Below are positions 1 to 64,000 of a stretch of 64,000 nt of DNA, piece after piece. The DNA comes from a virus. The stretch is taken from IMG/VR virus record IMGVR_UViG_3300024255_000023, positions 1-64,000 of that record. One strand, written 5' to 3'. Both the position numbers and the translations under genes were made by a program. How positions within the stretch are numbered: position 1 is the first letter of the stretch; the number at the start of each line of letters is the position of its first letter. A model generated the notes under the pieces. That model was not told the DNA's origin. It did not search any database and saw nothing but the letters and a program-made list of their open reading frames with translations.

Positions 1-230
1 TAGATAGTGCAAGGAACGGTGTTGCGTAGTGACACAACTTGGCTAGTAGCTGTAGTGGCAACATATGAGTGTAGAGATACAAAGATATGTTTTTGGAAGT
101 AACTATCCGATGCTAGGCTCCTCCGAATTTAGCGAGAGCTACTAGGAGGTTGTTGGTATTCTCAAAGTCCAACCTATCACTTTATTATTAAAAGGTCTAC
201 CCACTGAAGCGGTAGGCCTTTTTTCTCTTT
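1..230 (+). ncRNA. Possible structured RNA ending in a terminator
   Basis: No reading frame here looks like a gene; the longest is about 31 codons after the TAG at 1-3. The plus strand has several hairpins in a row. CCTCC (120-124) pairs with GGAGG (145-149) and encloses TAGC-GAGA-GCTA (130-141), a stem capped by a GNRA-type tetraloop. GTTGG (152-156) pairs with CCAAC (169-173). GTGT and ACAC around 18-38 could also pair. An intrinsic terminator follows directly. This could be a small RNA, or the structured 3' end of a transcript that starts before the window. I recognise no known RNA family. Confidence 0.3.
191..229 (+). terminator. Intrinsic terminator
   Basis: AAGGTCTACC pairs with GGTAGGCCTT (one G-T pair) around a nine-base loop, followed by a T-rich run. 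It separates the upstream structured region from the late promoter of the fibre block. Confidence 0.8.
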
Positions 231-231
231 A

Positions 232-239
232 GATAAATA
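232..239 (+). promoter_or_regulatory. Late promoter GATAAATA
   Basis: It matches the T4 late element TATAAATA at seven of eight positions and sits just after a terminator. The predicted start is about 245, leaving a 90-nt leader before the gene at 336. The leader could form GCC-GCAA-GGC (257-266), GCTG/CAGC (275-288) and GCCC/GGGC (292-306). Confidence 0.7.
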
Positions 240-242
240 CAT

Positions 243-299
243 ATGTCAGATAGTGTGCCGCAAGGCGGACTTATGCTGTACCCACAGCGTAGCCCATAG
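243..299 (+). CDS. Possible 18-codon leader peptide
   Basis: An ATG four bases after the late octamer opens MSDSVPQGGLMLYPQRSP and stops at TAG 297-299. There is no ribosome binding site, and the ATG lies two bases upstream of the start site predicted by T4 spacing, so translation requires a slightly earlier start. A similar short frame opens at the start of the leader at 8570, which is the only reason to list it. Confidence 0.12.
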   Translation: MSDSVPQGGLMLYPQRSP

Positions 300-335
300 A
301 ACGGGCATAGGACTACTTTTTATAGGAGAAAACAA

Positions 336-785
336 ATGGGAAGACCACTAAACAAAAGATTATTCGGAACACCAACAGCTGGCGGATCTGAGATCAAAGT
401 AAACTTTCATAACGGCTCAGCAGTTAAAGAAGGCTTTATTGTAAAACAAAAAGCATCAAAGAAATTTGTATGTCAAGAAATTGGTACAGCAGGTGAGCAT
501 ATTTGTACACTAACAACCGGTAAACTACCAGCAGCATTAGCGGCAGGCGAAATGAGTGTTTCATTCAAAATGGACGATGCAGAAACATACACAGTAAGTA
601 AAATTTCTGGACGTAAAGCTACATTGTCAGCACCAAGTGCAACAGGTAGTAATGCTTATGATGGCAAAAGTGTTCCATGGAACTTTAGTACAAGTACTAC
701 AGATGGTGCAGCACAAGTTGAAGAAGCTGGCGACGACAACACATTAGTTGGAACCGATGACGACGACTTCACAGAAGACGCATAA
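336..785 (+). CDS. Small virion-associated protein (acidic tail)
   Basis: This 149-aa protein starts MGRPLNKRLFG, a start I associate with small structural proteins of marine T4-like phages; its function is not known to me. A basic N-terminus is followed by a compact region containing VCQEIG...ICTL...GEMSV, then a Ser/Thr-rich stretch and a very acidic C-terminus (GDDNTLVGTDDDDFTEDA). Residues 20-75 align with the next gene product (shared G, F, CTL and (N/G)EMS positions), so the two appear paralogous. TAGGAGA sits about ten bases before the ATG, and a late promoter lies at 232-239. It is the first gene of the fibre block. Confidence 0.65.
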   Translation: MGRPLNKRLFGTPTAGGSEIKVNFHNGSAVKEGFIVKQKASKKFVCQEIGTAGEHICTLTTGKLPAALAAGEMSVSFKMDDAETYTVSKISGRKATLSAPSATGSNAYDGKSVPWNFSTSTTDGAAQVEEAGDDNTLVGTDDDDFTEDA

Positions 786-796
786 GGACTAACTTA

Positions 797-1162
797 ATGG
801 AACGTCCTATAAACATCTTTTATGATTTATTACAGTCATTAAAGGACTTAGTAGTTTCAGTTAAAATAGGAAACGCTAAGGCAACTCTTTACGGAGTTGT
901 CTTGGCGCAACTATCTGGAAAAACTTTTAAAGTCAAAGATGATCATGGCAATGAAGGTGTTTGTACACTTGTTAATAAACAAGTAAATGAGTTAAACAAC
1001 AATGAAATGTCTATTATGGGATATGTTTTAAAAAGTACAACATTTATTTTTATCTCTCAAATAGCACAAGGATTGATAACAGATTTTAAAAACAACGTAT
1101 ATACATACGAAGTTGATAATGATTCAACATCTAGTATCTTATTGTTAACGGAGGCAACATAA
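797..1162 (+). CDS. Small virion-associated protein, paralogue of the preceding gene
   Basis: This is a 121-aa protein of unknown function. It shares with the previous product the pattern G-(V/F)-(V/I)...Q.S.K.F...CTL...NEMS(I/V), suggesting a tandem duplication with divergence. It lacks the acidic tail of its neighbour and has a longer hydrophobic C-terminal half (STTFIFISQIAQGLI). The gap from the previous stop is 11 bases and the next gene starts three bases after its stop, so all three are likely on one late mRNA. Confidence 0.6.
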   Translation: MERPINIFYDLLQSLKDLVVSVKIGNAKATLYGVVLAQLSGKTFKVKDDHGNEGVCTLVNKQVNELNNNEMSIMGYVLKSTTFIFISQIAQGLITDFKNNVYTYEVDNDSTSSILLLTEAT

Positions 1163-1165
1163 CAC

Positions 1166-2458
1166 ATGTCTAAGATAATTAGGACAACAGACACAGATTA
1201 TCGAATAATAACAGGACTAAACGGTGTTATTACCCTTGATACAACTAATGGAACTGGAGACGGATCAGGTAAAGTAGTTGTGAAAGGTGATTTAGAAATT
1301 GCTGGCGGAACAACTACAATTGAATCTACGATTACTACTATTAACGATAATATAATAGTGCTCAGTGCTAATAATGATCAAGAAGGCTTACCTGCTTCTC
1401 TTGATAGACCACGTAGTAGTGGAATAGAAATTGAACGTGGATCACTTGCAAATTCTCGTTGGGTGTACGATGATGGTATATCATGGGACTTAGGCGGCAA
1501 CACTGGCATAGGCGTTTGGTTAGGTGCAGTTGGTACTATTGGTGCAGAAAGTTTATTACCTCTTAAAACAACTGGAATTATATCAGATGCTAATTTATAT
1601 ATTGATACTAACGATGGTGTAATAAGTGTTTCAGGTACTAATAATTATGAATTAAAAATATGGAATTATGAGAATGGAGTTATTACTCCAGATGCTTTAA
1701 CAAATTCTATTACACAAGATGATGATCATATTCCAAATGCAAAGGCTGTAAGAGAACTAGTAGATTACAGTCTAGAAACAATTAAGATTGACAAAATTGC
1801 TGAAGACAATTCTTCAGTAGAAGTTGTTGACAAAAATAATATTATTACATCAATACTTGAAGTAGGTACACGCACTATAGTATCAACACAAAATACACAC
1901 GGTTATGCTGTTAATGACACTATTATAATATCAGGTGTTACTTCAAGTCCTAATGATGCAATTATACAAGGATTAAACGCCCCGTCGGGATTTATAGTAC
2001 ATAGTATTCCGTCATCTACATCTATTGAAATAAATTATAATTCAACAGGTGGAAATAAATCAAATTATCAAATAAACAGTGGTAGAGCTGTTTCAGCTGA
2101 AACAGTTATTTCAGTTACAAATGAAGGCAATACTGTTGCATCATTTTATAATAACCGTATTAATCTTTCAGATATTGAGATTAGAGGAACAAATATTTTT
2201 ACAACAGAAAGTAATAGTGATTTAATATTAGAATCACAAGGTTCAGGTTCTGTAAAAATTAAAGATGTTTTAGAAATAACAAAAACACCAGGCGGCGACG
2301 ATGTATTAATTAATCCAAACGCACCAATTAACGGTATTAAAATTTATGCAAAAAGTCAAGGCACAGGAAAAAGCGGAATTTATTTCATCAATGACGCTAA
2401 CTACCAAGACGAATTAATAAGTAAAAATAGAGCATTATTATATAGTATGCTTTTTTAA
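1166..2458 (+). CDS. Tail-fibre-like virion structural protein
   Basis: This 430-aa protein is rich in Ser, Thr, Asn, Ile and Gly with a beta-repeat character. It contains TTINDNIIVLSANND near residue 60 and TTESNSDLILESQGSGSVKI near residue 350. The second is a single copy of the module repeated many times in the two fibres at 3527 and 8677. GGAGG precedes the start. It looks like a short fibre or fibre connector, but the exact position in the virion cannot be read from sequence. Confidence 0.6.
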   Translation: MSKIIRTTDTDYRIITGLNGVITLDTTNGTGDGSGKVVVKGDLEIAGGTTTIESTITTINDNIIVLSANNDQEGLPASLDRPRSSGIEIERGSLANSRWVYDDGISWDLGGNTGIGVWLGAVGTIGAESLLPLKTTGIISDANLYIDTNDGVISVSGTNNYELKIWNYENGVITPDALTNSITQDDDHIPNAKAVRELVDYSLETIKIDKIAEDNSSVEVVDKNNIITSILEVGTRTIVSTQNTHGYAVNDTIIISGVTSSPNDAIIQGLNAPSGFIVHSIPSSTSIEINYNSTGGNKSNYQINSGRAVSAETVISVTNEGNTVASFYNNRINLSDIEIRGTNIFTTESNSDLILESQGSGSVKIKDVLEITKTPGGDDVLINPNAPINGIKIYAKSQGTGKSGIYFINDANYQDELISKNRALLYSMLF

Positions 2459-2468
2459 GGAAAATAAC

Positions 2469-2810
2469 ATGGCAATTGAAAACTTACAATTAGACGGTAC
2501 ACAACAAGATTTACTCGTTGCACCTACTGGAAAAACATACGCTATAACAAGCATAATGGTTTGTAATACTTATAGTCCAAGTGGAGCATCACCAGCTTCA
2601 AACAATGCACAATTTGATATGCATTTTAGAAAAAATAATCAAGCACTAGATGTTGCTACTACAATAGTAATAAGAGAACTTGACTTACCAGCAGGAGAAA
2701 CTTTTACATTTGATAGTGAAAAAGTTATTTTAAGTGCAGGAGAAAAGTTAACATTTGTAGGAGATGCAAATAGCAATCTAGCAGCAATGGTAAGTTATTT
2801 GGAAGTATAA
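2469..2810 (+). CDS. Small beta-sandwich virion protein
   Basis: This 113-aa protein follows the pattern AxTGKTYAITSIMVCNT ... IRELDLPAGETFTF ... LSAGEKLTFVGDA ... MVSYLEV, a plan typical of small phage beta-sandwich proteins near tail fibres. Two others of similar length and plan occur at 13445 and 34264, each beside a large fibre gene. Its stop shares a base with the start of the next gene (TAATG), indicating coupled translation. The role (fibre cap, collar or stabiliser) is unknown. Confidence 0.6.
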   Translation: MAIENLQLDGTQQDLLVAPTGKTYAITSIMVCNTYSPSGASPASNNAQFDMHFRKNNQALDVATTIVIRELDLPAGETFTFDSEKVILSAGEKLTFVGDANSNLAAMVSYLEV

Positions 2811-3496
2811 TGAGATTATTAAAGGCACAAAACACAAACTTACGTAATATTTACGGTAAAGGTGTAAAGTATGATGTAAACGGTCAAGTTATTATGGACT
2901 CGACTAATGTAATGCTTGTGCCTAAAGGTACAACAGCAGAACGTCCGACAGTGAATACTTCCGGACATTTAAGATACAATACTACACTTAATGAACTAGA
3001 AGTTTATTCCGAAAGTCAGTGGCGTAGTGTAAGATACAAAGAGCCAAATAACGATCCAGGAATTGTTAAACAATCACTAGGCAACGGCGATGCTACTATT
3101 GAGTTGTTTGGTCCTTTAGATAGCCAAGATCCTAATAGTACATATAAAGCACCTGCTACAGCAGACAACATATTAGTATTTGTTGAAAATGTTTATCAAT
3201 TATCAACAACTAACTTTACAATGGTACAAAATCCAAGTTCAACAGGAACAGGCCAAGAAGTTGCTTCAGGAAGTTTTAATATAGGATCAGAATATATTAT
3301 TACTGCTACAGGATCAACAGACTTTGCATCTGAACATAGTGCAGCTAATAATACTCCAGGAACAACGTTTACTGCTGCATCTGCAGGAACTGTTGATGCT
3401 ACAGGCCTAGCAAGACTTACAGGATACTATTTAGATTTTACTAGTGCTCCAGATATTGCTAAACCAATTACAGTACTACATAACTTCGATAAGTAA
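2810..3496 (+). CDS. Tail-fibre-associated structural protein
   Basis: This 228-aa protein has near residues 37-73 the cassette VPKGTTAERP...GHLRYNTTLNELEVY...W. The same cassette occurs near the C-termini of the fibres at 3527 and 8677 and in many phage tail proteins. The rest is a Thr/Ser-rich beta region (SGSFNIGSEYIITATGSTDF). It is coupled to the preceding gene by a one-base overlap. A late promoter inside a hairpin separates it from the fibre at 3527. Confidence 0.55.
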   Translation: MRLLKAQNTNLRNIYGKGVKYDVNGQVIMDSTNVMLVPKGTTAERPTVNTSGHLRYNTTLNELEVYSESQWRSVRYKEPNNDPGIVKQSLGNGDATIELFGPLDSQDPNSTYKAPATADNILVFVENVYQLSTTNFTMVQNPSSTGTGQEVASGSFNIGSEYIITATGSTDFASEHSAANNTPGTTFTAASAGTVDATGLARLTGYYLDFTSAPDIAKPITVLHNFDK

Positions 3497-3500
3497 ATTC

Positions 3501-3508
3501 AATAAATA
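3501..3508 (+). promoter_or_regulatory. Late promoter AATAAATA
   Basis: T4-type late octamer; the predicted start is 3514. The start falls between the two arms of an inverted repeat (3508-3513 and 3521-3526), so a transcript from here lacks the left arm. Confidence 0.75.
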
Positions 3509-3526
3509 CTGTATGAGGAGTACAGT
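3508..3526 (+). promoter_or_regulatory. Hairpin around the ribosome binding site of the 3527 gene
   Basis: ACTGTA (3508-3513) and TACAGT (3521-3526) form a perfect six-pair stem with the Shine-Dalgarno sequence GAGGAG in the loop and the ATG directly after. Read-through mRNA would contain the whole hairpin; mRNA from the adjacent late promoter would not. Confidence 0.55.
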
Positions 3527-6500
3527 ATGAGCCAAGTCGGTAGAATATCAGGACCATTATTAACAGCAAATCTTGAACGTCAAGGAAAAGATTTAGCATT
3601 TCGTAACGATCTCAGCACAACACAACTTTTATATTTAAATGTAAACACAGGTAAAATTGGTGTTAATACTTCTACTCCGGGTTTTGATTTTGATGTTACA
3701 GGTACTACTAGTACTACTGATTTAATAACAGACTCTTTATCATCTCCATTAAATAATCTTAATATTCAAAACAACACTATTTCAGCATCAGGAAACATTA
3801 CATTAGATGCGGCTGAAGCAATTCGTTTTGGAACTCTTGATAACGGTAGTATACGTATTAATGATAATACTATTAGAACGTTAGATACACATGCTAATAT
3901 TGATTTAATACCCCGAGGAACTGCTACTACTGAAATATTTAATAATTTAAATATTTACGGAAATTTAGAAACTCCTGGAAATATTACATTTGGCGGAACA
4001 CTTACACTTGGTAACGAAGATACTGATGATGTTAATTTTAATGCTGATGTAAATTCAAGTATTATACCAGATCAAAGTAATACATATGATCTAGGAACAG
4101 ATACTAAGCGTTGGCGCACACTTTATTCAAGACTTATAAATGGACAAGTACTATCAGCTGATCAAGCTATAATTGGCGGAATTAATGTTGCACTACGACC
4201 CGGTGGAATACTGTATGTATCAAAAGGTGGCAACGATACACAAGCTGGCGATTCACCTCAAGGATCACTAGCTACAATAAAAGAAGCACTATCAAGGACA
4301 GAAGCAAGCGGAGATCAGCCTTTAACAATTTTAGTATTGCCTGGAGTTTACGAAGAAATTGCTCCGTTAGTAGTACCAGAATTTGTATCTGTAATTGGTA
4401 CAGACATTAGAAATACCGTTGTTACACCAACTAGTGGCACAAGTGATAAAGATATATTTCACCTTAGTGATAAAACAGTAGTTAGTAATTTAACAATCAA
4501 AGACTTTACTTACAATAGTACAGACAACACAGGCTATGCCTTCCGTTTTGCGCCCAATGGTGTAATGAGTGAACGTAGTCCTTATATTCAAGATGTAACT
4601 GTACTAACTAATCCTACTACTCCGGGAGGCAGTGATGCAGGTAGAGGTGCTTGGATTGATGGGGATGAATTAGATTCTGCAAGCCCAAGGGCAACAATGT
4701 TGTTCCATAGTTGTACATTTATATCGCCAGGCGCTGATGTAATCAATATGACCAACGGTGTTAGAGTTGAATGGCTTAATAGTTTTACATATTTTGCTAA
4801 CAGAGGCTTGTATGCGTTTAATGGAACAGAAGGTCGTACTAGTATAGACGGCAGTACAACAATTTATGGTGCAGAGCTACGCTCAATAGGGTCAGCAAAC
4901 GTATACGGCACGTATGGCGCTGTAGCAGACGGCGCAGACTGTCTAATGTACCTAATACAACATAACTTTGCTTATATAGGTGCAGGCACAGACAGTACAA
5001 ATGACTTAGATTTAGTTGTACAAGCAAACGAAGTTGTTGAAACAAATTCAGGAAAAATACATCATGTTAGTACAGACCAAGTTGGTAACTTTAGAGTCGG
5101 TGATAATTTCTTTGTAAATTTAGAAACAGGTGATACTAGTTTAACTATTGATACTGCTGACATTGATACACTGTCAGGATTAGTTATTAATAGTCCAGGC
5201 GGTACAACTACAATTGACAGTTCATATATCACAACAGGTAATATAAGAATATCAGGCAATGACATTGTGTCCGTTGTAGGAGACTTAGATATTGATTCGC
5301 CTGCAGAGATTGATTTTAAAGATAATACTAATATCACTGGTAACCTAGATATTAGAGATAACTTTACATTTGGCGGAAGTTTAAATATTGCAGGCGACCA
5401 ACCTGGAAGAGATACAGCTGCCGATAGGTTAGTTTTTAATGTTGAATTTGAACAAGATTTTAAACCACACAGAGATCAAGTACACTCATTAGGCGAAGTA
5501 CAACGCCCTTGGCTAGAAACTAACTTAGATAAACTATCTGTTGGTGAAATTGAAATAGATGGCAATGTTATTACTACAACTGAATCTAGTGCAGACTTAG
5601 AACTACGTGCAAGCGGAACAGGTAATGTTGTATTTGATACCAGTCTAGAAATAACGAATGACTTTGAAACATCTTCAATTACTAGTTTGCAAGACGTTGG
5701 AATTACAGGAACACTAACTCACGTAGGTGCATATAATCAAACAGGTAATAGAAATATTACAGGTGACTTAAATGTTACAGGGTGGCTAGACGTAACACAA
5801 ACTGTTAATCTTGGCAATGTACAATTTGATGATAATTTTATTACGTCAACTGGCGCCAATACAAACTTAGAATTACGTGCTAACAGCACTGGTAAAATAC
5901 TTGTACCTTATGAAAACGTAAAAGTTATTAACAACTTGTCAGCAAGCAATATAACTGTAGATAATCTTAATGTTGCACAAAATACACAAATGTTTACAGC
6001 TGATGTTAGTGAAATTACTATACAACAAAATTTCATTGAAACTAATACTACACATGCAAATTTAGAACTACGTGCATCTGGTACTGGTATAATCAATATA
6101 CAAGATTCGTTAATTGTAACTCAAAACTTAGATGCTAACTCTGTATTATTACAAAACAGTTCAACTAATTATGAATATGGGCCTGAACTTGTTGTTAATG
6201 GCACTTACGATTCTAACCTAACAGGTTGGCAACAAACAGGCGGCGGCTTTGCTACAGCATCAAATGGAAATTTAAGAATTGATGCAATTGGTGCGGCACG
6301 AAACGTATCACAAGAAATTACAGTTGAACCGGGAAAGACATATGATTTTGAAGCACAATTTAGATTCGCTGATAACCCTGGTGAGTTTTTCTATCTAAGA
6401 ATATTTGAGTCTGGAGTAGGAACACTACAGGAATGGAGTAATACTACAGGACTTACTGCTGATGAAGTATTAACATACAGTTTTGTACCACAAAGTACAG

Positions 6501-8533
6501 CAATTGATATTATTTTCCGTTCAGTCAATAACATTGTTGAATGGGACAATGTTAGTATGTTTGAAGACATTGGTTTTGTTACAACTTTTACTCCAGTTCA
6601 AGTTAATTTTAATTCATCAGTTGATATTACAGGTACTACTACACAAGTCGGAGATTATAATTTAACAGGTAATGCTGTTGCTAAAGAATTAACAATTTCA
6701 AATGATTTAATAGGAAGTCATATTACTATTGATGACAACCAAATAAAAAATATAAGAGAAGGGTTAAGGTCAAGCGGAGAATTTACTGATTCACTAAGTA
6801 TTCCGCCAATAATACAAGCTATTATTGGTGGTGCAACAGCTGCTAATTATCCAAATCAAGTAGATAAAAATCTTGTTAATTTCTTAATTAATAATGACTT
6901 AGTTGATGTAAACAGAAGTGGTTCGACTACGACTACTGATTATATTGCATACTTACAATATTTTGCCAACGGCACAACTAATAACGCAGTATGGGACACA
7001 TTTATTAAAAATGCAGTCGACGATATTGTTAAACAAGAATTTAACAATCAAGGATATTTTAATTCAATACTATTTGCTGGCGATTATCTTGATCCAAATT
7101 TAGTGTTAAAAGCAAATCAAACAGGAAATGTAACTACTTCAAACAATGTTAATGTTACAAATAACTTATTTGCTGCTGAGATAACATCAGGTAACATTAA
7201 CGTAAGTCAAGACTTAGACTTAAATGAAATTGTAATTACAGATAGCATTATTGAAATTGATGATAACTTTATATCAACTACAGTATCTCATGCAGATTTA
7301 GAATTACGAGCTTATCCTGGCAGAAAAGTAAAAATAAAAGAAAATGCGTTACTTGGACAAAATTTACAATTAAACGGAATAACTAATTTAAAAAATACTG
7401 TTGTTGACGGTTCGATTACACAAACTGGTAATAGAAATCAGCTCGGTAATTTAAATATTATTGGTAACATTACAGCAACAACATCAAATATTGAAAGCGA
7501 AATACAATTTGATGATATTTTAATTAACGATAATGTTATTGAATCAACTGAATCTCAAGCTGATTTAGAGCTATCAGCAAACGGTGCTGGCTCTATAGTA
7601 ATACCAGAAAATAATGTACAAATCAACAATAACTTATCTCTTGGATCATTAACTACTAATAACATTAATATTAATTCACAACTAGTATTAGACCAAGCTA
7701 CTTTAAGTTCTGATATTAAAATATTTGATAATGTTATTACAACTACTGTTACTAGTTCTGATCTTGAACTTAGAAAAATAAATCCTGCTAAGAATACACT
7801 TGTTGAAGAGTTTGTTATTAATAATAATACAATGTTAACTGATAGTACTGAGATTACGTTAGCAACAACTAATTTTAATGTTAATTCGTCAAAAGCATTA
7901 TTGATACCTAAAGGAACAACATTAGAAAATCAAAACTCTAACAATAGTTTACGATTTAATACAGATTTAAATGTTTTTGAAGGATCTAAAAATAGTAATA
8001 ACATTTATTTTAACGGAGTGTTTTCAAGTAATAGAGCAACATCTATTTCAGCAAATCCAACAAATAATGTTATAGATATAATAACTCCTGGAACAATATC
8101 AGGAGAAGTAAATTCTTCAGAATTACAAATTAACGGCTTACAAGTTGATGATATTTCTATTAATAATAGTTCCATACAAACTACAATAAGCCAGTCAGAT
8201 CTTGATCTTAAAGCAACTGGTAAATTAGAAATTGACGATATTACTTTTACAGCAAACAAGATTCAAAATAATGCTGGAGCAGCCTTAGTTATTAGAAACA
8301 CATTGTATGGAACAACAAAATTCATTGGACCTGCACTAAAAATTCCTGCAGGTACTACAGCTGAACAGCCTAGCTTTACACCAGATGAAGGTATGACTAG
8401 ATGGAACACTGAGAATAGTGTACTTGAAGTGTGGGATGGATCTACATTCATAACAGCTGCAGGCACAAGTGCTTCCATTAGCCAAGCTGATATGGATGAT
8501 CTCATATTAGAATACACTCTAATCTTTGGGTAA
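3527..8533 (+). CDS. Large tail-fibre protein A1 with beta-helix, CBM-like and dockerin-like parts
   Basis: This 1668-aa fibre begins GRISGPLLTANLERQGKDLAF, the same N-terminal domain as the next gene, probably for virion attachment. Residues about 227-490 (ILYVSKGGNDTQAGDSPQGS...) look like a right-handed beta-helix of pectin-lyase type. Next comes NFRVGDNFFVNLETG, a module shared by all four big fibres. About eight repeats of the pattern (I/V).(T/E)T...ADLELRA.GTG...I follow. Two parts are absent from its paralogue: a jelly-roll/CBM-like domain (residues 882-1016, LVVNGTYDSNLTGWQQTGGG) and a calcium-loop-like motif DVNRSGSTTTTD near residue 1124. The C-terminus carries the IPAGTTAEQP...RWNT...VWDG cassette. 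It probably binds host surface glycans. Confidence 0.8.
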   Translation: MSQVGRISGPLLTANLERQGKDLAFRNDLSTTQLLYLNVNTGKIGVNTSTPGFDFDVTGTTSTTDLITDSLSSPLNNLNIQNNTISASGNITLDAAEAIRFGTLDNGSIRINDNTIRTLDTHANIDLIPRGTATTEIFNNLNIYGNLETPGNITFGGTLTLGNEDTDDVNFNADVNSSIIPDQSNTYDLGTDTKRWRTLYSRLINGQVLSADQAIIGGINVALRPGGILYVSKGGNDTQAGDSPQGSLATIKEALSRTEASGDQPLTILVLPGVYEEIAPLVVPEFVSVIGTDIRNTVVTPTSGTSDKDIFHLSDKTVVSNLTIKDFTYNSTDNTGYAFRFAPNGVMSERSPYIQDVTVLTNPTTPGGSDAGRGAWIDGDELDSASPRATMLFHSCTFISPGADVINMTNGVRVEWLNSFTYFANRGLYAFNGTEGRTSIDGSTTIYGAELRSIGSANVYGTYGAVADGADCLMYLIQHNFAYIGAGTDSTNDLDLVVQANEVVETNSGKIHHVSTDQVGNFRVGDNFFVNLETGDTSLTIDTADIDTLSGLVINSPGGTTTIDSSYITTGNIRISGNDIVSVVGDLDIDSPAEIDFKDNTNITGNLDIRDNFTFGGSLNIAGDQPGRDTAADRLVFNVEFEQDFKPHRDQVHSLGEVQRPWLETNLDKLSVGEIEIDGNVITTTESSADLELRASGTGNVVFDTSLEITNDFETSSITSLQDVGITGTLTHVGAYNQTGNRNITGDLNVTGWLDVTQTVNLGNVQFDDNFITSTGANTNLELRANSTGKILVPYENVKVINNLSASNITVDNLNVAQNTQMFTADVSEITIQQNFIETNTTHANLELRASGTGIINIQDSLIVTQNLDANSVLLQNSSTNYEYGPELVVNGTYDSNLTGWQQTGGGFATASNGNLRIDAIGAARNVSQEITVEPGKTYDFEAQFRFADNPGEFFYLRIFESGVGTLQEWSNTTGLTADEVLTYSFVPQSTAIDIIFRSVNNIVEWDNVSMFEDIGFVTTFTPVQVNFNSSVDITGTTTQVGDYNLTGNAVAKELTISNDLIGSHITIDDNQIKNIREGLRSSGEFTDSLSIPPIIQAIIGGATAANYPNQVDKNLVNFLINNDLVDVNRSGSTTTTDYIAYLQYFANGTTNNAVWDTFIKNAVDDIVKQEFNNQGYFNSILFAGDYLDPNLVLKANQTGNVTTSNNVNVTNNLFAAEITSGNINVSQDLDLNEIVITDSIIEIDDNFISTTVSHADLELRAYPGRKVKIKENALLGQNLQLNGITNLKNTVVDGSITQTGNRNQLGNLNIIGNITATTSNIESEIQFDDILINDNVIESTESQADLELSANGAGSIVIPENNVQINNNLSLGSLTTNNININSQLVLDQATLSSDIKIFDNVITTTVTSSDLELRKINPAKNTLVEEFVINNNTMLTDSTEITLATTNFNVNSSKALLIPKGTTLENQNSNNSLRFNTDLNVFEGSKNSNNIYFNGVFSSNRATSISANPTNNVIDIITPGTISGEVNSSELQINGLQVDDISINNSSIQTTISQSDLDLKATGKLEIDDITFTANKIQNNAGAALVIRNTLYGTTKFIGPALKIPAGTTAEQPSFTPDEGMTRWNTENSVLEVWDGSTFITAAGTSASISQADMDDLILEYTLIFG

Positions 8534-8548
8534 GTAACCCCTTTTTTC
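8528..8548 (+). terminator. Weak possible terminator
   Basis: GGGT (8528-8531) pairs with ACCC (8537-8540), followed by CTTTTTTC. The stem is only four pairs and overlaps the stop codon of fibre A1. Confidence 0.35.
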
Positions 8549-8555
8549 TATAAAC

Positions 8556-8563
8556 GATAAATA
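8556..8563 (+). promoter_or_regulatory. Late promoter GATAAATA
   Basis: T4-type late octamer; predicted start 8569, giving a leader of about 108 nt before fibre A2. The leader contains the hairpin AAGTAT-GACCA-ATACTT and a short open frame starting one base after the predicted start. Confidence 0.75.
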
Positions 8564-8569
8564 CTATTA

Positions 8570-8641
8570 ATGCAAAGTATGACCAATACTTGCAGGGTCA
8601 AACTGTGGTTAGCCAGCAAAGAGCGCAAGCTGAAAACTTAG
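8570..8641 (+). CDS. Possible 23-codon leader peptide at the 5' end of the fibre A2 mRNA
   Basis: The ATG at 8570 is one base after the start site predicted for the late promoter at 8556-8563. The frame runs 23 codons (begins MQSMTNTC, ends KERKLKT) and stops at TAG 8639. There is no ribosome binding site, so it would need leaderless-type initiation, which other late genes here also appear to use. It may instead be an accident of an AT-rich leader. Confidence 0.2.
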   Translation: MQSMTNTCRVKLWLASKERKLKT

Positions 8642-8676
8642 GCTAGAGGGACAGGATCCCCGTACAAGGAGAAAAG

Positions 8677-11600
8677 ATGGCTGTTGGTCGCATATCCGGT
8701 CCGCTCTTGAAGTCGAATCTTATCCGTAATGGGATAGATTTAGCATTTGAGACCGACCTATTATACCTAGATGTAAATAATCAGCGTATCGGCGTCAAGA
8801 ATTCAGCTCCTGCGTACGAGGTAGATGTTACTGGAACTACACAAACTACAGACTTAATTGTTACTAATCAATCAACACTTGGTGATATACAAGTTGTTGG
8901 TAACACAATTAGTACAACACAACCATACCTAAACATTGCTACATTTGATACTGTTGTATCACTAAACAGATTAAAAGTTGATAGTATTAATATTGAAGGC
9001 AATGCTATCTCAACAAATAACGATGACTCGTCAGCAGATGTAAACTTAGAGCTAAGACCAAATGGCACAGGCTCAGTTGATGTACATTCGGATATGAATG
9101 TAACTGGTGACATTTATGCAAGTGGAAATATTACAGCAGATGGTAATATTAATATTGGTGATGCAAACACTGATAATGTTATCTTTAATGCTGAAGTTGC
9201 AAGTGCTATAATACCAGACTTAAACAATACATACGACCTTGGTAGTAATCCAGATACTTCTGGAAAAGAATGGGCTAATGTTTACGTTAATAACCTTGAA
9301 TCATCTGCAATTAATACTGTAGATTTAACTGTACAAGGTATTGACTTAACGCAACGATATGGTAACATATACTATGTTGCTCAAAATGGTAATGATGCAA
9401 ATACAGGTACACATTTATTAGATCCAGTAGCAACTATAAAATATGCACTTAGTTTAGCAACCGCCGGCGATACTGTATTCATTTACCCAGGCGATTATAC
9501 TGAAATATTTCCATTAACTATTCCGCAAGGAGTAACATTAAAAGGCGAAAGTATTAGAAGTGTAATTGTTCGTCCTACAACACAAACTCGCTATAATGAT
9601 GCAGTCTTGCTTAATGGCGAATCAACTGTAGAAGACCTGACACTTACTGGATTTCAAAGTGGTGGTAATTTTTATTCTAGAACATATACAGATTCAACAA
9701 ATCCGTTCTTTATTGTTCAAGCTGGTACAGCACCATTTGCACACACATATGTAAGCGGAGGCACTGTAACAGCAGACGGTACAACATATAATGTAACAGC
9801 AGGCACAACATATAATGAAGCAACAGGATTTTTAACAGTTTATCACGATGGACCAAACAATTGGCCATTGGCCAATCCGTTTATATCAGGTTTATCATTT
9901 AGTTGTAATGGCGATACTAGGACATTCCCAGACAACGGTTATGCTTTCCGTTATGCAACAGATTATACAGCAACATCACGTTCGCCATATATTAGAAACA
10001 TTACAGTAATTACAACTGGTACAACAGTAAGTGCATTAGATCCAAGAGGATTTGACGCAGGCGATGCAGGTAAAGGTGCGTATATTGACGGTGCATACGG
10101 CACAGCAAGTTCAGTAAACACAGCACTACTATTCCATAGTGCAACATTTATTACACCAGGTGTTGATGCAATTACAATGACGAACGGTGCTAGAGTTGAA
10201 TGGCTTAATAGTTTTACATACTTTGCTAATCGTTCAATGTTTGCATTTGACAGCAAAGGCGGTCAACGATATGCGGGCAAAACAAAGCTCACACTAGCGG
10301 GCATTACAGGAACCTTTACACAAGGCAATACATTAACTATCACTAGCAGTGACGCTTCTACAGTGCTTACAGGCACTATTAGTAGCGTAGATGGCAACGA
10401 TGTTTATGTAAGTGGATATTTAGAATTAGACGGGTTTGATTTAACGCCACAAAGTATTACAGACGGCAGTGCAACAGCAACAACTATTTCTAGTTTTGAT
10501 TTGCGTGAGTTTGGTGCAGAAGTTAGACTTATTGCATCAGCAAGTGTTTACGGTAATTTTGGATTAGTTGGAAACGGTCCAGGTGTTATTATGTATGCAA
10601 TTGGACAAAACCTAGCATACATTGGTAATGGTAAAGAAGTAACTAACGAAACTGAATCTGTAATACAAGCAAACGAAATTGTTGAAACAAACGGAGCAAA
10701 GATCCGTTACAACTCGGTTGACCACAAAGGCGACTTTAGAGTTGGTGATTTATTTTATGTTAACCAGGAAACAGGTAATGTAACATTTGCTGTTAGTGAA
10801 TTTGAAATTAATACAACTAATGGTGTTTCTTTTACAACTGGCGCAAATACTACGTTTGTTGACGGCAATAAAATTGAAACTGGCGACTGGCGTATTAGCG
10901 GAAATAAACTTGAAACACTAACACAAGATGCTGAGTTTGAAGCTGCTAATGGAATAATTAATTTAAAATCAGACGTAAATGTAGAAGGTAGCTTAGATGT
11001 AACAGGCAATGTTACAATCGGCGGCAACATTACAATCGGCGACGAAGCAAGCGATACAATACAAATTGTAGCAGGAATTGATTCCGACATTATTCCAAAA
11101 ACAGCAAGTACATATACATTAGGTAGTGCATCTAAAACTTGGTCAGAACTTTTTACAGATAAAGTAAATGTTGATGATATTCAAATAACTGACAACTTTA
11201 TTACAACTACAGTTACTAGTTCAAACTTAGAACTACGTGCTAACGGCACAGGCAAAGTTATTGTGCCAAGCAACGACTTTGAAATTTCACAAGGGTTTGT
11301 AGTTAGTGGTACAACTACTCTTGCTGGCACAAATATTACTGGAACAGTAACACACGCAGGCGCAAATAATCAAACTGGCGACACAAGTGTTACAGGTAAT
11401 GTAACTGTAACTGAAAATTTAGATGTTACAGGCGCAGCACAGTTTGAAGAAATTTTAGTTGATGACAATTATATTACAACTACAACAACCAGTGCAGATT
11501 TAGAACTACGTGCTAATGGTACTGGTAAAATTCTTGTACCAAACAATGATGTAGAAATTACAAACAACTTAACTGTTGATGGAACTATATCCGCAACTAA

Positions 11601-13440
11601 TACAACTGCAACATCAATTATATCAAAGAGCTTTTCAACTGACTCTATTATAATTAAAGACAACTATATTGAAGCAGCAGATACTAATGCAAATTTAGAT
11701 TTACGTGCTAATGGCACCGGTGTTATAAACATACCATCTAATAACTTAAAAGTTGATCAAGATTTTACTATATCTGGTACAAGTGATTTACAAGATACAA
11801 CTATTATAGGTAACGTCACTCAAACAGGTAACACAACACAAACGGGTAATATTAATTTAACTGGTAATTTAGGTATTACTGGAAATGTTACAGTTTCTGG
11901 AGTGTCACAGTTTGAAAATATTAAAATTGAAACAAATTATATTACAACTACAGACACTAATTCAAATTTAGAATTACGTGCTACTGAATACGGTGATGTA
12001 TTAATTCCGTCTAATGATGTTGTTATTAACAACGATTTAACAGTTACCGGAACAATTAGTGTTGGCAATGTAACTTCGTTGGGCACAATTACTGCAAATA
12101 GATTTAGTACAGGTGATATTTTAATTGATGATAATTTTATTACTACAACAGTATCAAGTAGTGATTTAGAATTACGTGCTAACGGAACTGGTGAAGTTAT
12201 TGTACCTACTAACAATGTTGTAGTTGAACAAAACTTAACAGTAGAAGGTCAAACTAATTTAAAAAATATAACAGTTACAGGTGATATTACTCATACAGGT
12301 GATGTAACACAAACTGGTAATATCAATTTAACTGGTAACTTAGATGTCACTGGCGAAGTTATTATTAGTGCAAGTGTTATACAATTTGAACAGATACAAT
12401 TATCCGGTAATTCTATTACAACAACTGAAACTAGTGCAGACTTAGAACTACGTGCTAATGGCACTGGTCAAATATTAATACCAAATAACAATGTTGAAAT
12501 TACAAATAACTTAGCAGTTGACGGAGTACTTAGTGTAGGAAATATTACAAGTACAGGTACTATTACATCAAATAGTTTTTCAACTGGTGACATTTTAATT
12601 GATGATAATTTTATTACTACAACAGTATCAAGTAGTGATTTAGAACTTAGAACAAATGGTACAGGTTCAGTAATCATTGACGACTTTGATATTAACGGGT
12701 CAACAATTACAACTACTGGTGAAATTAATCTTACACCAGGAAACGGAATAATTAATTTAAATGCAACAGGAGCAGTAAAACTTCCTGTAGGCAACACAAC
12801 AGATCGTCCAGCAGGGGTAGCTGGACACCTTAGATACAATAATCAGTTAAACCGCTTTGAAGGATACAACGGTACTAATTGGATAAATCTTAAAGGAGTT
12901 GAAGACTTAGACGGTGACACTAAAGTTACTGCTGAATTAACTGAAGGCGCAAATGATGGTATAATTAGATTTGATATTCAAGGCTCGACTATAGTTACTA
13001 TCGATGATCAAAAATTAACAGCACCGCAAATTAATGTAGATGATATTCAAATTAACGGAAACGTAATTGAAACAACATCAACTAATACTAATCTTAGCTT
13101 AACAGCTAACGGAACAGGCTCAGTAACATTTGATAACTTTGCATTCAAAGACAACACTATAACAAATACTGTTACAAATAGTATAACAACATTTGAGAAT
13201 ACTGGAAACGGTTATGTAAAATTTGACGGACCGTATGGTATAGTTTTACCGTCAGGTGGAACAGGAGAAAGACCACCTTTTGCGTATACAGAAACTGGTC
13301 AAATGAGATTTAACACTGATGATCAACGTGTAGAAATTTGGGACGGAACTAACTGGGTATCAGTTGCTGGTGCCGGCGCAGGTATTACAAGATCAGACGC
13401 AGAAGAAATTGCACTATCAACAGTGCTGGTATTAGGATAA
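8677..13440 (+). CDS. Large tail-fibre protein A2, paralogue of A1
   Basis: This 1587-aa fibre has N-terminus AVGRISGPLLKSNLIRNG, matching fibre A1. A predicted beta-helix spans about residues 231-655 (IYYVAQNGNDANTG, then TIKYALSLATAGDTVFIYPGDY) and contains two insertions not in A1. The shared KGDFRVGDLFYVNQETG module follows. Nine copies of (D/N)LELRANGTG-type repeats, each with DNFITTTV-like lead-ins and VTGNVT-like spacers, fill about residues 120-1490. The C-terminus has two (R/G)P...G.(L/M)R(Y/F)N...W cassettes. Two repeats are identical over 54 bp of DNA, suggesting recent duplication. AAGGAGA precedes the ATG. Likely a trimeric host-recognition fibre. Confidence 0.8.
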   Translation: MAVGRISGPLLKSNLIRNGIDLAFETDLLYLDVNNQRIGVKNSAPAYEVDVTGTTQTTDLIVTNQSTLGDIQVVGNTISTTQPYLNIATFDTVVSLNRLKVDSINIEGNAISTNNDDSSADVNLELRPNGTGSVDVHSDMNVTGDIYASGNITADGNINIGDANTDNVIFNAEVASAIIPDLNNTYDLGSNPDTSGKEWANVYVNNLESSAINTVDLTVQGIDLTQRYGNIYYVAQNGNDANTGTHLLDPVATIKYALSLATAGDTVFIYPGDYTEIFPLTIPQGVTLKGESIRSVIVRPTTQTRYNDAVLLNGESTVEDLTLTGFQSGGNFYSRTYTDSTNPFFIVQAGTAPFAHTYVSGGTVTADGTTYNVTAGTTYNEATGFLTVYHDGPNNWPLANPFISGLSFSCNGDTRTFPDNGYAFRYATDYTATSRSPYIRNITVITTGTTVSALDPRGFDAGDAGKGAYIDGAYGTASSVNTALLFHSATFITPGVDAITMTNGARVEWLNSFTYFANRSMFAFDSKGGQRYAGKTKLTLAGITGTFTQGNTLTITSSDASTVLTGTISSVDGNDVYVSGYLELDGFDLTPQSITDGSATATTISSFDLREFGAEVRLIASASVYGNFGLVGNGPGVIMYAIGQNLAYIGNGKEVTNETESVIQANEIVETNGAKIRYNSVDHKGDFRVGDLFYVNQETGNVTFAVSEFEINTTNGVSFTTGANTTFVDGNKIETGDWRISGNKLETLTQDAEFEAANGIINLKSDVNVEGSLDVTGNVTIGGNITIGDEASDTIQIVAGIDSDIIPKTASTYTLGSASKTWSELFTDKVNVDDIQITDNFITTTVTSSNLELRANGTGKVIVPSNDFEISQGFVVSGTTTLAGTNITGTVTHAGANNQTGDTSVTGNVTVTENLDVTGAAQFEEILVDDNYITTTTTSADLELRANGTGKILVPNNDVEITNNLTVDGTISATNTTATSIISKSFSTDSIIIKDNYIEAADTNANLDLRANGTGVINIPSNNLKVDQDFTISGTSDLQDTTIIGNVTQTGNTTQTGNINLTGNLGITGNVTVSGVSQFENIKIETNYITTTDTNSNLELRATEYGDVLIPSNDVVINNDLTVTGTISVGNVTSLGTITANRFSTGDILIDDNFITTTVSSSDLELRANGTGEVIVPTNNVVVEQNLTVEGQTNLKNITVTGDITHTGDVTQTGNINLTGNLDVTGEVIISASVIQFEQIQLSGNSITTTETSADLELRANGTGQILIPNNNVEITNNLAVDGVLSVGNITSTGTITSNSFSTGDILIDDNFITTTVSSSDLELRTNGTGSVIIDDFDINGSTITTTGEINLTPGNGIINLNATGAVKLPVGNTTDRPAGVAGHLRYNNQLNRFEGYNGTNWINLKGVEDLDGDTKVTAELTEGANDGIIRFDIQGSTIVTIDDQKLTAPQINVDDIQINGNVIETTSTNTNLSLTANGTGSVTFDNFAFKDNTITNTVTNSITTFENTGNGYVKFDGPYGIVLPSGGTGERPPFAYTETGQMRFNTDDQRVEIWDGTNWVSVAGAGAGITRSDAEEIALSTVLVLG
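12118..12171 (+). repeat. 54-bp direct repeat, copy 1
   Basis: Identical by eye to 12592-12645. It encodes the DDNFITTTVSSSDLE segment of a fibre A2 module. The copies are 474 bp apart and in frame. Confidence 0.85.
12592..12645 (+). repeat. 54-bp direct repeat, copy 2
   Basis: Identical by eye to 12118-12171. Neighbouring modules are similar in protein but differ in DNA, so this pair is a recent copy or gene-conversion tract. Confidence 0.85.
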
Positions 13441-13444
13441 AGAT

Positions 13445-13774
13445 ATGGCAACAACATTTAAAAACGTAGTAGTAGCAAACGTAGGAACAGAACGTACCGA
13501 AATAATAGCAACTAACGATAATGCTAGAGTAACTGTAGTTGGCTTTAGTTTAGCAAATTTAACCGAAGGTGTTATTTTAGTCGACATTGAATTACAAGAT
13601 GATGCTAGTGTTACTGGATATTATGCTAAAGAATTAATTGTTCCGCCAAATACAAGTTTAAGAGTACTAAACGGTGGCGAGAAATTAATACTTACACCAA
13701 ATAATAATTTATATGTAAAAACTAATGTTAGCGATGCTGTTGACGTTATTTTAAGTACAGTAGAAATACTTTAA
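13445..13774 (+). CDS. Small beta-sandwich virion protein
   Basis: This 109-aa protein starts four bases after the stop of fibre A2. The pattern TEIIATNDNARVTVVGFSLANLTEG...LIVPPNTSLRVLNGGEKLILTPNNNLYV...VDVILSTVEIL resembles the small proteins at 2469 and 34264, and all three lie beside large fibre genes. It is a likely minor virion or fibre-associated protein of unknown role. Confidence 0.6.
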   Translation: MATTFKNVVVANVGTERTEIIATNDNARVTVVGFSLANLTEGVILVDIELQDDASVTGYYAKELIVPPNTSLRVLNGGEKLILTPNNNLYVKTNVSDAVDVILSTVEIL

Positions 13775-13785
13775 GGAGATAAGGA

Positions 13786-14166
13786 ATGGCATCAACACAT
13801 TATGTAGGACAAACTCCAAGTATAACAGAACTACTTGGAACAGGACAACCGAGATACTTTTATGCATTACGCAGAGAAGAAGACGGAACATTATATTTTG
13901 CAAAAATTGATCAGTTAAAAGATACTGATACAATTACAGTTAATAACCCCGGAGCATCAATAGATGACTTTACAGAGTTTGAATATGGCGTAGACTTTTT
14001 TGATGGACGTTTAGAAATTGATCACAGTCGTCCGTACGATAACTTGCAATGGGATCAATATCGTTGGGATAATAAAAATATGTATTATTATGTAAATTCC
14101 GAAGGCGAATTAGTAGTTAGAATTAATCAGTCATACGCTTATGACCCAAGTCAGATAGTGTCATAA
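13786..14166 (+). CDS. Conserved virion structural protein of marine T4-like phages
   Basis: This 126-aa protein starts ASTHYVGQTPSITELLGTG and contains GQPRYFYALRREEDG, DDFTEFEYGVDFFDGR and YDNLQWDQYRWDNKNMYYY. I recognise this pattern from conserved structural proteins beside tail-fibre genes of marine T4-like phages; no function is known to me. It is preceded by AAGGAG. The late promoter of the next gene overlaps its stop codon. Confidence 0.6.
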   Translation: MASTHYVGQTPSITELLGTGQPRYFYALRREEDGTLYFAKIDQLKDTDTITVNNPGASIDDFTEFEYGVDFFDGRLEIDHSRPYDNLQWDQYRWDNKNMYYYVNSEGELVVRINQSYAYDPSQIVS

Positions 14167-14169
14167 ATA
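14162..14169 (+). promoter_or_regulatory. Late promoter CATAAATA
   Basis: T4-type late octamer overlapping the preceding stop codon; predicted start 14175, followed by AAGGA before the ATG at 14198. Confidence 0.7.
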
Positions 14170-14197
14170 CGTAAAATGAATCAAGGAACCGCATAGA

Positions 14198-17100
14198 ATG
14201 TCAGAATTTAAAATTAGTAGATTAAGATTTAGTTGGGTAGGTAATTGGCAAGACCAATACGTATACAACAAAGATGAAATTGTTCAATACGAAGGTAAAG
14301 CATATGTTTGTTTAATACCTCACACATCTAATGCATTTTATAGTGATTTAGGCGCTGTTGAACCTAAATGGGAACTAATGATGACAGGCCAAACGTGGAA
14401 AGGTCCTTGGTCACAGTTCCAGCAGTATTCACTAGATAACATTGTAATTTTTGGTGGTGTTGTTTATAAATGTAACGAACAGCATCTCAGCGGTAGCATC
14501 ATTGATCCTGACATTGATAAATGGGATACCTATGCTGAATCTAAAACTTGGAAAAGTGAATGGACATCAAGTACAACATACGGTCCGGGTGATATTGTAA
14601 ACTATGGTGGTTCATCGTATGAGTGTATTATAGCACATGTTTCAGCTGAAACTGATTTACTAGGATTAGAAGACGACTATACTGCGATTGACGACAGTAC
14701 AGAAAAGTTTTGGAAAGTTGCACAAGAAGGCGTTCAATGGCGTGGTGACTTTGCAACATCAACTGAAGATAGTTCTACACTAAGATATAAGTTAAACGAT
14801 CTTGTAAGATACGGGCCAAGCATTTATAAATGTAATTGGGGTCACGCTCCGTCAATATTAGGTGAGTTATCAGATGAATTTTACTATGCTGGTCAAATTA
14901 AAGATGACGGACGCCATGGAGAAATATTTGATAGAAGTATTGAAGTAAACGGATTAAAACTTGTTGCCGCAACAAATATTGGCGGACAAATTGCAGTACC
15001 AGACGAATGGCTTAGAAAAACTGCAAGGGCAGTACAGTTATTAACTGATCCTGATAGTATCGGAATTAATGCTGAATATCAAAAGAATTTAATAAAAACA
15101 CTAAGAGGAGACATTGGAACTCCACATGCTGGAATTCCAGCTGCCCAGCGTATTGCTTACGGTAGTGGCGATAGTTATACTCCAAATTGGTTACAGGATG
15201 CAAACGTAAGTAGTTATACAGGATATCAGTATTTCTTAGATAGTCATGTAGTTAATGACATGGTTTGGTATAAAAATACAAGTGGTCCTAATCCTTCAGT
15301 TGGTGACAGAGATATTGAAGAAATCTTAGAACACTTAATGCACACAATACACTTGTTTGGTATTCCAGGAGCAGTTCCGGGTGCCGACTTAGCAATAGCA
15401 GTGCAAGCTCAAGAAAATCCAGACTTCCAAACAACTGATTTACATGTTGCAATGATCGAAGCAATGAACGCAGGAGTATTTAATCCTAGCGAGTATGTGA
15501 CTGTAATTGCAACAGAAGATCCTGAATCACTTCTTACAACATATAGTATTACAGATGCTGAACAAGCTGAAATAGCATACAAGGAATATTTGTATTTACT
15601 AAACTGGTCTATGTGGGAAATGTCAGAGTTTTGGAATGGCGGAAGTCTTTCTCCTGAATGGACACTAATAGATCAGTTAGGCGTTCAAGAGAATAATCCA
15701 TTAGGTTATGCATTGTTTAATACTTATATTCAACCAGTTTTATCAAAGCCTAATTTTGTTACATTAAGAAATATTTTTCAAAATGGTGATTTAGGAGTAT
15801 CAGGATATCAACCAGATATAACTGACAACTTAGCCGGCGACGAAGGAACTTGGGTTAAAAGTTATTGGGATTTATGGCTACCGGGGTTAGATTACGAAAA
15901 CGTTTGGAGCAATAACTCAATTTATCAACCAGGCGACATTGTACTATACGGTGGATACTTATTCCAGTCAATAGTAATTAATAACATAGGTAATACACCT
16001 TCAACAACATACGGTGAAGATTCAACTGATGCATGGGAATTAGTTAGTAAAGCATTTGATGTAGAAGGTATATGGGATAATGTAACTCCTTATAAAATTG
16101 GTAGTGTTGTAACATACGGCGGTGATTTATATGTTGCATTAGTCGACAGTCAAGGTGTTAATCCTGGAAACTCTGTAATCACAGCACCATACGAAGCTGA
16201 AGATTCAGCAGGTACACGATTACAAGTTAACTTTGGTGACTCGGTATCAGCAAACTCGATTACTATTGGTATGACCGTAACTGGAGAAGGCTTTGCTAGT
16301 GGCCAAACAGTTGAAGCAGTAAGTGTAGATAATGACTCATCTAATGCTTCACAAATTGCTACAATAACACTTAGTCATGCACCAGACGGCACAATAACAG
16401 ACGAAGCACTAATAACATTTGCAGGCGCAAAAGCAGGTTACTGGGAAGTAATGATTCCAGGATTTAGTTGGGAAGGTCGTTGGAATACAGATATAGTATA
16501 CAATATTGATGATATTGCATATTACGGAAATGCAACATATTATTGCTTAAGAGAGCACACATCTTCGCTAGTTAATAGACCTGATTATGATTTACAAAAT
16601 ACATACTGGACTATGTACTTACAACATGATCAAAGAAACATTTTAACTACTCCAGGCGAAATGATAACAAGAGATAGTAGTGAAAACACTACATTAGCTA
16701 TTGGCGAACAAAATAGTATTTTAAAAGTAATTGACGGACTACCAACTTGGAGTGACTTAGACTTTACACCAAATGTTTACTATGTTGCAACAAACGGTAT
16801 TGATGCTATTGGGCGCGGTACAACACCAGATACTGCATGGAGATCAGTTAACTATGCATGTGCTAATGTTTTAGAAGGAACACTTCAACAAAATGCAAAA
16901 GTACTATTAGAAAAGAATAAAGAATTTATTGTTCAAGAAGCATTTAACTGGTTCTTATATCAACAGAATGAAGGCGCTGATCCTTTTGTATCATCATATG
17001 ATTTTGATAATACTAAAGTAATAAGAGATGCAAGACAAATAGTAGATGCAGTAACACGAGATTTAATACGTGGCGGCAACTGTAATACTGTTGCAGCAGC

Positions 17101-20100
17101 GTTATCATACTTTGATTTAGAAAGTACAAACAGATTTACAAATGATTCAGTTGCTGAACAGAGATTGTTTTTCCAAGTATTTTTTGTAGAACTATTTAAT
17201 TTAATAGAACTATCATTAACTAATACAATTCCAGCAGTAAACTATCAACAGCTCGAAGCAGACAGAATTGGCATTAACGATTTAGATCCAGGAGAGGTGG
17301 CATTTGCTGCTCAATGGTTTAATAGTTCTCTTACACTAGAAAGTGATACATTAACAGTAGTTAATGCACTTGAAAGAATTTATTTAGAGTCTTTTGCTGC
17401 AGGATCTCCTGATACAATTCCGCCAGCAAACGAATCAGCATATTCAACTATTTTTATTAGAGCAGGTACATACGACGAACAAATACCAATTCTAATTCCA
17501 GCAAATACAGCACTTAACGGAGACGAATTGCGTGGTACTACTATTCAACCGGCAACTCCAATTAACACACTTTGTACTCGTACACAAGGTGATGTGAACT
17601 TGTTTACTGTAGGATCTACATTAAATATGGAAAATAATACTCCAGTACAGTTTGTATCATTAAACCCAGTTGATGAGATTAGTACAATACTAGGCGGTGT
17701 AACAGCAGGACAAACTTATTATGTAATTGGAAGTTCAATTACTCCTACAACATTTTCAGTAGCAGAAACTAAAGATGCAACTCAAGCAGATTCAGTTGAT
17801 ATAACAACTAATATTGGTAATATGTATGTTTACGGCGGCGAAGCATTACACGATATGTTCCATGTAAGAAATGCTACAGGTATTAGAAATATGACTGTTA
17901 AAGGTCTACGTGGTACACTAACAGCAGAAAATGAATTCTTAACAAGACGCCCAACAGGCGGAGCTTATGTAGCACTTGATCCGGGTGAAGGACCAGATGA
18001 TACAAGAGCTTGGATCACATACAAATCACCATACGTGCAAAATGTAACAACATTTGGTACAGGATGTACAGGCATGAAAATTGATAGTACATTGCATAAC
18101 GGCGGCAACCGATCAATGGTGTCAAACGACTTTACACAAATTTTATCAGATGGTATTGGTATTTGGTGTAAAGGCGGCGATGCATTAACAGAAGCTGTTT
18201 CGGTGTTCTCATACTACGGGTACGCAGGTTACTTTGCTGAAGATGGTGCAAAAATGAGAGCTACAAACGGTAACAGTTCGTATGGTACATACGGTTGTGT
18301 TGCTGAAGGATTTGATATTTCAGAGACACCTGCTGTTGGTACAATTAATAACACATCGGGCGAAGCTACAGCACAAGCAGTTAGTGCATTAGGCGCAAAT
18401 GCTGAGATTTTGAAAATTCAGTATACACACGCAGGCGAGCAATACTATTCTAAAACAACTAACTATTTGAAAGAAAGTAATAATTTAATTTCAACTGAAT
18501 GGGAAAATGACAGTAATGTAACTATTATTAGAGCTCCGACAACTCCGTATGAAAATGAGTTTGCTTGGAAAATTACAGGTAATACTTCGTTGTCAAACAG
18601 TGCGTATTTTTGGCAAGATGTTAGTGTTAGTCCGCAAGGTAGAACATATACTAATGTAGCAGGTATTAACATTAGTGGTTCAGGTATTAATGCTACGTTT
18701 AACGTAACTGTAAATAGTGATGCGTATCAAGTGTCAGTAAATAACGGCGGCGAAAGTTATGTTGTTGGAAACCAAATAACATTATCAGGTAAGTCCTTTG
18801 GCGGACGTTCTCCTGAAAACGATATTATAGTTTCAGTTGACGAATTGGCAATTACTGCGGTACAACAAATATCTTTTGTAGGAACTGTGCCAGAAGGATC
18901 TGCACTAGGATACAATGTAAGTATACATGCTAAAAAAGGCGACTCGAGCTACATTGACTTAGGTACTGAATTTTCTGGCAACACGCTAGTTGAAACATCA
19001 GTAAGATTTAATTTTGATACTGGTGCTTTTACAAGTTTAGAAGGCGCTGGGCTTGTATTAGCATCGAATTTAAGGGCAGACTTTTTAGAAGAAGGATGGT
19101 ATCGACTATCATTTAAAGTTGTAGACACAACAGCACTTAACACACAGTTGCGAATGAAAGTATATCCAAGAGGTACGGACGGTATTACAGGTTCAACAAG
19201 TTTTTATGGAGCACAAATAACTACAAGTGATAATGTACAGTTCTTTATAGAGACTACTAATAATACTCCAACAGGATACGCTAATATTAAAGTTACTGGT
19301 GCTGGCAATGGCATTAAAGTACAAGCAGACGAGTTGAGAACAGGATCAATATTCCAAGCACGATTACTAGAAACAGCAGATGTAAGACTAGGCGGGTTAG
19401 GGTACAAGATACAAACAAACAATGCACAAACTGGTACTACTGAATACTTGACATTAGCAGGATCAGAAGTTGCTACAGCAGCAGAATATGAAGGCACAAG
19501 GCTAGTTGTACAATCAGGGTTAGGTGCTGGACAGTACGGTATAATTGCAGACTATGATGTAACAAGTAAGCAGGCAACTATTGTTAAGGAATCTTTTGAT
19601 CCACAAGAAATTGTAGCAAGTACAGCAACTGATAATAGACTAACAATTAGTTCTGATTCAGCAAATCAATTCTTTAATGTATACGAAGGACAGAAAATAC
19701 AATTTACACCAACATTCTATGATATTGATATAAACAGTATATCACAAAGTGGAATTAGTGTAGTTGGTACGTTAGGTAATTTAAACAACTATATGTACGT
19801 AACTACTACTACAAGATTACGTGTTGGACAAAAAATTAACTTTAGTGGAACACCGTTTGGTGGAGTAATTATAGGATTTGACTATTATATTATTGATGTA
19901 ATAGATGATCAAGCTATACAAATATCAACATCACAGGGTGGTGCAGTGTGGCCTCTTTCAAATGTTAATATTGAAGATCCTGATGATTCTCCAATAACAT
20001 TTACTGGCGAAATTCCAAACTTTACATTAAACTATCCTGATGATACTGGATATCTTAAAGCAGATACCACTACTAATATGGTAACCACGTTGCCAATACA

Positions 20101-23002
20101 GTTTACAGGAACGTCACTGGGCGGAGTTGTATTAGGCTCAGTTTACTATATACAAGATATAATAAACGCAACTCAATTTACAATATCAGAATCTTTAGTT
20201 AATGTAAGTGTTACAGAAACACAAGCATCAAATAATGGATTAGTTATAGCAGATACTAGCGCATTAACTCCATTAAATCCAGTAATATTTAAAACAGGAA
20301 TAATAGGCGGACTTGGTGAAAAGCAAACATATTTTATAAATTCAATTTTAAGTGGAACTGAATTTAGTCTGTCTAGTGATACTATTACTAGAACTGCAAC
20401 AGCTAGTGAAGCAGTATCAAACTTGATTACTGTAGACGATACAACAGGCTTTATTCAAAATGCTCCTATTGTGTTTAATGGAGTTGAGTTTGGAAATATT
20501 GATAACGACACTGTTTACTATATTCAGGTTGTTAACGATGCAACATCATTTACAGTATCGGAAGCACCTGGTGGTGCAGCACTTCCGTTGCTAACAGCAA
20601 CTGGCGATTTAATTGTTAGAACTGTTACTGATACTGTAGTAGTTACTTCAGAAGTTGGCGCAATGGAAGGTAATACAACCGGAAATAAATTTGCTGTAGA
20701 CGCTGACAGGGGAACAATGGAAGGATCTTTCTTTACAGAAATATTCGGCGGCGTAACAGCAGGCGTAACTTATTTTGTTAAAGAAAAATTTAATTTATCA
20801 GGCAGTGAAATAACAATTTCCGAAACATTAGGCGGCGCAGAATTTGTTCCAACTAATGAAACAGGCTCAATGCAATTTAACGAAGTTGGTTGGGATCATA
20901 TTAATCCTGGGACACCGTTAACTACTACATTTGATTCAACATCCATTTATATTATTGAACCAAGGATAAGTTTTGACCGTCCACCTTTTACAAAAGTTGA
21001 TCTAGAGCCAATTCCAAATGGTGCAGAATATTCCTTTATAATAAGTGACGGCGAAAACTTTTTTGCTGTTCCTGGAGAGTCAGATACACTAAGAAGTACA
21101 ACTGATTATCTTAACTTAGATTTAGCATATACATTACCTATTTCAGGTACCGGAGTTAATCCTTGGGTAGATGGATGTCACGGAAACAATACTTGGTTTA
21201 TTTTATCTAAAGATGGACAGCAGTCGTTGTACTCAGTATCAAATGGGCTTACTTGGTTAAGTGTAAATCTTCCTTCGCTATCAAGTGGACAATATACTAC
21301 AGTTACATATGGTAACGGAGTATTTGTTGCTGCATCAGTAGGAAATCAAACACTAGCATACTCAACGAATAATTGTTCTACATGGACAAGTGTAGATATA
21401 TCGTCTTTAACATATGATGATTATAGAGCAGTTGCATACGGAAAAGAAATATTTGTAGCAGTAGATGGTAGTGCTAATGCTGGTATATACTCAACGGATA
21501 ACGGCGTAACTTGGAACGAAACAACAATAGATCCATCAGGAGATTCAACCGTTTACAATTGGAGACATGTAGAATTTGGTAATGGACGTTTTGTAGCAGT
21601 ATCAGAAGATAATAGACCAGCAGCATATAGCTTTGACGGCATTAACTGGTATACTTCAGATGTAAGTGTAAGTGCTACTGATTTTAAATATGCACAAGGT
21701 GTATTTGTTGCTGTTGATAACACAACTGGATATTGTTATACATCACCAGACGGGATAACATGGTTTGAACAAACTGAGTTAGTTGGTATTGATAGTAACG
21801 TATTAGGATTTGGAATAGATCCAACTACCCGACAAGGATGGTTCGTAACTATAGATAGTGCAGGTACTTCAGCAATTAAATTTAGTGCAGGAAGTAGAGC
21901 AATAGCTAGAGCGACAGTATCGAGTTCATCAATATCAGGAGTAAGTATGTTAGAACCAGGTTCAGGATACGATGACGAAAGTCCTGCACCAGGAGTGAAA
22001 ATTACTGATCCTAATAACTCTGAAGAAGCACTAATACAAGTAAGAGTAGGTAACGGAACATTAGGTGCGCCGACATTTACTAACTTTGGAGCAGGGTATA
22101 ATACAACATCAACAGCAATTGCAATTAGAGGTGACGGATTTAGTGATTCATTCCAAACTGGTTTAAGATTTATTGCTAAAGATATTACTAGATTCCCTGC
22201 ACCAGGTGACAACTTACAGTTTGACGGCGATCTTACTGTTTATCGTGTTGCTAAAGCAGAAAGATTATTTGGAACAACAGCACCAAACTTAGAAGCAGTA
22301 ATAACAATTAGTCCTCAGCTAACACAAGAAACAGCACCAGCTAATGATACACCGTTTACAATACGTAGTAGATTTAGTCAGTGTCGTATTACAAACCATG
22401 ACTTCTTAAATATTGGTTATGGTAATAAGATACAATCTAATTATCCAAACTTACCAGAGAACACTGGACTAGAACCACAAGATGAAATTGTTGAAACAAA
22501 CAACGGTCGTGTGTTTTATTCAAGTACAGACCAAGATGGTAACTTTAGAGTTGGTGACTTATTTGCTGTTGAACAAGCAACAGGTATTGTTACACTAAGT
22601 GCTCAAGAGTTTGGATTAGAAGGACTAACAGAATTAACAATTGGCGGCGTTGCACTTGGTGGATCACCGACAGTAGTTTCAGAATTTTCAACAGACGGAA
22701 CATTTGTAGCTAATTCTAATAACATTGTTCCAACACAGAAGGCAATTAAAACTTATCTTGCAAGCAGATTAAGTCAAGGTGGTTCAGATACATTTACAGG
22801 TTTGCTACAAGCAGGTACTGTTAAGGTAGGTGGACCTGACGAAATTACATCTTCAATTCCAGAAGGTGCAGAAGGTTTTGGTATAAACATGGGTGTAAAA
22901 GTTAACGTTACGGGCCCTTACGCAGGGTGGAGTGGTGACGGACTAGCAATGGCGTATTTCATGAAGACATTTGTCGATCCTACACGTGGATCAGGCAATT
23001 AG
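14198..23002 (+). CDS. Giant tail-fibre protein B1
   Basis: This is a 2934-aa protein. Seven chitin-binding-type (ChtBD3-like) modules of the form W..(G)xW...Y..GD(I/V)V.YGG..Y lie in about residues 10-830; this type usually binds polysaccharide. VYYVATNGIDAIGRGTT starts a beta-helix-type region near 865. One helical unit IRDARQIVDAVTRDLIRGGN lies near 945. A second beta-helix segment (HVRNATGIRNMTVKGLRG to NGNSSYGTYG) spans about 1218-1372. After Ig-like beta modules comes a BNR/propeller-like region (about 2318-2551, repeated YGNGVFVAAS and STDNGVTWNE units). The C-terminus has the shared DQDGNFRVGDLFAVEQATG module. It is the paralogue of the next gene and probably a receptor-binding fibre. 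Confidence 0.8.
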   Translation: MSEFKISRLRFSWVGNWQDQYVYNKDEIVQYEGKAYVCLIPHTSNAFYSDLGAVEPKWELMMTGQTWKGPWSQFQQYSLDNIVIFGGVVYKCNEQHLSGSIIDPDIDKWDTYAESKTWKSEWTSSTTYGPGDIVNYGGSSYECIIAHVSAETDLLGLEDDYTAIDDSTEKFWKVAQEGVQWRGDFATSTEDSSTLRYKLNDLVRYGPSIYKCNWGHAPSILGELSDEFYYAGQIKDDGRHGEIFDRSIEVNGLKLVAATNIGGQIAVPDEWLRKTARAVQLLTDPDSIGINAEYQKNLIKTLRGDIGTPHAGIPAAQRIAYGSGDSYTPNWLQDANVSSYTGYQYFLDSHVVNDMVWYKNTSGPNPSVGDRDIEEILEHLMHTIHLFGIPGAVPGADLAIAVQAQENPDFQTTDLHVAMIEAMNAGVFNPSEYVTVIATEDPESLLTTYSITDAEQAEIAYKEYLYLLNWSMWEMSEFWNGGSLSPEWTLIDQLGVQENNPLGYALFNTYIQPVLSKPNFVTLRNIFQNGDLGVSGYQPDITDNLAGDEGTWVKSYWDLWLPGLDYENVWSNNSIYQPGDIVLYGGYLFQSIVINNIGNTPSTTYGEDSTDAWELVSKAFDVEGIWDNVTPYKIGSVVTYGGDLYVALVDSQGVNPGNSVITAPYEAEDSAGTRLQVNFGDSVSANSITIGMTVTGEGFASGQTVEAVSVDNDSSNASQIATITLSHAPDGTITDEALITFAGAKAGYWEVMIPGFSWEGRWNTDIVYNIDDIAYYGNATYYCLREHTSSLVNRPDYDLQNTYWTMYLQHDQRNILTTPGEMITRDSSENTTLAIGEQNSILKVIDGLPTWSDLDFTPNVYYVATNGIDAIGRGTTPDTAWRSVNYACANVLEGTLQQNAKVLLEKNKEFIVQEAFNWFLYQQNEGADPFVSSYDFDNTKVIRDARQIVDAVTRDLIRGGNCNTVAAALSYFDLESTNRFTNDSVAEQRLFFQVFFVELFNLIELSLTNTIPAVNYQQLEADRIGINDLDPGEVAFAAQWFNSSLTLESDTLTVVNALERIYLESFAAGSPDTIPPANESAYSTIFIRAGTYDEQIPILIPANTALNGDELRGTTIQPATPINTLCTRTQGDVNLFTVGSTLNMENNTPVQFVSLNPVDEISTILGGVTAGQTYYVIGSSITPTTFSVAETKDATQADSVDITTNIGNMYVYGGEALHDMFHVRNATGIRNMTVKGLRGTLTAENEFLTRRPTGGAYVALDPGEGPDDTRAWITYKSPYVQNVTTFGTGCTGMKIDSTLHNGGNRSMVSNDFTQILSDGIGIWCKGGDALTEAVSVFSYYGYAGYFAEDGAKMRATNGNSSYGTYGCVAEGFDISETPAVGTINNTSGEATAQAVSALGANAEILKIQYTHAGEQYYSKTTNYLKESNNLISTEWENDSNVTIIRAPTTPYENEFAWKITGNTSLSNSAYFWQDVSVSPQGRTYTNVAGINISGSGINATFNVTVNSDAYQVSVNNGGESYVVGNQITLSGKSFGGRSPENDIIVSVDELAITAVQQISFVGTVPEGSALGYNVSIHAKKGDSSYIDLGTEFSGNTLVETSVRFNFDTGAFTSLEGAGLVLASNLRADFLEEGWYRLSFKVVDTTALNTQLRMKVYPRGTDGITGSTSFYGAQITTSDNVQFFIETTNNTPTGYANIKVTGAGNGIKVQADELRTGSIFQARLLETADVRLGGLGYKIQTNNAQTGTTEYLTLAGSEVATAAEYEGTRLVVQSGLGAGQYGIIADYDVTSKQATIVKESFDPQEIVASTATDNRLTISSDSANQFFNVYEGQKIQFTPTFYDIDINSISQSGISVVGTLGNLNNYMYVTTTTRLRVGQKINFSGTPFGGVIIGFDYYIIDVIDDQAIQISTSQGGAVWPLSNVNIEDPDDSPITFTGEIPNFTLNYPDDTGYLKADTTTNMVTTLPIQFTGTSLGGVVLGSVYYIQDIINATQFTISESLVNVSVTETQASNNGLVIADTSALTPLNPVIFKTGIIGGLGEKQTYFINSILSGTEFSLSSDTITRTATASEAVSNLITVDDTTGFIQNAPIVFNGVEFGNIDNDTVYYIQVVNDATSFTVSEAPGGAALPLLTATGDLIVRTVTDTVVVTSEVGAMEGNTTGNKFAVDADRGTMEGSFFTEIFGGVTAGVTYFVKEKFNLSGSEITISETLGGAEFVPTNETGSMQFNEVGWDHINPGTPLTTTFDSTSIYIIEPRISFDRPPFTKVDLEPIPNGAEYSFIISDGENFFAVPGESDTLRSTTDYLNLDLAYTLPISGTGVNPWVDGCHGNNTWFILSKDGQQSLYSVSNGLTWLSVNLPSLSSGQYTTVTYGNGVFVAASVGNQTLAYSTNNCSTWTSVDISSLTYDDYRAVAYGKEIFVAVDGSANAGIYSTDNGVTWNETTIDPSGDSTVYNWRHVEFGNGRFVAVSEDNRPAAYSFDGINWYTSDVSVSATDFKYAQGVFVAVDNTTGYCYTSPDGITWFEQTELVGIDSNVLGFGIDPTTRQGWFVTIDSAGTSAIKFSAGSRAIARATVSSSSISGVSMLEPGSGYDDESPAPGVKITDPNNSEEALIQVRVGNGTLGAPTFTNFGAGYNTTSTAIAIRGDGFSDSFQTGLRFIAKDITRFPAPGDNLQFDGDLTVYRVAKAERLFGTTAPNLEAVITISPQLTQETAPANDTPFTIRSRFSQCRITNHDFLNIGYGNKIQSNYPNLPENTGLEPQDEIVETNNGRVFYSSTDQDGNFRVGDLFAVEQATGIVTLSAQEFGLEGLTELTIGGVALGGSPTVVSEFSTDGTFVANSNNIVPTQKAIKTYLASRLSQGGSDTFTGLLQAGTVKVGGPDEITSSIPEGAEGFGINMGVKVNVTGPYAGWSGDGLAMAYFMKTFVDPTRGSGN

Positions 23003-23010
23003 GATAAATA
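23003..23010 (+). promoter_or_regulatory. Late promoter GATAAATA
   Basis: T4-type late octamer just after the stop codon of fibre B1; predicted start 23016. CGGAG lies upstream of the ATG at 23035. Confidence 0.75.
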
Positions 23011-23034
23011 TAAGAACACGGAGTTTTTTAAAAA

Positions 23035-26000
23035 ATGGCAGAATTTAAACTAGGTAGAATTAGGTTTGTATGGCAAGGGGATTGGTCTACAAGTCGCACA
23101 TACGTTGCAGATGACGTTGTAAGTTTTGGTGGCAAATCATACATATGTATTAAGAACCACACATCCTCAGCAGCATTTGATACAGATTTTTCAAACGCAA
23201 TACCAAAGTGGGACATTGTTTCCGATGGTACAAGTTGGCAAGGTGACTGGCAACCAGAATATGCTTATGCACCAGGTGACGTTGTTAAGTACGGCGCACT
23301 TGTATATATTGCTGAAACAGGACACACATCAGCTACATTTGTTGCTCCAGACTATTTAGGTCTTGAAGAAGATTTAGACAATTGGACAGAGTTTGCTACT
23401 TCGTTTGATTGGAAGGGCGACTGGACTGTAGCTACAAGATTTAAAATTAACGACCTTGTAAAATATGGTGGTTATGTTTACCTATGTAAAACTGCACACG
23501 TTTCTGCCGCAACTGTGACATTAGGACTTGAACCTGATCAAGCTAAATGGGAATTATTTAGTGATGGATTAGTTTATACAGGTGACTGGACTTTAGGTAC
23601 TCGTTACCGTGTAAACGATATTGTAAAGTATGGCGGTAACGTGTTTATTGCAAAAGCTCCACATACAGCAGCAAACTTTATTACAGACGAAGCAGCAAAC
23701 TGGGATGTGTTTATCGAAGGCTTCCAATTTGAAGACAGTTGGGCAAATGCTACAGTTTACCAAATTGGTGATACTGTAACGTATGGCGGTTATGTATATG
23801 TTGCTAAAACAAACAATACAAATGCACAACCAACAGCTAGTCCAGACGATTGGGAAGTATTTACAACAGGCTTTAGTTTCCAAGGAGACTGGAGTTCATT
23901 AGATTCTTATAAAGTAGGCGATGTTGTTCGCATTGGTGGTACAACATACGTTGCTATTGCTGATAGTTCAGATCAAGAGCCGCCAGAAGCAGCATTTTGG
24001 AGTAGATTAAACTCAGGTGTTAAATGGACAAGAAGTACTGAAAACTTTTCACAGATTGCAGGTGCAAACGCAGCTGGCGGATCTGGATCAGGCGCAAAAT
24101 TTGATATTGTAAAATCAAACACAGTATATACAGTTAGTGTGTCTACTGGCTTTGCAGGAACAGGTTATGCTAATAATGATGTGATAACGCTATCCGGTGC
24201 AAACCTTGGTGGAACTACACCAGCTAACGATATTGTAGTAACAGTAACTGGCGTAACTGGCGGAGCAATTGATACTATAACACATACTGGTTATTCGTCA
24301 AGTTGGATTGCAGGAAGAAATTATGCAGTAGGCGATGTTGCAATTTATGGCGCAAGTTCATTTATTGTTATTGCTAAACATACTTCAGAAGTAGCAAATA
24401 GACCAGATAACGATTTAACAGCGTCTTACTGGAACTTGTTAACATTAGGTAGTGAAGCATTAGCTCTTGAAGTTGAAGGCGATTTAGTTTATTATGGTAA
24501 TCAAGGACCTACAAGACTTCCAATCGGTGTTGATGGACAAATTTTACGTGCAACTGACGGATTTCCAGACTGGGCAAACTACGGCTTAATTGATAACGTT
24601 GTTTATGTTGGACCATTAGGAAATAATGTACCAGCACCAGAATCAGGCTTAACAATTGATAAACCTTTTAGTAGTGTACGTTATGCCTTAGACCAAATAC
24701 GCAATGGATATTTAAATCCTAAGACTAAACAAATTCTTAAAAATAACAAACAGTTTTTAGTTAAAGAAGCATCAAACTGGGTAAAACATAATTATAATGT
24801 TACTATTACTGCTTCAGCTACTGGTTCACGTACTTTTACATGTAACTCAACAGAAAACTTAGTAGACGGATTACCAATAGTATTTGACGGAGTACTAGGC
24901 GGCGTAACAGCTGGAACAGTATACTATGTAGATGCTATTGTAAGTGCAACTGAATTTAGAATTGCAGCAACACCAGGCGGGATATCAGTTATATTAACTA
25001 ATACTACTGGTAGTATGCAAGGTGACGCATCTGTAAACTTTGTTAACTTGGAACAAGATTGTTGTTATGTTATTGACGCATTAGTATATGATATTAGTCG
25101 CGGCGGAACATTAAAAACAACCGAAGTTACAAATTCTTATTATACTGCTGCTGGAAATGAGTATATTTCAAATGTACAAAGAGATCAGCGTGTAATTAAT
25201 GAAGCAGTATATGCACAATTAAAAGTATTTGTTGATGAAGTATTAAGTAACACAACACCAATAAATTATCAAGGACTAATGGGCATTAATACTAATCAAA
25301 GAGCTCAACAGGTTATTGATTTAGACTTAGTAGCAGAAGCTGAAGGTAAAACAAAAGCTTCTACACTACTTGATATTGTTATTACAGGCATTGAAGCAAA
25401 ATCAAATACAGCAATTGCATTACCAGTATTACCAAATACAACAGTGTTTATTAAAACAGGTACATATAACGAAATACTTCCAATGATTCTTCCAGAGTAC
25501 ACAGCGGTAGTAGGCGATGAACTTCGTACAAGTGTTGTTCAACCACAACCGGCAATTGCACTACTAGCAAATGATAAAGCTAAAAGTACAAATGCTTTAA
25601 ATAGAATTAAAGATATTTCTTCAGAAATTATTTCAAATGTTGCTATTACTCCAACCACAGGAAACACTGTACCTCAAGCATATATCAATGGATACGGTGG
25701 TACTACACAATCAAACAATAGATTAAACAATAGTATTGAAGTTGTTAAAAATGTATTAGCTACAGGATTAAGTATTGTAGATACGATGCCAGCTGTTGGC
25801 CCAACACCAACAAGCGGATCAAACAATGCAAGTGACGCAGGTCATCTAAATGCAATTGCACAAATTGAAGCAAACTACGAATTTATTAAGAAAGAAATTA
25901 CTGCTTGGATCGCTGTACAAGTTGCAGGATCAATTGCTCCATTTGCATCAAACTTTGTGTATAATGCAGAGACATGTGCAAGAGATGTTGAATACATCTT

Positions 26001-29000
26001 AGACGCAATACGTTATGACTTAACATATGGCGGTAACTTCCAAACTTCAGTAGCATCAAGAAGCTATTTTGTAGACGGTAGTCCAGTATATGGCGCAGGC
26101 GAAAAAGAAGAAACACTTGCAGCATACGCTAGACTAAAAGTTGTAGTTGGAGATGTAATTACTGAGACAGCAGTTACAGTAAGTGATGCCGGAGACGGAT
26201 CAGGCAATGACATAACACAAGATACAACTGGTACAGCAGGTAGTGCGGCAGCTGAAACTTTTGCTGAAACAAGAGTACAAGAAATTTATGATACTATTGA
26301 TACTGATGGTACACTAGCAAGTGTAATTGCACCAGATACATCTTGGGTTGCAGGAAACTTTACAACTATTAGTGCAGAAATTACAGCACTTAAATCAAGT
26401 GTACAAGCAGGTGCTATTACTTGGGTCAATACAAATTACCCTAACTTTACATTTAATGAATCAAAATGTTCAAGAGATATTGGATATATTGTAGATGGTT
26501 TAGAGTATGACATTTTGTTTGGTAGTACTTTTAATTCATTAAAATCAGGTATGGCTTATCGTAGAGGAATTTCGTCAACGGAAGTTGTACTAGATAATCA
26601 ACTTGAACCTACACTAGGAACAATAGAATATACAAGAAATCGTTTAAAATACATTACTACAAGAACTTACAAAGTGCAAGAAAGCACTGATCTAATTGTT
26701 AATATTTTAAATAATGGTTCTGGGTCAGTTCCAGTTAACTATACAATTACAGATCCAGTAGGTTACGATGCAGGATTTTTCAATGCAAGACGCTTAATTG
26801 TAGCTAACAAAGATTTTATCATTGCAGAAGCAGAAGCATACATGGTTGATAACTACAACACATTATGGTCAAGTTTTGATTCAGATGTAAAAGCAACTTG
26901 GTTAGAAGACGTTGATAGCATTGTTGATGCATTGCAGTATGACTTAACTTATAGAGGAAATAACGCAACACAGACTCATTCAAACAAATATTATAATGAT
27001 GCACTTGTGTTTGTTCGTCCAGGTTCAGAAAAAGATGAAAGTTTAGCATTAATTTTAAGACTACAGAATATAATAGATAATATTGCAGTAGGCGATAGTA
27101 GTGGCTGGACTAAATCTTCAAGTAACAGCGACACACAAGATACAACTGGTACAGCAGGTTCAGCTGGCGCTGGCACATATGCAGCAGATAGATTAGGTGA
27201 AATATATGCAACTATAGATACTGCTATTACTTCTGCAAGTGTTACTCCGTCAGTAGCGTGGACTGATACCGCATTACAAGCATTTAAAACAACATTAGAT
27301 GCAAGAAAAGCTATAATACAAGATGCAACACTTGACTATATCAAATATACATACCCTACACTAAACTTTACTGATTCAGTATGTTCAAGAGATATTGGAT
27401 TGTTAATTGACTCACTTGTACTTGACACAGTATTTGATTCAAACTTCCTAACTTCGAAACTAGCAGAACAATATAGATCTGGTGTAGTAGTATTCACAGG
27501 TGCAAATCTTACAGAGAACTTAGCGGCTATTGCATATGTAAACAGTTATATCACAGAAATTACAGACGGCGTAGTAAGTACTCCAGGTTCGAGAAAACAC
27601 GGTGATCGTGCATATAAACTTATTAAAGACATGAACACTGTTGTCCAAAACGGGTTAGGTGCATTACCACCGAGTGTATTCCCAACAGCCCCTGGATACA
27701 ATACAGCATCGTTTAGTAATACTGCGTATGCTACTGCAAGTAATACAACTGGTGTTACTACAACATACGGTGATGCAGCTGCACAGCTAGTAAAAAATGC
27801 AGCGTTTATACAAGATGAAATTCGTCACTGGTTAGAAGATGCAGGCAACGGTTATGACGGTGTTTGGAATAGTATAAGCACTGATGGACAAGATCGCTGT
27901 ATTCGAGATGTTGGATATATTTTAGATGCGGCACGTTACGATTTATTATACGGTGGTAACACACAATCAATCGTTGCAGGTAATGCATACTTTAGTAACT
28001 TTGTTCTTACAATTAGTGCTACTGAAGTACCAGCAACACTTGCAGCATACGCTAGACTAAAAGTTGTAGTTGGCGAAGTAATTGCAGAAACAACTGTAAC
28101 AGCAAGTACAGGAGTTACAGAGTCACAGGATACAACTGGTACAGCAGGCAATACAAATGCAGTTGAATTTGCTCAAGCAAGAGTGCAAGACATAGTTGAT
28201 CATATTAATAATACATTACCAAATAACACTATTGAAATTGCAAACACTTGGCAACAGCTAGAACTACAAAATGCATACAACAGAGTTGTTGCTCGTAAAA
28301 CTGAACTAGTTGAAGATGTTGTGTTTTGGGTAGAAAAATTTGCTCAAGAACTTACATTTAACCAAGCAACTTGCCGCAGAGATGCAGGACTTATTGTTGA
28401 TGCACTTGCACGTGATCTTTATACAGGATCTAACTTTGCAACAACTAAAGCTGGTATGAGCTATTATAGATTAATTGCGTCAGCACTGAAAGTTAAAAAC
28501 GAACAGTTATATGCTACAGTTGGCTCAATGGAATTCTTAGCACAAAAAGCAAGACGTGTAGCAACACTTCCTGCAAATGCTGCTATAGAAATGTTAATTG
28601 AAGATATTAATGCATACATTGATGGCGGACAACTTCCAATACAGAAATGGGTAACACCTGCTACAGGCGGAGACGCTAACGATATAGCAGCGGCATCTAT
28701 TATTTGGGAAAACACTAAATTTATACAAGAAGAGGTAATTGCATTTATTGCTGAAACTTATCCTGAGTTAAATTATAATAAAGACAAATGTAGAAGAGAC
28801 ATTGGATATATCATTGATGCTATACGTTATGATTTAACATATAGTGGCGATGCTGCAACATTAAGAGCAGCTGAATATTACTGGACAAAAGACTTAAACG
28901 ACGAAAACGTTCATACTTTAGAAGCAGATGAAAAAACAGCAACTTTAGCGGCATACGATCATATGAAGTTCTTGTTAGAAGATTTAGCACTAAACACTTT

Positions 29001-32000
29001 AGGTAGTCCGGGCGCAGTTCAAACAGATTATGCTCCTGTATTTAGAGATGAACTACAAACAATTGGCGATGCTGGATCATTAAGCAAAGTAACAACATTA
29101 ATGAATACGTTGTATAATACAATTGGCGATATATTGGCGAAGCCACAGTTATATATTACTGATGTAACTAATAATATTTTCACTATGGATAACAATGTTC
29201 CGCATAACTTAACTGTAGGAGACGAAGTTGAATTTACTGATGCTCCTAGTGCAGATTACCTTTTATACTTTGTTAAGTCAACACCATCGGCAACAACGTT
29301 TTCACTAGCAACTTATTTTAATGGTCCAATATTTGAATATAGCGTTGGTCCAACAGAGTTGTTTGCTTGTCCGTACAGAACAGCATCCTTAACAGATGTT
29401 CCAGCAGTACTGCAACAGCAATTTACAAACTTAACAGGTTCAGCAGAAGCAATTAAAACTACAATTACTGAATATATTGCAGACAAGTTCCCAACATTAG
29501 ATTATAATGTTGAGAAATGTGAAAGAGACGTTGGCTACATTATTAATGCAGTTGGCCGCGATATGATGAATAATAGTAACTATCAAACAGTACTAAATGC
29601 ACTTGCATACTATAGAGGAACTAGTGCAGCTAAAGTAACTGGAAGTCAAAAAGTTGCAACAGTACAATCTTACAGAGAATTAAAGAATAAGATTGGAACT
29701 TTTGTAAATGGTAGTCCTGTAGCATTAAAACGTACTAACCAATTAATGGATATTATTATTAATATGCTCGATAACGGTGCAAATGTTACTCCAGAAATTC
29801 ATGGTACTATTACATACTTTAATGATAGAGAAACAATTAACGCTGCAGATATTATGACTGCTAATAAAAACTTCTTAGCAAATGAAGCTACAGCGTGGAT
29901 AGAACAATACTACGGCGGAACTGTAGAAGACTTAGCAGGATCTCCGGGAACTGTAACTTTCAATTCAGCACACAACTTAGTAGTAAATGACCCGATCAAA
30001 TTTGATTCAGGTGCATTTGGTGATTTAGTTGCTGGAACAATATATTATGTATCAGAAGTTGTAAGCGCAACTGAGATACAAATTTCCGACAAAGCAGGCG
30101 GCGAGTCATTAGTACTTGGGGCAGCTACTGGATCAAGTGTTGCAACATATGCATTTGATAGAGCAGCATGTCGTAGAGACACTGAAAGCTATATTGATGC
30201 AATTGTAATGGACTTGAAATATCCAGGTAACGCAAATTCATGGAGAGCTGCACAACTTTACTTAAATGCAGTACAAGGTTCTGAACGTGCAGATATGTAT
30301 CATGTACGTAATGCAACAGGCGTAAGAAATATGACTGTTAGTGGATTGCGTGGTAACTTAACTGAACTAAACGATTTTGGAACAAGACGTCCAACAGCAG
30401 GTTCGTATGTATCATTGGATCCAGGCTTTGGTCCTAATGATAGTGTATCATGGGTAACTAACAAATCTTGCTATGTACAAAACGTAACAACATTTGGTGT
30501 TGGCTGTGTTGGTTGTAAAATTGACGGAGCTCTACACGCAGGCGGTAACAGATCGATTGTTAGTAACGACTTTACACAAGTACTATCAGATGGTATTGGT
30601 GTATGGTGTTCAGGTAACAACTCACTAACAGAGCTTGTGTCTGTGTTTGCTTACTATAACTATTCAGGTTACTTAGCAGACTTAGGCGGCAGAATACGTG
30701 CTACTAACGGTAACAGTTCATATGGTACATATGGTGTTATTGCTGAAGGTACTGACACTGGCGAAAATCCAATTGTTGCAGAAGTTGATAACTTGTCACA
30801 AGACGCATTAGTTTATAGTGTATTAACAGACGGTGAACAACAAGTGTTAGGATTTGAATTTGCAAACGCAGGTACAAATTATACAAATGCTGAAGTTGCT
30901 ATTAGTGGTACAGGATTTAATGCTGCTGTAAACGACACAGAATTTAGAGACAGAGCGGTTATTGAATCAAGAATTATTGACTTAAATGATGGTAACGGTA
31001 CAGGCGGTGAAGATCATGTTACAGCACAAAACGTTGCACAGGGCGGTACTGCTTATAAAGTTACTGTAGCAGCAACTGACACTGCATTAGGTGGTGCATA
31101 CGTAGGTATGAATATCCAATTAACAGCAGGTACAGGTGTTGGACAATACGGTACAGTATTAAGATTTAACAACGGTACTAAAGATGCATTAGTGTACAAG
31201 CCTTCATATGATAACTTAACAGTAAGTGCTTCAGTTAACACTGGAAACTTACTAACGGTTCCAAGTACAGATACATTGTACGTTGATATGCCGATATATT
31301 TAAGTGACGATATTGGCGGCGCAACAAAGGAAACATTATACTTTGTTACAGCACTAGTAAGCGGCACACAGTTTACAATTAGTGACGAAGTAGGCGGTAC
31401 TGATCTTTCACTAACTAGTGAAACTAAGAACGTTGTATTATATGCAGCAGGCTTTGATCATGTTATTCCAGGAACTACAATAGCAACTGGACTTGATCTA
31501 ACAACAGGTTATACTATTGAACCTGCGGTAACATATAGATCACCAGGTTGGAATGCAGTTAATATTGCAACTGCTGGATCCGTTGCATTTGGTAGTATGA
31601 TATATGTTGATGGTAGATTTGTTGCATTACAAGAAGGTGGCACAGGTACAAACTATTCAACATCAGGAATTACTTGGCTTGCAGGCGGAGTGTTACCTAC
31701 ATCAGGTAACTGGAATAAAGTAGCAACAGGCGGAGGCACAGGTGCAACTGCAACAGCAGTAATTGGCGGACTTGGTGGATCAGGTGCTGTGTTAACAACT
31801 GAACTTGGTGAACTAAACAATATTGGTGCACCAGGGCCAACACAGATTTCTAAGGTAACAGTAGTAAATGGTGGTACAGGGTATCAAACTGCACCAACTA
31901 TTGTGTTTACTCCAACAGCAGGCGGCGGTGGAGCTACAGCAGTATGTACAGTTAAAGATGGTATTATTCAAGAAGTTATTATTACAAGTACAGGCGCTGG

Positions 32001-34248
32001 TTATTCACAAGCACCAACTGTAACAGCTGAAACTGACAAACTTACTGATATTATTGTTAACAGCTTTGGTAACAACTATCTAACAACTCCAACTGTAACT
32101 ATTACAGGCGGTGGCGCAAGCACACAAGCATCAGTAACTGCAACTACTAACAACAATGGTGTTAATAGAATTCTTATTGACACTGATGCTGACAATGATC
32201 CATTACGTGGAGACGGCTATACTAGTGTACCAACAGTAACAATTACTGATCCTAGTGCAAGAATAGTAGCACTATCAGTTGGATCTACAAACAATGCATA
32301 CTTACCATTATCAGCAGCAGTTGATGATGCTTGGACAGCAGGTAATCCATTACCAAGCTCAGTTTACTCAGATATTACATTTGGTAACGGAGTATATGTA
32401 GTAACAGGCGGTACTGGCGGTTCAGGTAGTGCAGCTACATCAACAGATGGATCAACTTGGGTATCGAGAACAATTACTAACCCAGCAGCTGGCAACTTTG
32501 TTGCACTAGCATTTGGTGCAACTAAATTTGTAGCACTAAATGATAACGGTGCTTCTGCAATATCAACTAACGGTATTGTTTGGACAGTAGGCGGCACATT
32601 GCCAGGAAGTTCAACTGATTGGATTGACATCACTTACGGTAACGGAAGATTTGTTGCAATAAGTGCAAGTGGTGATTATGCAGTTAGTGTTGATGAAGGA
32701 ACAAATTGGACTACAGTAGGAACAACTTTAGCAAATATGTTCAATACAGGATGGATAGGTATAGAATATGGTCAAGGATTATTCCTTGCATCGAGAGCAG
32801 GATCATCGGATTGGGCTGCTAGCCAAGATGGACTGATTTGGACACCAAGATTAGAATCTGGTACTGAAACGTTCAAAGCATTTGCATTTGGTAACCCATC
32901 GAATAACCCAACTTGGGTAGCTGCTTCTAATGCTGCTAATACTACTGGACAGTATATTGCAACAGGCGCAACACCGATTGGTAGAGCGTATGTAGCTGAC
33001 GGATCAGTTACTACATTAACTTTAAGAGAACCAGGAAGTAATTATCCAACTGGAACTATAACAAGTACAACAGCACCTAATACAATAGCATTATCGCTAA
33101 CCTGGAATATGTATGTCGGACAACCAATTACATTTGACGGTACTGCTTTAGAAACTATTGGATTAAGTAGTGAAACACTGTACTATATTAGTGCATTATC
33201 GGGTGGTAATATTGAAGTAAGTTTAACATCAGGTGGCGCAAGTTTTGATATTACAACTGTTACAACAGATAATATTGGAACAGTATCGTTTGAAGCAGGG
33301 CCAGTAGTAACAATTACTGATCCTAACTCAACAATTGATGCAGCAGTTAATCCAAGAATTAGAAGTGGTGCATTAGCTAACCCAACCTTTACTAACAGAG
33401 GTACAGGTTATACAACAGCAACAGCTGAATTAGCAGGCGATGGTAACGCAGACTTGTATCAACCAAGTACGTTTATTGCTGTTAAAGGATTGTTTGAATT
33501 ACCAGAACCAGGATCAAATGTTGAATTTGCAGGCATTGATGGTAGCTATTATAAGTTGGTTACAATTAGTAATGTTATCGGACAGCCTGGAAGCTACACA
33601 GCAACATTCCAAGTAAGTCCAGGACTAACAGTATTAAATTCTCCAAAAGACGGTACAGTAATTACAACTACTAACAAGTATTCACAAGTACGTCTAACAG
33701 GACATGACTTCTTGTATATTGGTACAGGTAACCAAGCAAAAACTAACTATCCATTTGTTGATATCACAACAGCAAGTATTGCAGCACAACAGTTAAGCAG
33801 TGGAGGCGGACGAGTATTCTTTACAAGTACTGACCAAGATGGTAACTTTAACGTTGGCGGATTGTTTGGAGTGCAACAGTCCACAGGTACTGCGACATTG
33901 GATGCTGACGCATTTAACTTAGCAGGATTGCAGTCATTGCAACTTGGTGGTATTGCGGTTGGTATTGGCTCAGCAGTTATTACACAGTTTAGTACAGACC
34001 CGTTCTTTACAGAAAACAGTGACAATATTGTTCCAACACAAAGAGCAATTAAATCGTACATCACCGCACAGATTGGTGGTGGACAGAGTAGCTTGAACGT
34101 TAACACATTAACAGCAGGTGTTGTATTCATTGCAAATGATGAAATAACAACTACCAGCGGCGGTCAGCTAAATATTAAAGCGAAGATGAACTTTACAGGT
34201 GGCATAGACGGCGCACCTGTAGCACTTGGATACTTCTTAAGCAGATAA
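23035..34248 (+). CDS. Giant tail-fibre protein B2 with expanded helical repeats
   Basis: At 3737 aa this is the largest gene in the window. The N-terminus AEFKLGRIRFVWQGDW matches B1 and opens seven ChtBD3-like W...Y..GDVV.YGG..Y modules (to about residue 470). A region of ten repeats built on C.RD(I/V)GYI(I/V)DA(I/L).YDL(T)YGGN, with cores near residues 675, 980, 1145, 1293, 1450, 1622, 1780, 1919, 2162 and 2379, fills the middle; B1 has one copy. A beta-helix segment (HVRNATGVRNMTVSGLRG) starts near 2420. A BNR/propeller-like region spans about 2850-3300, and the shared DQDGNFNVGGLFGVQQSTG module lies near the end. It is likely a very long receptor-binding or side fibre. Confidence 0.8.
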   Translation: MAEFKLGRIRFVWQGDWSTSRTYVADDVVSFGGKSYICIKNHTSSAAFDTDFSNAIPKWDIVSDGTSWQGDWQPEYAYAPGDVVKYGALVYIAETGHTSATFVAPDYLGLEEDLDNWTEFATSFDWKGDWTVATRFKINDLVKYGGYVYLCKTAHVSAATVTLGLEPDQAKWELFSDGLVYTGDWTLGTRYRVNDIVKYGGNVFIAKAPHTAANFITDEAANWDVFIEGFQFEDSWANATVYQIGDTVTYGGYVYVAKTNNTNAQPTASPDDWEVFTTGFSFQGDWSSLDSYKVGDVVRIGGTTYVAIADSSDQEPPEAAFWSRLNSGVKWTRSTENFSQIAGANAAGGSGSGAKFDIVKSNTVYTVSVSTGFAGTGYANNDVITLSGANLGGTTPANDIVVTVTGVTGGAIDTITHTGYSSSWIAGRNYAVGDVAIYGASSFIVIAKHTSEVANRPDNDLTASYWNLLTLGSEALALEVEGDLVYYGNQGPTRLPIGVDGQILRATDGFPDWANYGLIDNVVYVGPLGNNVPAPESGLTIDKPFSSVRYALDQIRNGYLNPKTKQILKNNKQFLVKEASNWVKHNYNVTITASATGSRTFTCNSTENLVDGLPIVFDGVLGGVTAGTVYYVDAIVSATEFRIAATPGGISVILTNTTGSMQGDASVNFVNLEQDCCYVIDALVYDISRGGTLKTTEVTNSYYTAAGNEYISNVQRDQRVINEAVYAQLKVFVDEVLSNTTPINYQGLMGINTNQRAQQVIDLDLVAEAEGKTKASTLLDIVITGIEAKSNTAIALPVLPNTTVFIKTGTYNEILPMILPEYTAVVGDELRTSVVQPQPAIALLANDKAKSTNALNRIKDISSEIISNVAITPTTGNTVPQAYINGYGGTTQSNNRLNNSIEVVKNVLATGLSIVDTMPAVGPTPTSGSNNASDAGHLNAIAQIEANYEFIKKEITAWIAVQVAGSIAPFASNFVYNAETCARDVEYILDAIRYDLTYGGNFQTSVASRSYFVDGSPVYGAGEKEETLAAYARLKVVVGDVITETAVTVSDAGDGSGNDITQDTTGTAGSAAAETFAETRVQEIYDTIDTDGTLASVIAPDTSWVAGNFTTISAEITALKSSVQAGAITWVNTNYPNFTFNESKCSRDIGYIVDGLEYDILFGSTFNSLKSGMAYRRGISSTEVVLDNQLEPTLGTIEYTRNRLKYITTRTYKVQESTDLIVNILNNGSGSVPVNYTITDPVGYDAGFFNARRLIVANKDFIIAEAEAYMVDNYNTLWSSFDSDVKATWLEDVDSIVDALQYDLTYRGNNATQTHSNKYYNDALVFVRPGSEKDESLALILRLQNIIDNIAVGDSSGWTKSSSNSDTQDTTGTAGSAGAGTYAADRLGEIYATIDTAITSASVTPSVAWTDTALQAFKTTLDARKAIIQDATLDYIKYTYPTLNFTDSVCSRDIGLLIDSLVLDTVFDSNFLTSKLAEQYRSGVVVFTGANLTENLAAIAYVNSYITEITDGVVSTPGSRKHGDRAYKLIKDMNTVVQNGLGALPPSVFPTAPGYNTASFSNTAYATASNTTGVTTTYGDAAAQLVKNAAFIQDEIRHWLEDAGNGYDGVWNSISTDGQDRCIRDVGYILDAARYDLLYGGNTQSIVAGNAYFSNFVLTISATEVPATLAAYARLKVVVGEVIAETTVTASTGVTESQDTTGTAGNTNAVEFAQARVQDIVDHINNTLPNNTIEIANTWQQLELQNAYNRVVARKTELVEDVVFWVEKFAQELTFNQATCRRDAGLIVDALARDLYTGSNFATTKAGMSYYRLIASALKVKNEQLYATVGSMEFLAQKARRVATLPANAAIEMLIEDINAYIDGGQLPIQKWVTPATGGDANDIAAASIIWENTKFIQEEVIAFIAETYPELNYNKDKCRRDIGYIIDAIRYDLTYSGDAATLRAAEYYWTKDLNDENVHTLEADEKTATLAAYDHMKFLLEDLALNTLGSPGAVQTDYAPVFRDELQTIGDAGSLSKVTTLMNTLYNTIGDILAKPQLYITDVTNNIFTMDNNVPHNLTVGDEVEFTDAPSADYLLYFVKSTPSATTFSLATYFNGPIFEYSVGPTELFACPYRTASLTDVPAVLQQQFTNLTGSAEAIKTTITEYIADKFPTLDYNVEKCERDVGYIINAVGRDMMNNSNYQTVLNALAYYRGTSAAKVTGSQKVATVQSYRELKNKIGTFVNGSPVALKRTNQLMDIIINMLDNGANVTPEIHGTITYFNDRETINAADIMTANKNFLANEATAWIEQYYGGTVEDLAGSPGTVTFNSAHNLVVNDPIKFDSGAFGDLVAGTIYYVSEVVSATEIQISDKAGGESLVLGAATGSSVATYAFDRAACRRDTESYIDAIVMDLKYPGNANSWRAAQLYLNAVQGSERADMYHVRNATGVRNMTVSGLRGNLTELNDFGTRRPTAGSYVSLDPGFGPNDSVSWVTNKSCYVQNVTTFGVGCVGCKIDGALHAGGNRSIVSNDFTQVLSDGIGVWCSGNNSLTELVSVFAYYNYSGYLADLGGRIRATNGNSSYGTYGVIAEGTDTGENPIVAEVDNLSQDALVYSVLTDGEQQVLGFEFANAGTNYTNAEVAISGTGFNAAVNDTEFRDRAVIESRIIDLNDGNGTGGEDHVTAQNVAQGGTAYKVTVAATDTALGGAYVGMNIQLTAGTGVGQYGTVLRFNNGTKDALVYKPSYDNLTVSASVNTGNLLTVPSTDTLYVDMPIYLSDDIGGATKETLYFVTALVSGTQFTISDEVGGTDLSLTSETKNVVLYAAGFDHVIPGTTIATGLDLTTGYTIEPAVTYRSPGWNAVNIATAGSVAFGSMIYVDGRFVALQEGGTGTNYSTSGITWLAGGVLPTSGNWNKVATGGGTGATATAVIGGLGGSGAVLTTELGELNNIGAPGPTQISKVTVVNGGTGYQTAPTIVFTPTAGGGGATAVCTVKDGIIQEVIITSTGAGYSQAPTVTAETDKLTDIIVNSFGNNYLTTPTVTITGGGASTQASVTATTNNNGVNRILIDTDADNDPLRGDGYTSVPTVTITDPSARIVALSVGSTNNAYLPLSAAVDDAWTAGNPLPSSVYSDITFGNGVYVVTGGTGGSGSAATSTDGSTWVSRTITNPAAGNFVALAFGATKFVALNDNGASAISTNGIVWTVGGTLPGSSTDWIDITYGNGRFVAISASGDYAVSVDEGTNWTTVGTTLANMFNTGWIGIEYGQGLFLASRAGSSDWAASQDGLIWTPRLESGTETFKAFAFGNPSNNPTWVAASNAANTTGQYIATGATPIGRAYVADGSVTTLTLREPGSNYPTGTITSTTAPNTIALSLTWNMYVGQPITFDGTALETIGLSSETLYYISALSGGNIEVSLTSGGASFDITTVTTDNIGTVSFEAGPVVTITDPNSTIDAAVNPRIRSGALANPTFTNRGTGYTTATAELAGDGNADLYQPSTFIAVKGLFELPEPGSNVEFAGIDGSYYKLVTISNVIGQPGSYTATFQVSPGLTVLNSPKDGTVITTTNKYSQVRLTGHDFLYIGTGNQAKTNYPFVDITTASIAAQQLSSGGGRVFFTSTDQDGNFNVGGLFGVQQSTGTATLDADAFNLAGLQSLQLGGIAVGIGSAVITQFSTDPFFTENSDNIVPTQRAIKSYITAQIGGGQSSLNVNTLTAGVVFIANDEITTTSGGQLNIKAKMNFTGGIDGAPVALGYFLSR
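26112..26150 (+). repeat. 39-bp direct repeat, copy 1
   Basis: Identical by eye to 28035-28073. It encodes TLAAYARLKVVVG within the helical repeats of fibre B2. Confidence 0.8.
28035..28073 (+). repeat. 39-bp direct repeat, copy 2
   Basis: Identical by eye to 26112-26150. A further motif (gatacaactggtacagcagg, encoding DTTGTAG) recurs near 26220, 27139 and 28132, showing repeat-unit copying. Confidence 0.8.
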
Positions 34249-34263
34249 CGGAGATAAATTAAA

Positions 34264-34584
34264 ATGGCAACAGGAAGATTAGGAGTACAGGATCTAACAA
34301 CAGATACGAATACTACTGTGTACACAGTACCAGTAGGAACGTATTCGATAGCTAATGTATCAATCACAAACAGAAATGCAACATCGATTTCGATGAAGCT
34401 GGCAATGGCAACAACGGCAACACCTACTGCTGAAGAATGGATTGAGTGGAATACAGTTATTATTCCAAACGGTGTATTTGAACGTACAGGTTTAGTTATG
34501 CAGGGCGGACTAAATATAGTAGCAAATGTAAACTCTAATGACGTTGGAATTACAGTGTACGGCATTGAAACATCGACAACATAA
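34264..34584 (+). CDS. Small beta-sandwich virion protein
   Basis: This 106-aa protein starts ATGRLGVQDLTTDTNTTVYTVPVG, then YSIANVSITNRNATSISMKLAM...IIPNGVFERTGLVMQGGLNIVANVNSNDVGITVYGIE. The plan is that of the small proteins at 2469 and 13445. It lies between the giant fibre B2 and the S74 fibre. Upstream, AACGGAG can serve as ribosome binding site; GATAAATT there has one mismatch to the late octamer core, so it may be read through from the B2 promoter. Confidence 0.6.
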   Translation: MATGRLGVQDLTTDTNTTVYTVPVGTYSIANVSITNRNATSISMKLAMATTATPTAEEWIEWNTVIIPNGVFERTGLVMQGGLNIVANVNSNDVGITVYGIETSTT

Positions 34585-34603
34585 TTAGACAGGGGAATTA
34601 AGA

Positions 34604-36805
34604 ATGGCACGTTATAATACAGCACCGCAAACACTGGAGGTAGATAGTGAAACTGAATTCACTTACGCATTCACTGGCGGAATAATATCGTTGACAGGTA
34701 CACCAGGATACGAAGTAACAATGGTAAGTCCAGTGTTTTTTCCAGGTAGTAGACAAACGTTCTATAATGCAACTGCTGACATGATTACTATTAGTACAGC
34801 AGCAGGACAAATTACAGGTAACGGTGTTACACTAGGATCGTCAGTAGATATTCCAACTAACTCAACATACCAATTAACATCAGATGGTGCAAACTACGTA
34901 CTAACAAGTGCGTTAGCTGGTACTACAGTATTTGAATTACCGTTAACAACAAATGCTTTATTAAATGCAGATGGTCCAGTAGAACTAAATCCAGCAGATG
35001 CAAATGTACAAATCAAACCAACAGGCACAGGCACAGTAGACATTAGTCCGCAATCTTCCGTTTCAGTTCAGCCAGGCGGGCAAGCTACTATTAGACCAGC
35101 AGGTGATTTAACTTTAGCATCTACAACAGGAACAATTACACTCGGCGAAGCAGGAAAGCCAACAGCATTTCCAGGTAATTTAGACTTTACAGCAGCAGCA
35201 CAAACAATTAATATATCACCAACAGGTGCAACTAGTTCAGTAACTATTGATCCAGGTGGACCAGTAGTAATTGGATCAGGTGACACCGTAACTATTACTT
35301 CTGATACAGCTGGTAACATGGACGGCATCAACGTTGGTGCTACTACAGCAGGCACAGGTAGATTTACAACACTTAATGCAAGTGGTAATACAACATTTAG
35401 TTCATCAACTGCTAGTTCCGGAAGCGGAAGCGGAGCAGTTGTTGTAACAGGCGGACTAGGAGTCGGCGGATCAATATTTGCTGGCGCAATGGATAATACT
35501 CCAATCGGTGCAGCAACAAAAAGTACCGGCGGGTTTACTACATTAACTGCAAGCGATTCAGTAACACTTACAAAAAATACAGCGTCAACTAATACTACAT
35601 CAGGTACACTAGTAGTAACAGGCGGAATTGGTGCAAGCGGTGCAATTTATGCAGGTAGTTTCCAAGGCCCAATTGGCAATGTATCAAGCAATACAGGTAC
35701 ATTTACAAGTATAAATGCAAGTGGCGTAGTTGACATTACAGGTACAGGTGATGCAACAAATGCTACAGGCGATACAGGACAGCTACGTTGCGAAGGCGGA
35801 GCAAGTATTGCTAAAAGAATATATAGTGGGGGCGGATTTGTAGGAGCAATTGGTAACGTATCAAGAAGTTCAGGACAGTTTACATCATTAGATGCTAACG
35901 ACACAGTTACATTAAGTCCATCAAATAAAAATGTTACACTATCGCCGACTGGCACAGGTACAGTTACAATTTCACCAGCTGGATCGTTAACACTATCTCC
36001 GGGTAGTGGTACAATTAGTAACATGTCAATATCAGGATCTACTGGCTCATTTACAAATTTAAGTGCAAGTGGAACATTTAGTTATAACGGTAACGGTACA
36101 TTAGGTAATGCTACAAGTGACTCACATACTATGAACGGCACGTTAAATGTAAACGGTCCAGGTTTAGTGTTATACGGAAACGCACAGCCACAAATTACAT
36201 TTAACGGATCAAGTGACTCAGGTGTTGATGGTGCAATTAGACTGGTATCAGGCGAAGGCTTTGATTTTTATGAGCCAGAAGACAGCAATAAGATTTGGTT
36301 CCAAATTAAAGATGATGCAGGTGTTAACGTAAACGTTGGATCATTCCAAATGGCTGGCAGTGACGTTATTGACGCATCTAAGAATATGACAAGTATACGT
36401 TGTATAGGCGTTAACACAGCAGATCCAAACGTTGCAGGACGTATTACTGCTACTGAAAATATTGTTTCAAACACATCAGATGCTAGACTTAAAACAAACG
36501 TTACAAACATTACAGGTGCATTAGATAAAGTTATGTCACTTAATGGCGTAACATATAACTGGAATGAAAAAGCAATAGAAGCAGGTTTTAGTGCAGAAGT
36601 TGAAGAAGTAGGTCTAATTGCTCAAGAGGTTCAAGCAGTTATTCCTCAAGTAATTTTTGATGCACCGTTTGATAGAGGTGAGGAAGGCGAAAGCCTTTCA
36701 GGCGAAAACTACATAACACTACAATACGAAAGAATTGTACCACTATTAGTTGAAGCAATTAAAGAATTAAAACAAGAAATAAATACATTAAAGGGAGACG
36801 CATAA
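34604..36805 (+). CDS. Tail fibre with C-terminal S74 intramolecular chaperone
   Basis: This is a 733-aa protein. The N-terminal and middle parts are Gly/Thr/Ser-rich fibre repeats, including NVQIKPTGTGTVDI-type units and three GTLVVTGGIGASGAIYAG-type units. Residues about 620-733 form a peptidase S74 / endosialidase chaperone domain: SDARLKTNV (Ser625, then Asp, Arg, Lys), YNWNEKA, VGLIAQEVQAVIPQV, YITLQYERIVPLLVEAIKEL and a C-terminal coiled coil. In this family the domain drives trimer folding and then cuts itself off just before the serine. All key residues appear present. The Cys-rich gene starts one base after its stop. Confidence 0.85.
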   Translation: MARYNTAPQTLEVDSETEFTYAFTGGIISLTGTPGYEVTMVSPVFFPGSRQTFYNATADMITISTAAGQITGNGVTLGSSVDIPTNSTYQLTSDGANYVLTSALAGTTVFELPLTTNALLNADGPVELNPADANVQIKPTGTGTVDISPQSSVSVQPGGQATIRPAGDLTLASTTGTITLGEAGKPTAFPGNLDFTAAAQTINISPTGATSSVTIDPGGPVVIGSGDTVTITSDTAGNMDGINVGATTAGTGRFTTLNASGNTTFSSSTASSGSGSGAVVVTGGLGVGGSIFAGAMDNTPIGAATKSTGGFTTLTASDSVTLTKNTASTNTTSGTLVVTGGIGASGAIYAGSFQGPIGNVSSNTGTFTSINASGVVDITGTGDATNATGDTGQLRCEGGASIAKRIYSGGGFVGAIGNVSRSSGQFTSLDANDTVTLSPSNKNVTLSPTGTGTVTISPAGSLTLSPGSGTISNMSISGSTGSFTNLSASGTFSYNGNGTLGNATSDSHTMNGTLNVNGPGLVLYGNAQPQITFNGSSDSGVDGAIRLVSGEGFDFYEPEDSNKIWFQIKDDAGVNVNVGSFQMAGSDVIDASKNMTSIRCIGVNTADPNVAGRITATENIVSNTSDARLKTNVTNITGALDKVMSLNGVTYNWNEKAIEAGFSAEVEEVGLIAQEVQAVIPQVIFDAPFDRGEEGESLSGENYITLQYERIVPLLVEAIKELKQEINTLKGDA
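36778..36785 (+). promoter_or_regulatory. Late promoter AATAAATA
   Basis: T4-type late octamer inside the last codons of the S74 fibre gene; predicted start 36791, with AAGGGAG upstream of the ATG at 36807. Confidence 0.65.
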
Positions 36806-36806
36806 T

Positions 36807-37670
36807 ATGGCAACTGAGATGATTAGCACGGGTATGAAATACCCAGACGGGACTTGTCAGCGAACAGCTGGTAGATCTCCAGGTGGTACATGTACTTGCT
36901 TTAACACTTGTTTAGTATGTTGTGGTCCACACACATGTAGATCACACTGCCAACGAACAGGCAGTTGGACAGTACCTGATTGTGCCCAAACAGTACAATT
37001 TGAAATGTGGAGCGGAGGCGGCTCAGGCGCAGGACACTGTTGTCAAGGTTGCTGGTGTGACATGGCTAGCTGTGGATCAATGAGTGGCTACTACGGTCGT
37101 AGAACACTATTTAGACAGAGCGGATGCTTTGCACCAGGATGTATTTACTGCTGGTGTATTGGTGCAGGCGGCAACGGTACAGTAAACAACGGCTGTGGCT
37201 GTTTTACAGCATGTTGTGATGCACCGAGAGGGTGTATGACACGATTTGAAGGACGATGCTTATGTTGTACATGTATGACAGGCGGCAGAGGTGGATATAA
37301 CCTTTTCTGTACTTGTAGATGTAATAACCAAGGTAACAGAACAGACGGCATGTGTGCTAACGGACTATGCTTTTGTCAAAAGTTTGACTGGATTGACTTA
37401 GGCGATGAACCAAGATTTTTCAAGTCAAGAGGAAACTGTGATTGTAACTCAAGATACACATCAGTTTCAGCATCTTGGAATATTAGTAACGGACACACTT
37501 ATCATATTGAAGATTCAGTTGTTTACTGTGGTTGTACTAACTGTTGTAGAGGATTTAGACAAGTATCCGGCGGTGGATCTAACAACTTAAAATCATACTG
37601 CGGTGGATCAGTATCTCACTGTAGAGGTACTCCAGGCAAACCTGGCATGATGAGAATAACTTGGAGTTAA
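36807..37670 (+). CDS. Extremely cysteine-rich structural protein, possible tip adhesin
   Basis: This 287-aa protein has 41 cysteines (14%), mostly as CC, CxC and CxxC, for example GGTCTCFNTCLVCCGPHTC and RGCMTRFEGRCLCCTC. Glycine-rich stretches (WSGGGSGAGHCCQGCWC, GAGGNGTVNNGCGC) recall the Gly-rich fibre-tip adhesins of T-even phages. No signal peptide is visible. It sits between the S74 fibre and a fibre-assembly chaperone, the usual place for a tip adhesin, and has its own late promoter. The cysteines could form disulfides after release or bind metal. The reading frame is supported by tight spacing (one base after the preceding stop; the next gene follows directly) and a good ribosome binding site. 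I do not recognise the exact family. Confidence 0.65.
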   Translation: MATEMISTGMKYPDGTCQRTAGRSPGGTCTCFNTCLVCCGPHTCRSHCQRTGSWTVPDCAQTVQFEMWSGGGSGAGHCCQGCWCDMASCGSMSGYYGRRTLFRQSGCFAPGCIYCWCIGAGGNGTVNNGCGCFTACCDAPRGCMTRFEGRCLCCTCMTGGRGGYNLFCTCRCNNQGNRTDGMCANGLCFCQKFDWIDLGDEPRFFKSRGNCDCNSRYTSVSASWNISNGHTYHIEDSVVYCGCTNCCRGFRQVSGGGSNNLKSYCGGSVSHCRGTPGKPGMMRITWS

Positions 37671-38504
37671 ATGATGAGTGAAGAAGAAAACGTAATTGAC
37701 GAAGGAAATCCAAACATCGATGGCAATCGAGACGAGCTAGATAGTGAAGTAATTGACTATAGAGACCTTGAGATGACTGACGAACACGGAACTGAGTGGG
37801 TTGAAGTAAACTACTCTTACGAATGTCCAATAGATAATTATATGGATGGTGAAGAAACTGAAACTATTGATACTGTATATAAAGGTCCTAAATTTTTGTA
37901 TCTTTGGGTAGAAAAAGAAACAAACCTTATCCGTCACATACAACGAGAGTTTGAAGTACTAGAGTCAACAGACAACTGGCAATACATGCCAGATCCTGAA
38001 GAAATGGTAATTGTTAAATTAGATGCTAGAGAACATCCTTTAGATGCAGAAGTTATGTCCGACTATCATGATAACTATAAAGACAAAGAAGAATGGGTAG
38101 AAACTCCAGGATCGAAAACAATTCCAGCAGTAGCTCCTGAAGGATACATTGTATTTGAATATGAGTATCCAATTCATCCAGATGATTTGTATGACGAAAA
38201 ACTTAGTGTATGGAATTTTGAAACTAATGAACTAGATTTGTATAAACATACAAATGTAGATATTATAGGCGAAGCAAACACCTGGGCAGAAATACGTTTA
38301 GAACGAGATCAGAGACTTGCAGCTACAGATACATTATTCTTAATTCTAAAGGATATAGATGAAGCAAAGTGGGATAAAATTGTTGCATATAGACAGCAAC
38401 TACGTGACTTCCCAGCCAAAATGCAAGAATTAAACGTTCCGTTAATATTTGTAGATTCTTGTTTTCCATTCTGTGATGTAATAGACAAAGCACCTACTGA
38501 ATAA
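37671..38504 (+). CDS. Tail-fibre assembly chaperone-like protein
   Basis: This is a 277-aa acidic protein. The C-terminal part, about residues 200-250, reads WAEIRLERDQRLAATDTLF...EAKWDKIVAYRQQLRDFP. That matches the phage tail assembly chaperone pattern (W..(I/V)R..R...L..TD...YRQ.LRD.P). Such proteins help fibres or adhesins fold and are not usually kept in the virion. The long acidic N-terminal half is unlike the short classic members. Two start codons are in tandem (37671 and 37674); GGAG lies just upstream and the second gives slightly better spacing. It is the last gene before a strong terminator. Confidence 0.65.
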   Translation: MMSEEENVIDEGNPNIDGNRDELDSEVIDYRDLEMTDEHGTEWVEVNYSYECPIDNYMDGEETETIDTVYKGPKFLYLWVEKETNLIRHIQREFEVLESTDNWQYMPDPEEMVIVKLDAREHPLDAEVMSDYHDNYKDKEEWVETPGSKTIPAVAPEGYIVFEYEYPIHPDDLYDEKLSVWNFETNELDLYKHTNVDIIGEANTWAEIRLERDQRLAATDTLFLILKDIDEAKWDKIVAYRQQLRDFPAKMQELNVPLIFVDSCFPFCDVIDKAPTE

Positions 38505-38529
38505 TAATTTATATTAATAACAATACTAA

Positions 38530-38560
38530 AAAGGCTGTATGTTTATACAGCCTTTTTTTA
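38530..38560 (+). terminator. Strong intrinsic terminator
   Basis: AAGGCTGTAT (38531-38540) and ATACAGCCTT (38545-38554) form a perfect ten-pair stem with a four-base loop, followed by TTTTT. It ends the fibre block. Confidence 0.92.
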
Positions 38561-38594
38561 TCAGCCAGATCTTTCTTTAATATACTATTGAACC

Positions 38595-38602
38595 TATAAA
38601 TA
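38595..38602 (+). promoter_or_regulatory. Late promoter TATAAATA (perfect)
   Basis: Exact match to the T4 late consensus, the only one in the set. The predicted start at 38608 lies inside a 16-bp palindrome (38605-38620). It drives the glycosyltransferase, carbamoyltransferase and oxygenase-like genes. Confidence 0.85.
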
Positions 38603-38604
38603 TT

Positions 38605-38620
38605 TTAGTAAATTTACTAA
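38605..38620 (+). promoter_or_regulatory. 16-bp perfect palindrome at the late start site
   Basis: TTAGTAAATTTACTAA reads the same on both strands and lies between the late promoter and the ribosome binding site GAGG (38621-38624). It could be a protein-binding site or a 5' mRNA hairpin. Confidence 0.4.
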
Positions 38621-38635
38621 GAGGTGTATTATTAT

Positions 38636-39601
38636 ATGACAAGATCAACAGCTTTCTTTATCAATGGCGGCGCTGGCCGTGTTATAACTTCAATACCTGC
38701 ATTTGAAGCATACGAAAAAGAAAATCCAAACGACGACTTTATTATTGTTTGCGAAGCAGGCACAGACTTTTATAAAGGTCATCCAACACTTCACAAACGA
38801 GCATACGACACATGGCATAAGGGATTGTTTGAATCTTTTATTAAAGAAAGAAATTGTGTTTCGCCAGAACCGTACAGAGTTTGGGAATATTATAATCAAG
38901 AATGTAGTTTAGCACAAGCGTTTGATATAGAAATTAATAACAAAGGCTTACGTGACGTTATTATCCCGTCAGTGTATCTTAATAAAATTGAAAAAGCACA
39001 AGGCGAAAATGTAGTTAAAGAAGTTAAAGAAACAACTGGCAAAGATAAAGTAATTGTAATACAACCGTTTGGACGAACAACTGAAGAAGATTTAATTGAT
39101 GTTACATCAAGAAGTTTTAGAGCTGAAGATATGCTTGATATTGCCAATGAACTGAAAAAAGATTTTGCAGTTATATTAATGAGCGAAATACAATTAAATA
39201 TGAAAAATACAAAAGATGATAATATACCTATAGCTCAACCACAAATACCAGACATACGTGTATGGGCTGGAGTTATTAATGCCGCAGATCATTTCTTAGG
39301 TTGTGATAGTGTAGGACAACATATTGCTAAAGCACTTGATACACAGTCAACAGTAGTTATCGGAAGTACATATCCTATAAACACATCATACGTAGATGAT
39401 AAGAGTGTTACAATTTTTGATATTGGCAAAGACATGCGTGTGTATAGTCCAATTAGAATTACAAATGAAGAAGAACCTGATAGAGTAAACGACAAATGTA
39501 TGGATTTATCTAAAGCACAAACTAAAGATATTGTTGATTCAATTAGAAAAAAATTAGGAAAACCTAATAAAACATTATTAAGTGTAGGAGGCAGTAAATG
39601 A
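38636..39601 (+). CDS. GT9-type (heptosyltransferase-like) glycosyltransferase
   Basis: This is a 321-aa protein from the ATG at 38636; a GTG four codons upstream is possible, but GAGG is correctly placed for the ATG. N-terminal FFINGGAGRVITSIPAFEAY and the C-terminal stretch VWAGVINAADHFLGCDSVGQHIAKAL...VVIGSTYP match the GT9 fold of ADP-heptose:LPS heptosyltransferases, in which the C-terminal domain binds the nucleotide sugar. With ADP-heptose synthesis genes a few kilobases away, ADP-heptose is the obvious donor (inference). The acceptor could be host LPS, a virion protein or another sugar. The stop overlaps the start of the next gene (ATGA), so translation is coupled. Confidence 0.7.
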   Translation: MTRSTAFFINGGAGRVITSIPAFEAYEKENPNDDFIIVCEAGTDFYKGHPTLHKRAYDTWHKGLFESFIKERNCVSPEPYRVWEYYNQECSLAQAFDIEINNKGLRDVIIPSVYLNKIEKAQGENVVKEVKETTGKDKVIVIQPFGRTTEEDLIDVTSRSFRAEDMLDIANELKKDFAVILMSEIQLNMKNTKDDNIPIAQPQIPDIRVWAGVINAADHFLGCDSVGQHIAKALDTQSTVVIGSTYPINTSYVDDKSVTIFDIGKDMRVYSPIRITNEEEPDRVNDKCMDLSKAQTKDIVDSIRKKLGKPNKTLLSVGGSK

Positions 39602-41400
39602 GCCAGTGGATAGCAGGAATAACACGTGGTCATAATGGCGGTGTGTGTTTGCTTAAAGACGGTGAAATTGTATTCGCTATAGAAGAAGAAAGACTAAGTC
39701 GTCAAAAGTATGACGGCGGTCCATATGCAAGTATGATTAAGATACTTGAATATACTGATAAATTAGATTATATATTCGTTGCACATACACAAAGTTTAGA
39801 AGAATCAGCGGCAACAGTTGATTTTACAGGCGACAATGTGTATACAGGTCTAGCACGTAAACTAGGCTTGATTGAACGAGGTCCAGATGTAAACAATTGG
39901 GAACATCCTCAGGTTATTGATTTATCAAGAATACATCATAAATTACATGCAGGCTGTGCATTTTATCGTAGTGGATTTGACAAGGCAGTAAGTGTTATTG
40001 TAGACGGCGCTGGCACATTTATTCCAATGAACATTAGTGGCACTGATACTACAGTTTGGGAATTAGAGTCAATCTTTACATGTGCGTACCCAGATAACTT
40101 TCATACAGTATACAAACATTTAGGTGGTAATGGACCGTATATATCAATGCGAGATCCGGCTATGACAAGTGAATGGTTTATGGAAGACAAAGAAACACAT
40201 GAAGCTATTATTGATGACACTGCTGGTATTGTTAAAACATACGAAGCAGTAACACAGTATTGCGGATTTCAATCAATTGAAGCAGGTAAAACAATGGGGT
40301 TATTTCCATATGGAAAACCTAATGATAATATTCCTCCATTGTATACTGATGCTGGCGGCGCTTGGAGATCGTCAGATAGAAACGTTATTATTCCTACATA
40401 TCCAAATGGTGCGTTAGTTAATGAAGGACGGTTTAACGAACTAGTTACACCTGAGAAAATTGACGACTTGACTAAACTACAAAGTAGAAGAGATCTTGCG
40501 TATGCTGTGCAAACAGAAAGCCAAGCAGAAGTATTGCGGTTAATACGTAAGGCTGTGGAAACAACAGGACATAAGAATGTTGTACTTAGTGGCGGGTATG
40601 GGTTAAACTGTGTTGCAAATTATTGGTACTTAAAAGAACTAAAAGACGAAGGTATTAATTTATACGTTGAACCTATTTCTAGTGATGCTGGTACTGCTAT
40701 CGGTGCAGCAATGATGGGATATCATTCACTTACTAAAAGTACTACACAACGGCCCTTTGGTGAAAGTTTATACTTAGGTCCTGAGAATACATATTCAAGA
40801 GACGAAATTGAAATGTTAGCGTTACAATACAATGCCGATGTTACTGAAGCAACAAATGAAGATATTATTAAATTAATTACTGAAAAGAATATTGTATCAT
40901 TATTTCAAGGACGATCAGAATCAGGCCCACGTGCATTAGGTAACAGAAGTATACTTTATGATCCAACTGATCCAAATGGCAAAGATCATGTTAATAGAAT
41001 TAAACGTAGAGAATACTTCCGTCCGTTTGCTGGTACTATACTAGCTGAACATGCAGAAGAATGGTTTGATATGCGTGGAATGAAAGATTCACCACATATG
41101 ATGTATGCTATGAATTGTCAAGAAGGTGTAGCAGAAAAGATTCCGAGTATTATACATGTTGATGGCACATGTCGTATACAAACAGTAACTAGAGAACAGA
41201 ATGAAGTTTATTATGATTTAATCAACGAGTTTTATAAACAAACAGGCGTCCCAATTATATTTAATACATCATTTAATTTAGGCGGCGAGCCATTAGTAGA
41301 AACATTAGATGACGCATTTAGAACTCTTGCTAATAGTGGAATTGAGTACTTGTACTTGCCTGAACATAATGTGAAAGTGTCTATTAAAAATGATAGATAG
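39598..41400 (+). CDS. NodU/CmcH-family carbamoyltransferase
   Basis: This 600-aa protein is the full length of the family. It has N-terminal GITRGHNGGVCLLKDGEIV and AIEEERLSRQKYDGG, the metal-site region IHHKLHAGCAFYRSGF then VIVDGAG, NVVLSGGYGLNCVANY, and the C-terminal domain FQGRSESGPRALGNRSIL, RREYFRPFAG and FNTSFNLGGEPLV. These enzymes move a carbamoyl group from carbamoyl phosphate, via a carbamoyl-adenylate, to a hydroxyl, usually on a sugar. In Pseudomonas a member of this family (WapO) carbamoylates core heptose, which fits the neighbouring heptose genes. GGAGG precedes the ATG. It overlaps the glycosyltransferase (4 bp) and the next gene (11 bp). Confidence 0.85.
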   Translation: MSQWIAGITRGHNGGVCLLKDGEIVFAIEEERLSRQKYDGGPYASMIKILEYTDKLDYIFVAHTQSLEESAATVDFTGDNVYTGLARKLGLIERGPDVNNWEHPQVIDLSRIHHKLHAGCAFYRSGFDKAVSVIVDGAGTFIPMNISGTDTTVWELESIFTCAYPDNFHTVYKHLGGNGPYISMRDPAMTSEWFMEDKETHEAIIDDTAGIVKTYEAVTQYCGFQSIEAGKTMGLFPYGKPNDNIPPLYTDAGGAWRSSDRNVIIPTYPNGALVNEGRFNELVTPEKIDDLTKLQSRRDLAYAVQTESQAEVLRLIRKAVETTGHKNVVLSGGYGLNCVANYWYLKELKDEGINLYVEPISSDAGTAIGAAMMGYHSLTKSTTQRPFGESLYLGPENTYSRDEIEMLALQYNADVTEATNEDIIKLITEKNIVSLFQGRSESGPRALGNRSILYDPTDPNGKDHVNRIKRREYFRPFAGTILAEHAEEWFDMRGMKDSPHMMYAMNCQEGVAEKIPSIIHVDGTCRIQTVTREQNEVYYDLINEFYKQTGVPIIFNTSFNLGGEPLVETLDDAFRTLANSGIEYLYLPEHNVKVSIKNDR

Positions 41401-42007
41401 TATTTTTGGTGCACCTATTTTAAAATGTGAAATGCCTGGGCACAACGAAATAAAAGAACAATTTTCATCTTTTATTAAAGACAGTACTGCATTTCAACAT
41501 AGTAGTTCGCAGTGGGAATGTAATTGCGAAACTACGCATAATTCGCATGAAGAAAATAATCAATTACCGTGGGATATATTTTATGAAAATGTGCAAGGAC
41601 CGTTACAAGCGTACCTTAATTACTTAGGTATGGCTCCAGATGATCTTAAAAATTTATCAGGAAGAGCCTGGGCAAACAAATATAGTCAACATCAACATCA
41701 AGACGTACATTCGCACGGTGGCGGAAATAATTTAGTTAGTTGTGCATATGTACTTGACTTGCCCGATAATGATCCTGATTGTGGACAGTTTATGTTTTAC
41801 AATAGTGCATTGAATTGGTTTCCAACTCATATAACTGAAAGATTTTATGGTTCTGGAAATAACGGTAAATTATTTAATCCTTTAATGCAAGAAGGCGATA
41901 TTGTATTTTTTCCAAGTAACTTAGATCACTATGTAACATATAATAAAACAGAAAAGTTGCGTGTATCTATTAGTGCTAATTTTGGTATCGATTTTCCAGC
42001 CAATTAG
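41390..42007 (+). CDS. 2OG-Fe(II) oxygenase-like phage protein
   Basis: This is a 205-aa protein. ANKYSQHQHQDVHSHGGG followed by LVSCAYVLDLPDND..GQFMFYN and GDIVFFPSNLDHYV..KLRVSISANFG matches the jelly-roll 2-oxoglutarate/Fe(II) oxygenase-like proteins common in marine phages. Putative iron ligands are the His cluster near residue 105 and the His in LDHYV; the Arg in LRVSIS would hold 2-oxoglutarate. The substrate is unknown; family members hydroxylate proteins, sugars or small molecules. It overlaps the carbamoyltransferase by 11 bp with no clear ribosome binding site, suggesting coupled translation. Its 3' end overlaps the convergent gmhB-like gene by 32 bp. Confidence 0.6.
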   Translation: MIDSIFGAPILKCEMPGHNEIKEQFSSFIKDSTAFQHSSSQWECNCETTHNSHEENNQLPWDIFYENVQGPLQAYLNYLGMAPDDLKNLSGRAWANKYSQHQHQDVHSHGGGNNLVSCAYVLDLPDNDPDCGQFMFYNSALNWFPTHITERFYGSGNNGKLFNPLMQEGDIVFFPSNLDHYVTYNKTEKLRVSISANFGIDFPAN

Positions 42008-42668
42008 CAACAGACATTAAATCATCAAATATAATAGTTTTCTTTTTTATCTTTTGATTAGAAAATTTATTTAATTCTTTTATAGTTTCTAAACCGTAAC
42101 CTGTTTTAACTAGTATTGGAGTTGCACCAATTTTAAATGCAGCTTTTAGATCGGATATTTTATCTCCAACAAAATATCCTTTCTTAAATTTAATAAATGA
42201 ATTTTCTTCTTCGCATCTTTTAAACATACCAACATTGGGTTTAGCATACATATCATTACGTAAACTCGATGCACTATAATATAATGCATCAACACTTAAA
42301 CAACCTGCTTCGCCAAGTAACTCAAACATATAGTCGTGTACTTTGTCTACATCAGATTCGGAAAACATTCCTTTAGCAATTCCGCCTTGATTAGTAATAA
42401 TAGCAATTTTATGTCCCAGGCGTCTTATTTTAGCAACAGCTTCTAAGCTACCCTCGATTGGTACAAAATCTTTAACTTTATATGTATACTCGCCTTGATC
42501 AATATTAATAACACCGTCTCGATCTAATCCTACAACAACTTTAGGTGCAATGTTGTCTGTACTATTGTAATAAGGTATTGGGTCGTCAGTACTGTAGCGT
42601 ATATTACTCTTTTTTGTAGACGTTTTTGTTGTTTTAGAGTTGTCTGTACTCCAGTCTATTTTATACAT
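41976..42668 (-). CDS. gmhB: GmhB-like HAD phosphatase (heptose bisphosphate phosphatase)
   Basis: This is a 230-aa protein from the ATG at 42668, chosen because it overlaps the upstream stop by only eight bases. The HAD motif GLDRDGVIN (Asp49, Asp51), AIITNQGGIAKG, KPNVGMF and YFVGDKISDLKAA match D-glycero-D-manno-heptose 1,7-bisphosphate phosphatase, which removes the C7 phosphate. Two oddities: a 40-residue Ser/Thr-rich N-terminal extension, and no cysteines in the loop that carries the zinc site in E. coli GmhB (here YYSASSLRNDMYAKP). It is the last gene of the hldE operon. A histidinol-phosphatase-like activity is the alternative, but the operon context favours heptose. Confidence 0.75.
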   Translation of the reverse strand: MYKIDWSTDNSKTTKTSTKKSNIRYSTDDPIPYYNSTDNIAPKVVVGLDRDGVINIDQGEYTYKVKDFVPIEGSLEAVAKIRRLGHKIAIITNQGGIAKGMFSESDVDKVHDYMFELLGEAGCLSVDALYYSASSLRNDMYAKPNVGMFKRCEEENSFIKFKKGYFVGDKISDLKAAFKIGATPILVKTGYGLETIKELNKFSNQKIKKKTIIFDDLMSVANWLENRYQN

Positions 42669-43227
42669 TAGAACATCCAAAGTTAAATGAAACAGAAGTA
42701 CGAATTGCATTTTTACCACTTTGCATTACACAATGTTTCATGTATGAAGGGAATAATAACATCATACCTTTTTCAGGCCATATATCTTCGTATGCTACAG
42801 TGTATTCGGTCTTTTTATTATGTAAAACTAAATCACTATGTGGGTTTGTACTAAACAATCTAAATGACCCAGCATCCTCATTTGCTCTAACCCAATATGT
42901 GCCACTAATACCGTATATTCCGTGATGATGCATTTGATGACTATCATTTGGCAAATAATCTTGAGTCCAATATTTAATACGTATTTCAGGATCTATTTCA
43001 ATACCTGTATGTTCTTGGAATTCAAGAGCACCTTCAATTGCCTGTTGGAAAAAGTCTGGTACTAGTTCATGTACTGGAATTTGCTTTTCCCAAAAATCTG
43101 TAGATACTGAATCGTTTTCTCTACTAAGACTACCTAGTAATGGAACTATTTTTTCCTCCATTGCATCTGCAATTTCATCACTAAGTTTTATACGTAAGAT
43201 AGGTATTGGAAATAAGTTTGTAAACAT
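42661..43227 (-). CDS. 2OG-Fe(II) oxygenase-like protein, copy 2
   Basis: This 188-aa protein is a close paralogue of the gene just upstream. N-terminal FTNLFPIPILRIKL, then FWEKQIPVHELVPDFF, YWTQDYLPNDSHQMHHHGIYGISGTYWVRANEDAG, PEKGMMLLFPSYMKHCV and IRTSVSFNFG. This fits the phage and marine 2OG-FeII_Oxy_5-type family, with the His cluster, the His of MKHCV and Arg of IRTSVS as probable iron and 2-oxoglutarate contacts. The start codon directly follows the previous stop. The substrate is unknown; the operon suggests a sugar intermediate or a glycosylated product. Confidence 0.65.
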   Translation of the reverse strand: MFTNLFPIPILRIKLSDEIADAMEEKIVPLLGSLSRENDSVSTDFWEKQIPVHELVPDFFQQAIEGALEFQEHTGIEIDPEIRIKYWTQDYLPNDSHQMHHHGIYGISGTYWVRANEDAGSFRLFSTNPHSDLVLHNKKTEYTVAYEDIWPEKGMMLLFPSYMKHCVMQSGKNAIRTSVSFNFGCSNV

Positions 43228-43839
43228 TTAAACTCCAGGACAACAGTCAAATGATATCGAAGTTCTAACAACATCATCATTTCTGCCAGATTCTACAGCA
43301 TGTTTTATATACGAAGGGAATAATAACAACAAGCCTTTTTCAGGCCATATGTCGTGATGTCCTTGTACAAATTTATTTAAAGGATTGCCTGCACGAACAT
43401 ACTCGGCTGTGTTGTTAGGATTATAGAAGCGTATTGGTCCTGCATTTTCATTTGCTCTAATAAAATAGGTTCCGCTTATGCCATTTATGCCATGTTGATG
43501 TATGTCGTGTCTATCTTGTTTTACATAATTTTGTGTCCAGTAACGGACTTTAAAATTAGGATTAACAAAATAGCTTGTTTGATCAGCATACTCGTATGCA
43601 GCTGTTCTTACTACGTCCCAAAAGTCAGGAACAATTTCATGCACTGGAATTTTGTTTTCCCAAAAATCTGTGTACATAGTATCTACAGAAATGTATTCAT
43701 CACCAACTGAATCTAGTATAGGTGTGTTACGTTCTAACTTATCTAATAATGGAACAATCTCATTCTCCATTGTGTCGGCCATATCTTTATCTATATGATG
43801 CGTTAGTATAGCTACTGGGAATAATTCTTTTATTTCCAT
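43228..43839 (-). CDS. 2OG-Fe(II) oxygenase-like protein, copy 1
   Basis: This 203-aa protein is a paralogue of the following gene (shared FWE(N/K)(K/Q)IPVHE(I/L)VPDF, YWTQ(N/D)Y, HGI.GISGTY, PEKG(L/M)(L/M)LLFPSY.KH and RTS(I/V)SF). It has an extra insertion SVGDEYISVDTMYTDFWE near residue 45 and a C-terminus SFDCCPGV. The family is the jelly-roll Fe(II)/2-oxoglutarate oxygenases. It starts immediately after the cupin stop codon and its stop abuts the next start, so the run is translated as a unit. The tandem pair suggests two related hydroxylations or a heterodimer (inference). Confidence 0.65.
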   Translation of the reverse strand: MEIKELFPVAILTHHIDKDMADTMENEIVPLLDKLERNTPILDSVGDEYISVDTMYTDFWENKIPVHEIVPDFWDVVRTAAYEYADQTSYFVNPNFKVRYWTQNYVKQDRHDIHQHGINGISGTYFIRANENAGPIRFYNPNNTAEYVRAGNPLNKFVQGHHDIWPEKGLLLLFPSYIKHAVESGRNDDVVRTSISFDCCPGV

Positions 43840-44226
43840 TTACTTACTTTCTATTTTTTGACTATCGCCAGGACCAATTCTATAATTGTCCTCAACACTA
43901 TCAGCAGTGCTAACTTCAGTTACACTTCCTTCTTTACTAACACAAATTAGCTGATGTGGTTGTAACGGAGGATTATGCCATGTTGCACCTTCGATTAATT
44001 CTTTTTCATATAATGTAGAATTATCAGTATCAATATACGCAACTTTAAATATTCCACTATTTACAAACCAAGTTTCGTCTTTTTCTTTATGAAAGTGCAT
44101 ACTTGTCTTAGCACCTTCTCTATTAAATACCATTATCTTACCGCAGTAGTGTTCGTTGGTGGCCCATATCATTTCGTAGCCCCAGCCCTTATTTACTACA
44201 CCGGTTAATCTAGTTGGTTGATCCAT
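43840..44226 (-). CDS. Single-domain cupin, sugar-isomerase or epimerase-like
   Basis: This is a 128-aa protein. The start VVNKGWGYEMIWATNEHYCGKIMVF resembles cupins related to the C-terminal domain of mannose-6-phosphate isomerase type II. Cupin motif 1 is SMHFHKEKDETWFV and motif 2 is NPPLQPHQLI, giving metal-binding His residues. In sugar operons such cupins act as isomerases or epimerases, or have no proven function. Here it could serve heptose synthesis, for instance a step otherwise missing (no GmhA isomerase is seen), but that is speculation. It overlaps hldD by 17 bp. Confidence 0.6.
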   Translation of the reverse strand: MDQPTRLTGVVNKGWGYEMIWATNEHYCGKIMVFNREGAKTSMHFHKEKDETWFVNSGIFKVAYIDTDNSTLYEKELIEGATWHNPPLQPHQLICVSKEGSVTEVSTADSVEDNYRIGPGDSQKIESK

Positions 44227-45031
44227 TAATATATTCCTCTACTGTTTCAAATTCAATTCCACTTGTTACTGTACTTAATTTTTTTATATCAGCGCAAGTG
44301 TATTCTTGATATTGTCCTTTTAATTTATTAGGCATTGCTATATAGTTTATTTCTGCATTATATTTTTTAGCAATTGCTTCTGCCACTGTTTGAAAACTTG
44401 TTGCTTTGCCAGTTCCTGTATTAAACAGTCCTGACTTTTTATTATTTAATAGTTGTAAATGTATTTTACAAATATCATTAACAGATATAAAATCTCTTTT
44501 ATATTTGTCACTATTTTCAAATAATGTTATAGTTCCAGTTTCTGTAGCTTGGGTAGTAAACTTACTCACCGGACTCATCATATCATTTTTATGATCTTCA
44601 AACGGTCCAAATACATTAAAATAACGTAATCCTTGAACTACAATATTATGTTTTTGCTGTTGCCATACCCATCTATCAAATAGATATTTACTGTATGCAT
44701 ATGGGCTCTGTGGTTGCTTAGGAGCGTCTTCGTTAAAGTCTGTATTAGTACCGTATACACTGGCACTACTAGCATATTGAAAGTTTACACCTTTAGTATT
44801 ACATTGATGATAAAGCCATTTAGAAAACTCATAGTTTTGTAACATAACTTTGTCTACATCTGTTTCTGTAGTAGCAGAGATTGCTCCAAGGTGTATAACC
44901 CAATCAAATCCTTCTACTTCGGGTAAAAAATCATCCTGCCATTCGTATCCTGATAACTCAAAATTATCTTGTAAATAGAATGTTAAATTCTGTCCTACAA
45001 ATCCTTTATGACCTGTTATTAGTATTTTCAT
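44210..45031 (-). CDS. hldD: ADP-L-glycero-D-manno-heptose 6-epimerase-like protein
   Basis: This 273-aa protein is slightly shorter than the E. coli enzyme (310). It belongs to the short-chain dehydrogenase family: Rossmann motif GHKGFVG (residues 7-13), SSASVYG, and the catalytic YAYSK with Tyr111 and Lys115. LRYFNVFGPFEDHKNDMMSP followed by FKRDFISVNDI-like YKRDFISVNDICKIHL is characteristic of HldD (RfaD). The enzyme inverts C6 of ADP-D-glycero-D-manno-heptose using bound NADP. It overlaps hldE by 26 bp and the cupin by 17 bp. A generic NDP-sugar epimerase is the alternative, but the hldE neighbour makes HldD much more likely. Confidence 0.85.
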   Translation of the reverse strand: MKILITGHKGFVGQNLTFYLQDNFELSGYEWQDDFLPEVEGFDWVIHLGAISATTETDVDKVMLQNYEFSKWLYHQCNTKGVNFQYASSASVYGTNTDFNEDAPKQPQSPYAYSKYLFDRWVWQQQKHNIVVQGLRYFNVFGPFEDHKNDMMSPVSKFTTQATETGTITLFENSDKYKRDFISVNDICKIHLQLLNNKKSGLFNTGTGKATSFQTVAEAIAKKYNAEINYIAMPNKLKGQYQEYTCADIKKLSTVTSGIEFETVEEYINGSTN

Positions 45032-46166
45032 CTCTTGCCTTTAAAATATCTGTTGTACTATGTCCTTTAACTGTAGGCACAATATAGACAGGTGCTAAAT
45101 CGTGACCTACTACTTCTTCTATTGTATAGTCGCCACCTTTAACAATTAAATTAGGTTTTATATCTTTAATTAAATTATAAGGGGTTTCTTCACTAAATTC
45201 AATAATTTCATCTACATACGGAATTAATTCAAGTTGTTGTCTACGTATAGCAAAATTATTATAAGGACGATCGTTACCCTTTAAGTTCTGTATAGACTCG
45301 TCTGAATTTAATCCTACAATCAAATAATCACCTTGCGCTTTAGCTTCTTTAAGAAGTGTTAAGTGCCCAGTATGTAGTATGTCAAAACACCCGTTTGTAA
45401 ATACTGTCTTTTTTCTAATGTCTTCAGGCGTTAGAACGTAAGTACCATGCCGCTTTACACTTTCGGTTGAACCAACAACAGCAATATCAAGACATTCTTG
45501 AAACTTCATTCCGTTTGTTAATCCATAAACAAAAGAGGCAAGAAAACAATCTCCAGCACCAGTTACATCTGATACTTCAACTTTATTAGGTGTAGAGATA
45601 TATCTAATTTTTTCAAATTCAGCAGTACATGTATTACCGCCGCTAGTGATAATTATATTACCTTCCCATTTATCAAACCCAAGATCAATAAATTCTTTAG
45701 CATTAGGTTTAACTAACCATGCACCTTTATAATGATCTGCATGTCTTTTTGGATCAACAATAACTTTACAATTGTGCTTATTACAGTGTTTAATTATTCG
45801 TGGTGCAGCATCAAGCACACCTTTATTATAATCACTTAAAATTACATATTCAAAGTCAGACAAATCTAATTCTTCAATATCATCTGCAATACCGTCTCCG
45901 TTTGCAATAACATCTTGATCAATACGTGTAATATAATGATTATCACTTAGCACTCTTGTCTTTATTGATTTTTCATCATCGTAATGAAGTTGTGTTACAT
46001 GTACACCAAGTGATTCTAAGTTTTTAAATACTAAAGATGCACCACCGTACGACTCGTATTCGTTGGTTACATTTACAACAGGAACAGGTGCTTCAGGATT
46101 TAATCTAGTAGTAGTTCCATGAATATATCTATCGATAATAATATCGCCAATGATTAATACTTGCAT
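45006..46166 (-). CDS. hldE: Bifunctional heptose kinase / ADP-heptose synthase
   Basis: This is a 386-aa two-domain protein. Residues 1-245 are a PfkB-type kinase: GDIIIDRY, GGASLVFKNLESLG, LSDYNKGVL and the catalytic GAGD with Asp206. Residues 253-370 are a nucleotidyltransferase: VFTNGCFDILHTGH (HTGH at 265-268), NSDESIQNLKG, IKGGDYT-like IVKGGDYT. HldE phosphorylates heptose 7-phosphate at C1 and then transfers AMP to make ADP-heptose. E. coli HldE has 477 residues; the shortening is in the kinase half. A sigma70-type promoter lies directly upstream, placing the predicted mRNA start on the ATG. It is the first gene of the heptose operon. Confidence 0.9.
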   Translation of the reverse strand: MQVLIIGDIIIDRYIHGTTTRLNPEAPVPVVNVTNEYESYGGASLVFKNLESLGVHVTQLHYDDEKSIKTRVLSDNHYITRIDQDVIANGDGIADDIEELDLSDFEYVILSDYNKGVLDAAPRIIKHCNKHNCKVIVDPKRHADHYKGAWLVKPNAKEFIDLGFDKWEGNIIITSGGNTCTAEFEKIRYISTPNKVEVSDVTGAGDCFLASFVYGLTNGMKFQECLDIAVVGSTESVKRHGTYVLTPEDIRKKTVFTNGCFDILHTGHLTLLKEAKAQGDYLIVGLNSDESIQNLKGNDRPYNNFAIRRQQLELIPYVDEIIEFSEETPYNLIKDIKPNLIVKGGDYTIEEVVGHDLAPVYIVPTVKGHSTTDILKARDENTNNRS

Positions 46167-46172
46167 ATCTAT

Positions 46173-46201
46173 ATTATACTATACTCCGTTAGGTTAGTCA
46201 A
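46173..46201 (-). promoter_or_regulatory. Sigma70-type promoter of the heptose operon
   Basis: Read on the minus strand: TTGACT (46201-46196), a 17-base spacer, TATAAT (46178-46173). The predicted start falls on the A of the hldE ATG (46166), so the mRNA would be leaderless. The -35 box overlaps the 3' end of the Nudix gene. Confidence 0.75.
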
Positions 46202-46625
46202 GTAGTTTTATTACATCAATAACTGTTTTTAATTTTGTAATATTACTCTTTCTATTTAAAGTGTTCATTAATCCGGAATGTAGGGGCTTTGGCCATTTTC
46301 CAAAACTAACCCACGCAAAACCGTCATGTTCGCTATTTAATTTTGGTAGGAAATCTTTTTCAATAACGCACAGATATGTATGGAAGTGAAACTTAGAGTC
46401 ATTAGAAATAAAAGTTTCTAATGGTATTGTTTTCTTAATATCTATTACGCCAATTTCTTCTTCAATTTCGCGACGCAATCCTTCAAAAGGACTTTCGCCC
46501 TCTTCATTACCGCCACCTGCAAGCCCCCACAGGTTATTACGTTTCCCATTTGCTCTATGCAAAAATAGAAATCTGTTTGATTCTAAAGAATAAATTAATG
46601 CGCCACTACAAACGATGTCTCTCAT
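46194..46625 (-). CDS. Nudix hydrolase
   Basis: This is a 143-aa protein with a complete Nudix box, GGNEEGESPFEGLRREIEEE followed by IGV, fitting G-x5-E-x7-REUxEExGU. The fold is a hydrolase of nucleoside diphosphates linked to another group, Mg-dependent. The substrate is not visible; nucleotide sugars, oxidised nucleotides or NAD-type cofactors are all possible. It lies between gp15 (13 bp after its stop) and hldE, on the same strand as both. T4 also carries a Nudix gene (nudE), but this need not be the equivalent. Confidence 0.8.
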   Translation of the reverse strand: MRDIVCSGALIYSLESNRFLFLHRANGKRNNLWGLAGGGNEEGESPFEGLRREIEEEIGVIDIKKTIPLETFISNDSKFHFHTYLCVIEKDFLPKLNSEHDGFAWVSFGKWPKPLHSGLMNTLNRKSNITKLKTVIDVIKLLD

Positions 46626-46638
46626 ACTAATAATTATG

Positions 46639-48063
46639 CTAGTATGTCATTCTCCAAGTGCCGTTTGGATATTCGCCTTCGTATGACAATATCCAATTTT
46701 CGCCAGTCCATTTGTATTGAGTTTGTGTATTAAGATTAGTAACAAAAGTTTCGTTAGATACAGAACTAGCATCAAAGACTATGTGCCAACTTAATCCGTC
46801 CCATTCGATAATATCATTTTCGCTTGCAACAAAATTACTATTATCTTCATTTTTCCAAGCAATTGCTCCGTTGACATTTGATGCATCGCCGATACTACCT
46901 AGTAATAATAATCGAGTATTTGTTGAACTATCTTGAACTTGTCTTGGATCAAAGCGTGTAGGATCGATTATATATTCTATACTTCCTCTAGTACCGTTAG
47001 GCCCAACAATGTCACTATCTGAAGGTAATGAATCTTCATCAAGTGAAACAATTTGTAATTCTGTTTCATCTAATGTATTAATTTGAACAGTTCCGACAAT
47101 CTCTAATCCTGTACTTCGTTGTAATCTAAGTTGTGTTACCCCTGCTTCATAAATAAATGGCTGTGCAATCATCCAGGCTGTCCATGAAGTTGATCCAACA
47201 ACTCCGTTCTTTATTAGTTTAGCAACTCCGTCAATAAACACAATGTCATAATCTTGATATGTAGTAACAACTAATGCATCTTCATTAGTTAATGCTTGCC
47301 CGTTGTTAATTTTATCAGTTTCTTCATTTTCTTTAATTTTTTGTTCAACTAAACTTTGTGTATATGCGTTTTCGTCTATATTTACTTCTAGTCCGTTGTC
47401 TGCAAATATAGCTGTAATGATTTTAGTAATAACACCAAGTTTCTTAACTTTTGCCGGCGGACTAATAAAGATTGGTGTAGTTAATGTTATAGTAGCTACG
47501 TCGATCTCGTTTTCAGTACCAGTTGGGATTGATCTTGAAGTAAAATTAATATTATCCATATTTAACACACTTAGACTAGTCCAGTCAATATAGTTGTCTG
47601 TAGTTTGTATTTCTAAACTAGGATTAAACAACATAAAAATTTGTTCGAGTATTTGTAATTTTTGATCTGTATTTGTACTCCAAATATCAACATTAACAGT
47701 AAGAGTATACGGAGTAGGCATTAAGCGTTCAACTGTATAATTTTTTCCTGCTTGATTTAAATATTCTTGTCCTGCACTATCATATGCACGTTCTCGTACG
47801 TTTAGTTTGTTTACGTAACTACTATCAGCTAATCTTGCAGTATCCATTTCTAAATTAGTAATGTATACAGCCATACGTGGCGCACTAGGTATTTTGTTCT
47901 CGCTATTGTCACGTAAAATGCTTCCAACTTGCCTAGTTAAATCACCATACATAACTGGTACTTGTACTAATCTACCTTGACCATCTTTATAACTAAATTG
48001 TCCAAACAGACGTATAATCTGTGTCAAGTACCTTCTTATTTGTCCATCATAAAAATGTTGCAT
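46639..48063 (-). CDS. gp15: Tail sheath stabiliser (gp15-like), enlarged
   Basis: This is a 474-aa protein. The N-terminal half (FYDGQIRRYLTQIIRLFGQF, VPVMYGDLTRQVGSILRDNSE, MPTPYTLTVNVDIWSTNTDQKLQILEQIFMLFNPSLEIQ, PIFISPPAKVKKLG) matches gp15, the proximal tail terminator that joins the sheath to the neck. T4 gp15 has 272 residues; here an extra C-terminal region of about 220 residues carries fibre-like cassettes (AIAWKNEDNSNFVAS..W, NTQTQYKWTGENWIL). Its start overlaps the gp14 stop by one base. In T4 genes 13-14-15 are colinear; here 14-15 are inverted relative to 13. Confidence 0.8.
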   Translation of the reverse strand: MQHFYDGQIRRYLTQIIRLFGQFSYKDGQGRLVQVPVMYGDLTRQVGSILRDNSENKIPSAPRMAVYITNLEMDTARLADSSYVNKLNVRERAYDSAGQEYLNQAGKNYTVERLMPTPYTLTVNVDIWSTNTDQKLQILEQIFMLFNPSLEIQTTDNYIDWTSLSVLNMDNINFTSRSIPTGTENEIDVATITLTTPIFISPPAKVKKLGVITKIITAIFADNGLEVNIDENAYTQSLVEQKIKENEETDKINNGQALTNEDALVVTTYQDYDIVFIDGVAKLIKNGVVGSTSWTAWMIAQPFIYEAGVTQLRLQRSTGLEIVGTVQINTLDETELQIVSLDEDSLPSDSDIVGPNGTRGSIEYIIDPTRFDPRQVQDSSTNTRLLLLGSIGDASNVNGAIAWKNEDNSNFVASENDIIEWDGLSWHIVFDASSVSNETFVTNLNTQTQYKWTGENWILSYEGEYPNGTWRMTY

Positions 48064-49166
48064 TAGTTATCCGCCTTTGGTCTAAGTGCTTTAGATAAAC
48101 TTTGTCTCTCAGTAACTTGTTCACCTGCAATATTGTTTGTACCAGTGTTATTAATAAAGTCGCCTTTTTGTGTATTTGTATTATCGTCACCATAAACAAA
48201 TGCACGTTTAACATCATAAACTTTGTTCCATTTATTATTTTTATATTGAAATAATCGGTTAGGTAAAAAGTCTGTTCTTAAAAAATAGTCATTAGTTTGC
48301 GGATCACCCGGAAATGCTACGCCAAACCCAAATGCTTCACCATTAGGAGATATAGCATCGCCGATAATATATCCTCTATATCCTGCTCTATCTGGCGGCG
48401 CCATTTGAGACAAGCCGGAAGAATCTTTAGTTTCAGTTAGCTCAACAATACCGTCATCGTCGACAGCAAGTGAAAAGTAATGACTAATGTCATACCCTGA
48501 TTTTTCTACGTTAGTAGTTGCTTCACTGACTACCGCTTGTGCAATTTGCATTTCTTTTTCGTATGTAGATAAAATATCTCTAAGATTGTCTCCGCCTGGA
48601 TCTTCTTCAACGGCAGGTAAGTCAAGTATGTCTTTGTATTCTTGTCCATCGTATATTTGTTTTAATTTTATACGATATAAGTGTGGGTACCAAGTTTGTG
48701 AAAACCCATCAGCTGAACGATTAATGTCTTCAACAACATAAAATCTTTTTAATGCTACAGATGCATCGTTTTCTGCATATTCATCTATTAAATGAGGAAG
48801 TTCAAATACATCGCCGGGCATAATCTTTCTTCCCATTGTTTCAACTGTACCTCTTATGTGTACAGACATAAACAATGTATCATTGCTTAAGAATAAACCA
48901 AATTGACTTAGGTCAAAATCGTTATCCTGTACACTATAGATTCCTCTAATTCTGTAAATGTCTTTATCATACTTACGATCTCTATTTTCTAAAAATAGCA
49001 TATCTTGTATTTGTGTATGATCTTTCGCGGTTGTCCCGTCATCTGTACCGATGTATTTGTATACATGGATATCAGTCCCGCCAATAGTAAACATCTCTAG
49101 AATCTGTTTATCTAGAAATTCAAAATCAGCGCCGCGTTCGGGTTTATATAAACTAAGTCTTGGCAT
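48063..49166 (-). CDS. gp14: Neck protein gp14-like
   Basis: This is a 367-aa protein from the ATG at 49166 (MPRLSLYKPERGADFEFLDKQ). An ATG two codons earlier (49172) and a longer frame to 49220 exist, but those starts fall inside or before the promoter. MFTIGGTDIHVYKYIG, IQDMLFLENRDRKYD and GRKIMPGDVFELPHLIDEY are typical of gp14 of marine T4-like phages, which with gp13 closes the head and accepts the tail. T4 gp14 has 256 residues. The C-terminal part has a fibre-like cassette (NRLFQYKNNKWNKVYDVKRAF). The ATG sits exactly six bases from the end of a late octamer, with no ribosome binding site. Confidence 0.8.
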   Translation of the reverse strand: MPRLSLYKPERGADFEFLDKQILEMFTIGGTDIHVYKYIGTDDGTTAKDHTQIQDMLFLENRDRKYDKDIYRIRGIYSVQDNDFDLSQFGLFLSNDTLFMSVHIRGTVETMGRKIMPGDVFELPHLIDEYAENDASVALKRFYVVEDINRSADGFSQTWYPHLYRIKLKQIYDGQEYKDILDLPAVEEDPGGDNLRDILSTYEKEMQIAQAVVSEATTNVEKSGYDISHYFSLAVDDDGIVELTETKDSSGLSQMAPPDRAGYRGYIIGDAISPNGEAFGFGVAFPGDPQTNDYFLRTDFLPNRLFQYKNNKWNKVYDVKRAFVYGDDNTNTQKGDFINNTGTNNIAGEQVTERQSLSKALRPKADN

Positions 49167-49171
49167 ATACA

Positions 49172-49179
49172 TATTTATC
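49172..49179 (-). promoter_or_regulatory. Late promoter GATAAATA for gp14-gp15 (minus strand)
   Basis: It lies back to back with the plus-strand late promoter at 49184-49191, four bases away. T4 spacing puts the start at 49166, the A of the gp14 ATG. Confidence 0.75.
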
Positions 49180-49183
49180 GCGA

Positions 49184-49191
49184 GATAAATA
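49184..49191 (+). promoter_or_regulatory. Late promoter GATAAATA for gp13
   Basis: Predicted start 49197; GGAGAA (49199-49204) then lies upstream of the ATG at 49213. It forms an inverted pair with the octamer at 49172-49179. Confidence 0.8.
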
Positions 49192-49212
49192 CTTGTACGG
49201 AGAACTTTGTAT

Positions 49213-50187
49213 ATGGCCACTAAAAAACAAGAAGTATTTGATTATGTTAACGCTATGCTCGGCGGCGGAATGATTGATGTTGAACTAGACCCAATTCATT
49301 ATGAAACTGCATTGAATAAAGCATTAAGCCGCTTTAGACAACGTAGTGATAATGCAGTTGAAGAATCGTATTTGTTTCTAGATACTATTATAGACGTTAA
49401 CGAGTACACTCTTCCAGGTGAAGTTATGGAGGTTAGAAAAATGTTTCGCAGAAGTATTGGATCACGTCCTGGAACTTCGGCATCCGGAGGACCAATATAC
49501 TCAACTACAGTAATAGCGTCTGCTTCTCAACAAGTGTTTGATGTGAACTATAACCTTGCAGCTATAGCAACAGTTGTAGTAACTATAAATGGTACAACAA
49601 CGACTAGCTATGGCATTGACAATGATGCAAGAACTATTACGTTTAATTCAGGGTTAACTGCAAATGATGTTGTTAGTATCAAACTCTACGAAAACGGAAA
49701 AAATGGTGGCGGCAGTTTGTTTGATCCGTTCAGTTTAGCATATACAAATGCATACCTGTTATCAAGTTCAAATATGGGCGGTCTAGCAACATATGATATG
49801 TTTAGCCAATACCAAGAACTAGTAGGTAGAATGTTTGGTAGTTTCATTGAATTTAAATGGAATTCAACAACTAAAAAATTAACATTACTACAACGTCCTC
49901 GAGCAGTAGAAACTATAATGCTATATGCATATAACTATCGTCCAGATGAACAATTACTGTCTGACTATCTAGCACAACAGTGGATCAAAGATTACACACT
50001 TGCTAGTTGTAAGTATATGTTAGGCGAAGCACGTTCAAAGTTTGCTACTATTGCAGGTCCACAAGGTGGGTCAACACTCAATGGTAATGATCTTAAAAAT
50101 GAAGCAATGCAAGAAATGGAAAGATTAGATCAAGAAGTAATTCAACAAGTCGGCGGCGGCGTTGGTTACGGATTTACAATAGGTTAA
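49213..50187 (+). CDS. gp13: Neck protein gp13-like
   Basis: This is a 324-aa protein (T4 gp13 has 309). The start ATKKQEVFDYVNAMLGGGM is followed by LDPIHYETALNKALSRFRQRS, EESYLFLDTIIDVNEYTLPGEV and RKMFRRSIG, and C-terminally by YNYRPDEQLLSDYLAQQWIKDYTLASCKYMLGEARSKF, the pattern of gp13 in T4-like phages. Residues about 97-165 (SQQVFDVNY...VVVTINGTTTTSYGID...SIKLYENG) look like an inserted beta domain. ATG 49213 is preferred over an upstream TTG because GGAGAA lies eight bases before it. gp13 acts in the neck complex with gp14. Confidence 0.8.
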   Translation: MATKKQEVFDYVNAMLGGGMIDVELDPIHYETALNKALSRFRQRSDNAVEESYLFLDTIIDVNEYTLPGEVMEVRKMFRRSIGSRPGTSASGGPIYSTTVIASASQQVFDVNYNLAAIATVVVTINGTTTTSYGIDNDARTITFNSGLTANDVVSIKLYENGKNGGGSLFDPFSLAYTNAYLLSSSNMGGLATYDMFSQYQELVGRMFGSFIEFKWNSTTKKLTLLQRPRAVETIMLYAYNYRPDEQLLSDYLAQQWIKDYTLASCKYMLGEARSKFATIAGPQGGSTLNGNDLKNEAMQEMERLDQEVIQQVGGGVGYGFTIG

Positions 50188-50192
50188 AACCC

Positions 50193-50218
50193 CTAGAAGT
50201 TAACGCTAACGATTTTAG
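50193..50218 (+). other. Hairpin after gp13, no T-run
   Basis: CTAGAA and TTTTAG-type arms with an inner GTTA/TAAC stem and loop ACGC, with a two-base bulge. There is no T tract, so it is not a classic terminator. It may be a processing or stabilising structure. Confidence 0.35.
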
Positions 50219-50219
50219 T

Positions 50220-50245
50220 TCCTTGTAAATACAAAGTAACAAGGA
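50220..50245 (+). promoter_or_regulatory. Ribosome-binding-site-sequestering hairpin with internal late-like promoter
   Basis: TCCTTGT (50220-50226) pairs perfectly with ACAAGGA (50239-50245), which contains most of the Shine-Dalgarno AAGGAGG (50241-50247). In the loop lies TGTAAATA (50224-50231), one mismatch from the late core; its predicted start of about 50237 removes the left arm. T4 genes e, soc and 49 use this arrangement. Confidence 0.55.
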
Positions 50246-50253
50246 GGTCCATA

Positions 50254-50499
50254 ATGTGTTCACCAGAAGTACGTAAAGAAGCTAACCGATATAATTGGTT
50301 AATTAAAGGCCAACTAATTGATAGAAACGAATCAGACGCAACTATCGAATACTTATATGACTCCTATTTTAGAAGACTTTGGAATAACACAGAAAGAGCA
50401 GAGTACGGAGCAAATGGCTTCGAAGCTGCATACGAACAGCGTGTTCAAGAACTACTCACAGAAGAAATGGAAAATGTAGCTCATTTAGGCTACGATTAA
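50254..50499 (+). CDS. Small conserved-type phage protein of unknown function
   Basis: This 81-aa protein, CSPEVRKEANRYNWLIKGQL...IEYLYDSYFRRLWNNTERAEYG...YEQRVQELLTEEMENVAHLGYD, is charged and probably all-helical. I recognise no domain. Its ribosome binding site AAGGAGG is very strong but lies in the right arm of a seven-pair hairpin, suggesting that translation is blocked on read-through mRNA. A sigma70-type promoter starts two bases after its stop. Confidence 0.55.
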   Translation: MCSPEVRKEANRYNWLIKGQLIDRNESDATIEYLYDSYFRRLWNNTERAEYGANGFEAAYEQRVQELLTEEMENVAHLGYD

Positions 50500-50501
50500 G
50501 G

Positions 50502-50530
50502 TTGACATACTTGTTTATGTAGTGTATACT
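50502..50530 (+). promoter_or_regulatory. Sigma70-type promoter
   Basis: TTGACA (50502-50507), a 17-base spacer, TATACT (50525-50530). The predicted start is near 50537, upstream of AAGGAG and the GTG at 50559. Confidence 0.85.
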
Positions 50531-50558
50531 TTAAAGTATATTTAAATAAGGAGCTAGT

Positions 50559-51107
50559 GTGTTACCTAAGTTATTAGTAGTAGGTCATGGTCGTCATGGC
50601 AAGGATACGGTATGCGAGATGTTAGAAGCATACGGATATACATTCCAATCATCAAGTAAATTTTGTTCAGAACTTTTTATCTATAATGATCTAAAGGATC
50701 AATACGGATACGCCAATGAAGATGAGTGTTACGTTGATCGTCATAACCATCGTACTGAATGGTACAACATGATCCATAATTACTGTAAAGATGACTTAGC
50801 AAAGCTAGGACGAAACTTATTTGCTAAACATGATATCTATTGCGGACTACGTAACAAGCGTGAATTTTTTGCAATGCAGAATGAAGAAATATTTGACTAT
50901 GCTATTTGGGTAGACAGAAGTGACCATTTGCCTACAGAAGATCCTAGTTCAATGAGCATCGAACAATGGATGTGTAATTATACAATTGATAATAATAGTG
51001 ACTTAGAAAGATTAAAATTAAATGTAGATATCTTAATGCGAACTATTCTTATTAAAAATCAGGAACAAGATCTCCCTGCTTCCAAACAACTCCATCTTTT
51101 TGAATAA
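50559..51107 (+). CDS. P-loop kinase, probably deoxynucleoside monophosphate kinase
   Basis: This is a 182-aa protein starting with GTG five bases after AAGGAG. The P-loop VVGHGRHGKDT is at residues 7-17, then VCEMLEAYGYTFQSSSKF, AKLGRNLFAKHDIYCGLRNKREF and YAIWVDRSDHLP. The layout resembles phage dNMP kinases (T4 gene 1 type), which supply dNDPs for phage DNA synthesis. The family call is by overall pattern, not by a unique motif; another small-molecule kinase is possible. An early-type promoter fits a nucleotide-metabolism role. Its last 56 bp overlap the convergent HNH gene. Confidence 0.6.
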   Translation: MLPKLLVVGHGRHGKDTVCEMLEAYGYTFQSSSKFCSELFIYNDLKDQYGYANEDECYVDRHNHRTEWYNMIHNYCKDDLAKLGRNLFAKHDIYCGLRNKREFFAMQNEEIFDYAIWVDRSDHLPTEDPSSMSIEQWMCNYTIDNNSDLERLKLNVDILMRTILIKNQEQDLPASKQLHLFE

Positions 51108-51387
51108 CCCGTTGGCAGTTAGCACATATAGTTTTTAAGTTAGCAGGGCGACAATTTTCTAAATCCCCATCAATATGATATACATTAAACTGCTCAGGGT
51201 GTTTAGATTTAAAATTACATTTTTCACAAGCATCTTTTTTCTCGTATCCACGTTGTTTCCATTTAGGTATACCGTGTCCTAAACCGTTACGCAAACAAGT
51301 TTCACATAACTTACGATAGTATGTTTTCTTACCTTTTTTGTAATTTATTGCGGCAGGACGCTCTCCGCATTTGCATAATGGTCTCAT
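51052..51387 (-). CDS. HNH-like zinc-ribbon nuclease-type protein
   Basis: This is a 111-aa protein with paired cysteines (LCKCG; LCETC; CEKC; CANC) and an HNH-like core VYHIDGDLENCRPANLKTICANCQ. The usual core is HH.DG..N....NL..LC..CH; here the last His is Gln, so activity is uncertain. HNH proteins in T4-like phages are often homing endonucleases or free-standing nicking enzymes. It is the only minus-strand gene between gp13 and gp32. The 3' end overlaps the kinase by 56 bp. Upstream on its strand, GCTAAATA ending four bases before the ATG resembles a degraded late promoter. Confidence 0.65.
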   Translation of the reverse strand: MRPLCKCGERPAAINYKKGKKTYYRKLCETCLRNGLGHGIPKWKQRGYEKKDACEKCNFKSKHPEQFNVYHIDGDLENCRPANLKTICANCQRVIQKDGVVWKQGDLVPDF

Positions 51388-51454
51388 ACTGTATTTAGCT
51401 CACCTTTTTGGTACCTTTTTATATGGTGTTTGCACAGGCTTTTTTATTTAAAAT

Positions 51455-51462
51455 GGTAAATA
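51455..51462 (+). promoter_or_regulatory. Possible late promoter GGTAAATA
   Basis: One mismatch to the invariant part of the late octamer, placed 42 bases before the gp18 start, where a late promoter is expected. TAGGAGA precedes the ATG. Confidence 0.4.
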
Positions 51463-51503
51463 CAATTAATAAACAGAACACAGTTCCAATAGGAGAATAA
51501 AAA

Positions 51504-54500
51504 ATGGCATTGACATCACCAGGTGTACAGGTAAGCGTAATAGATGAAAGTTTCTACACACCCGCTGAACCAGGTACAGTACCAGTAATTTTTGTTGCAT
51601 CGCAAGCAAATAAACTAAATGCTTCAGCATCGGGCACAGCAATCGGAACACTAGCAGTAAATGCTGGTAAGCCGTACTTGCTAACATCACAACGTGACTT
51701 AGCTGAAACATTTGGAGATCCTGTTTTCCAAACAGATGCAAGTAATAATCCAGTTCACGGAAGTGAACTTAACGAATACGGCTTACAGGCTGCATATTCA
51801 TATTTAGGCGTAAGCAACAGAGCTTGGGTTGTAAGAGCAAATGTAGATTTAGGCGAACTTTCTCCGACATCAACAGTACCAGTAAGTGCTCCAGACGCAG
51901 GCACATATTGGTTAGATACAGCAGCATCTGTATACGGAATTCAACAGTGGAATAACGCTAGTGAGTCAGTAACAGGTGGACAAACATTTACTAACAAAGT
52001 GCCACTTGCTATTACACAGCAAGCACAGGTAGTTGACTTTGATAACGCAGATTATACGCCGTTAGGTTCAATTGGTGCAATTGGCGATTACGCTATTGTT
52101 TCAGTAACTACACTTAATACAATTTGGTATAGAAGTACTGGTGGCTGGCTTAAAGTAGGTTCATCGCAGTGGATTGGTTCTGTTCCAACTGTAACTAGTG
52201 CAAAGGCAAGTACTACATACGGTGAAGATTCTTCCGAAAGCGGTTCAGAAGTGTTCTTATTAAATGGCACAACAGTAACAGTAACTACAGGCGATTCAAT
52301 AGCAACAGTAGTAGCAGCAATTAATGGCTTTGCTATTCCAGGTGTTTCGGCAGCTGAAGTTAGCGGCGAATTAGCATTGTATAACACAGGTTCTTCAACT
52401 GATAGAATTACGTTTGCATTAGGACCAAACGACAATGCATCAGTACTAACTTGGTTAGGACTATCAGCAACACAATATTTAATTCCAGCAGTGCAAATTA
52501 GTAAGCACACTGAAATTCCAGATACATTTAAATCAGGCACAAACTATAATGGTCGCCCAAGTGGCAGTGTTTGGATTAAAACAACTACACCTAATCAAGG
52601 TGCTCGTTGGAGAGTAAAACAGTGGAACGATGCAACTAAGATTTGGGATTCAGTTTCGGCTCCGTTATATCCAACTGCACAAGATGCAATTGTAGATTTA
52701 GATTTAACAGGCGGCGGCGCAAACTTAACAATTGGTAACTTGTTTGTTCAAACTAATGTTGCAGGCGACACTAGCCCACTTGCTACTTTTAAAATATTTA
52801 AACGTGCAGCAGTTGGCGCAACTACAGTAATAACAAATGTAATAACACCAGCTAACTTTACAGATGGACAAGTGTATAAACTAGAAATTAGTGCAACTTC
52901 ACCAGGAGCAAATACATTCTCAGCACATTCTATATCATGGAATGCAGCTGCACAAGGTACAGATACAGCAACTAATCTTGCAACTGCTATTACAAGTGCT
53001 AATATTCCAAATGTTAGTGCAAGTGTTGATAATGATCGTGTAGTTATAACACACAGTACAGGCGGCGAAATGAAACTTAAAGATGATGTATCAAGTTTTG
53101 CACCAGCATTAACACAGTTAGGTATTTCACCTTACAATATTGTTACAGGTGCAGGAACACGCTTTGTTGCAGACGAACCAGGTGTTGACAACAACGTTGC
53201 ACCAATTGAGTACAGAGTAAGTAACTGGGAAGTATTAAGTTATACTCCTAGCAACAGTACTCCGTCAAATACAGCAAGTCAAGGACAATTATGGTACAAC
53301 TCAACTATTGACGAAGTTGACATTATGGTTAACAACGGTAGTGTTTGGGTAGGCTATAAAGATTCAACAAGTCCAGTCTATAATGCAGTTAGTGGTACTG
53401 ACGCAAACGGACCAATTGTTTCAGCTACAAAACCAACTAAACAGTCAGATGGTACAAGTGCATTAGTAGCAGGTGATCTTTGGATCGATACTAGTGACAT
53501 TGAAAACTATCCAACAATATATCGCTACAAAGGACCATTGCTTGATCGCTGGGACTTAGTAGATAACGGTGACCAAACAACTGAAAACGGTATAGTTTTT
53601 GCTGATGCACGTTACGGCGAAAGTGGAGCAAAAGGAAATACAGCAGCAACAATTAAATCATTGTTAACTAAAAACTTTGTAGATCCAGATTGCCCAGATC
53701 CAGCATTATATCCAAAAGGTACATTATTGTTTAATACACGTAGAAGTGGATTTAATGTTAAGCGTTACGAAATTGGATATGTTGATAAAACAGCTCTTAA
53801 CAAACGCTTTAATGACGAAGTGATGACAAGCTATGCAGCAGATCGCTGGGTAACTGAATCAGCAAACAACGAAGACGGATCAGGTAGCTTTGGACGTAAA
53901 GCACAGCGTAAAGTTGTTGTACAAAAACTACAAGCAGTAGTTAATAGCAATGATGATATTAGAAATGAAGATTCACGTAGATTTAACTTAATTGCATGTC
54001 CTGGGTATCCAGAACTAATCGGTGAGTTAACTACACTAAACAACGACAGAGGCTTAACAGCATTTGTTGTTGGTGATAGCCCAGCAAGACTAACACCAGA
54101 TGCAACTTCACTTAACGAATGGGGAACAAACGTTCGTGCAGCTGTTGAAGATAACGACGACGGACTTGTTACTAACGATGAATACTTAGGTGTATTTTAT
54201 CCATGGGGCTTTACAAGCGATAACTTTGGAAACAATGTTGTAGTTCCGCCAAGTCATATGATGATGCGTACTATTGCACTAAGTGATCAAGTTAGCTATC
54301 CATGGTTTGCACCAGCAGGTACAAGACGTGGCGGAGTAAGCAATGCAAGTTCAACAGGCTACATTAGTAGTGGAGGCGAATTTGTTTCAACGTCCTTAAA
54401 CGAAGGACAGCGTGATACATTGTATGCACAAGGTGTTAACCCAATTACGTTTATTACTGGCGCAGGACTTGTTAACTTTGGACAGAAGACTCGTGCAAGA

Positions 54501-54833
54501 GGTGCAAGCTCGTTAGATAGAATTAACGTTGCAAGACTAGTAGTGTACTTACGTTCACAACTAAACACACTTGCTAAACCGTATATCTTTGAACCAAATG
54601 ATAAAATTACTAGAGATGAAATGAAACAGCAAGTTGAAAGTTTACTTCTTGAGCTAGTAGGACAAAGAGCCTTATACGACTACTTAGTTGTGTGTGACGA
54701 AACAAACAACACTCCAGCAAGAGTAGATCGCAACGAATTATATGTTGATATTGCAATTGAACCAGTTAAGTCAATTGAATTTATATACATTCCGTTGAGA
54801 TTGAAAAACACTGGTGAAATATCAGGCTTATAA
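51504..54833 (+). CDS. gp18: Tail sheath protein gp18, enlarged
   Basis: This is a 1109-aa protein; T4 gp18 has 659. The N-terminus ALTSPGVQVSVIDESFYTPAEPGTVPVIFVASQANK and the C-terminal third (GYPELIGELTTLNNDRG, VPPSHMMMRTIALSD, INVARLVVYLRSQLNTLAKPYIFEPND, YVDIAIEPVKSIEFIYIPLRL) are typical contractile sheath segments. These carry the conserved inner core and the termini that link subunits. The extra 450 or so residues lie between, with four fibre-like cassettes near residues 131 (GTYWLDTAA), 353 (GSVWIKTTTP), 591 (GQLWYNSTI) and 657 (GDLWIDTSD). They probably decorate the outer sheath surface. Confidence 0.9.
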   Translation: MALTSPGVQVSVIDESFYTPAEPGTVPVIFVASQANKLNASASGTAIGTLAVNAGKPYLLTSQRDLAETFGDPVFQTDASNNPVHGSELNEYGLQAAYSYLGVSNRAWVVRANVDLGELSPTSTVPVSAPDAGTYWLDTAASVYGIQQWNNASESVTGGQTFTNKVPLAITQQAQVVDFDNADYTPLGSIGAIGDYAIVSVTTLNTIWYRSTGGWLKVGSSQWIGSVPTVTSAKASTTYGEDSSESGSEVFLLNGTTVTVTTGDSIATVVAAINGFAIPGVSAAEVSGELALYNTGSSTDRITFALGPNDNASVLTWLGLSATQYLIPAVQISKHTEIPDTFKSGTNYNGRPSGSVWIKTTTPNQGARWRVKQWNDATKIWDSVSAPLYPTAQDAIVDLDLTGGGANLTIGNLFVQTNVAGDTSPLATFKIFKRAAVGATTVITNVITPANFTDGQVYKLEISATSPGANTFSAHSISWNAAAQGTDTATNLATAITSANIPNVSASVDNDRVVITHSTGGEMKLKDDVSSFAPALTQLGISPYNIVTGAGTRFVADEPGVDNNVAPIEYRVSNWEVLSYTPSNSTPSNTASQGQLWYNSTIDEVDIMVNNGSVWVGYKDSTSPVYNAVSGTDANGPIVSATKPTKQSDGTSALVAGDLWIDTSDIENYPTIYRYKGPLLDRWDLVDNGDQTTENGIVFADARYGESGAKGNTAATIKSLLTKNFVDPDCPDPALYPKGTLLFNTRRSGFNVKRYEIGYVDKTALNKRFNDEVMTSYAADRWVTESANNEDGSGSFGRKAQRKVVVQKLQAVVNSNDDIRNEDSRRFNLIACPGYPELIGELTTLNNDRGLTAFVVGDSPARLTPDATSLNEWGTNVRAAVEDNDDGLVTNDEYLGVFYPWGFTSDNFGNNVVVPPSHMMMRTIALSDQVSYPWFAPAGTRRGGVSNASSTGYISSGGEFVSTSLNEGQRDTLYAQGVNPITFITGAGLVNFGQKTRARGASSLDRINVARLVVYLRSQLNTLAKPYIFEPNDKITRDEMKQQVESLLLELVGQRALYDYLVVCDETNNTPARVDRNELYVDIAIEPVKSIEFIYIPLRLKNTGEISGL

Positions 54834-54836
54834 GAT

Positions 54837-54844
54837 GATAAATA
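54837..54844 (+). promoter_or_regulatory. Late promoter GATAAATA
   Basis: T4-type late octamer; predicted start 54850, then TAGGAG before the gp19 ATG at 54871. Confidence 0.8.
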
Positions 54845-54870
54845 ATATTAAGCAATTAGGAGCAAATTAA

Positions 54871-55497
54871 ATGGCAATCTCATCATTATCGAAAATCACA
54901 GTTCCGTTAGCAAGTGGCGACTCAGCTGCAAGCCAGGGCTTGTTAATGCCAAAGCTCCAGTACCGCTTTAGAGTGTCGCTGGAAAACTTTGGTGTTTCAA
55001 CTCCGACAACAGAACTAACAAAACAAGTTATTGACGTAACTAGACCAACAGTAGCATTTGAGCCAATGGAAATACATGCATACAACTCAAAAGCATACTT
55101 AGCAGGCAAGCACACATGGCAACCAATTACACTGAACTTACGTGAAGATGTAAATAATGCTGTACAGAAGCTTGTAGGCGAACAGTTACAGAAGCAATTT
55201 GATTTTATGGAACAGTCAAGTCCGGTATCAGGTCAAGATTATAAATTTACAACACGTATTGAGATCTTAGACGGTGGTAACGGTGTGTATACGCCAAACG
55301 TTCTTGAAACTTTTGAATTATACGGTTGCTTTATTACTAACGCAAACTATAACTCATTAGCATATCAAAACAATGAGCCAGTAACAGTAACACTAGAAAT
55401 GCAGTACGACAATGCAATCCAAACAGATGCAGATGGCGGTATTGGTGTAAGTGTACCGAGACAGAATGGTTCGTTAATAACAGGCGGCGGTTCGTAA
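54871..55497 (+). CDS. gp19: Tail tube protein gp19
   Basis: This is a 208-aa protein (T4 gp19 has 163). LMPKLQYRFRVSLENFGVS, VIDVTRPTVAFEPMEIHAYNSKAYLAGKHTWQPITLNLREDVNN, EQLQKQFDFMEQSSP and LYGCFITNANYNSLAYQNNEPVTVTLEMQYDNA are the standard gp19 tube pattern in marine T4-like phages. Hexameric rings of it form the inner tube under the sheath. It directly follows gp18 and is followed by a strong terminator. Confidence 0.9.
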   Translation: MAISSLSKITVPLASGDSAASQGLLMPKLQYRFRVSLENFGVSTPTTELTKQVIDVTRPTVAFEPMEIHAYNSKAYLAGKHTWQPITLNLREDVNNAVQKLVGEQLQKQFDFMEQSSPVSGQDYKFTTRIEILDGGNGVYTPNVLETFELYGCFITNANYNSLAYQNNEPVTVTLEMQYDNAIQTDADGGIGVSVPRQNGSLITGGGS

Positions 55498-55516
55498 GTT
55501 ACTTAAACATAACAGT

Positions 55517-55542
55517 AAAAGGGGGCTTTATGCCCCTTTTTT
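55517..55542 (+). terminator. Intrinsic terminator after gp19
   Basis: AAAGGGGGC and GCCCCTTT pair around loop TTTAT, followed by TTTTT. Confidence 0.9.
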
Positions 55543-55567
55543 ATTATCTACGCACATAAAAGATATA

Positions 55568-55575
55568 GATAAATA
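55568..55575 (+). promoter_or_regulatory. Late promoter GATAAATA
   Basis: The octamer ends exactly six bases before the A of the ATG at 55581, so the predicted mRNA begins with its start codon. No ribosome binding site is present. Confidence 0.8.
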
Positions 55576-55580
55576 TTAGT

Positions 55581-56813
55581 ATGACAACTAATGCATATTC
55601 AAACAACCTAAATTCCTATAATGGACCTAAAGGTAATCTAGCTGATTACAATCATGCTTCGCGACTATTCCTCAGCAACAATTTAAAGTTTGCACCAAAA
55701 ACCAAATATCTGTTTCATACGTTTTTTGCAATTGATCCGAACGTAGCTAATACTATACAAGCATTAATTGAAAAGTATGGTATTGAAATTGGTATGCTTG
55801 TTAAAGCAGCAGACTTACCTAAATTTCAAGCTACTGTTGAAACACGTAAGAAATATAATCGTATAAAAAATATGCAAACAGCAATTCAATATCAGCCTAT
55901 TACTATTACATTTCATGACGATAATCATGGCGTAACAACAGCATTACTTGAAGCATATTATAGATACTATTATGCTGATGCCTGGTACGGGAATGATGCA
56001 GGAGCATATAACAAAGCTGGTGACGGTGATGCTACATACAAAGGTAGAGAACGTAACCAATTTAGATATGGATTAGATAATAATTTATCTGTTCCGTTTT
56101 TTAGAAATATACAAATATCTCAATTATCACGATCACAGTTTACAACATACACATTAGTAAATCCAATAATTACAAATTGGGAACATGATCAAGTTGAAAG
56201 TTCAGACAACGGAACCTTCATGCAGAATACTATTACGCTTCAATACGAAGCTGTTCATTATAGTAGAGGAACTGTAGAAGCAGGCGATGACGGTAATCCA
56301 GTTGGATTCGGAACAGTACATTATGATACACAGCCAAGTCCATTAGCTGTGCCTAATGCTACACAAGAAGAAGTTGACTTAGTTGCAAATACAAATATTG
56401 AACAATACACAAATAACGATCCTAATATTGATTATGATAACGGACCTTTAACATACTTGCCAGATGCGGTTAATGATCTTTATACTAGAATATCGCAAGT
56501 AACAAATATTGACAACATTGGCGGACTAGCTGACATTAATATACCAAAAACACGAGGTGCAGGCGGACAACAAAGTGTAACAAAATCTTCAAGTAGTAAT
56601 ATTACATCTAATAGTAATACTAACTCTAGTTTAAGTGTAGAAGATTTAACTAAGAATCCAGCAGCATTAGACTCATTAGCTAAGTTATTATTCTTAGCAG
56701 ACTTTTTAAGTGATGGCGGGGCTGGTATTAATGGATTAACTGCTGCTTGGGCAGCATTGCCGATTACACAAAGAGAATCTTATAAGAAACAAATTTTAGA
56801 GGAAGCTGTATAA
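55581..56813 (+). CDS. Tail-tube-fold virion protein (gp54/gp48-like candidate)
   Basis: This is a 410-aa protein. YSNNLNSYNGPKGNLADYNHASRLFLSNN leads to KTKYLFHTFFAI, GMLVKAADLPKFQATVETRKKYNRIKNMQTAIQYQPITITFHDDNHGVTTALLEAYYRYYYADAW. The second part resembles the gp19 tube-protein fold; T4 baseplate-to-tube proteins gp54 and gp48 are related in fold and of similar size, so a tube initiator or cap is a reasonable guess. The C-terminal part is Asn/Ser-rich (SSSSNITSNSNTNSS) followed by a helical end. The mRNA is predicted leaderless. The stop overlaps the next ATG by one base. Confidence 0.65.
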   Translation: MTTNAYSNNLNSYNGPKGNLADYNHASRLFLSNNLKFAPKTKYLFHTFFAIDPNVANTIQALIEKYGIEIGMLVKAADLPKFQATVETRKKYNRIKNMQTAIQYQPITITFHDDNHGVTTALLEAYYRYYYADAWYGNDAGAYNKAGDGDATYKGRERNQFRYGLDNNLSVPFFRNIQISQLSRSQFTTYTLVNPIITNWEHDQVESSDNGTFMQNTITLQYEAVHYSRGTVEAGDDGNPVGFGTVHYDTQPSPLAVPNATQEEVDLVANTNIEQYTNNDPNIDYDNGPLTYLPDAVNDLYTRISQVTNIDNIGGLADINIPKTRGAGGQQSVTKSSSSNITSNSNTNSSLSVEDLTKNPAALDSLAKLLFLADFLSDGGAGINGLTAAWAALPITQRESYKKQILEEAV

Positions 56814-57184
56814 TGAGTAGTTTACCAATTCCAAACATATCAAAAAGATCTGATAAAGGAGTGCAATTATTTTTTGACACTTATTATAACACACAAATTA
56901 ATTTATCAGACAACGAACTAAGTGTGGTAATTGCATTTTTTGAAGATGCAGGATTTGACAAAACAGCTGCAATAGCTGTTAGTACCCTTTTATTAAGACA
57001 AGCAAAAAATGAAAACATCAAAATATTTGAATTATTAGATACACTAAAAACAATTGATAGTACACGATTAAGTTCTATTGTTGCTGAAATACTTAATTAC
57101 AATCGAAAAAGAACAAGCGTTGTTGGATTTAGAAAACAAAAAAATGCAACAATTGAAACAAGAAATATACTTGAAGGTTCCTAA
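56813..57184 (+). CDS. Conserved phage protein of unknown function
   Basis: This 123-aa, mainly helical protein reads SSLPIPNISKRSDKGVQLFFDTYYNTQINLS, AFFEDAGFDKTAAIAVSTLLLRQAKNENIKIFELLDTLKTI and ILNYNRKRTSVVGFRK. I recognise the pattern from conserved genes next to gp4 in marine T4-like phages; no function is established to my knowledge. One-base overlaps with both neighbours (TAATG-type) show tight translational coupling with the tube-like protein and gp4, so a role in tail or head completion is likely. Confidence 0.65.
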   Translation: MSSLPIPNISKRSDKGVQLFFDTYYNTQINLSDNELSVVIAFFEDAGFDKTAAIAVSTLLLRQAKNENIKIFELLDTLKTIDSTRLSSIVAEILNYNRKRTSVVGFRKQKNATIETRNILEGS

Positions 57185-57621
57185 TGGCCAAATTTGCCCA
57201 AGGGAAATATACTTTAAAATTTCCTGAAAAGTATGTTGGAAATAAAACCCCAACATACCGCAGTAGTTGGGAATTTGCTTTTATGCGTTTTTGTGACGAG
57301 CATACTAGTGTTGAACAATGGGCAAGTGAAGCAATAAAGATTCCGTATAGAAATCCATTAACAGGAAAAAACACAATATACGTGCCTGACTTTTTTATAG
57401 TATATGGTGACAAAGTTGGTAAAAAGCGAGTCGAGTTAATAGAAGTTAAGCCAGCTAATCAAACTCTACGCGAAAAGGTTGGGCGTAGTAAACACAATCA
57501 AGCACACTACGTAATTAATCAAGCTAAGTGGCAAGCTGCAAGGGCGTGGTGCAGTCAAAAAAATATTTTCTTTAGAATTATAAATGAACAAGATATGTTT
57601 CACCAAGGCAAAAGAAGATAA
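57184..57621 (+). CDS. gp4: Head completion protein gp4-like
   Basis: This is a 145-aa protein (T4 gp4 is about 150). AKFAQGKYTLKFPEKYVGN..TYRSSWEFAFMRFCDEHTSVEQWASEAIKIPYRNPLTGKNTIYVPDFFI, then ELIEVKPANQT and NQAKWQAARAWCSQKN. The E...W.SE...IPY...G....Y.PDF...EVKP pattern is a TnsA/restriction-endonuclease-like core; the probable catalytic set is Glu of SSWEF, Asp of PDFF and the EVK triad. gp4 acts at head completion after packaging. It overlaps the preceding gene by one base. Confidence 0.85.
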   Translation: MAKFAQGKYTLKFPEKYVGNKTPTYRSSWEFAFMRFCDEHTSVEQWASEAIKIPYRNPLTGKNTIYVPDFFIVYGDKVGKKRVELIEVKPANQTLREKVGRSKHNQAHYVINQAKWQAARAWCSQKNIFFRIINEQDMFHQGKRR

Positions 57622-57624
57622 ATA
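57617..57624 (+). promoter_or_regulatory. Late promoter GATAAATA
   Basis: T4-type late octamer overlapping the gp4 stop codon; predicted start 57630, then AGGA before the ATG at 57652. Confidence 0.75.
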
Positions 57625-57651
57625 AAACTAGCATATAATGGTATAGGACAC

Positions 57652-58155
57652 ATGACCAAGAAACTAGAAGACTTACTAAATTTGCCCGAGAGCAAAGAAA
57701 TTATAAAAGATGCAGAAATGCAAGAGACTGAACAACAGTCTTATCATCTTGAACAACAACAAGAAACAATGCGAGACATTGCCGAATTTGATAAGATATC
57801 AAGTGCATTGCCGCAAGTAAAAGGTTTAGGTGATTTAGCTGATAAAGAACTTAGTGAAGTATCAGACAAAGCAATGCAAGCATACGAAGACTTAATGGAC
57901 TTAGGTATGAACGTAGAAGCACGTTACAGTGGCAGAGTATTTGAAGTTGCTGGTAATATGTTAAAAACAAACCTTGATGCTAAAGTTGCTAAGTTAGACA
58001 AAAAACTAAAAATGGTTGAGTTACAATTAAAGAAAGAAAAATTAGATAGTGACAAAGGAGCCAAAGGCGATGATTTCGTTAACGGTGAAGGTTATGTTGT
58101 TACTGACAGGAATAGTCTATTAGAACGTCTAAAAGGACTAGATAATGATAAATAA
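57652..58155 (+). CDS. gp16: Terminase small subunit gp16-like
   Basis: This is a 167-aa protein (T4 gp16 has 164). Acidic N-terminus KLEDLLNLPESKEII, a central helical pair (MRDIAEFDKISSAL; LSEVSDKAMQAYEDLMDLGMNVEARYSGRVFEVAGNMLKTNLDAK) and a Lys/Glu-rich coiled coil (KLDKKLKMVELQLKKEK) match small terminase subunits of T4-like phages, which form rings and stimulate gp17 ATPase. The C-terminus GYVVTDRNSLLERLKG is also typical. One unknown gene and a frameshifted locus separate it from gp17, whereas in T4 genes 16 and 17 overlap. Confidence 0.8.
   Translation: MTKKLEDLLNLPESKEIIKDAEMQETEQQSYHLEQQQETMRDIAEFDKISSALPQVKGLGDLADKELSEVSDKAMQAYEDLMDLGMNVEARYSGRVFEVAGNMLKTNLDAKVAKLDKKLKMVELQLKKEKLDSDKGAKGDDFVNGEGYVVTDRNSLLERLKGLDNDK
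58147..58154 (+). promoter_or_regulatory. Late promoter GATAAATA
   Basis: T4-type late octamer overlapping the end of gp16; predicted start 58160, then TAGGAAA before the ATG at 58176. Confidence 0.75.
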
Positions 58156-58175
58156 CATATAATAGGAAACATAAC

Positions 58176-58733
58176 ATGCGCAAATTTAATGAAATTCTTA
58201 CAGAAGCAAAAAAAACATACGAGTTTAAAGTAGGCATTGCTGGCAATTGTCCAGATGAATGTGTGCAACAAATGAAAATGGCACTTGAAAAATATGATGT
58301 TGTAAATATAACAGCAGGCAAGAAAACACCAATTCAAGAACGTCCATTAGATTTTCCACAATTACAAAATATGGAAGTAACATATTTTGAAGCAGAAGTT
58401 AACTATCCAACTACGCCGCAAGTATTACAAGAGTATTTAGGCAAGTGTTGCGGTGTTGATCAAGCATATATTATTGTGCGCAATATGAATGATCCTAGAG
58501 AAGAATATCAAGACGCTCCAGAAGAAACTACATACGATGTGTTATTAACACAAGAAGATATGGGTGGCGAATCTGCACAAAAAGAAGTAGCAGGAGAACG
58601 CATAATGGGATTACTAAAAGAATTAGAAACTGCCCGTAAGGAACGAGATCATGAACCTACTGAAGGCGTACACGTAGGCGATAGCAAAGATATTGACAAC
58701 AAAGAAAACAGTGCCAGCACTGTAGGGAGTTAA
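58176..58733 (+). CDS. Conserved phage protein of unknown function
   Basis: This 185-aa protein reads RKFNEILTEAKKTYEFKVGIAGNCP, then QMKMALEKYDVVNITAGKKTPIQERPLDFPQLQNMEVTYFEAEVNYPTTPQVLQEYLGKCCGV and YIIVRNMNDPREEYQ. The middle looks like an alpha/beta ferredoxin-like fold. I recognise the P(I)QERPLDFPQLQNMEVT pattern from environmental marine myovirus genomes between the terminase genes, with no known role. The C-terminus is charged and low-complexity. Possibly packaging-related by position only. Confidence 0.6.
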   Translation: MRKFNEILTEAKKTYEFKVGIAGNCPDECVQQMKMALEKYDVVNITAGKKTPIQERPLDFPQLQNMEVTYFEAEVNYPTTPQVLQEYLGKCCGVDQAYIIVRNMNDPREEYQDAPEETTYDVLLTQEDMGGESAQKEVAGERIMGLLKELETARKERDHEPTEGVHVGDSKDIDNKENSASTVGS

Positions 58734-58737
58734 AAAA

Positions 58738-59076
58738 ATGGATATGAAAAATATTTTACAAAACATGGATGCAGCCGCAAGTGGTGATAAACCTTCCGCT
58801 GATACAAAAGATGTTAACAGTATGAAAACTATCTTAGAGTCTATACAAGAATGTGGTAGCCCAATGATGGCAGGACAAGAAATGCCAATGGCGTCAGAAG
58901 GTGGACAACCAGTAACAGTAAGTATTACAGCATCAGGTAAAGATAATGTATCAGACTTAATTGCAATGATGCAGATGCTGCTGGCATTACACAGATGGGT
59001 CCAGCAGTTACAGATGAACCAAAAATGTTACCAGCACCAGATGGCGATGACCAAGAAATGGACATGGCTACTATGA
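58738..59076 (+). CDS. 5' part of an apparently frameshifted conserved protein
   Basis: This 112-codon frame starts five bases after the previous stop. DMKNILQNMDAAASGDKPSADTKDVNSMKTILESIQE and VTVSITASGKDNVSDLIAMMQ look like a genuine helical, acidic phage protein. From about 58970 the frame becomes unlikely (MLLALHRWVQQLQMNQKCYQ), while the -1 frame continues the same character as DAAGITQMGPAVTDEPKM. A single-base shift between about 58963 and 58974 would join the two into one protein of about 240 residues. No classic slippery heptamer is visible. It may be an assembly error, a true mutation or unusual recoding. Confidence 0.55.
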   Translation: MDMKNILQNMDAAASGDKPSADTKDVNSMKTILESIQECGSPMMAGQEMPMASEGGQPVTVSITASGKDNVSDLIAMMQMLLALHRWVQQLQMNQKCYQHQMAMTKKWTWLL

Positions 59077-59462
59077 GAGACTTAATAGTTGGTAAACCTG
59101 ATGAACCAACTGAAGAAAATTATGCCAATTCACCAGATCCAGAATACGGTGATATGAGCGATGCTATTCCAGATGGTAATGATTTGAACCGCAAGAAGAA
59201 AGCATACCCTGCTACACAAGATGGCGACAACCCAATGGCTGTTGAAGACGATAGCGATGATACATCTGAGTTAGAAGCACGTATTAAAGAAGAACTAAAA
59301 GCAGCATTAGAAGGTAAGTATTCTAAAAAAAAAGTCGACAAAAAAGTAAGTGAAAAAGAATCACCAGCAGGCGGTCCAGCATGTTGGGATGGTAAAAAGA
59401 TTGGAAGCCCTAAAACTAAAATGAAGGGCGGAAAAAGAGTAAACAACTGCGTATCAGCTTAA
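58995..59462 (+). CDS. 3' part of an apparently frameshifted conserved protein
   Basis: This 155-codon frame opens at an ATG with no ribosome binding site, 81 bases inside the preceding frame. It reads MGPAVTDEPKMLPAPDGDDQEMDMATMRDLIVGKPDEPT, then acidic repeats and a Lys-rich end CWDGKKIGSPKTKMKGGKRVNNC. The frame is open back to at least DAAGITQ upstream of this ATG, which supports it being the continuation of the 58738 frame rather than a separate gene. A terminator follows directly. Function unknown; position suggests head or packaging. Confidence 0.55.
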   Translation: MGPAVTDEPKMLPAPDGDDQEMDMATMRDLIVGKPDEPTEENYANSPDPEYGDMSDAIPDGNDLNRKKKAYPATQDGDNPMAVEDDSDDTSELEARIKEELKAALEGKYSKKKVDKKVSEKESPAGGPACWDGKKIGSPKTKMKGGKRVNNCVSA

Positions 59463-59477
59463 TTCCTTAAACTAATC

Positions 59478-59504
59478 AATAGGCTCTTCGGGGCCTATTT
59501 TTTT
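59478..59504 (+). terminator. Intrinsic terminator with TTCG tetraloop
   Basis: AATAGGCTC and GGGCCTATT (one T-G pair) close on TTCG, then TTTTT. It lies directly before the gp17 promoter. Confidence 0.9.
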
Positions 59505-59505
59505 G

Positions 59506-59513
59506 AATAAATA
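59506..59513 (+). promoter_or_regulatory. Late promoter AATAAATA
   Basis: The octamer ends exactly six bases before the A of the gp17 ATG, predicting a leaderless mRNA. Terminator, promoter and start codon fit within 44 bp. Confidence 0.8.
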
Positions 59514-59518
59514 TTATT

Positions 59519-61099
59519 ATGGCAGCATCACTAGACGGCGTCTTAATTAAGAAAGCCAATAAACAAGAAACATTTACAAATGCACAAGTAGAAGACTTGA
59601 TGAAGTGCATGGATCCTGACGAAGGGTATCTACACTTTGCAAAACACTTTGCATTTATTCAACATCCTGTGAAGGGAAAACTGTTATTTGATCCTTACGA
59701 GTATCAGTTAAGACTGATGCACAGTTATCATAACTATCGTTTTAATATTAATATGATGCCTAGACAAACAGGTAAAACTACCTGTGCTAGTATCTACCTA
59801 GCATGGTATGCAATGTTTAAACCAGATCAAACTATTCTAGTTGCTGCACACAAATACACAGGCGCACAAGAAATTATGTCACGCATACGCTTTGTGTATG
59901 AGACTTGTCCTGATCATATACGTGCAGGTGTTACAAGTTATAACAAACAATCGATTGAATTTGAAAATGGTTCACGTATTGTAGCACAAACAACAACAGG
60001 CAACACAGGACGTGGTATGAGTATTTCGTTACTGTACTGTGACGAGTTTGCATTTGTTATGCCTAACATTGCTGAAGAGTTTTGGACATCAATATCTCCT
60101 ACACTAGCAACAGGTGGTCGTGCTATTATTACTAGTACGCCTAACAGTGATGAAGATACATTTGCTACTATTTGGAAACAAGCAGAAGAAAAGTTTGATG
60201 CACACGGCAATGAACAAGAGCTTGGAATAAATGGATTTCATAGTTTTGTTGCCGAGTGGCACGAACATCCCGATAGAGATGAAGAATGGAAGACAGAAGA
60301 AATTGGACGCATTGGCGAAGAAAAGTTTAGACGTGAGTATGGTTGTGAATTTTTAGTATTTGACGAAACATTAATCAACAGTATTAAACTTGCAACCATG
60401 GACGGCAGAAGCCCTATACTTAATATGGGGCAAACACGTTGGTATAAAAAACCAACCAGCCAATATACATATGCAGTAGCACTTGATCCTAGTATGGGCA
60501 CAGGTGGCGATAATGCTGCTATACAAGTTTTTGAATTACCTAGTTACGAACAAGTTGCCGAATGGCAACACAATCAAACTGCAATACCCGGACAAGTTAG
60601 AGTGTTAAGTGATATATGCAAGTATCTAGAAGAGCAAACTAAAAACCCGCAAGGAATTTACTGGAGCGTGGAGAACAATGGACTAGGCGAGGCTGCCCTT
60701 ATCGTTATAAACGACTACGGAGAAGAGAACATTCCGGGTTTGTTCGTCAGTGAGCCTATCCGCAAGGGACACGTTCGTAAATTCCGCAAAGGATTTAATA
60801 CTACACACAGCACAAAAGTAACTGCTTGTAGTAGATTAAAGACTATGATTGAAAACGATAAAATGATTATCAACAGCAAACCGTTTGTATCTGAACTTAA
60901 AGGCTTTGTTGCTACAGGTTCAAGCTATCAAGCAAAATCTGGTATGAGTGATGATTTAGTAAGTGCAACATTACTTGCTATCAGAATGATGAGTGTGTTA
61001 AAAGACTGGGATCCTAGAGTGTACAATTCGTTTAATCAAGCAGAGGATATTGAAGACTACGAAGCACCCATGCCAATCTTCGTTAGCAGCAATTATTGA
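59519..61099 (+). CDS. gp17: Terminase large subunit gp17
   Basis: This is a 526-aa protein (T4 gp17 has 610). ATPase domain: Walker A PRQTGKTT (residues 81-88), Walker B LLYCDE (Asp175, Glu176) and coupling motif AIITSTPN (about 202-209). The RNase H-like nuclease domain begins near YAVALDPSMGTGGDNAA (Asp323) and includes SVENNGLGEAAL and SDDLVSATLLAIRMM. It cuts concatemeric DNA and pumps it into the prohead. The ATG is predicted to be the first base of its late mRNA; there is no ribosome binding site. The next late promoter overlaps its stop. Confidence 0.95.
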   Translation: MAASLDGVLIKKANKQETFTNAQVEDLMKCMDPDEGYLHFAKHFAFIQHPVKGKLLFDPYEYQLRLMHSYHNYRFNINMMPRQTGKTTCASIYLAWYAMFKPDQTILVAAHKYTGAQEIMSRIRFVYETCPDHIRAGVTSYNKQSIEFENGSRIVAQTTTGNTGRGMSISLLYCDEFAFVMPNIAEEFWTSISPTLATGGRAIITSTPNSDEDTFATIWKQAEEKFDAHGNEQELGINGFHSFVAEWHEHPDRDEEWKTEEIGRIGEEKFRREYGCEFLVFDETLINSIKLATMDGRSPILNMGQTRWYKKPTSQYTYAVALDPSMGTGGDNAAIQVFELPSYEQVAEWQHNQTAIPGQVRVLSDICKYLEEQTKNPQGIYWSVENNGLGEAALIVINDYGEENIPGLFVSEPIRKGHVRKFRKGFNTTHSTKVTACSRLKTMIENDKMIINSKPFVSELKGFVATGSSYQAKSGMSDDLVSATLLAIRMMSVLKDWDPRVYNSFNQAEDIEDYEAPMPIFVSSNY

Positions 61100-61105
61100 T
61101 AAATA
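61098..61105 (+). promoter_or_regulatory. Late promoter GATAAATA
   Basis: It overlaps the gp17 stop codon. The octamer ends exactly six bases before the A of the ATG at 61111, predicting a leaderless mRNA. Confidence 0.8.
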
Positions 61106-61110
61106 CTTTT

Positions 61111-63162
61111 ATGAAGAATCTTGACAACATAGCAGATGAACTATTTAATAAAGTTCGAGGACGTTTTCCGAATGTTACTATTGGTGACGAAGAAGGAAAA
61201 ATAACTAATGTACCTGAAGAAGCTCGTTTCTTTGACTTTGAGTACAAAGAGTCAAACAGAGCATTAGGTAAAGTAAGTATTAGTATTGACGATACTAGTT
61301 TAAGTGTTATGTATAGTAATGATTTTGTTGCTAATGAAGACGCAATGACTAGAGACAATTGGTATAATTTTCTTAAAGAGCTTAGAGTATTCAGCAAGAA
61401 AAGAATGTTAAATTTTGATACTAGAAATATTACAAAATCAAACTTAGATCGCAGAGATTACAACTTTTTAGCGTCAAACCGCACTGAGGAAGAACAGATG
61501 ACAGAGTCAACAATGTATGGAACAGATAAAACAAGTTTTCAAAAATTTGGAAACGCAAAATTATCTATAAAACATTCTACGCCAATTAGCGTAGAAGAGA
61601 ATAGCAGAGCCAGAAGTCAAAAGATTGGCAAAATTTATATTGAAAATGCAGAGGGTGAAAAGTTTAAATATCCTTACAAACACCTAAGCGGTGCAAGAGC
61701 AATGGCAACACATGTTGCAGAAGGCGGTTATCCTTATGATGACTTTGGTAAACATATTGTAGGTTTGTCAGAAGAACTAAACAAGTTACGTAAGTTTAAA
61801 ACTTATATGGGCCGTTCAAGTGTAATGGCAGAAAGTCTAGCTGGATATGTAGACATTGTTAAAGAACGTGCAGTAGCAATTAAAAAAGAAATTTCAAATT
61901 TACAAAAACCAGGTTATTATAAAGAAGCAGTTGACGGCTTTGAAACACCTGTACTAGAAGATGTACCAAGTGATGTTGCAGAAAATTGGATTGATCAACT
62001 TACTATCAAACAGTTTAACGAAGAATTACAAGATGTTTTTCCATACATTTATAATCTTGTAAGTGAAGCAACAAAAGCACAAGACGTAACATTAGAAGAA
62101 TTAGAAGAAGGTCCTATTGATTGGGCTAAAGGTAAGATTGCTGACTTTAAACAAGGTCGTGCTGACAATATGAAACAGTATGATCAAGACTTACATATAT
62201 TAAGAACGGTATTGTCAAGCAACGGCATGGACAAAACAATGATCAGCAGACTAGAACAAGGTTGTTTAAATGATCCAAGAGTTTGTTTGTATAATGAAAT
62301 TCGTAAAAAGAATATGCAAGCCGGTGATATGGATGTAGAAGTAGAACGCATTGGTAAAGAATTAAACAGTGGGTGGACTACACGTTCGGGTACAACAGAT
62401 GAACAAGCTATTGAAGATGCATTTGAAGAAATGATGGGACAGTTTGGTGAAGGTAACAGCCCGCACAAAAAAGGTACTGCAAAGTACAAGAAGCATATGG
62501 CAGCAATGCATGCCGAAGACTTTGATCCTGAACATTTTGATGGAGAGTTTCAAGGTTATGCTACAGGTGACGACGGTGAAGAAGACGGAGCAGATATAGA
62601 GTACACAGCAACAATAGTTAACGGTAAGCCAGTTGTGCATCCTAAGTCAATTAGAGTACATGCACATGGTACCAATCCAAGTAGCAAATTAGGCCATGAT
62701 GTTGATATGGATACTGAAATGCAAGATCCAGAAGACATGATGCAACAGTGTCAAGATCATGCAAACGAACTTTGGGCAAAGCAACAACAAGCACAAGGCG
62801 AAGGTAATGCATATTCAGGTGCTGTAGCAAAAGCTAAAATGAACGGCAAGAAAAAAGGTGACAAAATTGACGGTCCAGACGGTGACGAGATTACACTTGA
62901 AAAGGACGAAAAGACACCATTAGGCGAGTTCATACTAAGTTACTTTGATAGAGAAAACGGACAGTTTCCAAAAGGTGAAACAGCAGTACTAACAATGGTA
63001 GAGAAAGACTACGGCGAGAAATTTATTACACCTGCTAAACAATTTATTGAAATGATCAATAACAAAGTAGCAGAAGTAATGGGCTACAGAGATACTGAAA
63101 TGGAACCAACGATACAACAAGACGAAGAACTAGGCGATATACGTAGATTATCAGGGCTGTAA
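61111..63162 (+). CDS. Large conserved marine-myovirus protein of unknown function
   Basis: This is a 684-aa protein from the ATG at 61111 (MKNLDNIADELFNKVRGRFPNVTIGDEEGKITN); an upstream TTG would lie within the promoter. It is acidic and hydrophilic, with no signal peptide or membrane segment. The N-terminal domain (about 1-110) includes ARFFDFEY and WYNFLKELRVFSKKRMLNFDTRNI; the middle is helical; the C-terminus (PDGDEITLEKDEKTPLGEFILSYFDRENGQFPKGETAVLTMVEKDYGEKF) is compact. I know this pattern from environmental T4-like contigs beside gp17, without function. It may be an internal head or packaging protein by position and late expression. Confidence 0.65.
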   Translation: MKNLDNIADELFNKVRGRFPNVTIGDEEGKITNVPEEARFFDFEYKESNRALGKVSISIDDTSLSVMYSNDFVANEDAMTRDNWYNFLKELRVFSKKRMLNFDTRNITKSNLDRRDYNFLASNRTEEEQMTESTMYGTDKTSFQKFGNAKLSIKHSTPISVEENSRARSQKIGKIYIENAEGEKFKYPYKHLSGARAMATHVAEGGYPYDDFGKHIVGLSEELNKLRKFKTYMGRSSVMAESLAGYVDIVKERAVAIKKEISNLQKPGYYKEAVDGFETPVLEDVPSDVAENWIDQLTIKQFNEELQDVFPYIYNLVSEATKAQDVTLEELEEGPIDWAKGKIADFKQGRADNMKQYDQDLHILRTVLSSNGMDKTMISRLEQGCLNDPRVCLYNEIRKKNMQAGDMDVEVERIGKELNSGWTTRSGTTDEQAIEDAFEEMMGQFGEGNSPHKKGTAKYKKHMAAMHAEDFDPEHFDGEFQGYATGDDGEEDGADIEYTATIVNGKPVVHPKSIRVHAHGTNPSSKLGHDVDMDTEMQDPEDMMQQCQDHANELWAKQQQAQGEGNAYSGAVAKAKMNGKKKGDKIDGPDGDEITLEKDEKTPLGEFILSYFDRENGQFPKGETAVLTMVEKDYGEKFITPAKQFIEMINNKVAEVMGYRDTEMEPTIQQDEELGDIRRLSGL

Positions 63163-63205
63163 TAGTCCTGTTATAAGTTTTATTTCTTTTTCTTTAAAAA
63201 AAGAC

Positions 63206-63234
63206 TTGACAACGTAAATAGCAGAGTGTATAAT
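63206..63234 (+). promoter_or_regulatory. Consensus sigma70 promoter of gp32
   Basis: TTGACA (63206-63211), a 17-base spacer, TATAAT (63229-63234), a perfect match to both hexamers. The predicted start is near 63241, giving a 74-nt leader. Confidence 0.92.
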
Positions 63235-63241
63235 AACAACT

Positions 63242-63286
63242 GTGCTATATACAAAATAGGCACTAGTAGCAATATAGCTACTGCAC
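63242..63286 (+). promoter_or_regulatory. Structured gp32 leader, possible autoregulatory operator
   Basis: AGTAGC (63265-63270) and GCTACT (63277-63282) form a six-pair hairpin. GTGC (63242-63245) can pair with either GCAC at 63260-63263 or GCAC at 63283-63286. T4 gp32 represses its own mRNA by binding a leader pseudoknot and the adjacent unstructured region; this leader might act the same way. Confidence 0.4.
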
Positions 63287-63314
63287 ATAGGCATAACAAT
63301 TAGGAGGCATAACT

Positions 63315-64000
63315 ATGGCATCATTAGCAGAAATCCGTGCAAAGCTCAAAGAGCAAGAAGCAGGTAACAACAACAACCGCTCATCAGGCGGTGATAACGG
63401 CATTTACCCATTTTGGAATATGAAAGAAGGCGAGAACTCGGTTCTACGTTTCCTTCCAGATGGCGATGGCGATAATACTTTCTTTTGGAAAGAACGTTTA
63501 GTAATTAAACTTCCATTTGCAGGTATTAAAGGTGAGACAGACTCACGTCCAGTACAAGTACAAATTCCGTGTATGGAAATGTACGGCGAAACATGTAACA
63601 TTCTAAACGAAGTACGTGGCTGGTTTAAAGATCCAAGTCTTGAAGATATGGGTCGCAAGTATTGGAAGAAACGTTCTTATATCTTCCAAGGGTTTGTAAC
63701 TGATAACCCGCTATCCGATGATCAAACTCCGGAGAATCCAATCCGTAGATTTATTATTGGTCCACAAATCTTCCAAATCATTAAGCAGGCGCTTATGGAT
63801 CCGGATATGGAAGAGTTACCAACAGATTATACTGCTGGTGTAGACTTCCGTCTTAACAAAACAAGTAAAGGCGGTTATGCAGACTATTCAACATCTAATT
63901 GGGCACGTAGAGATCGTCCACTAGGTGACACTGAAATGAATGCAGTTAATACACACGGGTTGTTTAATTTAAGTGACTTCCTTCCTAAAAAGCCAGGTGA
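63315..64000 (+). CDS. gp32: Single-stranded DNA-binding protein gp32 (3' end beyond window)
   Basis: 228 codons are visible; the gene runs off the window. SLAEIRAKLKEQE is the basic N-terminal segment used for cooperative binding. NGIYPFWNMKEGENSVLRFLPDGDGDNTFFWKERLVIKLPFAGI followed by QIPCMEMYGETCNILNEVRGWFKD, KKRSYIFQGFVTDNPL, RRFIIGPQIFQIIKQALMDPD and GVDFRLNKTSKGGYADYSTSNWARRDR match the OB-fold core of gp32 in marine T4-like phages. Cysteines in PCMEMYGETC occupy the zinc-site region. GGAGG (63303-63307) precedes the ATG. The consensus early promoter fits a replication, recombination and repair role. Confidence 0.93.
   Translation, partial: MASLAEIRAKLKEQEAGNNNNRSSGGDNGIYPFWNMKEGENSVLRFLPDGDGDNTFFWKERLVIKLPFAGIKGETDSRPVQVQIPCMEMYGETCNILNEVRGWFKDPSLEDMGRKYWKKRSYIFQGFVTDNPLSDDQTPENPIRRFIIGPQIFQIIKQALMDPDMEELPTDYTAGVDFRLNKTSKGGYADYSTSNWARRDRPLGDTEMNAVNTHGLFNLSDFLPKKPG

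Follow-up and report, generated by a model that had tools for sequence, protein, structure and literature searches.

A late-type phage gene module that may build and attach heptose, with a cupin as candidate sedoheptulose-7-phosphate isomerase

The window analyzed here, the first 64,000 nucleotides of IMG/VR virus record IMGVR_UViG_3300024255_000023, comes from a marine giant phage and holds a run of six minus-strand genes (46166–41976) encoding a fused HldE, an HldD, a cupin, two 2OG-Fe(II) oxygenases and a GmhB-like phosphatase, with adjacent genes abutting or overlapping (Table 1). A sequence-only reading had described this run as a viral operon for ADP-heptose synthesis, and all six open reading frames were found in place. 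The phage origin is clear, NCBIfam profile searches and catalytic residues agree on the hldE, hldD and gmhB-like identities, and Pfam returned a sub-threshold Cupin_2 match for the cupin and 2OG-FeII_Oxy_5 in both oxygenases. The earlier inventory stands for these six genes but overlooked a GT9-like transferase, a NodU-type carbamoyltransferase and late promoters. The co-oriented run also extends further than it had indicated, with gp14, gp15 and a Nudix gene upstream of hldE at gaps of at most 27 bp, and a related plus-strand unit (38624–42007) lies just downstream of the hld genes. A defence-system reading was rejected, PADLOC having matched the Nudix gene only.

Table 1. Positions of the heptose module, its neighboring genes and its promoters in the window
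Feature	Position	Strand	Evidence or placement
T4-type late promoter TATAAATA	38595..38602	+	29 bp upstream of GT start
GT9-fold (heptosyltransferase-like) glycosyltransferase (GT), phrog_8954	38624..39601	+	AlphaFold2/Foldseek; PF01075 0.0072 (below cut-off)
NodU/NolO-type O-carbamoyltransferase	39598..41400	+	PF16861 1.8e-60; PF02543 8.7e-28; phrog_1601 1e-170
Third 2OG-Fe(II) oxygenase of module	41390..42007	+	PF13759 2.6e-13
GmhB-like HAD phosphatase without zinc loop	41976..42668	-	PRK08942 1.6e-39
2OG-Fe(II) oxygenase, phrog_81	42661..43227	-	PF13759 1.1e-14; phrog_81 3e-28
2OG-Fe(II) oxygenase, phrog_81	43228..43839	-	PF13759 2.2e-15; phrog_81 5e-30
Cupin, proposed GmhA replacement	43840..44226	-	Sub-threshold Cupin_2; residues common with 2y0o
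HldD-like ADP-heptose 6-epimerase	44210..45031	-	TIGR02197 6.3e-76
HldE-like D,D-heptose-7-P kinase/D,D-heptose-1-P adenylyltransferase fusion	45006..46166	-	PRK11316 7e-80
Nudix hydrolase	46194..46625	-	PF00293 2.3e-15
gp15	46639-48063	-	Precedes Nudix gene in hldE run
gp14	48063-49220	-	Precedes gp15 in hldE run
Putative late promoter GATAAATA for gp14-gp15-Nudix-hldE-hldD-cupin-2OG-2OG-gmhB	49172..49179	-	

Main motifs are kept in the enzymes of the six-gene run, with the GmhB zinc loop as the exception. HldE (386 aa) joins a PfkB kinase (about residues 1–248) to an adenylyltransferase (about 249–386), the two domains matching TIGR02198 (1e-50) and TIGR02199 (3e-43); the family match is the best by far, and GDxxxDRY, PEAPVPV, GAGD, HxGH and STT all line up with E. 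coli HldE. HldD (273 aa) lines up with its E. coli counterpart at SSA, YxxxK, the HK lysine and LKGxYQ, scores 255.5 bits against a TIGR02197 cut-off of 274.6 and has GalE as second-best NCBIfam match (8e-19); in a tree whose deep branches are weakly supported, it clusters with phage HldDs next to E. coli HldD and apart from GalE, RfbB and Gmd. The gmhB-like frame reaches 42719, but its likely ATG (42668) shares the letters ATGTATAA with the stop codon of the preceding gene, and its product keeps DRDG, KP and VGDK, whereas the zinc loop is missing in the aligned phage proteins; PRK08942 is its best family, at a score under the cut-off. The best NCBIfam matches of all three enzymes fall below curated cut-offs, as expected because the phage proteins are divergent, and profiles and motifs together make the three identities very likely. 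Since HldE is bifunctional, enzymes are recognized for four of the five reactions that lead from sedoheptulose-7-P to ADP-L,D-heptose, so the earlier count of three recognizable steps out of four needs correction. A related activated sugar in place of ADP-L-glycero-D-manno-heptose, such as ADP-D,D-heptose alone or a heptose on a different nucleotide, would fit the compact HldE kinase domain, which is about 60 residues shorter, the missing zinc loop and a changed base residue in the GT described below, and CTP or UTP can serve as substrate for certain HldE enzymes. Such a product is improbable, however, given the intact HldD motifs and the His in the HldE STT loop, where Arg is linked to NTP promiscuity.

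A SIS-type GmhA (PF13580 SIS domain) was found neither in the record, as the sequence-only reading had noted for the stretch that it covered, nor in 26 related module-bearing phage records, eight complete genomes included. The cyanophage ‘phosphoheptose isomerase’ T4-GC 306 was rejected as a GmhA, being a mini-HAD with DIDGT...GKP...IDDK. The isomerase step had been assigned to the host or to a gene elsewhere in the genome; the constant cupin is a better candidate, and the GmhA role is probably filled by this small, unrelated protein (128 aa). Its HxH/E/H metal ligands and invariant Y, C, K, E and S are common with D-lyxose ketol-isomerase 2y0o, the top single domain (33.4 bits) among the five matches with alignments in a profile search against the PDB, and that alignment spans the invariant residues of the cupin family. 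Ketol-isomerases are among the top Foldseek matches of the predicted structure (pLDDT 95.8), about level with oxalate decarboxylases and quercetinases. The cysteine dioxygenase label that the cupin carries through phrog_7851 was dropped because that enzyme is not among the PDB profile matches. The cupin is present in every phage record with HldE (21/21) and in none without it (0/5), and close viral cupin loci contain HldD in 81/81 cases, HldE in 80/81 and GmhA in 0/81. The cupin also occurs fused to HldE2 (loci L207 and L210) and to HldD (L106).

Archaeal operons show the two genes as alternatives: 60 hldE loci divide into 34 with GmhA, 15 with the cupin, 11 with neither and none with both, a zero overlap with a chance of 1.5e-7 assuming independent loci. 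Cupin and GmhA take the identical slot, and each is also seen fused to the kinase. We relied on exclusivity at the operon level because genome-wide absence of GmhA is confounded by GlmS, other SIS proteins and separate GmhA loci, two of which adjoin GHMP-kinase genes. Some archaeal genomes with the cupin hold GmhA elsewhere, which counts against the cupin as the isomerase; one Acidimicrobiaceae MAG locus (L090) has a short ORF resembling GmhA alongside HldE and the cupin, and in Binatia-like MAGs the cupin adjoins a GDP-mannose-dehydratase-like gene. Host GmhA, present in many Gram-negative hosts, could instead isomerize sedoheptulose-7-P while the cupin does another heptose job, such as anomerization, epimerization or regulation: cupin functions are diverse, dioxygenases and decarboxylases appear among its top Foldseek matches, and the family extends beyond hld loci, a number of its cellular copies lacking any hld neighbor. 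This division of labor is unlikely in view of the archaeal exclusivity, shared slot and alternative fusions, the invariant residues that agree with a ketol-isomerase, and the lack of any other constantly linked gene able to make a keto substrate for an epimerase. Conserved residues and gene linkage thus point to the cupin as a likely sedoheptulose-7-P isomerase. A literature search on the cupin together with GmhA found nothing relevant, and the substitution appears to be new.

For the GT, a profile search against PDB sequences gave nothing useful, so structure prediction was needed. The AlphaFold2 model (pLDDT 82.6) has a GT-B fold nearest WaaC/WaaF, with GT9 3tov, WaaF 1psw, WaaC 2gt1/2h1h and TibC 4rap/4rb4 as top Foldseek matches, and a D-x4-H motif is present. 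An invariant Arg aligns with the presumed catalytic Asp13 of WaaC, and the reaction may differ as a result, although over so remote an alignment a different Asp may take that role. ADP-heptose is slightly more likely than not to be the donor. NodU, with both Carbam_trans_N and Carbam_trans_C domains, lies downstream of the GT within about 1 kb in 21/21 GT loci, a GT9–NodU coupling that appears to be new. Five GT–NodU records contain neither the cupin nor a full HldE (all are IMG/VR contigs, possibly fragments), suggesting that the pair may also work without phage-made ADP-heptose, and the host may make ADP-heptose itself.

The terminase is nearest those of PA5oct-like jumbo phages, so the reading of the window as a cyanophage was rejected, and a search of a phage collection found no near-identical phage DNA. 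The module sits among late virion genes, between fibre and neck genes, as it does in Kyanoviridae. The sole perfect T4 late promoter in the window, where 11.15 copies are expected, is TATAAATA ahead of the GT, and it is kept in relatives; 11 of 16 NATAAATA sites fall in the 70 bp ahead of a gene start, against a mean of 0.52 for random placement, and the assignment of GATAAATA is uncertain because it lies very near the likely gp14 start. As read from sequence, these promoters would tie the cluster to virion production.

The heptose could alternatively go to the host surface (LPS or another glycan), where it might serve to keep out rival phages. LPS is the substrate of the GT9 enzymes WaaC and WaaF, the core heptose of P. 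aeruginosa carries a carbamoyl, and S-SM2, S-T4 and P-TIM68 have hld genes in polysaccharide-like clusters without a phrog_8954-type GT. We consider a host-surface target somewhat unlikely, as the late-type promoters and the position among fibre and neck genes speak against it, and the LPS of the marine Synechococcus strains WH8102 and CC9311, hosts of cyanophage relatives, contains no heptose (PMC4515613), which disfavors host LPS as a general target. The context favors the virion. Far less probable is that the sugar modifies phage DNA, like the glycosylated hydroxymethyl bases of other phages. DNA hypermodification systems of other phages do include carbamoyltransferases and glycosyltransferases, but the promoters here are late, not early, the GT model is nearest GT9 heptosyltransferases rather than DNA glycosyltransferases, and no base-hydroxymethylating gene was recognized among the genes searched in this record, which is a fragment.

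Computation shows what the genes are, which residues they conserve, the fold of the GT, where the late promoters lie, and how the cupin accompanies hld genes and trades its operon slot with GmhA. From this we infer a pathway, including every activity, the GT donor, the acceptor and the stage at which carbamoylation happens. The cupin would convert host sedoheptulose-7-P to D-glycero-D-manno-heptose-7-P, a C1–C2 exchange of ketose and manno-aldose like that between fructose and mannose. The HldE kinase domain would then form heptose 1,7-bisphosphate, the GmhB-like phosphatase would strip the 7-phosphate, the second HldE domain would yield ADP-D,D-heptose and HldD would produce ADP-L,D-heptose. 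The GT9-fold transferase could pass the heptose on, most likely to a virion protein such as a tail fibre, at side chains perhaps hydroxylated by the neighboring 2OG oxygenases, and the NodU-type enzyme would carbamoylate the heptose. We see roughly even chances that the locus is a late-expressed phage pathway making and attaching heptose, possibly carbamoylated, with a virion protein as the most likely acceptor. The virion acceptor taken by itself we propose more tentatively, and more tentative still is the broader idea that the cupin is a second, unrelated sedoheptulose-7-P isomerase in the ADP-heptose operons of marine phages, some archaea (DPANN) and CPR bacteria, and that the GT9 enzyme and carbamoyltransferase decorate phage tail proteins.

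If correct, this reading would close a gap in the phage pathway and in many archaeal ADP-heptose pathways with a family currently annotated as cysteine dioxygenase or as a role-less cupin. It would also give viral ADP-heptose, whose purpose the literature describes as unclear, a testable use: virion heptosylation, possibly with carbamoylation, by a module common to distantly related T4-like phages.

The bacterial ADP-heptose pathway (GmhA, HldE, GmhB, HldD; WaaC/WaaF) resembles the phage module in its HldE, HldD and GmhB homologues with expected motifs and in having a GT9-fold transferase, here encoded nearby, whereas the phage has a cupin in place of SIS-type GmhA, a compact HldE kinase, a GmhB without its zinc loop, a coupled carbamoyltransferase and late-type promoters. 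Virus-encoded ADP-heptose enzymes have already been reported, and as functional (Tang et al., Science 2024, as presented in the reviews PMC11461863 and PMC11573728). Those reviews describe the phosphatase as absent in viruses and mention neither a cupin isomerase nor a GT9–NodU partner, whereas this phage has a GmhB-like gene, a candidate cupin isomerase and a GT9–NodU pair. The Kyanoviridae module T4-GC 302–308 (P-SSM2, S-CAM1, S-CAM3, S-SSM7 and Sf-FS3) likewise has the phrog_8954 GT, NodU, HldE domains, the cupin and HldD, but its HldE is split, hldD lies on the opposite strand, and the mini-HAD labelled phosphoheptose isomerase occupies the position of GmhB. The TibC/Aah autotransporter heptosyltransferases, GT-B users of ADP-heptose and structural neighbors of the phage GT model, are a precedent for heptosylation of adhesin proteins (PMC4358343); TibC itself is a dodecameric, iron-binding enzyme of about 400 aa with Asp110 as base. 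Finally, the cupin ketol-isomerases (B. subtilis D-lyxose isomerase 2y0o and archaeal D-lyxose/D-mannose isomerase 7nzp) align with the phage cupin profile at YCxK, HxH, KxE, H and E-S, but their substrates are free sugars, whereas that of the phage cupin, a smaller single domain, would be a phosphorylated 7-carbon sugar.

The window covers nearly all of a 64,522-bp IMG/VR virus record, itself a fragment, and its tail fibre, neck, sheath and terminase genes mark it, as read from sequence, as part of a T4-like myovirus. Because the terminase is 54% identical to that of PA5oct-like jumbo phages, the source phage is not a Kyanoviridae cyanophage. All six minus-strand genes described in the sequence-only reading are present as real genes, in a run that starts with gp14, gp15 and a Nudix gene and has gaps of ≤27 bp.

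Features of the heptose module and its surroundings in the window
Feature	Position	Strand	Match
Giant Thr-rich ORF, 2934 aa	14198-23002		CBM_5_12 domain
Giant Thr-rich ORF, 3737 aa	23035-34248		
GT (glycosyltransferase)	38624-39601	+	best Pfam score GT9, 0.0072, not confident
GmhB-like	41976-42719	-	NCBIfam, 1.6e-39
Cupin	43840-44226	-	phrog_7851
HldD	44210-45031	-	NCBIfam, 6e-76; next family GalE, 8e-19
HldE	45006-46166	-	NCBIfam, 7e-80
Nudix gene	46194-46625	-	PADLOC candidate family PDC-S07, 2.4e-13

Module functions are assigned throughout by sequence and model comparison. The earlier HldE, HldD and GmhB-like calls are borne out by an NCBIfam profile search, in which all three score under the curated cut-offs yet far ahead of other families (except that generic HAD models score near GmhB), and by catalytic motifs aligned with E. 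coli: GAGD, HxGH and STT in HldE; Ser, Tyr and Lys residues and LKGxYQ in HldD; DRDG, KP and VGDK in GmhB. The HldE kinase domain is ~60 residues shorter than its E. coli counterpart, and the zinc loop is missing from every phage GmhB aligned. In a tree with modest deep support, the window's HldD clusters with those of other phages, next to the E. coli enzyme and separate from GalE, RfbB and Gmd. The kinase tree, dominated by very long outgroup branches, decides little.

The absence of GmhA noted earlier holds more widely, as no SIS-type GmhA was found in the virus record or in 26 related phage records, eight of them complete cyanophage genomes. The cupin occurs in 21/21 related records with HldE and 0/5 without it (a partial adenylyltransferase-domain match in one record, G011, was not counted as HldE); among viral loci, the 81 that have a close cupin all carry HldD within ~8 kb, 80 carry HldE over the same distance and none carries GmhA, co-occurrence counts that are inflated by relatedness. 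Two viral loci encode the cupin as a fusion with the adenylyltransferase domain of HldE, and one archaeon as a fusion with HldD. The cupin's phrog_7851 label, cysteine dioxygenase, appears wrong. The cyanophage gene T4-GC 306, annotated as phosphoheptose isomerase (P-SSM2, L008:11113-11457; homologues in loci L009-L016), was rejected as GmhA on its mini-HAD motifs (DIDGT, GKP, IDDK; ~110 aa) and is probably a phosphatase.

Archaea point to an exchange between cupin and GmhA. Searching the HldE kinase in 371 genomes from the phylum (DPANN) of one cupin-bearing archaeon, we read 60 loci: GmhA was present in 34, the cupin in 15, neither in 11 and both in none. The chance of zero overlap would be 1.5e-7 for independent loci, which these are not, making the value a guide only. 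Both genes use a common operon slot, for example preceding HldD-kinase-(adenylyltransferase/GmhB) as cupin in L223 and L228 and as GmhA in L234 and L246, and the kinase C-terminus carries a fused cupin in five genomes (L254, L258, L261, L264, L269) and a fused GmhA in four (L226, L248, L253, L265). Sister genomes of the five have kinase-GmhA instead. One Acidimicrobiaceae MAG (L090) breaks exclusivity, with split HldE, cupin and a short GmhA-like ORF in one locus.

Across 178 cupins, Y27, K30, S42, H44, H46, K49, E51, G58, H91, E104, S106 and D113 are essentially invariant, and a profile built from the family matches B. subtilis D-lyxose ketol-isomerase at YCxK, HxH, KxE, H and E-S. Top fold matches of the cupin model (pLDDT 95.8) include an archaeal D-lyxose/D-mannose isomerase solved with fructose, with decarboxylases and quercetinases scoring equally. 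The step from fructose to mannose and that from sedoheptulose-7-P to D-glycero-D-manno-heptose-7-P share one C1-C2 exchange. At L067, L073 and ~20 Binatia-like MAG loci the cupin instead directly precedes a GDP-mannose-4,6-dehydratase-like gene, an arrangement that suggests a mannose-forming isomerase there but also reveals other roles for the family.

Among solved structures, an AlphaFold2 model of the GT best matches GT9 3tov, WaaF, WaaC and TibC, which heptosylates protein. The phage GT residue aligned to Asp13 of WaaC is an invariant Arg, urging caution on a heptosyltransferase reading. A NodU-type carbamoyltransferase follows this GT in every locus found with it. Contigs in a Rhodobacteraceae MAG (L068) and a Euryarchaeota MAG (L131) carrying the cyanophage-type GT-NodU-HldE-cupin-HldD module are probably binned phage. 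In the S-SSM7 module (L011, 9854-12998) an inserted second carbamoyltransferase and tryptophan halogenase suggest further tailoring. The T4 late promoter consensus, TATAAATA, has a single copy in the window against 11 expected from shuffling; this copy lies 29 bp ahead of the GT gene and is conserved in relatives. NATAAATA has 16 copies, 11 of which start no more than 70 bp ahead of a gene, compared with a mean of 0.52 at random. One copy, tentatively assigned, precedes the minus-strand run very near the likely gp14 start. Late-type promoters beside virion genes favour the virion as the putative sugar target. Both giant Thr-rich ORFs also stand behind late-type promoters and are possible glycan acceptors or receptor-binding proteins.

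Viral ADP-heptose enzymes are already known, and similar modules occur, poorly annotated, in known cyanophages. The most interesting part here is the putative cupin substitution for GmhA, supported by comparative genomics; our literature search found no paper combining GmhA, cupin and heptose. As described in two commentaries (PMC11461863, PMC11573728), Tang et al. 2024 reported viral ADP-heptose enzymes, and the phosphatase is said there to be absent from viruses; in contrast to the viral set so described, the window's phage has a GmhB relative.

Follow-up and report, generated by a model that had tools for sequence, protein, structure and literature searches.

The 81-residue gene and the hairpin of its leader

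The window, the whole stretch of 64,000 nucleotides that was analysed, comes from a marine jumbo phage and is part of a 64,522-bp IMG/VR record that is itself partial. The terminase and the tail sheath that it encodes most resemble those of large T4-like phages, for example PA5oct, Phosso and Atu_ph07. The locus described here lies on the plus strand and is organized around a gene for a protein of 81 amino acids (50254–50499; ATG at 50254), which is preceded by the gene of a head-tail adaptor Ad2-like neck protein (49213–50187; phrog_211, E 6e-31) and followed by a dNMP-kinase-like gene (50559–51107; phrog_139). The dNMP-kinase-like gene has a sigma-70-like promoter, TTGACA-17-TATACT (50502–50530; 11 of 12 consensus matches), and the octamer census places a late-type octamer, GATAAATA (49184–49191), before the neck gene as the likely source of read-through RNA. 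The 81-residue protein is predicted to be all-helical and belongs to no known family, with no match in family libraries or in a fold search. Nucleotide and protein searches of named phages gave no match to the region or to the gene, and more than 500 relatives of the gene were found in IMG/VR, on environmental contigs of large T4-like phages.

The order of neck gene, 81-residue gene and dNMP-kinase-like gene defines the window type. The gene comes after DNA polymerase and MazG-like genes in three other types (L010, L044 and L316), and after the ribonucleotide reductase gene nrdB in another (L111). Because of these neighbours, early read-through into the gene is plausible in such relatives. In the window, the read-through RNA is probably a late mRNA, since a late promoter of the upstream neck gene lies at 49184.

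The leader contains a hairpin of seven perfect pairs with a 12-nt loop, in which TCCTTGT (50220–50226) pairs with ACAAGGA (50239–50245). Predicted folds assign each of the seven pairs a probability of at least 0.94, and both arms have counterparts in the stems of relatives. The right arm overlaps the Shine-Dalgarno (SD) sequence AAGGAGG (50241–50247), so that the SD is predicted to be held in a helix in RNA that arrives from upstream. The stem with its SD and a late-promoter octamer are located where an earlier note, made from the sequence, had put them. The predicted cost of opening the SD is 3.8–6.4 kcal/mol in read-through RNA of various lengths, versus 1.0 kcal/mol in RNA that begins at 50237. 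An intrinsic terminator was rejected as an identity for the hairpin, as a T run is absent after it and none was called there.

The window hairpin by itself is only marginally unusual. The p-value was 0.03 for SD opening (0.09 with fewer shuffles) and 0.13 for duplex formation, and the wider fold gave a z of −0.44. The case that the hairpin exceeds chance comes from the relatives and their controls, and not clearly from the window sequence.

The late promoter and an upstream dyad

The octamer TGTAAATA (50224–50231) spans part of the left arm and of the loop, and its position is conserved in relatives. The late octamer of T4 spans −13 to −6 (PMC2988020), and the late start was accordingly predicted at the sixth base past the octamer, at 50237. 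Three window genes calibrate this offset: at 55581, 59519 (terminase) and 61111 the ATG stands exactly five bases past an octamer, which under the T4 rule makes +1 the A of the ATG. The predicted start falls past the left arm, as the earlier note had it, and two bases before the right arm, which begins at 50239; the predicted late RNA consequently does not contain the 5′ strand of the helix. The octamer-to-ATG spans of the three genes (55568–55581, 59506–59519 and 61098–61111) predict leaderless late mRNAs.

Octamers of the form NNTAAATA occur 17 times within 60 bases before gene starts of the window, where 1.6 would be expected; these mostly have A at −12, and those elsewhere mostly have T. 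The octamer of the 81-residue gene fits a T4-type late promoter, without a −35 element, and departs from TATAAATA by a single mismatch, a G at −12. This mismatch had been regarded as the weak point of the proposal, an objection that largely dissolves. A TAAATA core with G or C at −12 precedes the tail-sheath gene in 35 of 46 distinct leaders of these phages, and the octamer of the window's own sheath gene, GGTAAATA at 51455, is of the same class. Phage Aeh1 has also been reported with a/gC at −13/−12 (PMC2988020). Since the same variants at −12 precede most sheath genes, and given the Aeh1 variant, TGTAAATA is, judged by motif, an acceptable late promoter in these phages. Homologues of the gp55-type sigma factor are encoded on five large related contigs, and none was found in the partial record of the window.

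An operator-like dyad, GTTAACGCTAAC, lies upstream of the octamer at 50199–50210, and relatives have it at fixed octamer spacings. Of 99 leaders of the 81-residue gene family, 80 have the motif GTTnnCGnnAAC no more than 120 bases upstream, at distances from the octamer of mostly 12–13, 16 or 25–26 bp; none of 48 sheath leaders has it. Its shape, a dyad with a central CG, is one that we take to be reminiscent of LacI-type operators.

Predicted occlusion of the Shine-Dalgarno sequence in the relatives

The leaders of relatives comprise 100 distinct sequences, of which 91 distinct ones with a late-type octamer, falling into 24 dissimilar clusters, were tested. SD occlusion with the real left arm was compared with that obtained with shuffled left arms, at a threshold of p ≤ 0.05. 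Occlusion exceeded that of shuffled arms in 49 of the 91 leaders, where about five would be expected. With one representative per cluster, 9 of 24 passed the threshold, with a combined p of 9e-7, versus 1 of 27 other late leaders of the same phages (combined p 0.65) and 0 of 16 of their tail-sheath leaders (combined p 0.55). A left-right duplex test was concordant (8e-9, versus 0.05 in controls).

One class of leaders has the stem of the window with a loop of variable length. In the others, whose octamers are CATAAATA, GATAAATA or AATAAATA, the SD is again paired by left arms of unrelated sequence, namely GGGATCTCC, GTGGGTACCTCC, GGTGGGATCTTCC, GATCTCGC, GGGACTTC and TTCTACT. The arm GATCTCGC belongs with the SD GCGAGG, and that cluster pairs through CTCGC. 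Most of the left arms precede the predicted late start. Leaders of the ATAAATA class were considered as hairpin-free examples and rejected as such, as they use other stems. Predicted SD pairing is thereby maintained in many relatives by different, repeatedly rebuilt stems. Covariation in related phages was put forward earlier as a check: independent stems keep the SD paired across clusters, and within one alignable group, where 98.6% of cells pair through G-U/G-C exchange and one double change, covariation is not significant, the double change being single.

The pairing has exceptions. In the shuffle test 15 of 24 clusters were above p 0.05, and the SD is not clearly buried in well over a third of clusters; it is clearly open in several (L259/L342, L124, L199 and L020). 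The stem only abuts the SD in L008, L111 and L199, and some lineages have no stem. In L033, L034, L036 and L041 a tRNA-Arg gene, which begins near the predicted late +1, separates the octamer from an SD that is open. In L033 the tRNA-Arg (2903–2978) is followed by the 81-residue gene and then by a tmRNA gene (3259–3632; ARAGORN label tmRNA*, tag ANENFAPSG.ALAA), and L034 and L041 are arranged alike.

The measure of SD opening is itself imperfect, because it misses hairpins that hold the SD in the loop. T4 soc, a known case used as a positive control, was missed since its SD sits in a loop. T4 e gave 14.3 kcal/mol for the read-through RNA versus 3.6 for the late RNA, yet a shuffle p of 0.11, a value that probably reflects the second octamer and the leader of e, neither of which was shuffled.

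Comparable arrangements were observed at other genes. In L149 (about 1280–1336) the leader of a second, unrelated gene (MIDPVTAIGLATTAF...) has TATAAATA within a CCTCTT/AAGAGG stem that covers the SD. At 3501–3527 of the window a late octamer is followed by CTGTA-TGAGGAG-TACAG, a small hairpin with the SD in its loop as in T4 soc; its left arm would be absent from late RNA, and its SD measure is not significant. A tail-sheath leader of L122 (about 3190–3254), like those of L125 and L346, has a GTGTTC/GAACAC stem round AATAAATA that stops short of the SD. Finally, an Rfam freshwater-2 RNA (RF02980, 70.5 bits) at 254–338 of the window begins just past a late octamer at 232, within the leader of the gene at 336, whose SD and ATG it covers.

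A proposed switch governed by the position of the transcription start

These features are probably best read as a cis-acting RNA switch governed by the position of the transcription start, a reading in which we have considerable confidence. RNA derived from upstream would include the left arm, which would pair with the SD and reduce 30S binding. The gene's own late promoter, with its octamer in the left arm and loop, would start RNA at about 50237; this late RNA would not contain the left arm, and its SD would stay open. The 81-residue protein would thus be made chiefly from its own late transcript. We infer where late transcription begins, how strongly translation is repressed, which upstream RNA is silenced and when; sequence and comparison supply the anatomy, the occlusion as predicted, the maintenance of pairing, the late motif and the gp55 homologues of the relatives. 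The T4-like logic of the earlier note, silent read-through RNA and translated late RNA, is at the level of prediction supported by the anatomy, the independent stems of the relatives, the matched negative controls and the relatives' gp55 homologues. The late character of the window's upstream gene counts against the switch, as silencing a read-through RNA that is itself late would bring a less evident benefit; so do the clusters above p 0.05, the non-significant covariation and the imperfect measure.

The conserved motifs could instead be DNA sites. The promoter would be controlled by a regulator bound either to the palindrome TTGTAAATACAA that surrounds the octamer or to the dyad GTTnnCGnnAAC, the RNA hairpin being a by-product. 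TTGTAAATACAA occurs once in the window, and most leaders of the TGTAAATA class retain it; the dyad persists in most leaders of the family, and L008 and L009 have a perfect palindrome round TAAATA with the SD outside. Other clusters, however, pair the SD through different stems, with G-U pairs, bulges and loops of 5–38 nt, and do so where the palindrome is absent, which makes a pure DNA palindrome less likely. The right arm is moreover the SD itself in most clusters, and the dyad may work in addition to the hairpin rather than in its place. Taken together, we consider a DNA site alone to be improbable.

Two further explanations leave the hairpin without a primary role in initiation, and we rate both as very unlikely. 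A functionless hairpin, arising by chance where a short, A+T-rich leader contains a strong SD, is compatible with the marginal values of the window sequence and its wider fold, but not readily with independent stems over dissimilar clusters, whose combined p differs so widely from those of the same-phage controls; of all the explanations it is the one we believe least. Scarcely more credible is an element for processing or stability in read-through RNA, for example at the junction of the neck and 81-residue cistrons, with occlusion of the SD as a secondary effect. The stems that merely abut the SD agree with it, as does the tRNA, itself a processing site, that occupies the same place in four leaders. 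It nevertheless leaves unexplained the location of the SD inside the stem in most leaders, and that of the late start between the arms.

The proposed switch resembles several known systems. Long transcripts of T4 e sequester the SD in a helix, and a late promoter overlaps the 5′ strand of that helix, so that late RNA, which does not contain this strand, is well translated (PMC3014915). The leader of the 81-residue gene is alike by prediction, but e, the lysozyme gene, has a known role in lysis and is served by two late promoters, whereas the 81-residue gene has one TGTAAATA octamer and encodes an uncharacterised protein. In T4 I-TevI and mobE of Aeromonas phage Aeh1, a late promoter bypasses a hairpin at the ribosome-binding site (RBS) within early or middle units (PMC3014915, PMC2988022). 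Such a setting is suggested for the 81-residue gene by the gene order of the L010, L044 and L111 types, but I-TevI and mobE encode homing endonucleases, to which the 81-residue protein has no recognisable relation. T4 soc and gene 49 are likewise small late-expressed genes with a sequestered initiation region (PMC3014915); in soc, however, the stem contains the AUG and the SD occupies the loop, whereas the SD of the 81-residue gene is part of the stem. The seg43 leader of Aeromonas phage 25 has a stable stem just upstream of an uncovered RBS (PMC2988022), similar to the abutting stems of L008 and L199. That type is a minority in the 81-residue gene family, and regulation is putative in both.

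The logic is thus known from T4 e, soc, 49 and I-TevI and from Aeh1 mobE, and that of e, soc and I-TevI has been described at a few genes of T4 and of phages closely related to it; the present locus is probably a new case, and a well-supported one, in a gene family that is uncharacterised and belongs to large T4-like phages of marine origin. Tentatively, and with rather more doubt than confidence, two conserved layers may meet at one late promoter of a widespread marine phage gene: the dyad GTTnnCGnnAAC, read at fixed spacing by a host or phage regulator, and a late-bypassed RBS hairpin whose stem would repeatedly evolve anew while the gene shifts between early and late surroundings. The size of the family (more than 500 relatives), its several gene neighbourhoods and its independent stems make it a natural experiment on how an RBS switch is kept, lost (in the tRNA-preceded leaders) and made again, and off-time expression of the 81-residue protein seems to be under negative selection.
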